A stretch of 33,104 nucleotides of DNA. Origin: an uncultured Oscillospiraceae bacterium (GTDB lineage Bacteria; Bacillota; Clostridia; Oscillospirales; Oscillospiraceae). The translations under genes were made by a program, and so were the position numbers. The first letter of the stretch is position 1; each line of letters opens with the position of its first letter. The stretch is from assembly GCA_947629775.1 (NCBI GenBank), contig CANRFA010000015.1, forward strand, positions 1 through 33,104, written 5' to 3'. The notes beneath the pieces were generated by a model. The model searched no databases and was not told the origin of the DNA. It saw only the letters and a program-made list of their open reading frames with translations. Shown one piece after another: positions 1 through 33,104 of this stretch.

Positions 1-308
1 GCCGGCGGAACGGCGCGGGGATTCAGCGTCCGGGAGACCAGCCGCAGGGACAGGGGGCTTCCCAGGGCGAGCTCCAGGGAGTACGCCAGGACAAATTCGG
101 TCAGCACCACGGTCCAGATGGGCACGGCGCGGCCCAGCAGGGAGACGCCGCCCATGGCGCGGATGGCGGCCAGAACAGTGGGGGCTCCGGTGGCGGCCAG
201 GAAGGTCTCTCCGTGGAGGACATAGAGGCTGTAGAAGACATAGGTGTGAACGGTGATCAGGACGGTGAGAAAGGCGAAGAGCATGCGTTGCCCTCGGGTG
301 TGTGGCAT
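1..308 (-). CDS. Small membrane protein, DUF2798-like (partial, C-terminus off the left edge)
   Basis: Reading the minus strand from ATG at 308 gives an open frame of 102 codons that runs off the window. It begins MPHTRGQRMLF and has a hydrophobic helix at about residues 9-30 and a second hydrophobic stretch near residues 50-75, ending in SRTLNPR-like residues. The pattern (basic start MPxTxxQR, first helix, a polar loop, then a second helix with LE) resembles the small integral membrane proteins of the DUF2798 type found in Firmicutes; this is from memory of the family and not a search. A GAGG ribosome site precedes the ATG by about 9 bases. No function is known. Because the end is missing, total length and downstream partner genes cannot be judged. 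Confidence 0.6.
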   Translation of the reverse strand, partial: MPHTRGQRMLFAFLTVLITVHTYVFYSLYVLHGETFLAATGAPTVLAAIRAMGGVSLLGRAVPIWTVVLTEFVLAYSLELALGSPLSLRLVSRTLNPRAVPP

Positions 309-464
309 GAAAAGGACCTCGTTTCCGTTGAATTTTGCGAAAAAGAGAGGCTCATGGGCCCCAGGACAGGCGGAGACTGGTCCGGAGCGGGGCTTCGGAA
401 GACGACCTGTCGTCCTGGAGTGTACATGCGCCACTGCAGGTTCGGTTCGGTTGGAACGCCGGTC

Positions 465-494
465 ATTGTACCAGAACCTTCCCGGGAAACGCAA
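465..494 (-). promoter_or_regulatory. Candidate promoter of the left-edge membrane protein
   Basis: On the minus strand a good -10 (TACAAT, 465-470) sits 18 bases from a weak -35 (TTGCGT, 489-494). It lies about 155 bases before the start at 308. The rest of the 309-602 gap shows no gene with a ribosome site; apart from this and the terminator at 603-637 nothing was recognised. Confidence 0.35.
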
Positions 495-602
495 AGGCCA
501 TTGTGACCAAAGTTTCCGCCGGACCCGCATGGGGCAACCTGCACAGAACCGGCGGGAAGCGCTCCGGCGGGACGGGCCCCTTTCCCGGGAGAAGCGGGAC
601 AG

Positions 603-637
603 AAAAACTCCCCCGGCCGCCGGGCGGCGCGGGGGAG
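603..637 (-). terminator. Rho-independent terminator of the esterase/GH3/reductase operon
   Basis: Minus-strand hairpin with a perfect 7-bp outer stem (CTCCCCC 608-614 with GGGGGAG 631-637), a GC-rich inner helix, and a T5 run (AAAAA on the plus strand, 603-607). It lies 15 bases beyond the stop codon of the reductase gene. Confidence 0.85.
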
Positions 638-651
638 CGAACGGACAGAGA

Positions 652-1275
652 TCAGCGAACGAAGTTGGTAAAGACCCGCTGCTCCTGCATGCCGGGGAAG
701 AGGATGCCCTTCTCCTTCCCCGCCTCGAAGCATTTCAGCATCCAGGCCATGTTGGCGCCCAGGACGCGCATCATCTGCAGGCCCTCCCGGTCCTGTTCCA
801 CCTCTTCCGCGGACATGCCGTGGACCATGGTCCAGTAGCTGGAGGAGACCACGGGCATGCCGGAGATGGTAAAGTACTTGCAGAGCCGGTCCAGGGAGGC
901 GGTGGACCCCGCCCGCCGGCAGCTGACCACGGCGGCGCCGGGCTTGCCTGCCAGCTTGTGGCCGCTGGAGTAGAAGAGCCGGTCCAGGAAGTTGGTGAGC
1001 TGGCCGTTGGGTCCGGCGTAGTAGACCGGGGAGCCCACTACCAGGCCGTCGATGGTGTCCAGGCGGGCTGCCACATCGTTGACCAGGTCCTTCTGGACGC
1101 AGACACCCGTAGCGCCGCAGGCGTTGCAGCCCAGGCAGCTCGCGATGGCCTTCGCGCCCAGCCAGAGGATCTCAGCCTCCACCCCGTTTTTCTCCAGGGC
1201 GGCGGCCACTTCCTCCAGGGCGCGGTTGGTGCAGCCCTTTTTGTGGGGGCTGCCGTTGATGAGCAGAACTTTCAT
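652..1275 (-). CDS. Flavodoxin-family NAD(P)H-dependent FMN reductase
   Basis: This 207-residue cytoplasmic protein has the flavodoxin-like fold of NADPH-dependent FMN reductases. The phosphate-binding loop GSPHKKGCTN is at residues 8-17 and a second FMN-contact segment, GSPVYYAGPNG, starts at residue 81. Between them is a cysteine cluster (C47, C50, C53, C59; CLGC...C...C) typical of the 'iron-sulfur flavoprotein-like' branch common in anaerobes, which may carry an Fe-S centre or structural thiols. Likely role: electron transfer or reduction of quinones/xenobiotics; the true substrate cannot be read. The start is set by AAGGAGG eight bases before the ATG. It follows the GH3 gene by 85 bases on the same strand with no terminator between them and ends just before a strong terminator, so it is probably the last gene of the operon starting at the esterase. 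Confidence 0.9.
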   Translation of the reverse strand: MKVLLINGSPHKKGCTNRALEEVAAALEKNGVEAEILWLGAKAIASCLGCNACGATGVCVQKDLVNDVAARLDTIDGLVVGSPVYYAGPNGQLTNFLDRLFYSSGHKLAGKPGAAVVSCRRAGSTASLDRLCKYFTISGMPVVSSSYWTMVHGMSAEEVEQDREGLQMMRVLGANMAWMLKCFEAGKEKGILFPGMQEQRVFTNFVR

Positions 1276-1360
1276 AATGGAATCCTCCTTAAGGTTGTGG
1301 TTCAGGGTCCGAAAAGGACCCGGGATTGTCTCCGGCCCGAAGGACGGGGGGAAAGGGACG

Positions 1361-3892
1361 TCAGGAACGGAAGAGGACGGCGCGCAGCAGGCGCAGGGCG
1401 CAGGCCTGCAGGTCCGGAAGGGAGAGGGAGAAGCCGTCCGTCTCTTCGCCGGACTCCACGGCGCGGATCAGGTCCTCCCGGTTCCGGTCACAGCCGGGCA
1501 TCTGCACGTCGTTGCCGGCGAAGACGCAGCCCACGGACGAGGAGATGGGCCAGCGGGCGCTCTCCCAGCCGTACGACTCCTGCGAGGTGTTCCAGTCCGT
1601 CATCACGAAGCCGGGAAAGCCCCACTCGTCCCGGGCGAGATCCGTGAGGAGATCCCGGCGGTTGGCGGTGTGGGTGCCATTTATAAGGTTGTACGAGGTC
1701 ATGAGGGCCATGGGCCGGCACTCCCGCAGGGCGATCTCAAAGCCCTTCAGGTAGAGCTCCCGCAGGGTCCGCTCCCCGATGTGGGCGTTGGTGAAGAAGC
1801 GGTTGTCCTCCTGGCTGTTGGCGGCGAAGTGCTTGAGGGTGGCGCCCCGGCCGGGCCGGGACTGGACCCCTCGCACAAGGGCGGCGGCCATCCTGCCGCT
1901 CACCAGGGGATCCTCCGAGAAGTACTCGAAGCACCGTCCGCAGAGGGGATTGCGGTGGAGGTTGAGGGCGGGAGCCAGCCACAGATCCACTCCAAAGGTC
2001 TCCATCTCCCGGCCCACCAGCGCGCCCAGCTCCTCCAGGGCCTCCGGGTTCCAGCTCTGGGCCAGCGCCCACCCGATGGGCAGCGAGGTGCTGTACTGCC
2101 AGTACGTGTCATACGTGCCCTCCGGGTAAGCGGGATCAAAGGGCTTGGACAGATCCCCCAGGACTTCGCCGCCGGCGATGCGCTCCCCGTCCGGTCCCAC
2201 CCGGAAGACGGGAAGCAGGCGCAGGCCGGCGGGGCCGTCCGCCAGCACCAGGGAGGGGATTCCCCGCTCCGGCAGCCCCAGGGTGTATCCGGCGGCGCCG
2301 GGGACCGGCGAAGTTTCTCCGGAGGGAGAGGGCACGCCCACACAGAGGGCGGCCAGTTCCTGGAGGGAGAGCTGGGCCACCAGATCCTCCAGGGAGCAGC
2401 GGCCCTCCCGCACATCCTCCGCGGTGAGAAGGGATTGGATGTCCGTGCGCAGAAGCGGGGGCCGCTCCGGCAGGGCCACCCGGCGCAGCGGAATGGCGGA
2501 GGGATCCAGCGCCAGGCGGGGCACCTCCGGCGGGGCCGGCGGCGCGGCGGAGATGTGGGCGGAACGCTCCTGAACCGGGGCGGGATCCGGGTCCAGCGGG
2601 CGGACCGTCCGCACCGGAATTGTGCGCGCCAGGGTGAGAACGGCAACCGGAACGGTGCTGCGGGAGTGGATGCCCACCCGCAGCTGGTATTCCCCGGCCT
2701 CCAGGATCCAGGCGGACCGGGCGGGAGAGAAGGAGGAGAGGTCATCCGCATGCAGGGTCAGGGTTACGGTTTCCCGCTCCCCCGGGGCCAGCAGACCGGT
2801 CTTGCGGAAGGCCCTCAGGTCCTGGTACGGTTTGGGCAGTTCGCCCGCCGGGGACGAGACGTAGAGCTGAACGGTCTCCTTTCCCGGGCGGGAGCCGGTA
2901 TTGCGGACGGTGACGGGGACCTGGATGCGGTCGCCTTCCACCCGTACCGGCTGGGGTTCCAGGGAGAAGGAGGTGCAGGAGAGGCCATACCCGAAGGGAT
3001 AGAGGGGTTCCACCCCGAAGGTGTCCCCGAAGGTATCGTAGTAGCGATAGCCAACATAGAGGCCCTCTTCGTAGAATTCGTCGTCCAGGTTGCCGTTGTT
3101 GTGGCTGAAGGTGGCAGCGGAGGGGCAGTCCTCGTAGCGGGCGGGCCAGGAGTCCGTCAGGCGGCCGGAGGGACAGACGGCTCCGGTAAGCACGTCCGCC
3201 AGGGCCAGTCCGCCGGAGGCGCCCAGCTGGCTCATGAGGACGAGGGCGGAGAGGCCGGGGATGGCCGTGATCTCGGAGAGATCCATGACGCCCCCGATGT
3301 TCAGCACCACGACCAGATTGCGGTACGCCTTTCCCAGCTGCTCCAGTTGGGCTCTTTCCTCCTCGTAGAGGAGGTAATCTCCCCGCCGGTTCCAGCGGTC
3401 CGCCCCCTCGCCGGAGACCCGGGAGAGAACATAGACGGCGGTCTCCGTTCCGGAGCCGGCGATGTCTTCCTCCAGGATGGGAACGGGGGCCGGAATGGAG
3501 AAGGGATCATAGAAGGAGGCCAGGAAATCGTCATAGCCGTGTTCCTCGGCCTTGCGGGCAATGAGGAGTTTCCAGTCCTCCCGGGCTCTGCGGTCACGGG
3601 CCTGCTGGCGGTCCAGCCAGGGCCGGGTGGTGATGGTGAAGCCGGCGTCCTCCAGCCCGTCCTCCACGCTCCAGGACGCGCGGGCGTTGACTTCGCCGGA
3701 GCCGGTGCCGCCCCGTACGGTGCCGCGGGCCCCGTTGCCGTAGAGGGCCAGGGGACCGGGGGCGGTCAGAGGCAGAACGCCCCGGTTCTCCAGCAGGACC
3801 ACGCACTCTCCCGCCACCCGGCGGGCCAGGGCGCTGTGCTCCGCTTCCCAGGGGGCGGGATCCGGGCTGCGGGACGCGAGAAACCGGGCCAT
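1361..3892 (-). CDS. Beta-glucosidase-type glycoside hydrolase family 3, domain-swapped order
   Basis: Predicted cytoplasmic GH3 exo-glycosidase of 843 residues, no signal peptide. The order is reversed relative to most GH3 enzymes. First comes the alpha/beta sandwich (about residues 28-330, beginning VVLLENRGVLPL and ending YPFGYGLS). A fibronectin-III-like domain follows (about 330-430), then a proline-rich linker (about 445-475). The catalytic TIM barrel is last (about 500-843). The nucleophile is Asp766 in VMTDW, preceded by barrel motifs LKHFAANSQE and MTSYNLINGTH. The same reversed order is known for a few beta-glucosidases of Ruminococcus albus and Butyrivibrio. The start ATG at 3892 has GGAG nearby and is four bases after the esterase stop; a longer frame upstream would overlap the esterase. 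Coupled expression with an esterase suggests removal of sugars from acylated plant glycosides. Exact sugar specificity is not visible. Confidence 0.93.
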   Translation of the reverse strand: MARFLASRSPDPAPWEAEHSALARRVAGECVVLLENRGVLPLTAPGPLALYGNGARGTVRGGTGSGEVNARASWSVEDGLEDAGFTITTRPWLDRQQARDRRAREDWKLLIARKAEEHGYDDFLASFYDPFSIPAPVPILEEDIAGSGTETAVYVLSRVSGEGADRWNRRGDYLLYEEERAQLEQLGKAYRNLVVVLNIGGVMDLSEITAIPGLSALVLMSQLGASGGLALADVLTGAVCPSGRLTDSWPARYEDCPSAATFSHNNGNLDDEFYEEGLYVGYRYYDTFGDTFGVEPLYPFGYGLSCTSFSLEPQPVRVEGDRIQVPVTVRNTGSRPGKETVQLYVSSPAGELPKPYQDLRAFRKTGLLAPGERETVTLTLHADDLSSFSPARSAWILEAGEYQLRVGIHSRSTVPVAVLTLARTIPVRTVRPLDPDPAPVQERSAHISAAPPAPPEVPRLALDPSAIPLRRVALPERPPLLRTDIQSLLTAEDVREGRCSLEDLVAQLSLQELAALCVGVPSPSGETSPVPGAAGYTLGLPERGIPSLVLADGPAGLRLLPVFRVGPDGERIAGGEVLGDLSKPFDPAYPEGTYDTYWQYSTSLPIGWALAQSWNPEALEELGALVGREMETFGVDLWLAPALNLHRNPLCGRCFEYFSEDPLVSGRMAAALVRGVQSRPGRGATLKHFAANSQEDNRFFTNAHIGERTLRELYLKGFEIALRECRPMALMTSYNLINGTHTANRRDLLTDLARDEWGFPGFVMTDWNTSQESYGWESARWPISSSVGCVFAGNDVQMPGCDRNREDLIRAVESGEETDGFSLSLPDLQACALRLLRAVLFRS

Positions 3893-3896
3893 ATCT

Positions 3897-4811
3897 TCAC
3901 TCCTTCCCGGAAGCGGCAGGCAGGAAGCGGCGGAAGAAGTCGCACTCCTCGTCGTTGCACAGCCGGGCCTCCTCCAGCCGCATGTCACAGTGGAAGACGT
4001 GGTTCAGAGGGCGCGCCGGCGTGCCGTAGAAGCGGGCGATGTGGGGCACCTCCAGTTCCGCCAGCCGCGCGGACAGGATGGGGACCTGGGCCTTCAGAAA
4101 GTCCCCGTTGGCGGTCATGAGGAAGCTGGGCGGGAAGGCGGGGGTCATATGGCGGAGCACCTGGATGAGGAACTCCTCCCGCTTCGTTCCCCCTTCCGGG
4201 AGAAAGTCCGCCAGCAGCTGCTGCGTGAAGGGACGGGTTTTCGGGGAGCCGGGCTCCAGGGAGATGTCATAGTTTCCGCAGTTGAGGGCGAGAGCGGTGG
4301 GTGCGAAGCCGGCAGGAGGCGCGAAGTCGTATTCCGCGGCGTAAGCCGGATTCGTACAGATGCAGGCGTAGAGGCTCAGCAGGTGGGCGCCGGCGGAGTC
4401 TCCCACGGCGAAGACGTGGTCCGTATCCAGGGCCAGCTCCTCCCCGTGGTCCAGAATCCAGCGGACCACCAGGTTCGTATCCTCCAGCGGGGCGGGATAT
4501 TTGTGCTCCGGCGCCAGCCGGTAGGTGAAGTTGACCACCGCGAAGCCCCGCTGGGCCAGGCTCATGCAGTAGTACTGGTAGCGCTCCTTGTCCCCGTAGA
4601 CCCAGCCGCCGCCGTGTACGCTGAAGAGGACCGGCAGCTTCTGCCCCCCTGCGCTCCGGGGCCGGTAGAGGTCCAGGGACTGGCAGGCCGGATCCGGCCC
4701 GTAGGGGATGTCGTCCAGGCGGACGATGTCCGCCGGGGTGGTGAGACCGGCGTCCCGGATATCGTCGTTGCGTTTCGCGTCCATACGCATGAAGTCGCTG
4801 GCTTCGGACAT
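3897..4811 (-). CDS. Alpha/beta-hydrolase esterase (HSL-like, carboxylesterase)
   Basis: A 304-residue cytoplasmic esterase. The oxyanion-hole motif HGGGW is at 66-70, the nucleophile elbow GDSAG has Ser139, the acid is probably Asp237 in TANGDF, and the base His271 is in NHVFH. This set defines the hormone-sensitive-lipase-like branch of alpha/beta hydrolases, which act on short acyl or acetyl esters. YRLAPEHKYPAP (about 97-108) is a family hallmark. It is the first gene after a consensus promoter (4880-4908) and is separated from the GH3 gene by four bases, so the two are almost certainly co-translated. The pairing suggests deacylation followed by glycoside cleavage of imported oligosaccharides or plant conjugates; that is inference. 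The start is supported by an AGAGGG ribosome site. Confidence 0.92.
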   Translation of the reverse strand: MSEASDFMRMDAKRNDDIRDAGLTTPADIVRLDDIPYGPDPACQSLDLYRPRSAGGQKLPVLFSVHGGGWVYGDKERYQYYCMSLAQRGFAVVNFTYRLAPEHKYPAPLEDTNLVVRWILDHGEELALDTDHVFAVGDSAGAHLLSLYACICTNPAYAAEYDFAPPAGFAPTALALNCGNYDISLEPGSPKTRPFTQQLLADFLPEGGTKREEFLIQVLRHMTPAFPPSFLMTANGDFLKAQVPILSARLAELEVPHIARFYGTPARPLNHVFHCDMRLEEARLCNDEECDFFRRFLPAASGKE

Positions 4812-4879
4812 GGGAAATCCCTCTCTTTCAGACCTTCCCGGGCGGACCGCGCCGGGCCGGGAAGGACAGCTCTCCGCCC

Positions 4880-4908
4880 ATCATACCGCGCCGGGCAGGG
4901 AAAGTCAA
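4880..4908 (-). promoter_or_regulatory. Sigma-A type promoter of the esterase-GH3-reductase operon
   Basis: Minus strand: -35 TTGACT (4903-4908), 17-base spacer, -10 TATGAT (4880-4885), 69 bases before the esterase start. Five of six bases match consensus in each box. Confidence 0.8.
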
Positions 4909-4937
4909 AGAGGATTTTCCCTGGGAGACCGGAACAG

Positions 4938-4973
4938 AAAAACCGGGCGGCGCCCATGGAGGGAGCCGCCCGG
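4938..4973 (-). terminator. Rho-independent terminator after the CmpB-like gene
   Basis: Minus-strand hairpin: perfect 9-bp stem (GCCGCCCGG 4965-4973 with CCGGGCGGC 4943-4951) followed by T5 (plus-strand A5, 4938-4942). It separates the membrane-protein/LacI unit from the esterase operon promoter. Confidence 0.85.
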
Positions 4974-4997
4974 AAATCCGGTGGAAGAGGGAAGGAG

Positions 4998-5537
4998 TTA
5001 CAGCCCCTTCAGAAGGTAGCCCTGGACGATGTCCGCCACGAAGAGCAGGCAGAGAAGGCCGCTTACGAGGCGGAAGCCCCTGGGGAAGCGGTCCAGCAGG
5101 CGGACCAGAAGGGGAATCAGAAAAAAGACGACCACGAGGCCTGCGGTGGAGAAGAGAAGGATGGAGCGGGCGCAGATGAAGCCCCCTACGTTCCCCCAGT
5201 TCCAGATCTCCACGTTGTAGTCCCAGAGGCGAAGGCCGTCAAAGAAGGTGAAGAGAACCCAGCCGGTGACCAGCTCCAGCAGTCCCGTGGAGATCCCGCT
5301 GGCGAGAAACACCAGGACGGGCCGGCGGCGCAGCCTCCAGGCGCAGAGAAAAATCAGGAGGAACCCGAAGCCGTAGATGGGGAGCCAGGGGCCGAGGCCC
5401 TGGCCCCGGCGGATGAACTGCCCCTGGTCCAGGCGGTAGAACAGCGTTTCGTAGATCCAGCCCAGCACAGCTCCTGCCACGAAGAGGGCGGGGAGCAGGG
5501 AGAGGGCGGTGGAGCGGGACAGAGATTGCGTCTGCAT
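4998..5537 (-). CDS. Integral membrane protein, 'ABC-transporter type IV' CmpB-like (PF06541-type)
   Basis: A 179-residue protein with about four to five hydrophobic helices. Conserved-looking signatures are GWIYET at 26-31, RRGQGLGPWLPIYGFG at about 43-58, a glycine/leucine helix GLLELVTGW, a tryptophan-rich RLWDYN...WNWGN block, and GGFICARSIL. These match the small membrane-protein family annotated as putative ABC-transporter type IV, whose function is not established; no ATPase partner is adjacent. The start is chosen from GGAG about 10 bases before the ATG. It lies 129 bases downstream of the LacI gene without a visible promoter or terminator between them, so it may be co-transcribed with it, and it ends at a strong terminator. 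Confidence 0.85.
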   Translation of the reverse strand: MQTQSLSRSTALSLLPALFVAGAVLGWIYETLFYRLDQGQFIRRGQGLGPWLPIYGFGFLLIFLCAWRLRRRPVLVFLASGISTGLLELVTGWVLFTFFDGLRLWDYNVEIWNWGNVGGFICARSILLFSTAGLVVVFFLIPLLVRLLDRFPRGFRLVSGLLCLLFVADIVQGYLLKGL

Positions 5538-5666
5538 GGGAAGCGTCTCCAGTCAGGAAAAGCGGGCAGAGGGGAACGGAAAAGCCGCGGCAGCGGACCG
5601 GAACAAAAGACCTGGACAGGCCGGCTGCAGCGGGTCCGGTTTGTGACGGCGCAGCGGGAAGAGGCA

Positions 5667-6674
5667 TCAGGGAAGGCTGTCCCGGAAGCAGACCAGAGGG
5701 TCCAGCTCCTTGTGGATCGGTTTCTCCGGAGAACTTTGAAGCAGGGTGTCCAGCGTGCGCGCCGCGATGGCGTCCAGGGTATCCGGGAAGGAGACCGAGG
5801 TGAGGGAGGGGTGGAGAGAGGCCAGCAGTTCCTCTCCATAGCCGCCCAGCACCAGAACGGCGGCCTCGCCGGGAACGGAGATGCCCCGGCGAAGCAGGGC
5901 GTGCACGGCGCCCCGGGCCATGAGATCCGAGGTAAAGCAGAGAACCGGCGGCCGGTCGTCCAGCACCCGCCAGTGCTCCGCGGCCAGGGCGCCGCCGGCC
6001 AGCGTGCAGGGGGCGGAGAGCGTCCAGCGGGGTTCCACCCGGATGCCGTACCGGGAGCAGGCGTCCCGGAAGGCCTCCGCCCGGTGGCTGAGGCCCAGCC
6101 AGGGCTCCTGGGGCTGTACCAGCGCGCAGGTGTTCAGACTGCGGTCCCGGAGGACGCGGGCGGCCTCTTCCGCCATCCGCTCCGGGCTGACGCCCACCGT
6201 GGAGAAGCGGCTGGGGAGGGATTCCAGCAGCAGGACGGGAACCGGCAGGTCCAGGGACTCCAGCAGGTCTCCGTCCGCACGCGTGCCGGCCGCCAGCAGC
6301 AGGGCGTCGTAATGGCCCTTGCGGACCGGGACGAGGGATTCCTCCAGGCGTCCGGGCAGGAAGGGGTGCAGGTGGAGCTCGCAGTCCGGTCTGCGCTCGA
6401 CGACGGCCCGGCCCAGGCCGTTGAGGTGAAGCCCCAGCAGATCCGGCCGCCAGTTCAGAGGCCAGCAGACCCCGATCCGTGCCCGGGCGGTGGCGCTGCC
6501 CCGCAGCAGGCGGGCGTTGTGGTTGGGGACATAGTGCAGCTGCTCCATGGCGTCCAGGACCCGCCGGGCGGTTTCCTGAGAGATCCGCCGCTGTCCGGTC
6601 TTGCCGTTGGCCACGATGGAGGCGGTGGTGATGGATACTTTGGCGAGCTGAGCGACGTCGCGCAGAGTGGCCAT
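5667..6674 (-). CDS. LacI/GalR-family transcriptional regulator
   Basis: A 335-residue regulator. The N-terminal helix-turn-helix spans about residues 3-50 (TLRDVAQLAKVSITTAS, then RRISQETARRVLDAMEQLHYVPN with the hinge helix), followed by a periplasmic-binding-protein-like effector domain. The family represses carbohydrate genes and is released by a sugar or sugar phosphate. The start ATG at 6674 follows AAGGAGG and lies 52 bases after a near-perfect promoter; the open frame continues upstream but contains the promoter, so longer starts are rejected. Likely targets are itself, the CmpB-like gene or the nearby esterase-GH3 operon; the effector cannot be deduced. The effector domain is somewhat divergent (LLGLHLNGLGRAVV in place of the usual first-strand motifs). 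Confidence 0.93.
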   Translation of the reverse strand: MATLRDVAQLAKVSITTASIVANGKTGQRRISQETARRVLDAMEQLHYVPNHNARLLRGSATARARIGVCWPLNWRPDLLGLHLNGLGRAVVERRPDCELHLHPFLPGRLEESLVPVRKGHYDALLLAAGTRADGDLLESLDLPVPVLLLESLPSRFSTVGVSPERMAEEAARVLRDRSLNTCALVQPQEPWLGLSHRAEAFRDACSRYGIRVEPRWTLSAPCTLAGGALAAEHWRVLDDRPPVLCFTSDLMARGAVHALLRRGISVPGEAAVLVLGGYGEELLASLHPSLTSVSFPDTLDAIAARTLDTLLQSSPEKPIHKELDPLVCFRDSLP

Positions 6675-6725
6675 GGGGTCCTCCTCCTTTCGAAGACGGC
6701 CGGGGATGGTCTGCGTGTTGCTGTG

Positions 6726-6755
6726 ATTATAGACCGGAAAATGCACATGTGTCAA
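6726..6755 (-). promoter_or_regulatory. Consensus promoter of the LacI-family gene
   Basis: Minus strand: -35 TTGACA (6750-6755), 18-base spacer, -10 TATAAT (6726-6731), both perfect. An 8-bp palindrome CACATGTG (6744-6751) overlaps the -35 box and is a candidate autoregulatory site. Confidence 0.85.
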
Positions 6756-6842
6756 CTGGAGAAGACCGGAAAAAGCCGGAAAACGGCGTGCTTTTGCAGA
6801 GAAAGCGGGGGAGAATGCGTGAAATCGGCAGCCGAAATCTGC

Positions 6843-6856
6843 GTGTGCGCGCACAC
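6843..6856. repeat. Perfect 14-bp palindrome, candidate operator
   Basis: GTGTGCGCGCACAC is its own reverse complement, has the central CG usual for LacI-family operators, and sits in the divergent region between the LacI gene and the nitroreductase. It is about 90 bases upstream of the LacI -35 and 108 upstream of the nitroreductase -35. Which protein binds it is unknown. Confidence 0.4.
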
Positions 6857-6963
6857 AGCGGGAAAGGGGAAGAGGAGGAGAGACGGCGGCCGGAGGGGCC
6901 CGGGAAGGAGGAAGGGGCCATCGCGGCGGCGGATCGTAAGAAGAATTTAAGGAAGTGCGGAGA

Positions 6964-6992
6964 TTGACGGGTCTTCGCCTTTCTGGTATGAT
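6964..6992 (+). promoter_or_regulatory. Promoter of the nitroreductase gene
   Basis: -35 TTGACG (6964-6969), 17-base spacer, -10 TATGAT (6987-6992), 37 bases before the start codon at 7030. Confidence 0.8.
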
Positions 6993-7029
6993 GAGAGCAG
7001 AGAATGTCATCTGGAAAAGGGGATTTGCC

Positions 7030-7698
7030 ATGACGGATCTGCTGCAGGCGATGAAGGATCGCCACTCGGTGCGTTCCTATCTGATCCGCCCCATCGAGGG
7101 GACCAAGGCGGCGCTGCTGTACAAGGCGGTGCAGGAGAGCAACCGGGAGAGCGGGCTGCACATTCAGCTGATGCTGAACGAACCGAAGGCCTTTTCCGGC
7201 CGGCTGGCCCGCTACGGCAGCTTTCATAATGTGAACAGCTACTTCGCCATCGTGGCGAAGGACGGCATGGAGGAGGCCGTGGGCTACTACGGGGAGAAAC
7301 TGGTGCTCCTGGCCCAGCGCCTGCGGCTCAACACCTGCTGGGTGGCGGTGACCTACAGCAGACGGAAGGTGCCCTGCGAGTGCGCCCCCGGGGAGAAGCT
7401 GCGGATTGTGATCGCGGTGGGGTACGGGGAAACCCAGGGAGTGCCCCACAAGGAAAAGGATCGGCTGATTACGGACATGTACCGCACCCAGGGGGATATC
7501 CCGGACTGGTTCCGGGTGGGCATGGAGGCCGCGATGCTGGCTCCCACGGCCCTCAACCAGCAGAAGTTCCGCTTTTACCTCCGGGGAAACACCGTGCGGG
7601 CCAAAGCCCTGCCCGGCCCGTATACGAAGATCGACCTGGGCATTGTCAAGTGCCACTTCGAACTGGCGGCAGGGAAGGAGAACTTCAGCTGGGTGTGA
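7030..7698 (+). CDS. Nitroreductase-family flavoprotein (TM1586-like)
   Basis: A 222-residue protein beginning with the nitroreductase signature RHSVRSYLIRPI at residues 11-22, followed by a fold in which two half-domains of FMN-binding character can be seen: the central VGYYGEKLVLLAQRLRLNTCWV segment and the late AAMLAPTALNQQKF segment that contacts FMN in this family. It most resembles the putative TM1586-type nitroreductases common in anaerobes. Likely role: FMN-dependent reduction of an unknown substrate using NAD(P)H. The ATG at 7030 is preferred over upstream in-frame starts because those lie within the promoter (6964-6992); AAAAGGGG is positioned as ribosome site. It is divergent from the LacI-family gene and may be under its control. 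Confidence 0.88.
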   Translation: MTDLLQAMKDRHSVRSYLIRPIEGTKAALLYKAVQESNRESGLHIQLMLNEPKAFSGRLARYGSFHNVNSYFAIVAKDGMEEAVGYYGEKLVLLAQRLRLNTCWVAVTYSRRKVPCECAPGEKLRIVIAVGYGETQGVPHKEKDRLITDMYRTQGDIPDWFRVGMEAAMLAPTALNQQKFRFYLRGNTVRAKALPGPYTKIDLGIVKCHFELAAGKENFSWV

Positions 7699-7734
7699 AT
7701 CGCAGCCCCGGAAGGGGGATGGAGTCGAAATCAG

Positions 7735-7763
7735 TTGCCACCGGGCCGCTCTTCTGGTAGAAT
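7735..7763 (+). promoter_or_regulatory. Promoter of the acidic-repeat orphan gene
   Basis: -35 TTGCCA (7735-7740), 17-base spacer, -10 TAGAAT (7758-7763), 26 bases before the ATG at 7790. Confidence 0.75.
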
Positions 7764-7789
7764 AACCGGGAGAGCACCGGAGGGACCGG

Positions 7790-10198
7790 ATGCTTCAGAT
7801 TGGAGATGAACAGGGTTTGGAATCCTTACGAGAACTGTTCGGGCAGGCGCAGCAGCAGGTGGACATGGTGGCGGAGAAGCTCCGGAACGGGGAGTTCATC
7901 AGCCGGGACGACCTGGACGAGATGGTCCGGCGGCTGGTCACCATCCAGGAGACCCGGGAGAAGTGCGACGCCGTGCTGGAAGAGGAGGGGCTGGATCCCT
8001 CCCAGTGCCACAACCTGGAGAGCCTGGAAAAGGCTCTGGAAATCAACCGCAGGCGCAGGGAACTGGCGGAGCGCAACCGCCGCATCCGGGAGACCGTGGA
8101 CGGCTTCCTGTCCATCGTTCCCGTCGAAGAGATTCACCGGCAGGAACTGGAGACGTTCCAGCAGGAGCTTCGCGACAGCGGCGAGGAGGCCCTGATCGGG
8201 ATGGACCAGGGCGGCGAGCTGGCGCTCTACCGGCTGTTTACGGACTGCGTCCGCTCCGCCACGCCGGATCCCAGGCAGGTGGACGCTCTGAAGGACCACT
8301 TCGGGTTCCAGATGGTTTACGCCATTCTGGCCGGACAGCTGCAGTATGTGGGGGTGGAGGAGGAACCGGCCCCCGCGCCCGCGGCTCCCGCCGCAGTGGC
8401 GGAGCCTGCTCCGCAGCCGGAACCGGAGAAGCAGGAAGAACCCGCGGCAGGGACGTCGTCGGAGACGCCTGAAGTGGCGCCGGATACGTCCCCCGTGGAC
8501 AGCAGCGGAGACGTTTCGGAAGAGCCGGATGTGCAGCCGGAACCGGAGCCTGTCGAGGAGCCCGCGCCGCCGGAGCCGGAGCCGGAACCCGGTCCGCCGG
8601 CCATGCCGGTCTCCAGCACCTTCCCCCTGCCGGATTCCGGGGACCTGCCCTACTGGGAGGCCTGGCGGGATTCCAGCACCGGCGTGACCTTCCAGGAGTT
8701 CCGGGACAAGGTGCGCAACATGCCCAAGGCCCGTATCCTGCTGCCCGCCTTCACCCGTCTGGGGGTGCTGGACGCGGAGCTCATGGTGCGCTTCTGCGCC
8801 GTCATGAACTGGGACATCCCCTGGCACAACGACGCGAACGTCAACGCCTTTGAGGCCAACAGCATGGAGGAGCAGGTGGAGCGCAGCCTGTGGACCATGA
8901 CGAAACACGGCCTCGTGGCGGAGTACCGGGTGCCGGGTCAGCCCAGGCCCCTCTACTGCCTGACGGAGTACACCAACTGGTGCCTGCGCCACGAAGACAT
9001 CCAGCACGACGCCCATGCCCTGTTCCACATCCACCTGCGGGACGGCAACGAGTTCTGCATCGACATGGGGGACAACGAGGTGATCGCCCGGCAGATGATG
9101 GACGGCGAGCGGCTGCTGGCCATCCGGGAGCGCAACGCGAACATGGCGGACTACCTCTCCTTCATGTCCAGAGTCTTCGAGGAGGGCGAGCTCAATCGGG
9201 ACGAGATGCTGGCCATCCTCAACTCCTTCACAATCCGCAACGGTCGCTACATGGTGCTGGTGCCCGGGGACGAGAAGCTCTATCTGTGCGCGGTGTTCCA
9301 CCACCTGGAGGAGTACCGGGGCACCGGCGGCGCGCTGCTCCTGACGGAGGAGCGCCCGGAGGGCCCCTTCAGCACGAAGGGTCCGGTGTTCCACTGCGGC
9401 AACAACACCCTCAGCTGCTGGCTGGGCAAGTGGTACACCATGGTTCGCCTGGTGGAGCCCCAGCCGGAACCGGAGCCGGAGGCCGAGGAGGATGTCTGGC
9501 CCACGCCGGAGATGGAAGAGCGGGTGCGCAGGGAAGAAGAGGCGGAGGCCATGCTGACCGACGAGGTGATCGGGCCGGTGGAAGAACTGGCGCCGGAGAA
9601 CGAGATGGCCCAGGAGGACGAGGAGTTCGAGCCCGAGGAAGAAACCGAGGTCTCCGAGGAAGTCGAAGACGCGGAAGCCGAGAACGAGGACGAGGACGAA
9701 GAGTTCCTGCCGGAGGACGAGGACGTGCTGCCGGAGGATGAGGATATCCTGCCGGAGGACGAGGACGTGCTGCCGGACGACGAGGAAGTTCCGCCGGAGG
9801 ACGACGGGTTCCTGCCGGATGACGAAGAAGTACCGTCGGAGGACGAAGAGGTTCCGTCGGAGGACGAAGAGGTTCCCCCGGAAGAGGAGGACCCGGCCTC
9901 AGGGGACGAAGAGTCCCCCGAAGACGGGGAGCCTTCCGGGGACGGCGAAGCGCTGCCGGAGCCGGAGGAAGAACCGGATGCTCCCGCGGAGGACGGCGTG
10001 ATCCCGGCCCATGGCGAGGCGCTTCTGTCCCTCTCCGAGGAGGATGTCCCGGCCCCCGCGCCGGAGGAGCCCGCAAAGGATGAGGCGCCCGCGCCGGCTC
10101 CCGCTCCGCGGCGGGAGAGCGTGCCCCTCTTCCAGGTGGACGAGGACGACGCGCCCCAGGTCCAGCCAAAGGCCCCGGAGGGCGAAGAACAGCCCTGA
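7790..10198 (+). CDS. Orphan protein: helical N-terminus, central folded domain, acidic heptad-repeat tail
   Basis: I do not recognise this 802-residue protein. It has no signal peptide or membrane helix, so it is predicted cytoplasmic. Residues 1-185 are charged and helical (coiled-coil-like around 75-130). Residues 190-280 are a Pro/Glu/Ala linker. Residues 285-555 look globular: a helical part with a possible winged-helix-like segment (EEQVERSLWTMTKHGLVAEYR, about 360-380), then strands with YMVLVPGDEKLYLC near 487-500. Residues 556-802 are extremely acidic and Pro-rich, with eight to nine heptads of the form LPEDEDV at 640-701. The tail resembles acidic scaffolds or DNA/histone mimics, but this is only an analogy. 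Start: GGAGG six bases before the ATG. It is a single-gene unit with its own promoter and a strong terminator. Confidence 0.85.
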   Translation: MLQIGDEQGLESLRELFGQAQQQVDMVAEKLRNGEFISRDDLDEMVRRLVTIQETREKCDAVLEEEGLDPSQCHNLESLEKALEINRRRRELAERNRRIRETVDGFLSIVPVEEIHRQELETFQQELRDSGEEALIGMDQGGELALYRLFTDCVRSATPDPRQVDALKDHFGFQMVYAILAGQLQYVGVEEEPAPAPAAPAAVAEPAPQPEPEKQEEPAAGTSSETPEVAPDTSPVDSSGDVSEEPDVQPEPEPVEEPAPPEPEPEPGPPAMPVSSTFPLPDSGDLPYWEAWRDSSTGVTFQEFRDKVRNMPKARILLPAFTRLGVLDAELMVRFCAVMNWDIPWHNDANVNAFEANSMEEQVERSLWTMTKHGLVAEYRVPGQPRPLYCLTEYTNWCLRHEDIQHDAHALFHIHLRDGNEFCIDMGDNEVIARQMMDGERLLAIRERNANMADYLSFMSRVFEEGELNRDEMLAILNSFTIRNGRYMVLVPGDEKLYLCAVFHHLEEYRGTGGALLLTEERPEGPFSTKGPVFHCGNNTLSCWLGKWYTMVRLVEPQPEPEPEAEEDVWPTPEMEERVRREEEAEAMLTDEVIGPVEELAPENEMAQEDEEFEPEEETEVSEEVEDAEAENEDEDEEFLPEDEDVLPEDEDILPEDEDVLPDDEEVPPEDDGFLPDDEEVPSEDEEVPSEDEEVPPEEEDPASGDEESPEDGEPSGDGEALPEPEEEPDAPAEDGVIPAHGEALLSLSEEDVPAPAPEEPAKDEAPAPAPAPRRESVPLFQVDEDDAPQVQPKAPEGEEQP
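9707..9892 (+). repeat. 21-bp in-frame tandem repeat (acidic heptads)
   Basis: About nine units of 21 bases, each encoding one heptad with consensus [LP][PS][ED]DE[ED]V. Units at 9833-9853 and 9854-9874 are identical at the nucleotide level; older units have diverged at third positions and from LP to PP or PS. This pattern indicates expansion by slippage, with possible length variation between strains. Confidence 0.9.
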
Positions 10199-10208
10199 TC
10201 CGCATACG

Positions 10209-10250
10209 AAAGACCCGCCCGGGCGAATGGACCCGGGCGGGTCTTTGAAA
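10209..10250 (+). terminator. Strong hairpin terminator after the acidic-repeat gene
   Basis: Perfect 15-bp stem (10209-10223 with 10232-10246) around an 8-base loop, starting 11 bases after the stop. The arms begin with AAAGACCC and end with GGGTCTTT, so the last stem bases provide the T run; the tract beyond is only GAAAA. Confidence 0.8.
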
Positions 10251-10322
10251 ATCCGCCGGATTCCGGAACCGGCGCGGAAAAGAAAACCGGTACAGGGTTT
10301 CCGGAAGAGAGGAGATGCCGCC

Positions 10323-10514
10323 GTGGAGCGTCTGGAAGCATTTGAGCGGATGCTGGAGGATATACAGAAGCAGGCCGCTCTGGAGACGGAGCAGATGGAG
10401 AAACTGAGGGCGGCCGGAAAGGAAAAGACGGCGACGTACCGGCAGTACTTCGGGAACCGGCTCATGTACCGGACGATTCTGGACTGGTACCGAAGGTACG
10501 GGTTGCTGGAATGA
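10323..10514 (+). CDS. Small conserved-type hypothetical protein, GTG start
   Basis: A 63-residue highly charged helical protein beginning VERLEAFERML and ending with a tyrosine-rich motif (TYRQYFGNRLMYRTILDWYRRYGLLE in two pieces: about residues 38-47 and 48-63). The GTG at 10323 follows AGAGGAG by nine bases; an ATG just upstream (10314) is in another frame. The overall look (helical start, KTATYRQ, then hydrophobic YRxxxxWYRxYGLL end) resembles small proteins I associate with Ruminococcaceae/Oscillospiraceae genomes, function unknown. It lies after the terminator at 10209-10250 and 58 bases ahead of the cupin gene, so those two may form one transcript. Confidence 0.72.
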   Translation: MERLEAFERMLEDIQKQAALETEQMEKLRAAGKEKTATYRQYFGNRLMYRTILDWYRRYGLLE

Positions 10515-10572
10515 GCCGGTCCGCAGACCGGAAACAGGCGCTGCAGAGCGCCGGAGAAAAGAGGAAACTGCC

Positions 10573-11019
10573 ATGTCGGAACAGGAAAAGGGCCGCTATG
10601 ACGGCCTTATTGTCTCGGAACTGAAGCACGAGCCGGAGATGTCTCCGGAGTTCCGGGCCGTGTATGAGAAATTTGCCCGGAGAATCTTGTGGATCGACGG
10701 GAACGTGGTGCCCGGAGCCTTCCAGATGAACACCTCCTGGTACAACCGGGTGCCGGAGAAGGATCCCGTGTTCGCGGAGCACGCCCATCCCTCCGCGGAG
10801 ATCATCGGGTTCTTCGGCTCGGATCCGGAGGAGCCCAACGACCTGCGCGGAGAGATCGTGGTGGAACTGGGCGGAGAGCCCCACACCATTACCCGTTCCA
10901 GCATGATCTTCGTGCCCCCGAACCTCCCCCACGCCATTCGCATCCTGCGGGTGGACGCCCCCATCTTCCATTTTTCCGTGGTGACGGATGGGACCTATAA
11001 CGGGGGTGCCTACGGCTGA
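10573..11019 (+). CDS. Cupin-domain protein
   Basis: A 148-residue single-domain protein with a cupin beta-barrel. Motif 1 is HAHPSAEIIGFFG with His70, His72 and Glu76 as metal ligands, and motif 2 is PPNLPHAI with His120 as the fourth ligand. Together they match the metal-binding cupin pattern, so a bound divalent metal is expected. The family includes sensors and small isomerases or dioxygenases; no substrate can be read here. Proteins with the same WYNRVPEKDPVF lead-in and GSDPEEPNDLRGE insertion seem widespread in anaerobic Firmicutes (memory, not a search). Start from GAGG about eight bases before the ATG. It follows the 63-residue gene on the same strand. Confidence 0.85.
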   Translation: MSEQEKGRYDGLIVSELKHEPEMSPEFRAVYEKFARRILWIDGNVVPGAFQMNTSWYNRVPEKDPVFAEHAHPSAEIIGFFGSDPEEPNDLRGEIVVELGGEPHTITRSSMIFVPPNLPHAIRILRVDAPIFHFSVVTDGTYNGGAYG

Positions 11020-11080
11020 GAGCCGGAGGAGAGAAGAGGGTGCCGGTCGTCTGAGCGACGGCGGATGGGAAGAGACAGAC

Positions 11081-11113
11081 AGGGAGGGCCCCGCCGCGGC
11101 GGCGGTTCTCCCT
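11081..11113. terminator. Probable bidirectional terminator between cupin and SDR genes
   Basis: Hairpin with arms AGGGAG (11081-11086) and CTCCCT (11108-11113) plus an inner GC-rich helix. Plus-strand flank TATGTTCT and minus-strand flank GTCTGTCTCTT are moderately T-rich. It sits between convergent genes. Confidence 0.45.
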
Positions 11114-11162
11114 TATGTTCTGCGCGGATTCCAGGCTGTCCCGCGTTCCCGCCCGGGACGGT

Positions 11163-12038
11163 TCAGACCATGGTGCCTCCGTTGGGATGGAGCACCTGGC
11201 CCGTCATGTAGGAGGCGTCGTCGCTGGCCAGGAAGACATAGCAGGGAGCTACCTCGCAGGGCTGCCCGGCCCGCAGCATGGGGACCTGGGAGGTGACGGA
11301 GCCGAAGGTCTCCACCTCCTCCGCCGAGAAGGAGGCGGGGATCAGAGGCGTCCAGATGGGGCCCGGCGCCACGGCGTTGACCCGGATCTTCCGTTCCGCC
11401 AGGGACAGCGCCAGGGAGCGGGTCAGGGCCACGATGGCGCCCTTGGTGGCGCTGTAGTCAATCAGGTCCCGGTGGCCCTGAAAGGCGGTGACGGAGGTGG
11501 TGCTGATGATGCTGGCCCCCTCCTTCAGGTGGGGCAGGGCGGCCTGGATCAGGTAGAAGAAGGAGAAGAGGTTGGTCTGGAAGACCAGGGAAAGCTGCTG
11601 GGGGCTGATGTCCAGGATGCTGCGGCGGACAAACTGCACGGCGTGGTTGTTTACCAGGATATCCAGCTTCCCGCAGAAACGGACGGTCTCCTCTACGCAG
11701 CGGCGGGCCTGGTCTGGATCCTTCAGGTCCCCGGCCAGCACCAGACAGCGCCGCCCCAGTTCCCGTACCCGGGCGGCGGTCTCCGCCGCGTCCCGCTCCT
11801 CGTCGTAGCAGGCGATGACCACGTCCGCGCCCTCCCGGGCGAAGGCGTATGCCACGGCCCGCCCGATGCCGCTGTCTCCGCCGGTGATAAGAGCCGCCTT
11901 TCCCTCCAGTCTCCGCGGCCGCGCCGGCCGCTCCGCCACGGGGCGGGGATCCATGAGGTATTCCAGTCCCGGCTGTTCGTCCTGGTGCTGGGGCGGGAAG
12001 ATGCCGGGGAAGTCCTCCGGCAGGGTATTCAGATTCAT
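11163..12038 (-). CDS. Short-chain dehydrogenase/reductase (YghA/YhxC-like)
   Basis: A 291-residue classical SDR oxidoreductase. The cofactor loop TGGDSGIGR is at 52-60, the NNHA variant of the NNAG motif at 130-133, and the catalytic residues are Ser182, Tyr195 and Lys199 (YSATK). A 45-residue N-terminal extension with QHQDEQPGLEYLMDPRP is typical of the YghA/YdaD/YhxC branch, often linked to general or envelope stress; the substrate is undefined. The D in TGGDSG is also characteristic of that branch. Start from GGAGGG before the ATG at 12038. Convergent with the cupin gene and divergent from the cysteine desulfidase-like gene. No clear promoter was recognised on the minus strand. Confidence 0.92.
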   Translation of the reverse strand: MNLNTLPEDFPGIFPPQHQDEQPGLEYLMDPRPVAERPARPRRLEGKAALITGGDSGIGRAVAYAFAREGADVVIACYDEERDAAETAARVRELGRRCLVLAGDLKDPDQARRCVEETVRFCGKLDILVNNHAVQFVRRSILDISPQQLSLVFQTNLFSFFYLIQAALPHLKEGASIISTTSVTAFQGHRDLIDYSATKGAIVALTRSLALSLAERKIRVNAVAPGPIWTPLIPASFSAEEVETFGSVTSQVPMLRAGQPCEVAPCYVFLASDDASYMTGQVLHPNGGTMV

Positions 12039-12121
12039 GATGTATCCCTCCGCTCCAGTCTATGCCTTCCGGGAAAAGAGGTGCGGTCCGGGGAAAAACC
12101 GGCGGATATGCGGACGATATC

Positions 12122-12150
12122 TTCCAATTCTGGCGGATTTATGGTATACT
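12122..12150 (+). promoter_or_regulatory. Extended -10 promoter of the cysteine desulfidase-like gene
   Basis: -10 TATACT (12145-12150) with an upstream TG (TGG TATACT) and a weak -35 TTCCAA (12122-12127) at 17 bases. It predicts a leader of about 190 bases before the TTG start, containing short GC-rich hairpins (for example GGAC...GTCC around 12237-12254) but no recognisable riboswitch. Confidence 0.6.
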
Positions 12151-12348
12151 GGCGGGGCCCGTCTCCCCCTGGGGAGGCGGAGCGAAGACAGCCGGGCAGA
12201 CAGGAAGATCGGGGGGCAGCGGGAGCGGATTCCGTTCCGGACGGCCCTGCCGGTCCGCTTCCCTGCCGGAACCGGCTGGTTTTCCGAACCCATCCAATGG
12301 GACACCACCTCGGGGGTTCCCGCCCACACTGCAAGGAGGCAGATCAGA

Positions 12349-13626
12349 TTGGAGCAGACGCTGACACGGGAGCGGTACCGGATTTACTGCGAAATCCTCA
12401 GACAGGAGCTGATCCCCGCCATGGGCTGTACGGAGCCCATCGCCATCGCCTACGCCGCCGCCCTGGCCGGGCAGCAGCTGTCCGGTCTGCCGGACCGGCT
12501 GCGGGTGGGGCTCAGCGGCAACATCATCAAGAATGTCAAGAGCGTCGTGGTGCCCGGAACGGGAGGCCTGCGGGGCATTCAGGCCGCTCTGGCGGCGGGC
12601 TTTGTGGCCGGCCACCCGGAGAAGCAGCTGGAACTGCTGGACGGTTTGGCCGGGGAGGACCGGGAGACGGTCCGGACTCTGACGGAGACCTGCGATATCC
12701 GGGTGAAGCATCTGGAGAGCGGCCACATCTTTGACATCCAGCTGGAGGCCTTCCGGGGCGAGGAGCGGGCCCGGGTGCGCATCGTGGACAGCCACACCAA
12801 TGTGGTGCTGGTGGAGAAGAACGGCGCGGCGGTCTTTGAGCGGCCCATCGGGGACGCAGCCGAGGAGGAGCTCAGCGACCGCCGGGAGCTGAACGTGGCG
12901 GACATTGTCCGTTTCGCGGAGGAGGCGGACCTGGAGGACCTGCGTCCCCTGCTGGAGCGGCAGCTGAACCTGAATCTGGCCATCGCCCGGGCCGGACTGG
13001 CCGGGAACTACGGGGCGAACATCGGGCGGGTGCTGCTGAGCCGGGGTGACGATGTGCGCACCCGGGCCAAAGCCATGGCGGCGGCGGGCTCGGACGCCCG
13101 CATGAACGGCTGCGAACTGCCGGTGTGCATCCTCTCCGGCAGCGGCAACCAGGGCATCACCGCCAGCGTTCCGGTGGCGGTCTATGCGGAGCATCTGGGC
13201 GCGGATCACGACACCCTGCTGCGGGCCCTTCTGATCTCGGATCTGATCACCATCCACCAGAAGACGGGCATCGGGCGGCTGTCTGCCTACTGCGGAGCCA
13301 TCAGCGCGGGCTGCGGCTGCGGGGCGGGCATTGCCTGGCTCCACGGCGGGCGCTACCGGGAGGTAGCCCACACGGTGGTCAACGCGGTGGCGATTCTCTC
13401 CGGCACCATCTGCGACGGCGCCAAGTCCTCCTGCGCGGCCAAAATCGCCATGGCGGTGGAGTCTGGCATCCTGGGCTTTGAAATGTTCCAGCAGGGCCAG
13501 GAGTTCCGCGGCGGAGATGGCATTGTCACCAAGGGCGTGGAAAAGACCATCGAAAACGTCGGCACGCTGGCCCGGGTGGGCATGCTGGAGACGGATCGGG
13601 AGATCATGCGTATCATGACGGAATAG
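12349..13626 (+). CDS. L-cysteine desulfidase / serine dehydratase alpha-like protein (UPF0597, YhaM/CyuA type), TTG start
   Basis: A 425-residue cytoplasmic enzyme of the serine-dehydratase-alpha-like family. The N-terminal MGCTEP motif places Cys27 where the catalytic cysteine of L-cysteine desulfidase is. The C-terminal half holds YCGAISAGCGCGAGIAWLHGG and GTICDGAKSSCAAKI, with the cysteines expected to bind an oxygen-sensitive [4Fe-4S] cluster. Reaction by homology: L-cysteine to pyruvate, ammonia and sulfide, or a related beta-elimination. The TTG at 12349 is chosen because AAGGAGG lies nine bases upstream and the length then fits the family (about 430); no ATG or GTG fits. The frame extends further upstream but crosses the promoter. 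No transporter is adjacent, unlike the E. coli cyuPA pair. Confidence 0.92.
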   Translation: MEQTLTRERYRIYCEILRQELIPAMGCTEPIAIAYAAALAGQQLSGLPDRLRVGLSGNIIKNVKSVVVPGTGGLRGIQAALAAGFVAGHPEKQLELLDGLAGEDRETVRTLTETCDIRVKHLESGHIFDIQLEAFRGEERARVRIVDSHTNVVLVEKNGAAVFERPIGDAAEEELSDRRELNVADIVRFAEEADLEDLRPLLERQLNLNLAIARAGLAGNYGANIGRVLLSRGDDVRTRAKAMAAAGSDARMNGCELPVCILSGSGNQGITASVPVAVYAEHLGADHDTLLRALLISDLITIHQKTGIGRLSAYCGAISAGCGCGAGIAWLHGGRYREVAHTVVNAVAILSGTICDGAKSSCAAKIAMAVESGILGFEMFQQGQEFRGGDGIVTKGVEKTIENVGTLARVGMLETDREIMRIMTE

Positions 13627-13741
13627 GAGCGGTGTTTCCGGATCCGCCGGCGGCGGGGACAGGAGCATCCGGCCCGACAGGCAGCGGCGGATCAGGGCGA
13701 CCGGGACCCGCCGCAGAGACGATACGAGGAGGAGATTGGTC

Positions 13742-14437
13742 ATGACAGAGCGGACCGTGTGCCGTCTGGAGGCGGAAGGAAAGACGGTGGAGCTGTTTCC
13801 CACTCACGTGCCGGACCGTCCCCTGCTCTTCTGCAACGGTTTTCCGGGGGAAGGAGAGAAACTGATGCAGGCGCTGGACGCACTGGAATTCCCGCCCTTC
13901 TCCCTGGCTGCCATCAGTGGCCTGATCTGGGAGCGGGACCTGTCTCCCTGGAAGGCCCCGCCGGTTTCGGCGGGGGGCGCCCCCTTTACCGGGGGCGCGG
14001 ACGCGTATCTCCATACCCTGACGGAGAAACTGGTACCCCGTACCCTGGAGCGGGTGGCCGGCACGCCGCCCTGGCTGGGGCTGGCGGGGTACTCCATGGC
14101 GGGACTCTTCGCAGTGTATGCCCTGTATCGGACCCCGCTCTTCTCCCGTGTGGCCAGCATGTCCGGTTCCCTCTGGTTTCCCGGTTTCCGGGAATATGCC
14201 CTGTCCCGGCCCCTGGCCGGCAGACCGGAGGCGCTTTTTCTGTCCCTGGGGGAGCGGGAACACCGGACAAAGAACCTCCAGATGCGGACGGTGCAGACCG
14301 CAACGGAGGCGTTGGCGGAGCACAGCCGGAGCCTTGGCATTCCCACAGAGTACCAGCGCAATCCGGGTGGGCACTTTACGGATCCCGTAGGGCGCTGCGC
14401 CCGGGGGCTTGCCTGGCTGGTTCGGACAGAGGCCTGA
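13742..14437 (+). CDS. Small alpha/beta-hydrolase (putative esterase)
   Basis: A 231-residue cytoplasmic protein with an alpha/beta-hydrolase fold. The nucleophile elbow is GYSMAG with Ser118; the probable base is His211 in GGHFTDP near the end. The GYSMAGLFAVYALY and SGSLWFPGF segments resemble the esterase-D/enterobactin-esterase-like group, in which the elbow is followed by a short strand and SGS. An acidic partner is less clear. Substrate unknown. The ATG at 13742 is preferred to a TTG six bases upstream, which would be too close to GAGGAGG. It follows the desulfidase-like gene by 115 bases; that gap carries a 9-bp inverted repeat (13641-13649 with 13685-13693) without a T run. Confidence 0.82.
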   Translation: MTERTVCRLEAEGKTVELFPTHVPDRPLLFCNGFPGEGEKLMQALDALEFPPFSLAAISGLIWERDLSPWKAPPVSAGGAPFTGGADAYLHTLTEKLVPRTLERVAGTPPWLGLAGYSMAGLFAVYALYRTPLFSRVASMSGSLWFPGFREYALSRPLAGRPEALFLSLGEREHRTKNLQMRTVQTATEALAEHSRSLGIPTEYQRNPGGHFTDPVGRCARGLAWLVRTEA

Positions 14438-14461
14438 AAGGCGGTCGGTTTTGCTCATAAT
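14434..14461 (+). promoter_or_regulatory. Candidate promoter of the SLH-protein gene
   Basis: -35-like CTGAAA (14434-14439), 16-base spacer, -10 CATAAT (14456-14461), overlapping the end of the hydrolase gene. About 118 bases precede the GTG start. Confidence 0.4.
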
Positions 14462-14579
14462 GCCGGGAACTCTCCCGAGTGGGGGATGCTGCCCTGCGGG
14501 AGACCGGCGTGGTGTCTGGCTTCCTTCTGCCGGATTCCGGCGAAGAAGCCCTGAAAACAGAAACGGAGGAGGTATCTTT

Positions 14580-16073
14580 GTGAGAAAAGCGGTTCTTTCC
14601 CTTCTGCTGGCCCTGGCGCTGCTGCCGGGGCTGCTGCTTCCGGTCCGGGCCGGATACATGTCTCTGACCGGAACAGAGATCGTGGCTCTGGAGGAGTTCG
14701 CGAAGGAGTGGAGGATGATCCGGGTGAAGACGACCAGCGTCACGCTGAAGCGTACGGACCCGGGAGTTCAGGTCACCTTTACGGACAACGCCGCGCCGGA
14801 GCACCCCACTTACACGTATACCAGCAGCGCCCCGGAGGTGGCCACGGTGGATGAGAGCGGCTGGGTGACCCCCGTCGCGATTGGCCGCGCCACAATTACC
14901 ATCTCTTCGCCCGCCACGGAGCATTACCAGTCCGGCGGGGACTATATGGGGATCTCGGTCCGCTACGACGAGGACACGGAGATGTTTCACATTGAGGCGG
15001 GGGAGGGCGGCGATGTCCGGGTCACGAACCGGCAACTGCCCGTGGAAAAGGAAACCGTGGAGTTTGTTACGACCCCTCAGGATTTCTTTGTCACGGACCA
15101 GGTGGAGGTCTATGACGCCGGCGGCTATGAGCTGGCGGTCCACCAGGTTCAGACCAACCTGTACCGCTTCTCTCTGCCGAAGTCCTGGCCGGTGGACATC
15201 CGGGTCTCCTTCCGGCGGATCATTACCCCGGGGGAGACTGAGCACGGTCGCATGGAGATTCTCTCCACGCACGCCAACCCGGGAGAGAACCAGTATGTGC
15301 TGCTCTATCCGGAGGAAGGGTACCGCTGTGGTACCGTGACGGTCACGAATGCCACCGGGGCGACCAGGGAAATTGCGCCGCTGCGGACGGAGGATGGAAG
15401 CGAGACGGAACAGTATCACTTCTTCATGCCGGAAGAGCTTCCCATCACCATTCGGGCCACCTTTGTGGCCATGGAGTCCCCGGCGGATCCTCCGGGCGCT
15501 TCGCAGAACCCGGTGCCTCAGCCCGAGCCCCAACCGCAGCCGGAGGCCTCTTCCTTTGCGGATGTTCCCGCCGGCTGCTGGTATGAGGACGCGGTGGCCT
15601 GGGCCACAGAGCAGGGCATCGTGCAGGGGAAAGGAGATCACACCTTCGGGCCGGAGGAGGCCTGCACCCGGGCCCAGGCGGTGGTCATGCTCTGGAGGGC
15701 CAGCGGCAGCCCCGCTCCCTCCTCCCGTGAAGCGGATTTCCGGGATGTTCCCGCGGACAGTTACTACGGGGACGCCGTGCAGTGGGCTGTGGAAGAGGGG
15801 ATCGTCGGGGGCGTGGCGCCCGGCGAGTTTGCCCCGGACCGGGTCTGTTCCCGGGGCGAGATTGTGACATTGCTGTGGAGGCTTCACGGCTCTCCGGCCG
15901 TGTCCGCAAAGGACGCGTTCCCGGATGTGCCCGCGGGTTCCTTCTGCCGGGAGGCGGTATCCTGGGCGGCGGGCCGCAATCTGGTCAACGGCACCGGCGA
16001 CGGGCTCTTCTCGCCCCAGGGTGGCTGCACCCGCAGCCAGATCACCACGATTCTCTACCGGGATATGGGGTGA
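14580..16073 (+). CDS. Secreted surface protein with BIG2-like domain and three SLH domains, GTG start
   Basis: A 497-residue exported protein. The signal peptide is residues 1-24 (MRKAVLSLLLALALLPGLL, then VRAG). An Ig-like BIG2-type domain follows at about 50-130 (YTSSAPEVATVDESGWVTPV, GRATITI). A beta-rich middle has two related strand-rich units, each followed by a PxDIRVSF or PITIRATF ending, around 150-300. A proline-rich linker (PVPQPEPQPQPE) precedes three SLH domains at about 324-384, 385-445 and 446-497, each with F.DVPA and an R-containing ITR-like motif, which bind pyruvylated cell-wall polymers. Role: envelope-anchored structural or adhesive protein; no enzyme domain is visible. 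The GTG at 14580 follows GGAGGAGG by seven bases. An upstream in-frame extension lacks a signal peptide and overlaps the previous gene. Confidence 0.9.
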   Translation: MRKAVLSLLLALALLPGLLLPVRAGYMSLTGTEIVALEEFAKEWRMIRVKTTSVTLKRTDPGVQVTFTDNAAPEHPTYTYTSSAPEVATVDESGWVTPVAIGRATITISSPATEHYQSGGDYMGISVRYDEDTEMFHIEAGEGGDVRVTNRQLPVEKETVEFVTTPQDFFVTDQVEVYDAGGYELAVHQVQTNLYRFSLPKSWPVDIRVSFRRIITPGETEHGRMEILSTHANPGENQYVLLYPEEGYRCGTVTVTNATGATREIAPLRTEDGSETEQYHFFMPEELPITIRATFVAMESPADPPGASQNPVPQPEPQPQPEASSFADVPAGCWYEDAVAWATEQGIVQGKGDHTFGPEEACTRAQAVVMLWRASGSPAPSSREADFRDVPADSYYGDAVQWAVEEGIVGGVAPGEFAPDRVCSRGEIVTLLWRLHGSPAVSAKDAFPDVPAGSFCREAVSWAAGRNLVNGTGDGLFSPQGGCTRSQITTILYRDMG

Positions 16074-16129
16074 GAACCCGGACCGGCCGGACAGGTTTTT
16101 TCCCAAAGAAAGGACACAAGACAGGAAAG

Positions 16130-16170
16130 GGGCGGGGCACCGCCGGTCTGGAGACCGGGGCGTCCCGCCC
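16130..16170. terminator. Hairpin terminator between the SLH and SRAP genes
   Basis: Two stacked stems: GGGCGGG/CCCGCCC (16130-16136, 16164-16170) and CCGGTCT/AGACCGG inside. Minus-strand flank CTTTCCTGTCTT; plus-strand flank TGTTGTAT. A T6 run at 16096-16101 near the SLH stop may serve that gene, but only a weak stem precedes it. Confidence 0.6.
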
Positions 16171-16207
16171 TGTTGTATCTGGACGACGGACCGCGGAGAA
16201 CCGGAGG

Positions 16208-16789
16208 TTACCAGAGGCTGATCTGGGCGTCCAGTCTGGTACAGCGCAGGAGAGGGGGCGCCGTGCGCAGGATCTCCCCCGGCTGGACCTGAGGGCTGAG
16301 CCAGGAGCGGACCTGTTCCCGGCGGAGCACCAGCGGCATGCGGTCATGGATGTCCGCCACGGAGGGATTGGCCGGAGCGGTGAGGATGCAGAAGCTGAGT
16401 CCGTTCTCCTGGGCCCGGATCAGTCCCGCCATGTAGAGCACCTCTTCCCCGGGCAGGTGGAAGATGTACTTCCGGTTGTCCCCGTCCCACTCGTAGAAAC
16501 CGGTGGAGGGGACCGCGCAGCGGCCTGTCCGCAGGCAGTCCCGGAACAGGGGACGCTCCTCCGCCGATTCGCAGCGGGCGTTGATGACGAGAGACTTCGG
16601 GGTGCGGAAGCCCCAGCTCAGCAGCCGGGGACGGATGCCCGCGGAGGTCTGCATCAGCACGGGAGCCCGGTCCGTGGGCCGGATGTCCCCCTGGGTCCAG
16701 GCCTCCTGGCCGTACTGGCGCTCGATGCCCCGGACGATGGTCAGCATTTCCCGGGATTCCCCGGACAGAAAATTGTAGCGGGCGCACAT
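16208..16789 (-). CDS. SRAP-family protein (YedK/HMCES-like abasic-site crosslinker)
   Basis: A 193-residue SOS-response-associated peptidase family protein. After removal of Met, Cys2 (MCARY) forms a thiazolidine crosslink with abasic sites in single-stranded DNA. The other active-site positions are present: Asn70-Ala-Arg (INARCE), Glu100 (GFYEW) and His148 (IHDRMPLVL). It shields abasic sites during replication. Length is slightly below E. coli YedK (222) but complete. The start is fixed by the need for Cys at position 2 and by AGGAGGAG seven bases upstream. It is divergent from the coiled-coil gene; the name SOS-associated comes from genomic context in other bacteria, and no LexA-type box was seen here. 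Confidence 0.94.
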   Translation of the reverse strand: MCARYNFLSGESREMLTIVRGIERQYGQEAWTQGDIRPTDRAPVLMQTSAGIRPRLLSWGFRTPKSLVINARCESAEERPLFRDCLRTGRCAVPSTGFYEWDGDNRKYIFHLPGEEVLYMAGLIRAQENGLSFCILTAPANPSVADIHDRMPLVLRREQVRSWLSPQVQPGEILRTAPPLLRCTRLDAQISLW

Positions 16790-16858
16790 GGGACACTCCT
16801 CCTTCCGCCCGGCGGTCCGGTTCCCCGCAGGGTTCCGGAGACGGGATTCGTTACGGTC

Positions 16859-16887
16859 AGTATAGTACGGATTCCGGTTTTGCGCAA
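16859..16887 (-). promoter_or_regulatory. Promoter of the SRAP gene
   Basis: Minus strand: -35 TTGCGC (16882-16887), 17-base spacer, -10 TATACT (16859-16864), 69 bases before the start. Confidence 0.6.
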
Positions 16888-16912
16888 ATGGATTTTCTTC
16901 CGAAACTGGGGG

Positions 16913-16942
16913 TTGCCGGACGACGGGGACCTGTGTTAGAAT
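16913..16942 (+). promoter_or_regulatory. Promoter of the coiled-coil/DUF5688-like gene
   Basis: -35 TTGCCG (16913-16918), 18-base spacer, -10 TAGAAT (16937-16942). It overlaps an in-frame ATG at 16941, which therefore cannot be translated from this transcript and decides for the start at 16989. Confidence 0.65.
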
Positions 16943-16988
16943 GAAACAGACAGGATGGAAACGGAGATGGGGCAGGAAGGAGCGGGAG

Positions 16989-17945
16989 ATGGAAGAGCTG
17001 TGGGAGCGGCTGGACCGCGCGATGTGGTTTCTGCGGAAGCTGGAGCGGGAACTGGAGGATCGCGTGTGGGATCTGCGGAAGAAGTATGACCGGGAGCGGG
17101 CGATTGCGGAAGTGCTTGCCGTCCGGATGACTGAGGATTCCCTGGAACAGAGACTGGAGCGGATCCTTCAGGCCATTTCCCGGTGTTTGGAGGATGTGTA
17201 CCGGAATTGCCGCACGATCTGTGGAGAATCCGGCGGCTCCGGCGGAGGAAATATCTTCCGGGTGGAACGGGCAGCGGGTCCTTCGCAGGAACTGATTGAG
17301 GAGACGAACCGGGACCTGGACCGGTGCGATGAGATGCTGGGTGCTATGGAAGCGGATCTGCAGCAGGTTCTGGCGGATCCCCTTCTTCAGGAAGAGGGAC
17401 TGGCTGTCCGGAACGCGGCTGGCCGATTCCGCTGCGGGACCGGGGAGATGCGGGGCGCTCTGGAGGATTTCCTGCGCGTTGTCGAAGAACTGTCCTGCCT
17501 CAGCCCGGGGGTCGATGCAGGCACTCCTTTCCGAGGAAACGAGGAGCCCTCAAAGTCTCCTGCAGAAGAACCGGATCCCGGGGAAGAACCCGGAGGGCCA
17601 GCCATGGATATGGTCCGCTTTTCCGCGGTGGCCGCTCCCGATGGGGAGCGGGGCGGATACCTGATGGTCGATGTGCTGATGTACGAGGACGCCTTCCGAA
17701 TTCTGATTCCCGAAGTGCTGGAGGCGGTGGCGGAAAAGGCGGGAGGGGATTACTACATCATGCCCTCCAGCATCCATGAAGTGATGATCACGAAGGGCCA
17801 GGATGTGGATGCCGGCATGCTGGGATCCATGCAGGAAACCCTGCGGGAGGGCAATCGCTCCCTGCTGGCTCTGGGCGCGGAAGAAGTGCTCACGGACAAC
17901 ATCTACCGGTATTCCCACAGGGACCGGACTCTGACCATCGCGTGA
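16989..17945 (+). CDS. Coiled-coil protein with DUF5688-like C-terminal domain
   Basis: A 318-residue cytoplasmic protein with no signal peptide. Residues 1-75 form a strongly charged helix (MEELWERLDRAMWFLRKLER). Residues 95-180 form a second helical region. An acidic Pro-rich linker is at about 180-207. The C-terminal 110 residues contain FRILIPEVLEAVAEKAGGDYYIMP, then SSIHEVMI and AEEVLTDNIYRYSH. The SSIHEV and EVLTDNIYRY pattern resembles the C-terminal part of DUF5688 proteins, common in gut Clostridia and of unknown function. In those proteins this end is preceded by another domain; here a coiled-coil replaces it. The ATG at 16989 follows AAGGAGCGGG; the earlier ATG at 16941 lies in the -10 box. 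Divergent from the SRAP gene. Confidence 0.82.
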   Translation: MEELWERLDRAMWFLRKLERELEDRVWDLRKKYDRERAIAEVLAVRMTEDSLEQRLERILQAISRCLEDVYRNCRTICGESGGSGGGNIFRVERAAGPSQELIEETNRDLDRCDEMLGAMEADLQQVLADPLLQEEGLAVRNAAGRFRCGTGEMRGALEDFLRVVEELSCLSPGVDAGTPFRGNEEPSKSPAEEPDPGEEPGGPAMDMVRFSAVAAPDGERGGYLMVDVLMYEDAFRILIPEVLEAVAEKAGGDYYIMPSSIHEVMITKGQDVDAGMLGSMQETLREGNRSLLALGAEEVLTDNIYRYSHRDRTLTIA

Positions 17946-18085
17946 GTGATTCCCGCTCCATACGGAGTATGGTCGCCTGAGGCCCGGGTTGGAAGGACCG
18001 CCGCGGGTGCCGCAGACCCGATGAGAGAAGGAAAGGAGAGATTCAGGTCGCAGGCTGTCCTGACAGCGGGAGACGACCGACTGAC

Positions 18086-20236
18086 ATGACGGATTACAGA
18101 ATCAGCGACGGGGTTCTGATCTCCTTCGAGACGAACGAGAGAGTGGCGGTATTTCCCTCCGGAATCCGTGCGGTGGGGACCAGCGTTCTCCTGAAGAGCC
18201 CGTACGTCCGAAAGGTCGTGATCCCCGAAGGAGTCGTGGAGATTCAGGATCATGCCTTCGGTTACTTTCGGACCTTCTCAAAAATGGAGGAGATCGTGCT
18301 GCCCGGGAGCCTGGAAACGATTGGGGACTTTGCTTTCTGCACCTGTGCCAGCCTGAAGTACATTACGCTTCCCCCGAACCTGAAGCACCTGGGGAGTAAG
18401 GCCTTTGTGGAGTCCGGCCTGGTGCGGGTGGAGATTCCGGAGTCCGTGGAGACCATCGGCCATGCCGTCTTCTGCGACTGTAAGGATCTGCTGGAAGTGG
18501 TTCTGCCGGGGCATCTGACCACGATTCCGGGCGGCCTGTTTTACGGATGCAGGTCTCTGGCCGAGGTGCGGATTCCGAAGGGCGTGACCGTCATCGAAGG
18601 CAAGGCTTTTGAGGGATGCGAACATCTGGAGAGGCTTACGCTTCCTCCGAAGCTGGAAGAGATCCAGCCTGGGGCCTTCCAGAAGTGCAGGCGGCTGAAG
18701 GCGATCCACTTTCCGGCGACGGTGAAGTCCTTCGGGATCGACATCCTCCTGGAGTGCGACAGTCTGGCGAGCGTCACGGTGGAGCCGGGCGGTTCGGATC
18801 TGTTCCGGATGGGCGATGTGATCGCCAGCGCATGTTACCTGCGGAGCGACCCCAATCGGACCGAACGGATCATGGCGGCCTTCCGCACGGACTATACCGC
18901 GTCCACCTGTGTTATTCCGGAGGGCGTTGCCGTCATCCCGGAGGCGCTGTTCCGCCTGTCCAAAACGCTGCGGACGCTGGAACTGCCGGATTCGCTCTTC
19001 TATCTGGCGGGACGCTGCTTTCAGAACTGCAGCCGGCTGCGCGATGTCCGTCTGCCGGACGGCATCGAGACACTGCCGGAGTTTGTCTTTGAAAACTGCG
19101 CGGGCCTGCGGTCGCTGCGCCTGCCGGCCCATCTGAAGACCATCGAGCGCAAGGCACTGCAGCGGATCTCCCTGGAGAAGCTGACGATTCCCGCCGAGGT
19201 GAAGGAGATCGGGAAGGACGCCTTTGCCAGGTCGTTCATCGGCCTGCTGGAGGTGGAGGGGGACCCGGACGCGCTGCCTCTGAAGAAGGCGGGGCTGGAC
19301 GTGGACCACATGAGGATGCGGGCGGACCGCCGCCCGCTCGAACGCTACCCGAAGAATCAGCAGGGCTGGGTCCTGAAGGACCGGACGGAGCGTCTGGCAA
19401 CTCTGCCGGAGGCCACCCGGGCGGATCTGCTGGACCATGTCCGGCGGCACCGGAAGGCGCTGTGGAGCGAGGGATACCGGAACCTCATCCTTTCGGAGGG
19501 GATGCTCACCGCCGGCGACATGAACTGGGCCCTGGAGAGCGCGAAGGGAAATCCCGAGCTGACGGCGAGGCTGCTGGTCTGGCAGAACGAGCTCCTCTCC
19601 CGGGAGCAGATGGAGCCCGCCGAAAGCAATCGCGCAAGCCGTCCGCTCCGGGAGCTCACCCGTCCGGAGTTCTCCCCGGCGCAGCTGCGGAAACTCTGGC
19701 CCACCACGAAGTTCGGGGACGGCTCCGAAGTGCTGCTGGAGTACCGGGGAACGGACAGAGAACTGCTCATCCCCGGGAAGCTGGGACGGGGCAGGGTGGA
19801 GGAGATCGGGAAGGACGCTCTGAATCCCGAGGCGGTTCCCCCGGAGGGGAAGGTGAAGTTCCGGGCCGGCTATGGGGAGATCACCCGCATCGAGCTGGAG
19901 GAGGGGATCCTGCGCATCGGACCCCGGGCCTTCGCCAATCTGACCCGGCTCGAAGAGGTGACGCTGCCCGATTCCCTGGAGCGGGTGGGGGATGGCGCCT
20001 TCCGCGGCTGCGTGTTTCTGCGGGAGATCACCATCCCGCCCAATGTGAAGCGGGTCTGCAGACTGGCGCTGGATGGCTGCTTCGATCTCCAGACCATCAC
20101 GGTCCAGAGCGGGAAGACGAAGCTGAGCCGCCTCTGGGAGGAGCATGCCCCCGGGGCCTGCGTGCTGAGAGGGCCGGATTCGGCCGCCCTTCGCAAATGG
20201 GCGGAGGAGAACGGCGTGGAGTTCAGATCGCTCTGA
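18086..20236 (+). CDS. Leucine-rich-repeat protein (BspA/LRR_5 type), predicted cytoplasmic
   Basis: A 716-residue protein built of BspA-type repeats of about 23 residues (for example LEEVTLPDSLERVGDGAFRG). The first block spans about 40-395. A non-repeat helical part spans about 400-530 (RADLLDHVRRHRKALWSEGY), then a lead-in with YRGTDRELLIPGKLGRG at about 550-570, and a second LRR block spans about 590-685. BspA repeats usually occur on exported adhesins, but this protein has no signal peptide or anchor, so it may act inside the cell as a binding scaffold. The ribosome site is poor: GGGAG lies 13 bases before the ATG, while a strong AAAGGAG (18032-18038) lies 47 bases upstream, separated by a small TCAGG/CCTGA stem. 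No earlier standard start codon exists in frame. No promoter was recognised in 17946-18085. Confidence 0.88.
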   Translation: MTDYRISDGVLISFETNERVAVFPSGIRAVGTSVLLKSPYVRKVVIPEGVVEIQDHAFGYFRTFSKMEEIVLPGSLETIGDFAFCTCASLKYITLPPNLKHLGSKAFVESGLVRVEIPESVETIGHAVFCDCKDLLEVVLPGHLTTIPGGLFYGCRSLAEVRIPKGVTVIEGKAFEGCEHLERLTLPPKLEEIQPGAFQKCRRLKAIHFPATVKSFGIDILLECDSLASVTVEPGGSDLFRMGDVIASACYLRSDPNRTERIMAAFRTDYTASTCVIPEGVAVIPEALFRLSKTLRTLELPDSLFYLAGRCFQNCSRLRDVRLPDGIETLPEFVFENCAGLRSLRLPAHLKTIERKALQRISLEKLTIPAEVKEIGKDAFARSFIGLLEVEGDPDALPLKKAGLDVDHMRMRADRRPLERYPKNQQGWVLKDRTERLATLPEATRADLLDHVRRHRKALWSEGYRNLILSEGMLTAGDMNWALESAKGNPELTARLLVWQNELLSREQMEPAESNRASRPLRELTRPEFSPAQLRKLWPTTKFGDGSEVLLEYRGTDRELLIPGKLGRGRVEEIGKDALNPEAVPPEGKVKFRAGYGEITRIELEEGILRIGPRAFANLTRLEEVTLPDSLERVGDGAFRGCVFLREITIPPNVKRVCRLALDGCFDLQTITVQSGKTKLSRLWEEHAPGACVLRGPDSAALRKWAEENGVEFRSL

Positions 20237-20344
20237 GCTCCGGGACAGGAAGCGCAGCGGAGTTCGCGGAGCAGTTGCACTGGACTGGCCGGAAGCGGAC
20301 GCTGGGAGATCCCGGACCCGTCGTGAAACAGAAGAAATGAGAAG

Positions 20345-20380
20345 AGGACCCTGCCGGGACGACCGGCAGGGTCCTTTTTT
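20345..20380 (+). terminator. Rho-independent terminator after the LRR gene
   Basis: Perfect 13-bp stem (20345-20357 with 20363-20375), 5-base loop, then T6 (20375-20380). It begins 108 bases after the LRR stop. On the minus strand the same hairpin could end LacI-gene transcripts. Confidence 0.92.
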
Positions 20381-20526
20381 GCCTGAAGGGGAAGCGCGGA
20401 GGGAGATGCGGAACCCTGGAGGGGCAGGTGTACGGCCTTATCCCGGGTTGGGACAGGCTGGCGGAAGGCGATCGGAGGGGATGACCGCTTTCTGCGATTC
20501 CGTTCGCCCAGGGAAGGCAGGCCCCG

Positions 20527-21591
20527 TCAGGTCCGGGTCGAGGCCCGCCAGACAGGCGTGGTTTTCAGGTAGATGCGCCGGCAGGGCAGCTCGGGCTGCT
20601 CGATGCGCTCCAGCATGACGTTGGCGGCGATGCGGCCCAGATCCCCGTTGGGGATCCGGACGGTGCTGAGAGCGGGTTCCACCACGTCGGACTGCGGGGC
20701 GTCGTCGAAGCCGGTGACCATGACATCGGCGGGAACCTGCTTCCCCAGCCGCTTCAGAGCTGACAGAATGTGGACGGCGTGGTAGTCGTTGGCGCAGATG
20801 AAGGCGTCCGGAAGAGCCGGCATTTTCTGAATCTGTGCCACGAGCCAGCCGATGTCCTCATAGGGCTCCGAATCGTCCTCCAGAATGCAGCAGCTGCGGT
20901 CCACCGGGAGCCCGGCCCGCTCCAGCGTGCTGCAGAAGCCCATCCAGCGCTCGTGAAAGCTGCAGCAGTGGCGGGCGTCGCCGACAAACCCGAGGCGGCG
21001 GGCCCCGGCGGCGATCACCTGGCTGGTGAGACTGGTGATGCTGGAGAGACTCTCCATGAGGATGAAGTCGCACTGCATGGGTGTGTAGGACGCGTCGGCA
21101 GCGCCGTCCACCGAGAGAACCGGAGGTCCCAGAGAGCCAAGCATTTCGATGTACTCCCGATCGAACAGCTCGATGGCCAGGATGCCCGCCGTCTGCTGCA
21201 GCAGCATATGGGAAGGCAGCCGCTTTTCCCGCAGGTCCTCCGGAGAGACCTGGTAGACCATCAGGGTGTAGCCGTTCCGGCTCATGCGCTCCGTAAAGAC
21301 GGGCAGAAAGAGGATCGCGAAGTGGTAGTCTGTGGGCATGCGGCAGGTGAGCATGGCGATGTTCTGAGGATGGAACGTGGGCTGCGCCACGCTCTCCTCA
21401 GGCTGTCGGGGCTCCTCGTCGGGCGGAAAGTAGGGTACCTGGAGATACCCCAGCTCTCTGGCCTTCTGGAGGACCAGGCGCTTGGTTGCTTCCGGGACCG
21501 ACCCCCGGTCGTTGAAGATCTTGGAGACGGTGTTTCGGGAGAGGCCGCAGGCGTCTGCCACGTCCTGCATGGTGATGCGTTTAACAGCCAT
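20527..21591 (-). CDS. LacI-family regulator, probable repressor of the fructan operon
   Basis: A 354-residue regulator. The helix-turn-helix is at residues 6-30 (ITMQDVADACGLSRNTVSKIFND), the hinge region follows at about 30-50, and the C-terminal effector domain contains VMVTGFDDAPQSDVVEPALSTVRIP, typical of GalR/LacI sugar-responsive repressors. It is divergent from the transporter/GH32 operon, and operator-like repeats lie in the shared 490-base region, so it most likely controls that operon and itself; the inducer is presumably a fructan-derived sugar. Start: AAGGAG before ATG 21591. The effector domain has many cysteines (CCSF, CCIL), which is unusual for the family. The 20382-20526 stretch behind it holds no gene. 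Confidence 0.93.
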   Translation of the reverse strand: MAVKRITMQDVADACGLSRNTVSKIFNDRGSVPEATKRLVLQKARELGYLQVPYFPPDEEPRQPEESVAQPTFHPQNIAMLTCRMPTDYHFAILFLPVFTERMSRNGYTLMVYQVSPEDLREKRLPSHMLLQQTAGILAIELFDREYIEMLGSLGPPVLSVDGAADASYTPMQCDFILMESLSSITSLTSQVIAAGARRLGFVGDARHCCSFHERWMGFCSTLERAGLPVDRSCCILEDDSEPYEDIGWLVAQIQKMPALPDAFICANDYHAVHILSALKRLGKQVPADVMVTGFDDAPQSDVVEPALSTVRIPNGDLGRIAANVMLERIEQPELPCRRIYLKTTPVWRASTRT

Positions 21592-21629
21592 GAATCTTAC
21601 TCCTTTTCCTGTGTGAGCTGGCTGCTACC

Positions 21630-21658
21630 ATGATAACACGAGGACGGACAAAAGGCAA
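21630..21658 (-). promoter_or_regulatory. Promoter of the fructan-locus LacI gene
   Basis: Minus strand: -35 TTGCCT (21653-21658), 17-base spacer, -10 TATCAT (21630-21635), 38 bases before the start codon. Confidence 0.7.
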
Positions 21659-21660
21659 GG

Positions 21661-21735
21661 TGTACATAATGTAAACCTAAGGTGTCAATCTGCACAAATT
21701 TTGAGGGTCTGATTTGGCAAAAGCGCCGATTTTGC
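21661..21735. repeat. Operator-like inverted repeats upstream of the divergent promoters
   Basis: Two elements. The first, TGTACAT-A-ATGTAAA (21661-21675), is a near-perfect inverted repeat (one mismatch) directly behind the LacI-gene -35 box. The second is GCAAAA (21717-21722), 7-base spacer, TTTTGC (21730-21735), a perfect 6-bp inverted repeat. Both have the symmetry of regulator sites; which protein binds them is inferred from position only. Confidence 0.5.
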
Positions 21736-21743
21736 TCTCGGAC

Positions 21744-21824
21744 GTAAATTTCTCTTGACAGACCGTAAAACCTTGGCTTACAATACGGCCATCGAACCTG
21801 CTCAAATCGTAAATGAGAGTTTAC
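21744..21824. repeat. GTAAA-N6-TTKAC operator-like repeats around the fructan promoter
   Basis: GTAAA-N6-TTGAC at 21744-21759 overlaps the -35 box, and GTAAA-N6-TTTAC at 21809-21824 lies about 20-35 bases after the predicted transcription start. A third CGTAAA is at 21764-21769 between the boxes. Repressor sites in the -35 and early transcribed region would block initiation, which fits a LacI-type repressor. Confidence 0.55.
21755..21784 (+). promoter_or_regulatory. Promoter of the fructan operon
   Basis: -35 TTGACA (21755-21760, perfect), 18-base spacer, -10 TACAAT (21779-21784). Predicted start of transcription near 21791, about 290 bases before the ATPase start codon. Confidence 0.85.
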
Positions 21825-22081
21825 AAAGTGTAATCCTCCGGAAGGCTGTCCCCGCGTGGGAGGGTGCTTCCCGAGGCCCCGGCACGGAAATTCGGGCGGG
21901 TGGGTCCCGGCGAATCAGAAGCGGCGCTCCACATGCACAGAGACTGGCCGCGAGAAGAAAAGGAGGTCAACCATCCGTTTGCTCACGGTGCGGCAGCGTG
22001 GAGACCTGCCGCAATGCGGTCCATCCTTCCGGGATGGCGCGAGGCTGGCCGGGCGAAGGCCTGGCAGCCAGAGCAACCACT
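21791..22081 (+). promoter_or_regulatory. Long structured mRNA leader of the fructan operon
   Basis: No convincing gene lies here. The only strong ribosome site (AAAAGGAGG, 21958-21966) is followed by consecutive hairpins: CCGT/ACGG (21975-21988), TGCGGCAG/CTGCCGCA (21989-22013, 8 bp), CCATCC/GGATGG (22021-22037), and an 11-bp stem with one bulged G and loop GAAG (22043-22069). The ATPase ATG then comes at 22082 with no Shine-Dalgarno within 20 bases. The upstream half also folds (CGTG...CACG around 21855-21887). It matches no riboswitch class that I recognise. It could be a cis-regulatory RNA or fold that brings the ribosome site close to the ATG. Confidence 0.55.
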
Positions 22082-23239
22082 ATGTCAGAAGTCCTGCTGA
22101 AAAGCCTGAAGAAGGTCTACGAAGGCAACGTTACGGCGGTCCACGATGTAAACCTGAAGATCAAGGACAAGGAGTTCATCGTGCTGGTCGGTCCGTCCGG
22201 CTGCGGCAAGTCCACCACCCTTCGTATGGTGGCTGGCCTGGAGGATATCTCCGGCGGAGAACTGTACATCGACGGCAAGCTCTGCAACAACGTGGCACCC
22301 AAGGACCGGGATATCGCCATGGTCTTCCAGAGCTACGCCCTGTACCCCCACATGACGGTCTATGAGAACATGGCCTTCGCCCTCAAGCTCAAGAAGGTCC
22401 CCAAGCCGGAGATCGACAAGAAGGTGCGGGAGGTCGCGCAGATTCTGGACATCACCCAGTACCTCGAGCGCAAGCCCAAGGCCCTGTCCGGCGGCCAGCG
22501 GCAGCGTGTGGCCATTGGCCGCGCCATGGTCCGCGACCCCAAGGTGTTCCTCATGGACGAGCCCCTCTCCAACCTGGACGCCAAGCTCCGCAACCAGATG
22601 CGCGCGGAGATCATCAAGCTGCGCCACCGCATCAACACCACCTTCATGTACGTCACCCACGACCAGACCGAGGCCATGACCCTGGGCGACCGCATCGTGA
22701 TCATGAAGGACGGCTTTGTCAACCAGATCGGCAGCCCCGAGGATGTCTTCGACCGTCCTGTGAACCTCTTCGTGGCCGGCTTCATCGGCATGCCCGTCAT
22801 GAACTTCTTCGATCACTGCAAGCTGCTGCTGGAGAACGGCGTGTACTACGCCCAGATCCGCAACGCGAAGTTCCGCCTGGACGACTTCCAGCAGAAGGCC
22901 CTGAAGCAGAACGGCCAGAAGCCCTGCGACATCGTGGCCGGCATCCGTCCTCAGCACATCAGCGTGGGCTCCGGCCAGCTGGAAGCGCTGGTGGAGGTCA
23001 ACGAGATGCTGGGCAGCGAGGTCAACCTCCACACCCGCAGCGATGACGACGAAGTGGTCATGGTGATCCCCACCGTGGATCTGACCGTGGACGTCTCCAT
23101 GGGCTCCCGGGTGAAGTTCGACACCAAGCCCCGCCTGATTCAGCTCTTCGACAAGGAGTCCGGCAACAACCTGATCTGGTACGACAAGGCCTCCGCGGAC
23201 GCCTGTTCCCCGGTCTGCAAGGCCTATCCCTTCTCCTGA
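22082..23239 (+). CDS. ABC sugar importer ATPase (MsmX/UgpC type)
   Basis: A 385-residue ATPase that powers carbohydrate import. Walker A GPSGCGKST is at 37-45, the Q-loop Gln is at about 83, the signature LSGGQ at 135-139, Walker B FLMDE at 156-160, the D-loop is SNLD and the H-loop is VTHDQ. The C-terminal regulatory OB-type domain (about 240-385) identifies the MalK/MsmX/UgpC group. It is the first gene of the operon and is followed by two permeases. In many Firmicutes LplB/YtcP-type permeases borrow a distant MsmX-like ATPase, so a dedicated copy is notable. The ATG at 22082 fits the family start (MSEVLLKSLKKVY) although no ribosome site is adjacent. Codon use is narrow (AAG, GAC, ATC), suggesting strong expression. 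Confidence 0.96.
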   Translation: MSEVLLKSLKKVYEGNVTAVHDVNLKIKDKEFIVLVGPSGCGKSTTLRMVAGLEDISGGELYIDGKLCNNVAPKDRDIAMVFQSYALYPHMTVYENMAFALKLKKVPKPEIDKKVREVAQILDITQYLERKPKALSGGQRQRVAIGRAMVRDPKVFLMDEPLSNLDAKLRNQMRAEIIKLRHRINTTFMYVTHDQTEAMTLGDRIVIMKDGFVNQIGSPEDVFDRPVNLFVAGFIGMPVMNFFDHCKLLLENGVYYAQIRNAKFRLDDFQQKALKQNGQKPCDIVAGIRPQHISVGSGQLEALVEVNEMLGSEVNLHTRSDDDEVVMVIPTVDLTVDVSMGSRVKFDTKPRLIQLFDKESGNNLIWYDKASADACSPVCKAYPFS

Positions 23240-23300
23240 TCGCGCTTCCGGCAGTCATGCCTTTATATAAATCTTGAAGAAAAGAGAGGGATCCAAACAC

Positions 23301-24269
23301 ATGTCCAAGAACAAAAGTACCGCGGTTGCAACGGACCCGAAGGATGCTGTCACCCTGAAGGGTAACCGGATGAAGCACCTGCGGCAGAACTGCCCCTGGC
23401 TCCTGATGCTGGTGCCTGCCGTGCTGGTGGTCTTCCTGTTCAACTACCTGCCCATCTACGGCGTGCTGATCGCCTTCCAGGACTTCATGCCCGGCGACCC
23501 CATCCTGTCTCCTCTGACCCGGTGGGTAGGCTTCCAGAACTTCACCCGCTTCTTCCAGGACGTCCAGTTCTGGCCCCTGATGTCCAACACCTTCCTGCTG
23601 TGCATCCTCGGCTTCATCATCGGCTTCCCGCTGCCCATCATCATTGCCCTGTCCCTGAACGCCCTGAAGAGCCGGAAGACCGCCAAGGTCATCCAGACCA
23701 TCTTCACTGCGCCCCACTTCATCTCCCTGGTCGTCCTGGTCGGTATGCTGACCCTGTTCTTCGGCCGCTATGGTCTGGTGAACAACATCATTGCCGGCAT
23801 CGGCGGAGAACGTGTCTCGTACTTCCTGGAGTCCGGCGCCTTCCGCCCCATGTACATCCTCTCCAGTAACTGGCAGGACTTCGGCTGGAGCGCCATCATC
23901 TACATTGCCGCTCTCGCCAACGTGGACCCCGGCCTCCACGAGGCCGCCATCCTGGATGGAGCCTCCCGGTTCCAGCGGGTCATTCACGTGGATCTGCCCG
24001 CGATCATGCCCATGGTCAGCGTGATGCTGATCATGTCCATCGGCGGACTGATGGGCGTCGGCTATGAGAAGGCCCTCCTGATGCAGACCGACGGCAACCT
24101 GGGCGTCAGCGAACTGATCGCCACCTACGTGTACAAGCAGGGCCTTACCGGCGTGCCCGATCAGGCGTACGCTACGGCAATCGGCCTGTTCAACTCCATC
24201 ATTAACGTCGTACTCCTGATTATCGCCAACACCACATCCAAGAAGTTCTCCGAAACTTCTCTGTTCTGA
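23301..24269 (+). CDS. ABC sugar transporter permease, LplB type
   Basis: A 322-residue inner-membrane permease with six predicted helices. The EAA loop that docks the ATPase is at about 214-233 (EAAILDGASRFQRVIHVDLP). The N-terminal PWLLMLVPAVLVVFLFNYLP and the GFQNFTRFF segment are typical of LplB/YteP-like oligosaccharide permeases. It forms the channel with the next gene product. Start at ATG 23301 with GAGAGGG upstream; an in-frame TTG at 23274 lacks a ribosome site. The 61-base gap after the ATPase gene has no terminator. Substrate is inferred from the co-transcribed GH32 genes: fructo-oligosaccharides. Confidence 0.95.
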   Translation: MSKNKSTAVATDPKDAVTLKGNRMKHLRQNCPWLLMLVPAVLVVFLFNYLPIYGVLIAFQDFMPGDPILSPLTRWVGFQNFTRFFQDVQFWPLMSNTFLLCILGFIIGFPLPIIIALSLNALKSRKTAKVIQTIFTAPHFISLVVLVGMLTLFFGRYGLVNNIIAGIGGERVSYFLESGAFRPMYILSSNWQDFGWSAIIYIAALANVDPGLHEAAILDGASRFQRVIHVDLPAIMPMVSVMLIMSIGGLMGVGYEKALLMQTDGNLGVSELIATYVYKQGLTGVPDQAYATAIGLFNSIINVVLLIIANTTSKKFSETSLF

Positions 24270-24283
24270 GGGAGGTAAGGAAG

Positions 24284-25195
24284 ATGCCAGCGAAAGCGAA
24301 AGCAGCAAAGAGCCCGCTGATGCAGAGCAGCACCGGCGACAAGGTATTCTACGCCATCAACTATGCCTTTCTGGGTCTGATGACCCTGATTATCCTCTAC
24401 CCGATCTACTTCATCATCATCGCTTCCATTTCCGATCCCGACGCGGTTCTGGGCGGCGAAGTGATCCTCTACCCGGTCAGGCTGACCCTCTCCGGCTTCC
24501 AGAAGATTCTGGAGCGCAGCGACGTGTGGCGCGGCTACCTGAACACCATCATCTACACCGTGCTGACCGTCATCATCTCCCTGATCGTCACCATCCCCGC
24601 CGGCTGGGCCCTGAGCAGAAGGGAACTGATGGGCAAGAAGTTCTTCATGATCTACTTCATCATCCCCATGTTCTTCGGCGGCGGCCTGATCCCCTTCTAC
24701 AACGTCATGAACAGCCTGCACCTGATCAACACCATGTGGTCCATCGTGCTCCCCTCGGTGCTCTCCGTGTGGAACCTGTTTATGACCCGTACCTTCTTTG
24801 AATCCAGTATCCCGGAGGGACTTGTGGAGGCCGCCCGTATCGATGGTGCGGGCGAGGTCCGGATCTTTTTCGCCCTGGTCATTCCGCTGTCCAAGGCCAT
24901 CCTGGCCGTCATGGCGCTCTACTATGCGGTCGGACAGTGGAACAGCTACTTCAACGCCATGATCTTCCTGCAGGACGCGAACCTCTATCCTCTGCAGCTG
25001 GTGCTGAAGGAAATCCTGATCGCCTCCGAGAGCACCATGGGCGGCAGCGGCGAGACCATCCTGGAGCAGTACCGTCTGGCCAACCAGATCAAGTACGTCT
25101 CTGTCATCGTGTCCAGCGCCCCCGTCATCATGCTCTACCCCTTCGTGCAGAAGTACTTCAACCAGGGCGTCATGATCGGCTCTCTGAAGGGCTGA
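24284..25195 (+). CDS. ABC sugar transporter permease, YtcP/LplC type
   Basis: A 303-residue permease with six predicted helices and the EAA loop at about 182-201 (EAARIDGAGEVRIFFALVIP). The C-terminal end YPFVQKYFNQGVMIGSLKG is a hallmark of the YtcP/LplC branch. It is the second half of the membrane channel and begins 14 bases after the first permease with GGGAGG as ribosome site, so the two are translationally coupled in practice. A residue stretch MPAKAKAAKS at the start is basic and probably cytoplasmic. Confidence 0.95.
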   Translation: MPAKAKAAKSPLMQSSTGDKVFYAINYAFLGLMTLIILYPIYFIIIASISDPDAVLGGEVILYPVRLTLSGFQKILERSDVWRGYLNTIIYTVLTVIISLIVTIPAGWALSRRELMGKKFFMIYFIIPMFFGGGLIPFYNVMNSLHLINTMWSIVLPSVLSVWNLFMTRTFFESSIPEGLVEAARIDGAGEVRIFFALVIPLSKAILAVMALYYAVGQWNSYFNAMIFLQDANLYPLQLVLKEILIASESTMGGSGETILEQYRLANQIKYVSVIVSSAPVIMLYPFVQKYFNQGVMIGSLKG

Positions 25196-25242
25196 TTGTC
25201 CCGCGCCCCATTTTCAACACTTAAATCATGGAGGTATTTTCA

Positions 25243-26946
25243 ATGAAACGACTGTTTTCTGCTCTTCTGGCGGCAGCCCTGACCCTGTCCCTGGCCGCCT
25301 GCGGCGGCGGTGGCGGTGGAGGCGGCGGTGCCACCTCCCAGGATGCCGCGGCCGGTGTGGACTCCCTGGTCTCCGATTACGGCTACCAGTGGACCGACAC
25401 CTCTGCGCCCATTCTCAATGATAAGGGCGCCCAGGAGCTTTCCTTCAACATCTATTCGTCCAAGAACGCTTCCGCTCTGGACTACAACGACATGAAGATC
25501 ATGCAGGACCTCTTTGCCAGCACCAACGTGAAGGTGAACTGGGAGAACGTCTCCGAGTCCGTCTATGGCCAGCAGAAGAACCTGATCTTCGGCAACGCCA
25601 GCGACCGTCCCGACGCCATCTACCACGCCGGCATGAGCGCAGGCGAAGTCATCAAGTACGCACAGCGCAATGTTCTTCTTCCTATCAGCGACTACCTGGA
25701 GTACATGCCCAACCTGTCCAAGATCCTGGAGGAGCGTCCGGACATCAAGAGCCAGCTCACCAGCGAGGACGGCAAGATCTACACCCTGCCCCGCGTGGAG
25801 GAGATGGGACTTCTGGAGCACCCCAACCTGCTCTTCCTGAATAAGAACTGGGCCCAGGCAGCCATTGACGCCGGTGCGGTAACCGGCATCACCGCCGACG
25901 ACCTGAAGGACGGCCTGACCCTCACCTGCGACCAGATGGCAGCCATTCTGGCCTACTTCCGCGACAACGACATGAACGGCAACGGCAAGACCGACGACGA
26001 GCGGCCCATGAGCTTTGTGTACAACAACTGGCAGGGCAACCAGTGCGACCTCTACGGCATGTTCGGCCTCAACGACAACCTGGAGCACCGGGTGATTGTG
26101 GACGACAAGGTCACCTACACCGTACAGGACGAGCGCTTCAAGGAAGCCACCAACTACATCGCCGACTGGGTTGACAAGGGCCTCATCGACAAGGTGTCCT
26201 TCGAGCTGTCCCAGGATAACTTCCTGGCCAACGGCAAGGGCGAAGAGACCTACGGCGCCTTCTACTGGTGGGAGAGCGAGACGGTTGTCTCCAACCCCGA
26301 GAACTACATCTGCTGCGCGCCTCTGATCGGGCCCAACGGCGACCAGACCATCTGCGTATCCAACAACCCTGAGGTCAGCACCGGCGAAGTGATTGTCTTT
26401 GCTGACGTTCCCAACGCCCAGGTCCTGCTGACCTACTTCGACCGCTACTACGATCCGCTTATTTCCGCCCAGATCAACTATGGCCCCATCGGCATCGTCT
26501 ACGAGGACGAGCCCGACGCGGACGGCATGCTGGTACAGAAGGAACTGACCGGCGACATGACCGCTGACGAGCTTCGTCTCCAGAACGCGCCTCTTGGCAT
26601 CTGCTACCTGTCCGACTACGCCTGGGAGAACGTGGTTCATATGGAGCCCCGCGCCCAGCTGCGTGTGGAGCGCCTGGCCGCTTATGCCAAGCCCTACGTG
26701 CCTGAGAACGTGAAGCCCACGCCCAACCTGCAGTTCACCCTGGAAGAGCTCAACACCATCAGCAGCTATGAGTCCAACCTCAACGACTACATCCGCACCA
26801 ACCTGGTCAAGTGGCTGATGAACGGCGGTGTCTCCGACGCCGACTGGACCACCTTCACCAACGACCTGAGCGGCCGCACCAACCTCTCCGGCATTCAGGA
26901 AGTCTACCAGGCCGCCTACGACCGCTACATCGGCGGCAACGCCTGA
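25243..26946 (+). CDS. Solute-binding lipoprotein of the fructo-oligosaccharide ABC importer (LplA/FusA-like)
   Basis: A 567-residue extracellular lipoprotein. The signal peptide ends in lipobox LAAC with Cys20 as lipidated residue, followed by nine glycines (residues 21-29) as a flexible tether. The rest is a large type-I-like sugar-binding fold of the LplA/YtcQ group. Residues 241-253 (DNDMNGNGKTDDE) form an EF-hand-like calcium loop, as described for the pneumococcal fructo-oligosaccharide binding protein FusA and related proteins. It delivers substrate to the two permeases. The ATG at 25243 follows GGAGG; an ATG at 25228 precedes this ribosome site and is rejected. Strongly biased codons. 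Confidence 0.94.
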   Translation: MKRLFSALLAAALTLSLAACGGGGGGGGGATSQDAAAGVDSLVSDYGYQWTDTSAPILNDKGAQELSFNIYSSKNASALDYNDMKIMQDLFASTNVKVNWENVSESVYGQQKNLIFGNASDRPDAIYHAGMSAGEVIKYAQRNVLLPISDYLEYMPNLSKILEERPDIKSQLTSEDGKIYTLPRVEEMGLLEHPNLLFLNKNWAQAAIDAGAVTGITADDLKDGLTLTCDQMAAILAYFRDNDMNGNGKTDDERPMSFVYNNWQGNQCDLYGMFGLNDNLEHRVIVDDKVTYTVQDERFKEATNYIADWVDKGLIDKVSFELSQDNFLANGKGEETYGAFYWWESETVVSNPENYICCAPLIGPNGDQTICVSNNPEVSTGEVIVFADVPNAQVLLTYFDRYYDPLISAQINYGPIGIVYEDEPDADGMLVQKELTGDMTADELRLQNAPLGICYLSDYAWENVVHMEPRAQLRVERLAAYAKPYVPENVKPTPNLQFTLEELNTISSYESNLNDYIRTNLVKWLMNGGVSDADWTTFTNDLSGRTNLSGIQEVYQAAYDRYIGGNA

Positions 26947-26972
26947 TCACCTGACACAGAGGAGTTTATGAC

Positions 26973-28802
26973 ATGAAACAGATAATGAAGCCCCTCGCGG
27001 CTGCCCTCAGCCTGGTCATGCTCTTCACCGCCACCTCCTGCGGACAGCAGTCCGCAGGAGGCGGGAACGGCGGCGCCGCGCCGGAGATTTCCGGTGTGGC
27101 GGACCAGAGTGTGCAGGCGGGCACCGAGTTTGACGCCATGGCCGGCGTAACCGCCTCCGACGCGGAGGACGGAGATATCACGGCCAAAATTTCCATTACC
27201 TCCATGCCGGACCTGTCCTTCCAGAACGGGAAGACCACTCCGGCAGACCCCGGCGACTATGAACTGACCTACACCGTAACCGACGCAGGCGGCCAGGAGA
27301 CCAAGGCCTACGCCACCCTGACCGTAACCCGTCAGACCGGCGAAGCCGAAGAGTTCCTGAACATGGACTTCGAGACCGCCTATACCCCGGACGGACATGG
27401 CTGGACCGCCAATGTGGCGGACGGCGTCAGCGCCACCGGCGAGCTGAAGGACGGCGCCTATGTCTTTGACATCACCGACCCCGGCAGCGGCGACACGGAC
27501 ATCCAGCTGGTGAAATCCGGCGTGGCCCTGAAGGCTGCGGATTACCGCGTGAAAGTCTGGGCCAAGTCCACCAAGGATACCTACGCGCACATTCTGGCCA
27601 ACGCCTCCTCCGGGGACAACCTGGGCGGCGCCTACAATGTGAAGATCGGGGCGGCCATCGCGCCTCTGGAGATGAACTTCACCTCCTCCGGCGAGACCAC
27701 CGCGGATCTGCTGATCAACCTGGGCAAGATCACGCCTAACCCCGACAACGCCAGCGACACCACTCCCAGCGACTTTACCGTTACCATCGACAAGATCGAG
27801 TTCTATGAGATCACCGGCGAGCAGACCCTGACGCCCGTATACACCGCCTCCTTCTCGGATGCCTCCGAGGCCGCGGTGAATGCCGGCGACGGTGCGGACG
27901 CCTCCGTGGCCGTATCCGGCGGTTCTGCTGTCTACACCATCAACTCCTATGCCGGCACCGACGGCGGTGTCTGGAGCATCAAGGCCGACCTGGCTCTGCC
28001 CGGTGTGACCGTAGATGCGGGCGGCAAGTACTACTACCGCTTCACCGCCAAGGCGGACGGAGCCCAAACCGGCGAGTGCCTGGTGGAGAGCTCCGCGGAA
28101 GCCGATAAGGCCAGGGCCAACTTCAACAGCCTGAACCTGGCGGCCGGCGAGGAGACCGTTATCACCAACACCTTTACGGCGGAGAGCGCCGTCACCGATC
28201 CCGTCATCCGTCTGCAGATCGGCAGCGCCGCTGACGGAGTGACTTCCAACTCCATTACCATCACCGGACTGGAGTTCGGCAAGGTGGAGGGCGACCTGAA
28301 TACCGCCAAGACCATCGACTGCTTCGGCGAGAGCAACACCACCACGCCCAATACGGATGTGCTGTGGACCACCTATAACGGCACCGATGAGGACAACGAT
28401 CAGGGCGTGGGCACCATCTGGACCAGCGACGGCAGCCTCCACTACCGCATCGACCAGGGCGGCAGCGTGGACTGGCACAACAAGCTGATCTTCGGCTACA
28501 GCGACAAACCCCTGACTCTGCCCGCAGACAGCTACTTCACCGTGGAAATCACCGCCAAGGCCAGCCAGCCCATCTCCTGCGGCTTCTTCCTCAACGTGCT
28601 GGGCGGCTGGGATCCCAGGATCTCCGAGGCCATTGATTTCACCACCGAAGAGCAGACCTTTACCTTTACCACCACCGATACGCTGATCATGGATATGGAC
28701 TTCGAGATGCTGTTCCAGTTCGGCTCCGCGGACACCGCGGCCCTGGGCGAAACCACCATCGACATCTCCAACATCACCATCTACCAGAGCAGCGTAGTCT
28801 GA
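26973..28802 (+). CDS. Surface lipoprotein with Ig-like domain and tandem carbohydrate-binding-like modules
   Basis: A 609-residue exported lipoprotein: signal peptide with Cys23 (TATSC), then a flexible Gly-rich tether (residues 29-34). An Ig-like DUF5011/cadherin-like domain follows at about 37-118 (GVTASDAEDGDITAK). Then come three beta-sandwich-like units at about 125-275, 285-445 and 450-609. Each has alternating strands and aromatic residues, and each ends in a strand of the type ITIDKIEFY, ITITGLEFG or ITIYQSS, as in CBM4/9-like modules. No catalytic motif is visible. Its place between the binding protein and the surface GH32 suggests a fructan-capturing protein; the CBM assignment is by pattern only. 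Start: GAGGAG ten bases before ATG 26973; another ATG four codons on is possible. Confidence 0.8.
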   Translation: MKQIMKPLAAALSLVMLFTATSCGQQSAGGGNGGAAPEISGVADQSVQAGTEFDAMAGVTASDAEDGDITAKISITSMPDLSFQNGKTTPADPGDYELTYTVTDAGGQETKAYATLTVTRQTGEAEEFLNMDFETAYTPDGHGWTANVADGVSATGELKDGAYVFDITDPGSGDTDIQLVKSGVALKAADYRVKVWAKSTKDTYAHILANASSGDNLGGAYNVKIGAAIAPLEMNFTSSGETTADLLINLGKITPNPDNASDTTPSDFTVTIDKIEFYEITGEQTLTPVYTASFSDASEAAVNAGDGADASVAVSGGSAVYTINSYAGTDGGVWSIKADLALPGVTVDAGGKYYYRFTAKADGAQTGECLVESSAEADKARANFNSLNLAAGEETVITNTFTAESAVTDPVIRLQIGSAADGVTSNSITITGLEFGKVEGDLNTAKTIDCFGESNTTTPNTDVLWTTYNGTDEDNDQGVGTIWTSDGSLHYRIDQGGSVDWHNKLIFGYSDKPLTLPADSYFTVEITAKASQPISCGFFLNVLGGWDPRISEAIDFTTEEQTFTFTTTDTLIMDMDFEMLFQFGSADTAALGETTIDISNITIYQSSVV

Positions 28803-28814
28803 TACTCTGGCCGG

Positions 28815-28848
28815 AACAGAGGGGATGGGAGACTCCCTCCCCTCTGTT
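28815..28848 (+). terminator. Intra-operon hairpin, partial terminator
   Basis: Perfect 11-bp stem AACAGAGGGGA (28815-28825) with TCCCCTCTGTT (28838-28848) plus an inner GGG/CCC pair, followed by CTCCTGTTTTC. It lies between the binding lipoprotein and the surface GH32 gene, so it probably attenuates transcription into the enzyme genes or protects the 3' end of the upstream message. Confidence 0.7.
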
Positions 28849-28887
28849 CTCCTGTTTTCAGCACCCGATGAAAGGATGGACGAAACG

Positions 28888-30621
28888 ATGAAACGAAGTC
28901 TGCTCGCCTGCTGTGCCACTCTGGTTCTGCTGCTGGCCCTTGCGGGATGCTCCGGGAAAGAATGTACCGTGAGCTTTGACGCCAACGACGGTACTGGCGC
29001 AGCGCCTGTCACACAGACGGTAAAATCCGGCCAGAAAGTGGAGTCTGCGGAGACGCCCACCCGGGACGGCTACGTCTTCCTGGGCTGGTTCCAGGACGCC
29101 GGTCTCAGCCAGCCCTGGGATCTGGAGGCGGACAAGGTCTCGGACACCATGACCTTGTATGCCGGCTGGGACCGGGATACCGGCGACACGATCTCCGAGG
29201 GTTCCGGAGACAAGGATTTTTCCAGCATCACCACCCCGGGCAGCCAGGAGGACGCGTACGAGTACAGCGCCTTCTTCCGGCCCGGCGCAGATGGAGCCAG
29301 CGCCTCCTATGTGGGCGATACCATGCCCTTCTATGAGGATGGCACATACTACATCTATTATCTGAAGGAAGGCGGAGACGCCTACAACCACTCGGCCTAT
29401 CTGGCCACCACCACGGATTTTGTGACCTACACGGAGTATGACGATCCGGTCCTGGAGGCCTCCCGTTCCGGCGGGCAGGACAGCTGGATCGGAACCGGAT
29501 CCGTCGTGAAGGTGGACGAAACCTACTACTTCTTCTACACCGGCCATACAGACTCCGCCGGAGCGGAGTACAAGGAAAAGGTCATGGTGGCGAAGGGAAG
29601 CAGCCCCACCGCCTTTGAGAAGGTAGAGGGCTGGGAGATCACTCCGCCGGACGAGCTGGGACAGAAGAACGACTTCCGGGATCCCCAGGCCTACTACGAT
29701 CCGGAAACCGGTGCCATTCAGATGACCATCACCGCCTCCCAGAGCGGGACAGCCCGGATTCTGAAGTACACCCTTAGCGCGGATCTGCAGACCGTCACGT
29801 ATGACGGCATCATCTTTACGGATCCCATCGGGGATTTCTGGAACCTGGAGTGCAGCGATACCTTCCAGCTGGGCGATAAGTGGTTCATCACCTACTCGGC
29901 CCAGGACGACACCCTGTGGTATGCCTCCTCGGATATGCCTTACGGTCCCTATGGAGACCCCGTGCGGCTGGACGGTAAGCTGTTCTACGCCGCCAAGCAC
30001 GTGGAGGACGGCGAAAACTCCTACATGGTGGGCTGGGCGAGACGGTCCGAGTCCCCCTCCTCCACCCAGGATGTGGCCGGCTGGGCCGGCAATCTGGAGG
30101 TCCAGAAGCTGGTACTGCAGGAGGACGGCACGCTGACCCTGGCGCCTGTGGACGCCATCGCGGACGGATTTTCCGTGCGGCGGGCCCTGGCCGTGGAAGA
30201 CAACCACATCAATGTGGAGTCCGGCTCCATCTATGCCTACGCGGATGCCTTCACCTGTTATGAGAGCTTCAAACTGACCGGCGAATTCCGGTACACGGGC
30301 GAGGGAACCTTCGGCCTCAGCTTTGACTTCAACGGAAGCCAGGACAAGAACAAGTTCATCGCCCTTTCCCCGGCCGAAGATAAGATCCAGCTGCAGTTCA
30401 ATGAGGGCAGTACGCTTATCACGGAGACCGCCGTGGATCTGGAGCCCGGGGAGACCTACAGATTCACCTATATCCAGGAAGGCTCTGTGGGGATCTTCTA
30501 CATCGATGGCGTTGCCGCTCTGACGGTCCGCCTCTACGGCGCCAGCGGCAAGACCATTCAGCTGTTCGCAGAAAACAATACGGTCCTGTTCTCCTCCCTG
30601 CGGGAGTACACCAGACCGTAA
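28888..30621 (+). CDS. Surface lipoprotein fructanase, divergent GH32, with InlB-type B-repeat
   Basis: A 577-residue exported lipoprotein: signal peptide with lipobox LAGC (Cys21), an InlB B-repeat/Flg_new-type domain at about 27-95 (VSFDANDGTG, GYVFLGWFQDA, MTLYAGW), a short linker, then a GH32 five-bladed propeller from about 135 and a beta-sandwich at the end (about 420-577). Active-site candidates are Asp144 (YVGDTMPFYEDG, replacing WMNDPNG), Asp265 in RDP (FRDP, 263-266) and Glu321 (NLECSD). The nucleophile motif is divergent from sucrose-type GH32 but agrees with a branch seen in surface levan/inulin-degrading enzymes. Role: extracellular cleavage of fructan. Start ATG 28888 with AAGGATGG; an upstream ATG at 28825 lies within the hairpin region. 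Confidence 0.87.
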   Translation: MKRSLLACCATLVLLLALAGCSGKECTVSFDANDGTGAAPVTQTVKSGQKVESAETPTRDGYVFLGWFQDAGLSQPWDLEADKVSDTMTLYAGWDRDTGDTISEGSGDKDFSSITTPGSQEDAYEYSAFFRPGADGASASYVGDTMPFYEDGTYYIYYLKEGGDAYNHSAYLATTTDFVTYTEYDDPVLEASRSGGQDSWIGTGSVVKVDETYYFFYTGHTDSAGAEYKEKVMVAKGSSPTAFEKVEGWEITPPDELGQKNDFRDPQAYYDPETGAIQMTITASQSGTARILKYTLSADLQTVTYDGIIFTDPIGDFWNLECSDTFQLGDKWFITYSAQDDTLWYASSDMPYGPYGDPVRLDGKLFYAAKHVEDGENSYMVGWARRSESPSSTQDVAGWAGNLEVQKLVLQEDGTLTLAPVDAIADGFSVRRALAVEDNHINVESGSIYAYADAFTCYESFKLTGEFRYTGEGTFGLSFDFNGSQDKNKFIALSPAEDKIQLQFNEGSTLITETAVDLEPGETYRFTYIQEGSVGIFYIDGVAALTVRLYGASGKTIQLFAENNTVLFSSLREYTRP

Positions 30622-30673
30622 CACCGGCAGGCGGCGGACTCTGTCCCCGACCGTACTCTGAGGAGGAAGATTA

Positions 30674-31321
30674 ATGAGACGTTTCTTTGACATAGACAGC
30701 CCGCTTATGCGCAATCTGGTCCGGATCTTCGACTGCATGTGCCTGAGCGTCCTGTGGATGCTGTTTTCCATTCCGATCGTGACGATCGGGGCCTCGTCCG
30801 CCGCCATGTACCGCACGGTAAGCCATTACATCCGCAAGGACGAAGGCCACCTGGGATCCACCTTCCTGGGTGCCTTCAAAAGCGACTTCAGGCGCAATAC
30901 CCTGGCGTGGCTGGTCCTCATGGCCCTGATGTTCCTGCTGCTGGTGGATGCCCTGGTGTTCCGCAGCATGGTTCTGGACGGGAAGTTCCTGGGGAATCTC
31001 TACTATCTGATTCTGGTTCTGATCTGCGTTGCAATCACCTGGTGTGCGTACCTGGCAGCCTACTGTGCCAGCTTCAACGGCAGCGTGAAGGAGGTTCTGC
31101 GCTTCAGCGCCCTTCTGCTCGTCCTGCATCCCGTCCGGGCCCTGGGCGTGTTCCTGCCCATCCTGGGCGCGGCGGCCCTGATCCTGATCTTCCCGGCCCT
31201 GCTCATCGTGGCTCCCGCCGCGGCCTGCTGGATCGGGAGCACCTCTCTGGAAAAGGTGTTTCTGCAGCACCTGCGTCCGGAGGATCTGGAAAAGGTGACG
31301 CAGACGGACCAGCCACTCTAA
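30674..31321 (+). CDS. YesL-like membrane protein (DUF624)
   Basis: A 215-residue membrane protein with about five hydrophobic segments; the N-terminal FFDIDSPLMRNLVRIFD and the glycine/alanine helix VTIGASSAAMYRTV are diagnostic of the YesL/DUF624 family. YesL-like genes occur almost only beside LplB/YtcP-type transporters and glycosidases in Firmicutes; their role is unknown but appears linked to uptake of oligosaccharides. Here it lies between the two GH32 genes. Start from GAGGAGGAAG before ATG. Confidence 0.93.
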   Translation: MRRFFDIDSPLMRNLVRIFDCMCLSVLWMLFSIPIVTIGASSAAMYRTVSHYIRKDEGHLGSTFLGAFKSDFRRNTLAWLVLMALMFLLLVDALVFRSMVLDGKFLGNLYYLILVLICVAITWCAYLAAYCASFNGSVKEVLRFSALLLVLHPVRALGVFLPILGAAALILIFPALLIVAPAAACWIGSTSLEKVFLQHLRPEDLEKVTQTDQPL

Positions 31322-31343
31322 TCTCGAAACGGAGGACATTCAC

Positions 31344-32840
31344 ATGCTGAGCGAAGTTCTGAAGCGGGCGCGGGAATTTGAAGCCCAGTACGGCCCCTAT
31401 ATTGCGGACGCACAGCGTCCGGCGTTTCATCTGACCCCGACCATCGGGTGGATGAACGACCCCAACGGGTTTTCCCTTTACAAGGGAGAGTACCACCTGT
31501 TCTATCAGTACAATCCCTATTCCTGCGAGTGGGATACCATGCATTGGGGGCATGTGAAGAGTACGGATTTCCTGCGCTGGGAACGACTGCCCGCCGCCCT
31601 GGCGCCGGATGAAGAGTACGACCGGGACGGATGCTTCTCGGGAAGCGCGGTGGAACTGCCGGACGGTTCCCAGCTTCTGATGTACACAGCGGTCCGTCGC
31701 GCTCTGTCCGCAGAAGGCAAGGTGGAGGAGACTCAGACTCAGGCCGTGGCCATCGGGGACGGAGTGGATTATGTAAAGCTGCCGGAAAACCCTGTTCTTA
31801 CGGAGAAGGATCTGCCAGAGGGCGGCAACCGCCACGATTTCCGGGATCCGAAGATGTGGAGAGCGGAGGACGGCACCTGGCGCATGGTGGTGGGAAACCG
31901 AACTCCGGACGGAAGCGGCGCCATTCTCCTCTACAGCAGTTGCAACGGAGTCGACTGGACGCTGGTGGGACCCGTGGATGCCTCTCACAACCAGTATGGG
32001 CTCATGTGGGAGTGTCCGGATTTCTTCCCACTGGACGGCAGACAGGTCCTCTTGGTCAGTCCCCAGGATATGAGCCCCATCGGACTGGAATTCCATGCGG
32101 GAAACGCCAATGTGTGCCTCATCGGCAGTTACGACGAGGCGACCAACACCTTTGAGCGGGAGAGCGTGCAGGCCATCGACTATGGTATCGATTTCTACGC
32201 CCCTCAGACTCTCCTGACCCCGGACGGCCGGAGAGTGATGATCGGGTGGATGCAGAACTGGAATACCGTGGGCGGCAAGCCCCGGGACATCCGGTGGTTC
32301 GGGCAGATGACCCTGCCCCGGGAACTCCACGTCCGCAACGGCCGGCTCATTCAGGAGCCTGTGCGGGAGCTGGAGCGGTACCGCCGCAACAAAGTGACGT
32401 ACCAGAGCGTGCTGGTAGGTCCTGAAATGACGTTGCATGGCATCCAGGGCCGGACCGTGGATATGACCGTCAATGTCCGGCCGGCCACGCAGGAACCGTA
32501 CCGCTGCTTCCAGGTCAATGTGGCCAAGGACGGCGAGTGCGTTACCTCCATTCGCTATAAACTGGATAAGAACATCCTCAAGATCGACCGCAGCCGCAGC
32601 GGTTCCAACGCGGACATTGTCCACACCCGCAGTTTCCTGGTCCCTCCATCGGACGGAAAGATCCGGCTGCGGATCATTCTGGACCGCTTCAGCGTAGAAG
32701 TGTTTGTCAACGACGGGGAGCAGACGGCGTCCATGGCCATTTTTACCCGTCAGGAGGCCGAAGCGATCAGCTTCGAGGCGGTAGGGTCGGTCCTGATGGA
32801 TGTGGAGAAGTACGATATCGTCCTCGATCAGCCGGAGTGA
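31344..32840 (+). CDS. Cytoplasmic GH32 beta-fructosidase
   Basis: A 498-residue enzyme without signal peptide. The nucleophile motif WMNDPNG is at 36-42 (Asp39), the transition-state RDP at 167-169, and the acid/base Glu223 in WECPDFF. The N-terminal propeller is followed by a C-terminal beta-sandwich from about 350 (DRFSVEVFVNDGEQTAS). These define GH32 of the sucrose-6-phosphate hydrolase/exo-fructosidase group; it should release fructose from imported beta-2,1 or beta-2,6 oligosaccharides or sucrose. As the importer is an ABC system, non-phosphorylated substrates are expected. Start from GGAGG before ATG 31344. Last gene of the operon; a transcription terminator follows at 33009-33040. 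Confidence 0.95.
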   Translation: MLSEVLKRAREFEAQYGPYIADAQRPAFHLTPTIGWMNDPNGFSLYKGEYHLFYQYNPYSCEWDTMHWGHVKSTDFLRWERLPAALAPDEEYDRDGCFSGSAVELPDGSQLLMYTAVRRALSAEGKVEETQTQAVAIGDGVDYVKLPENPVLTEKDLPEGGNRHDFRDPKMWRAEDGTWRMVVGNRTPDGSGAILLYSSCNGVDWTLVGPVDASHNQYGLMWECPDFFPLDGRQVLLVSPQDMSPIGLEFHAGNANVCLIGSYDEATNTFERESVQAIDYGIDFYAPQTLLTPDGRRVMIGWMQNWNTVGGKPRDIRWFGQMTLPRELHVRNGRLIQEPVRELERYRRNKVTYQSVLVGPEMTLHGIQGRTVDMTVNVRPATQEPYRCFQVNVAKDGECVTSIRYKLDKNILKIDRSRSGSNADIVHTRSFLVPPSDGKIRLRIILDRFSVEVFVNDGEQTASMAIFTRQEAEAISFEAVGSVLMDVEKYDIVLDQPE

Positions 32841-32853
32841 CGGGATATGGAGG

Positions 32854-32984
32854 AGGCCGAGGCAAAAAGAGCGGCTGCCCCGTGTCCCTGTCCGTCGGCC
32901 TTAAGGAGGTGATGATTCCGTTTGTGTAACATTATCCTGAGCGAAAGGGAGGCTTCCAAATTCAATATCCGGGTTTGCCTCCTT
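32854..32984 (+). other. Non-coding 3' region with alternative base-pairing
   Basis: After the GH32 stop no gene with a proper start was found. AGGCCGA (32854-32860) pairs with TCGGCCT (32895-32901). AAGGAGG (32903-32909) pairs with CCTCCTT (32978-32984), which excludes GGAGGC (32948-32953) with GCCTCC (32977-32982). The stretch AAGGAGGTGAT (32903-32913) is a perfect complement to the usual 16S 3' end, but no start codon follows at a normal distance. Confidence 0.35.
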
Positions 32985-33008
32985 CATCACATCTGATCAG
33001 GAAGGAAG

Positions 33009-33040
33009 AAACCCCGATGAAAAAACAATACGGGTTTTTT
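33009..33040. terminator. Terminator at the end of the fructan operon, probably bidirectional
   Basis: Arms AAA-C-CCCG (33009-33016, one bulged C) and CGGGTTT (33031-33037) with a T6 run (33035-33040). On the minus strand the same hairpin is followed by GTTTCTTCC, so it could also end a gene coming from the right edge. Confidence 0.7.
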
Positions 33041-33061
33041 GCATAGAGAGGGTCAACTTGC

Positions 33062-33104
33062 CTAAAAAGTTAGAGATTTATGTACCAGCCTCGCTCCAAT
33101 AAAC
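33062..33104 (-). CDS. Possible C-terminal end of a gene entering from the right edge
   Basis: Minus strand, 13 codons then TAG at 33062-33064, ending IGARLVHKSLTF. The base composition around it is lower in GC than the rest of the window and a terminator follows, which fits the 3' end of a convergent, possibly acquired gene (for example a transposase). The piece is too short to identify; another frame reads VYWSEAGT then stops at 33078. Confidence 0.25.
   Translation of the reverse strand, partial: FIGARLVHKSLTF

Follow-up and report, generated by a model that had tools for sequence, protein, structure and literature searches.

The leader of a malK-like gene in an uncultured Oscillospiraceae bacterium is a member of the known Rfam family malK-I, and its anatomy suggests that a pseudoknot closes up a split ribosome-binding site, a reading to which we assign a probability of about 0.57. 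In the window analysed here, which is the whole stretch of 33,104 nucleotides, exactly 115 nt and four hairpins lie between the GGAGG of the leader and the ATG of the gene at 22082. At the level of sequence, this distance, the pairing that could bridge it and the exchange of the RNA with proximal Shine-Dalgarno (SD) sequences are established by comparison across the family.

Identity and occurrence of the leader RNA

The features of the locus are as follows.

21755 to 21784, + strand: sigma-70-like promoter TTGACA-18-TACAAT (consensus match in 11 of 12 letters)
21791 to 21914, + strand: extra 5′ leader before the RNA in the window copy, between the promoter-like pair and the start of the Rfam match
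21915 to 22087, + strand: malK-I RNA, Rfam RF03069 (104.3 bits, gathering threshold 60.3, E = 9.7e-19)
21921 to 21951, + strand: hairpin 1 (GCGGC 21921-21925 with GCCGC 21947-21951)
21927 to 21932, + strand: CUCCAC of the hairpin 1 loop (pairing K with GUGGAG 21998-22003 is proposed)
21958 to 21966, + strand: distal Shine-Dalgarno sequence AAAAGGAGG (the sole strong SD; family-wide spacing)
21975 to 21988, + strand: hairpin A (stem of CCGU 21975-21978 and ACGG 21985-21988, loop containing the 5′ strand of P2)
21979 to 21984, + strand: 5′ strand of helix P2, UUGCUC (covariation)
21989 to 22013, + strand: hairpin 2a (Rfam alignment, covariation; holds GUGGAG 21998-22003)
22016 to 22040, + strand: hairpin 2b of the Rfam model (limits taken from the alignment)
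22043 to 22069, + strand: hairpin 2c of the Rfam model (limits taken from the alignment)
22071 to 22076, + strand: 3′ strand of helix P2, GAGCAA (5 nt before the ATG; covariation)
22082 to 23239, + strand: malK-like ABC transporter ATPase, UgpC type (PF00005 and NF008653 above cut-off)

The match to RF03069 is full-length (1-181 of 181 model positions) and ends just past the malK start codon. Since malK-I is already an Rfam family, with the type cis-regulatory, the locus is not a new class, and the view in the preliminary description that the leader belongs to no recognised class was wrong. The window copy resembles the family in its hairpins, in the malK-type gene downstream, which we take to be the feature behind the family name, and in the conserved AAAAGGAGGA, but its hairpin 1 is short. 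The family was reportedly first described by Weinberg et al. in 2017. A literature search by RNA name and RF03069 found no functional study of malK-I, and the accessible part of one paper includes the RNA as training data.

Six copies above the cut-off are present in this genome, one before each of six MalK paralogues (69-100% identity), and the next two MalK paralogues (51% and 50% identity) have no malK-I RNA. Matches were found in 130 of 300 genomes of the family and in 3 of 398 genomes of a phylum sample, both counts including this genome, and in 14 of 245 genomes of an order sample, two of the 14 lying in another family. The distribution thereby covers two bacterial families of one order and one family outside that order. 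The start codon is placed very regularly, with an ATG six bases before the match end in 215 of 218 loci and a GTG in one; the other two are broken copies. A MalK homologue follows in 202 of the 218 loci (blastp), and the remaining 16 comprise 12 short or cut reading frames, the two broken copies and two genes encoding Noc. At locus L156, the 5′ half of the RNA is followed by unrelated sequence (47.3 bits). At L271 (match 401-554 after reverse complementation), a GCGGCA stretch common to both marks where the leader passes into the Walker A region of malK, which is either a deletion or an assembly artefact. L156 was left out of the SD count, both L156 and L271 were left out of the pairing counts, and L142 was left out of the hairpin A and P2 count; the duplicates L220, L234, L249, L252, L254 and L258 and the contig G276:C131 were also set aside.

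Positions 21915-22085 fold with a minimum free energy of -75 kcal/mol. Among 200 shuffled sequences, 5 fold equally well (z = -2.25), so that the energy on its own is modest evidence. The strong evidence for a structured leader is the Rfam match together with the covariation described below.

Promoter and operon

The ATPase encoded behind the leader scores under the cut-off of the MalK equivalog NF008233. Its gene is followed by genes for two permeases, a likely binding protein, for which the Pfam match is under the curated cut-off, and a GH32 enzyme, from which fructans are presumed to be the substrate of the operon. A LacI-type regulator gene lies divergently on the opposite strand, and a BspA-type leucine-rich-repeat protein (PF13306) is encoded at 18086-20236, upstream of the regulator gene. 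Proximal SDs are seen in the window for lacI, the second permease gene and the binding-protein gene, the other starts being uncertain and uncounted.

The best promoter-like pair 5′ of the RNA consists of TTGACA (21755-21760) and TACAAT (21779-21784), with a spacer of 18 nt. Transcription is likely to start near 21791, as judged from this consensus match rather than from a mapped 5′ end, and the earlier proposal of a leader beginning at about 21791 fits it. An inverted repeat, GTAAA-TGAGAG-TTTAC at 21809-21824, lies directly 3′ of the promoter-like pair, beside the divergent LacI-type gene, and looks like an operator. The window copy would carry 124 nt of leader 5′ of the RNA (21791-21914); a good promoter-like pair is present in 70 of 210 loci, and in 45 of these no more than about 50 nt separate the start of the -10 box from the RNA. 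The malK frame of the window is open from 21755.

A Shine-Dalgarno sequence far from the start codon

No SD adjoins the malK ATG in the window. The preliminary description had reported this absence, together with a sole strong SD 115 nt upstream, and both the positions and the distance are confirmed. The same arrangement is found throughout the family. The gap between GGAGG and ATG is 104-124 nt in 147 of 149 loci (150 loci minus L156), with a median of 117 nt, and the other two gaps are 153 and 212 nt. No SD-like tetramer (GGAG, GAGG, AGGA or AAGG) is present 4-18 nt before the ATG in 129 of the 149 loci. Such a tetramer near the ATG in the other 20 counts against a split site; in all 20 it overlaps the P2 strand.

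The pseudoknot between the two sites

Hairpin A begins 8 nt after the SD. Bases in its loop pair with a strand that lies shortly ahead of the ATG (helix P2), and hairpin A and P2 together form an H-type pseudoknot. P2 is present in the printed structure line of RF03069, from which hairpin A and the pairing between the loops of hairpins 1 and 2a are missing; hairpin A is missing because such models cannot hold crossing pairs. The row of hairpins had been located before from the window alone: the CCGT/ACGG hairpin at 21975-21988 and hairpin 2a lie where they were placed, and the remaining pair of hairpins corresponds to 2b and 2c of RF03069.

Five base pairs of P2 form free of mismatches in 198 of 210 distinct sequences, whereas 300 partner swaps gave 49.9 on average and 64 at most. 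For hairpin A, the corresponding values are 207 of 210 sequences and, with partners swapped, a mean of 147.6 and a maximum of 157. In both tests, the best register was taken for real and swapped pairs alike, and the statistics ignore kinship. The 12 sequences in which a perfect five-pair P2 is not formed count against a split site. Among 67 dissimilar sequences, two-sided changes occur at every one of the five P2 pairs, and P2 and 2a together yield 111 cells with such changes, against 27.1 in shuffles; none of 500 shuffles scored as high, and versions slid out of register reached at most 15. This set consisted of 68 loci with a similarity score below 0.72, from which L146 was dropped; L012, L043 and L044 were kept regardless of score, L153, the only one over 215 nt, was left out, and L043 and L044, which are misaligned at the 3′ strand of P2, were scored there as gaps. 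P2 and 2a are thus upheld by covariation as elements of malK-I, which answers one refuting condition named in the preliminary description, a lack of conserved pairing in orthologous leaders.

P2 and the ATG are separated by 6-8 nt in 202 of 208 sequences, and the linker between the SD and hairpin A is 4-13 nt. When the span from hairpin A to P2 is left out, 10-20 nt remain between SD and ATG in the family and 14 nt in the window copy, in which the conserved structure accordingly shortens the spacing from 115 nt to 14 nt. Three observations on this structure count against a split site. Compensation between the lengths of the linker and of the P2-ATG gap is weak (r = -0.23, a value that ignores kinship). 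The spacing left in phage T4, 5 nt for gene 38 and 11 nt for gene 25, is shorter than the remainder here, in which a helix of some 9 bp adds to the 10-20 nt. In the minimum free energy fold of the window copy, a type of prediction without room for pseudoknots, some bases of the SD are paired.

The 2c hairpin has a GGAG tetraloop, like that of 2a, in 130 of the 178 loops located (of 210), and the window copy has GAAG. Family-wide, there are three GGAG elements (2a, 2c and the SD) to one CUCC.

Pairing between the loops of hairpins 1 and 2a

A second long-range pairing (K) is proposed between CUCCAC of hairpin 1 and GUGGAG of 2a. With the loop placed by alignment column alone, a core of four base pairs forms in 144 of 149 loci and all six pairs in 126 of 149. 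The pairing was found in 207 of 210 sequences when the loop was located by its CTCC-like letters, a count that is partly given by construction because those letters define the loop. K is nearly invariant and shows one compensatory event, CUCUAC with GUAGAG in L043 and L044, two genomes of one genus in another family, where both sides are changed and the SD is still GGAGG. The partner slid by -2 still pairs in 0.767 of cells, compared to 0.968 in register. Given the near-invariance and the single event, the case for K is weaker than that for P2.

The CUCC of hairpin 1 could by sequence also pair with the GGAG of the SD in 201 of 210 sequences; an alternating structure could thus exist, and the counts alone do not decide the matter. 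As a simple off-switch, the pairing of hairpin 1 with the SD is disfavoured, since the 2a loop changed along with hairpin 1 in L043 and L044, and since loci with a GGATG SD (L090, L105, L111 and L118) keep both CUCCAC and GUGGAG. A pattern scan of the genome contigs for 2a loops other than GTGGAG returned 43 stretches, none of them malK-I-like by inspection; the two that were run against Rfam, L158 and L164, had no match, and this blank result carries no weight as evidence.

Genes with and without the RNA

MalK homologues that lack the RNA served as a control. In 22 genomes no malK-I was found, and 10 of these have MalK homologues at E <= 1e-90 that are 45-67% identical. The control comprised 22 genes including L280 and L281 of this genome; the start of L321 was not located and the gene was not counted, the gene fragment L323 was left out, and the starts of L314, L316, L317 and L333, three of them non-ATG, were set by eye. 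An SD-like motif precedes the start in 21 of the 21 resolved genes, although weak in L317 and L329. The control genes may be paralogues instead of strict orthologues.

A second comparison is offered by noc. A malK-I-like RNA precedes noc at L043 (1501-1694, - strand) and L044 (1501-1696, + strand). The L044 product is Noc (TIGR04285, 341.4 bits, cut-off 315), and the L043 product is 95% identical to it. The RF03069 score is 68.7 bits for L043 and 47.8 bits, below the cut-off, for L044; hairpin A, P2, the SD and the ATG are in place in both, as is the loop pairing. Three RNA-less noc orthologues of the same family have AGGTG, presumably an SD-like motif complementary to the 16S anti-SD, or AGGTGGTGGAG before the ATG, and no AGGTG-like motif is present before the ATG of the two noc genes with the RNA. 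Under the uniform tetramer rule, only one of the three RNA-less orthologues counts as having a proximal SD. The noc case is moreover a single event in one genus, which counts against a split site. A search of the literature by the RNA name, and for nucleoid occlusion with riboswitch, found no mention of a link between malK-I and noc.

RNA-less relatives have the motif and genes behind the RNA mostly do not, so that a gene tends to have either the RNA or a proximal SD; the pattern is clear in malK and weaker in noc. The preliminary description had suggested that folding could bring the ribosome site and the ATG together, and this suggestion gains support from the covarying pseudoknot and from the exchange of RNA and proximal SD. 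The RNA-less relatives also lend indirect support to the idea that translation would require the structure.

Proposed mechanism and known systems

In the split-site reading, formation of the pseudoknot by hairpin A and P2 would loop out hairpins 2a, 2b and 2c. What would then separate the SD from the ATG is the helix, with its width, and 14 nt in the window copy or 10-20 nt across the family. A 30S subunit could then bind the SD and reach the ATG with the element left folded, so that a single 30S would contact both at the same time. In the unfolded state, the SD would be out of reach and the gene silent, and the fold would act as an on-switch. The knotted fold would thus make an SD at a distance of over 100 bases usable for initiation at the ATG, and may in itself constitute the switch. 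Less certainly, the pairing between the loops of hairpins 1 and 2a might keep the SD linker open, and some signal might shift the balance of folded and unfolded states.

Several systems resemble parts of this arrangement. The mRNAs of the E. coli polyamine modulon have shorter SD-start spacings than malK-I, and we know of no conserved RNA family that they form. Like malK-I, they have an unusually long SD-start spacing, which according to the accessible text is reduced by bending of the mRNA (PMC10917681). Phage T4 has split ribosome-binding sites in genes 38 and 25. Again as far as the available part of the source goes, structure brings SD and AUG closer there, with a spacing reduced from 22 to 5 nt in gene 38 and from 27 to 11 nt in gene 25 (PMC3014915). 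Structure between SD and AUG thus shortens an overlong spacing there as it would in malK-I, but the T4 spacings described in that part are 22-27 nt, against about 117 nt with four hairpins and a pseudoknot. E. coli thrS, another split ribosome-binding site, differs in having one hairpin of about 35 nt and in its translational control by a protein. The portion of the work on thrS that could be consulted describes two binding parts separated by a long hairpin, which stays folded while the ribosome accommodates it (PMC3936740).

A broader proposal, which is tentative and rather doubtful, is that malK-I is a portable ribosome-entry element, a compact double pseudoknot with its own SD that would present the next AUG to the 30S subunit. 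Any gene behind it, such as malK or noc, could then lose its own SD, translation would be all-or-none on folding, and the fold would read a general signal of the cell and not the transported sugar. A fructan-specific sensor is unlikely, given that six MalK paralogues of this genome lie behind the RNA, as does noc in two genomes that belong to another family.

Alternative explanations

Among the alternatives, the strongest is a standby site: the 30S subunit would first be held at the distal SD and would reach the ATG later, by sliding or by unfolding the RNA, with the fold tuning the rate rather than bridging the distance. It is modelled on tisB, which in the accessible text requires both a single-stranded site for ribosome loading about 100 nt upstream and an H-type pseudoknot, and in this resembles malK-I (PMC7708055); high rates are said, in the available part of a second source, to be possible from distant standby modules (PMC3936740). 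The same account of tisB places its pseudoknot at the 5′ end and describes a proximal RBS that exists and is sequestered (PMC7708055), whereas the malK-I pseudoknot spans the region from SD to ATG, and no SD-like tetramer stands near the ATG in 129 of 149 loci, those of the other 20 overlapping the P2 strand. In addition, sliding would not need the constancy of the 6-8 nt between P2 and the ATG. A standby site is unlikely.

Somewhat less likely again is a riboswitch, in which a ligand would stabilise or break the pseudoknot and so set translation, a scheme that would be compatible with a split site. Crossing pairings and conserved unpaired bases are usual in aptamers, and the unpaired A at 22042, between 2b and 2c, is invariant in 67 of 67 sequences; the Rfam type, cis-regulatory, is also in line with such a function. 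The downstream genes differ, however, and since malK and noc both occur behind the RNA, the transported sugar is not a signal that they could have in common.

Binding of a regulatory or ribosomal protein to the fold, with repression or activation of translation, seems improbable. Start-site pseudoknots of other mRNAs are bound by ribosomal proteins, S1 in the case of tisB and rpsO, as reported in the part of the source at hand (PMC7708055), but autoregulation by MalK would leave noc unexplained. Finally, a short leader peptide driven by the distal SD and coupled to malK, which would make sense of an SD far from the ATG and of the start codon found 3-13 nt after the SD in 31 of 149 loci, is hardly tenable, since no ATG, GTG or TTG lies in that interval in the other 118, no conserved short reading frame follows the SD, and the SD-ATG spacing occurs in all three phases (63, 46 and 40 loci).

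An in-frame extension of malK from the SD was rejected on account of an in-frame stop between SD and ATG in 78 of 149 loci, and inspection of the window copy for terminator-type attenuation showed no T run after the hairpins.

Significance

The anatomy of malK-I gives the family a concrete candidate function, in which the two halves of a ribosome-binding site more than 100 nt apart would be joined by a pseudoknot. If true, this would be, to our knowledge, by far the longest split site known. The SD-AUG geometry, together with the comparison to RNA-less genes, would remain new even if the crossing pairs are already annotated for malK-I, and noc allows the same gene to be compared in the presence and absence of the RNA. 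A split site would account for the absence of a normal SD before the genes that carry malK-I, and folding of the initiation region would then itself be a means of controlling expression.
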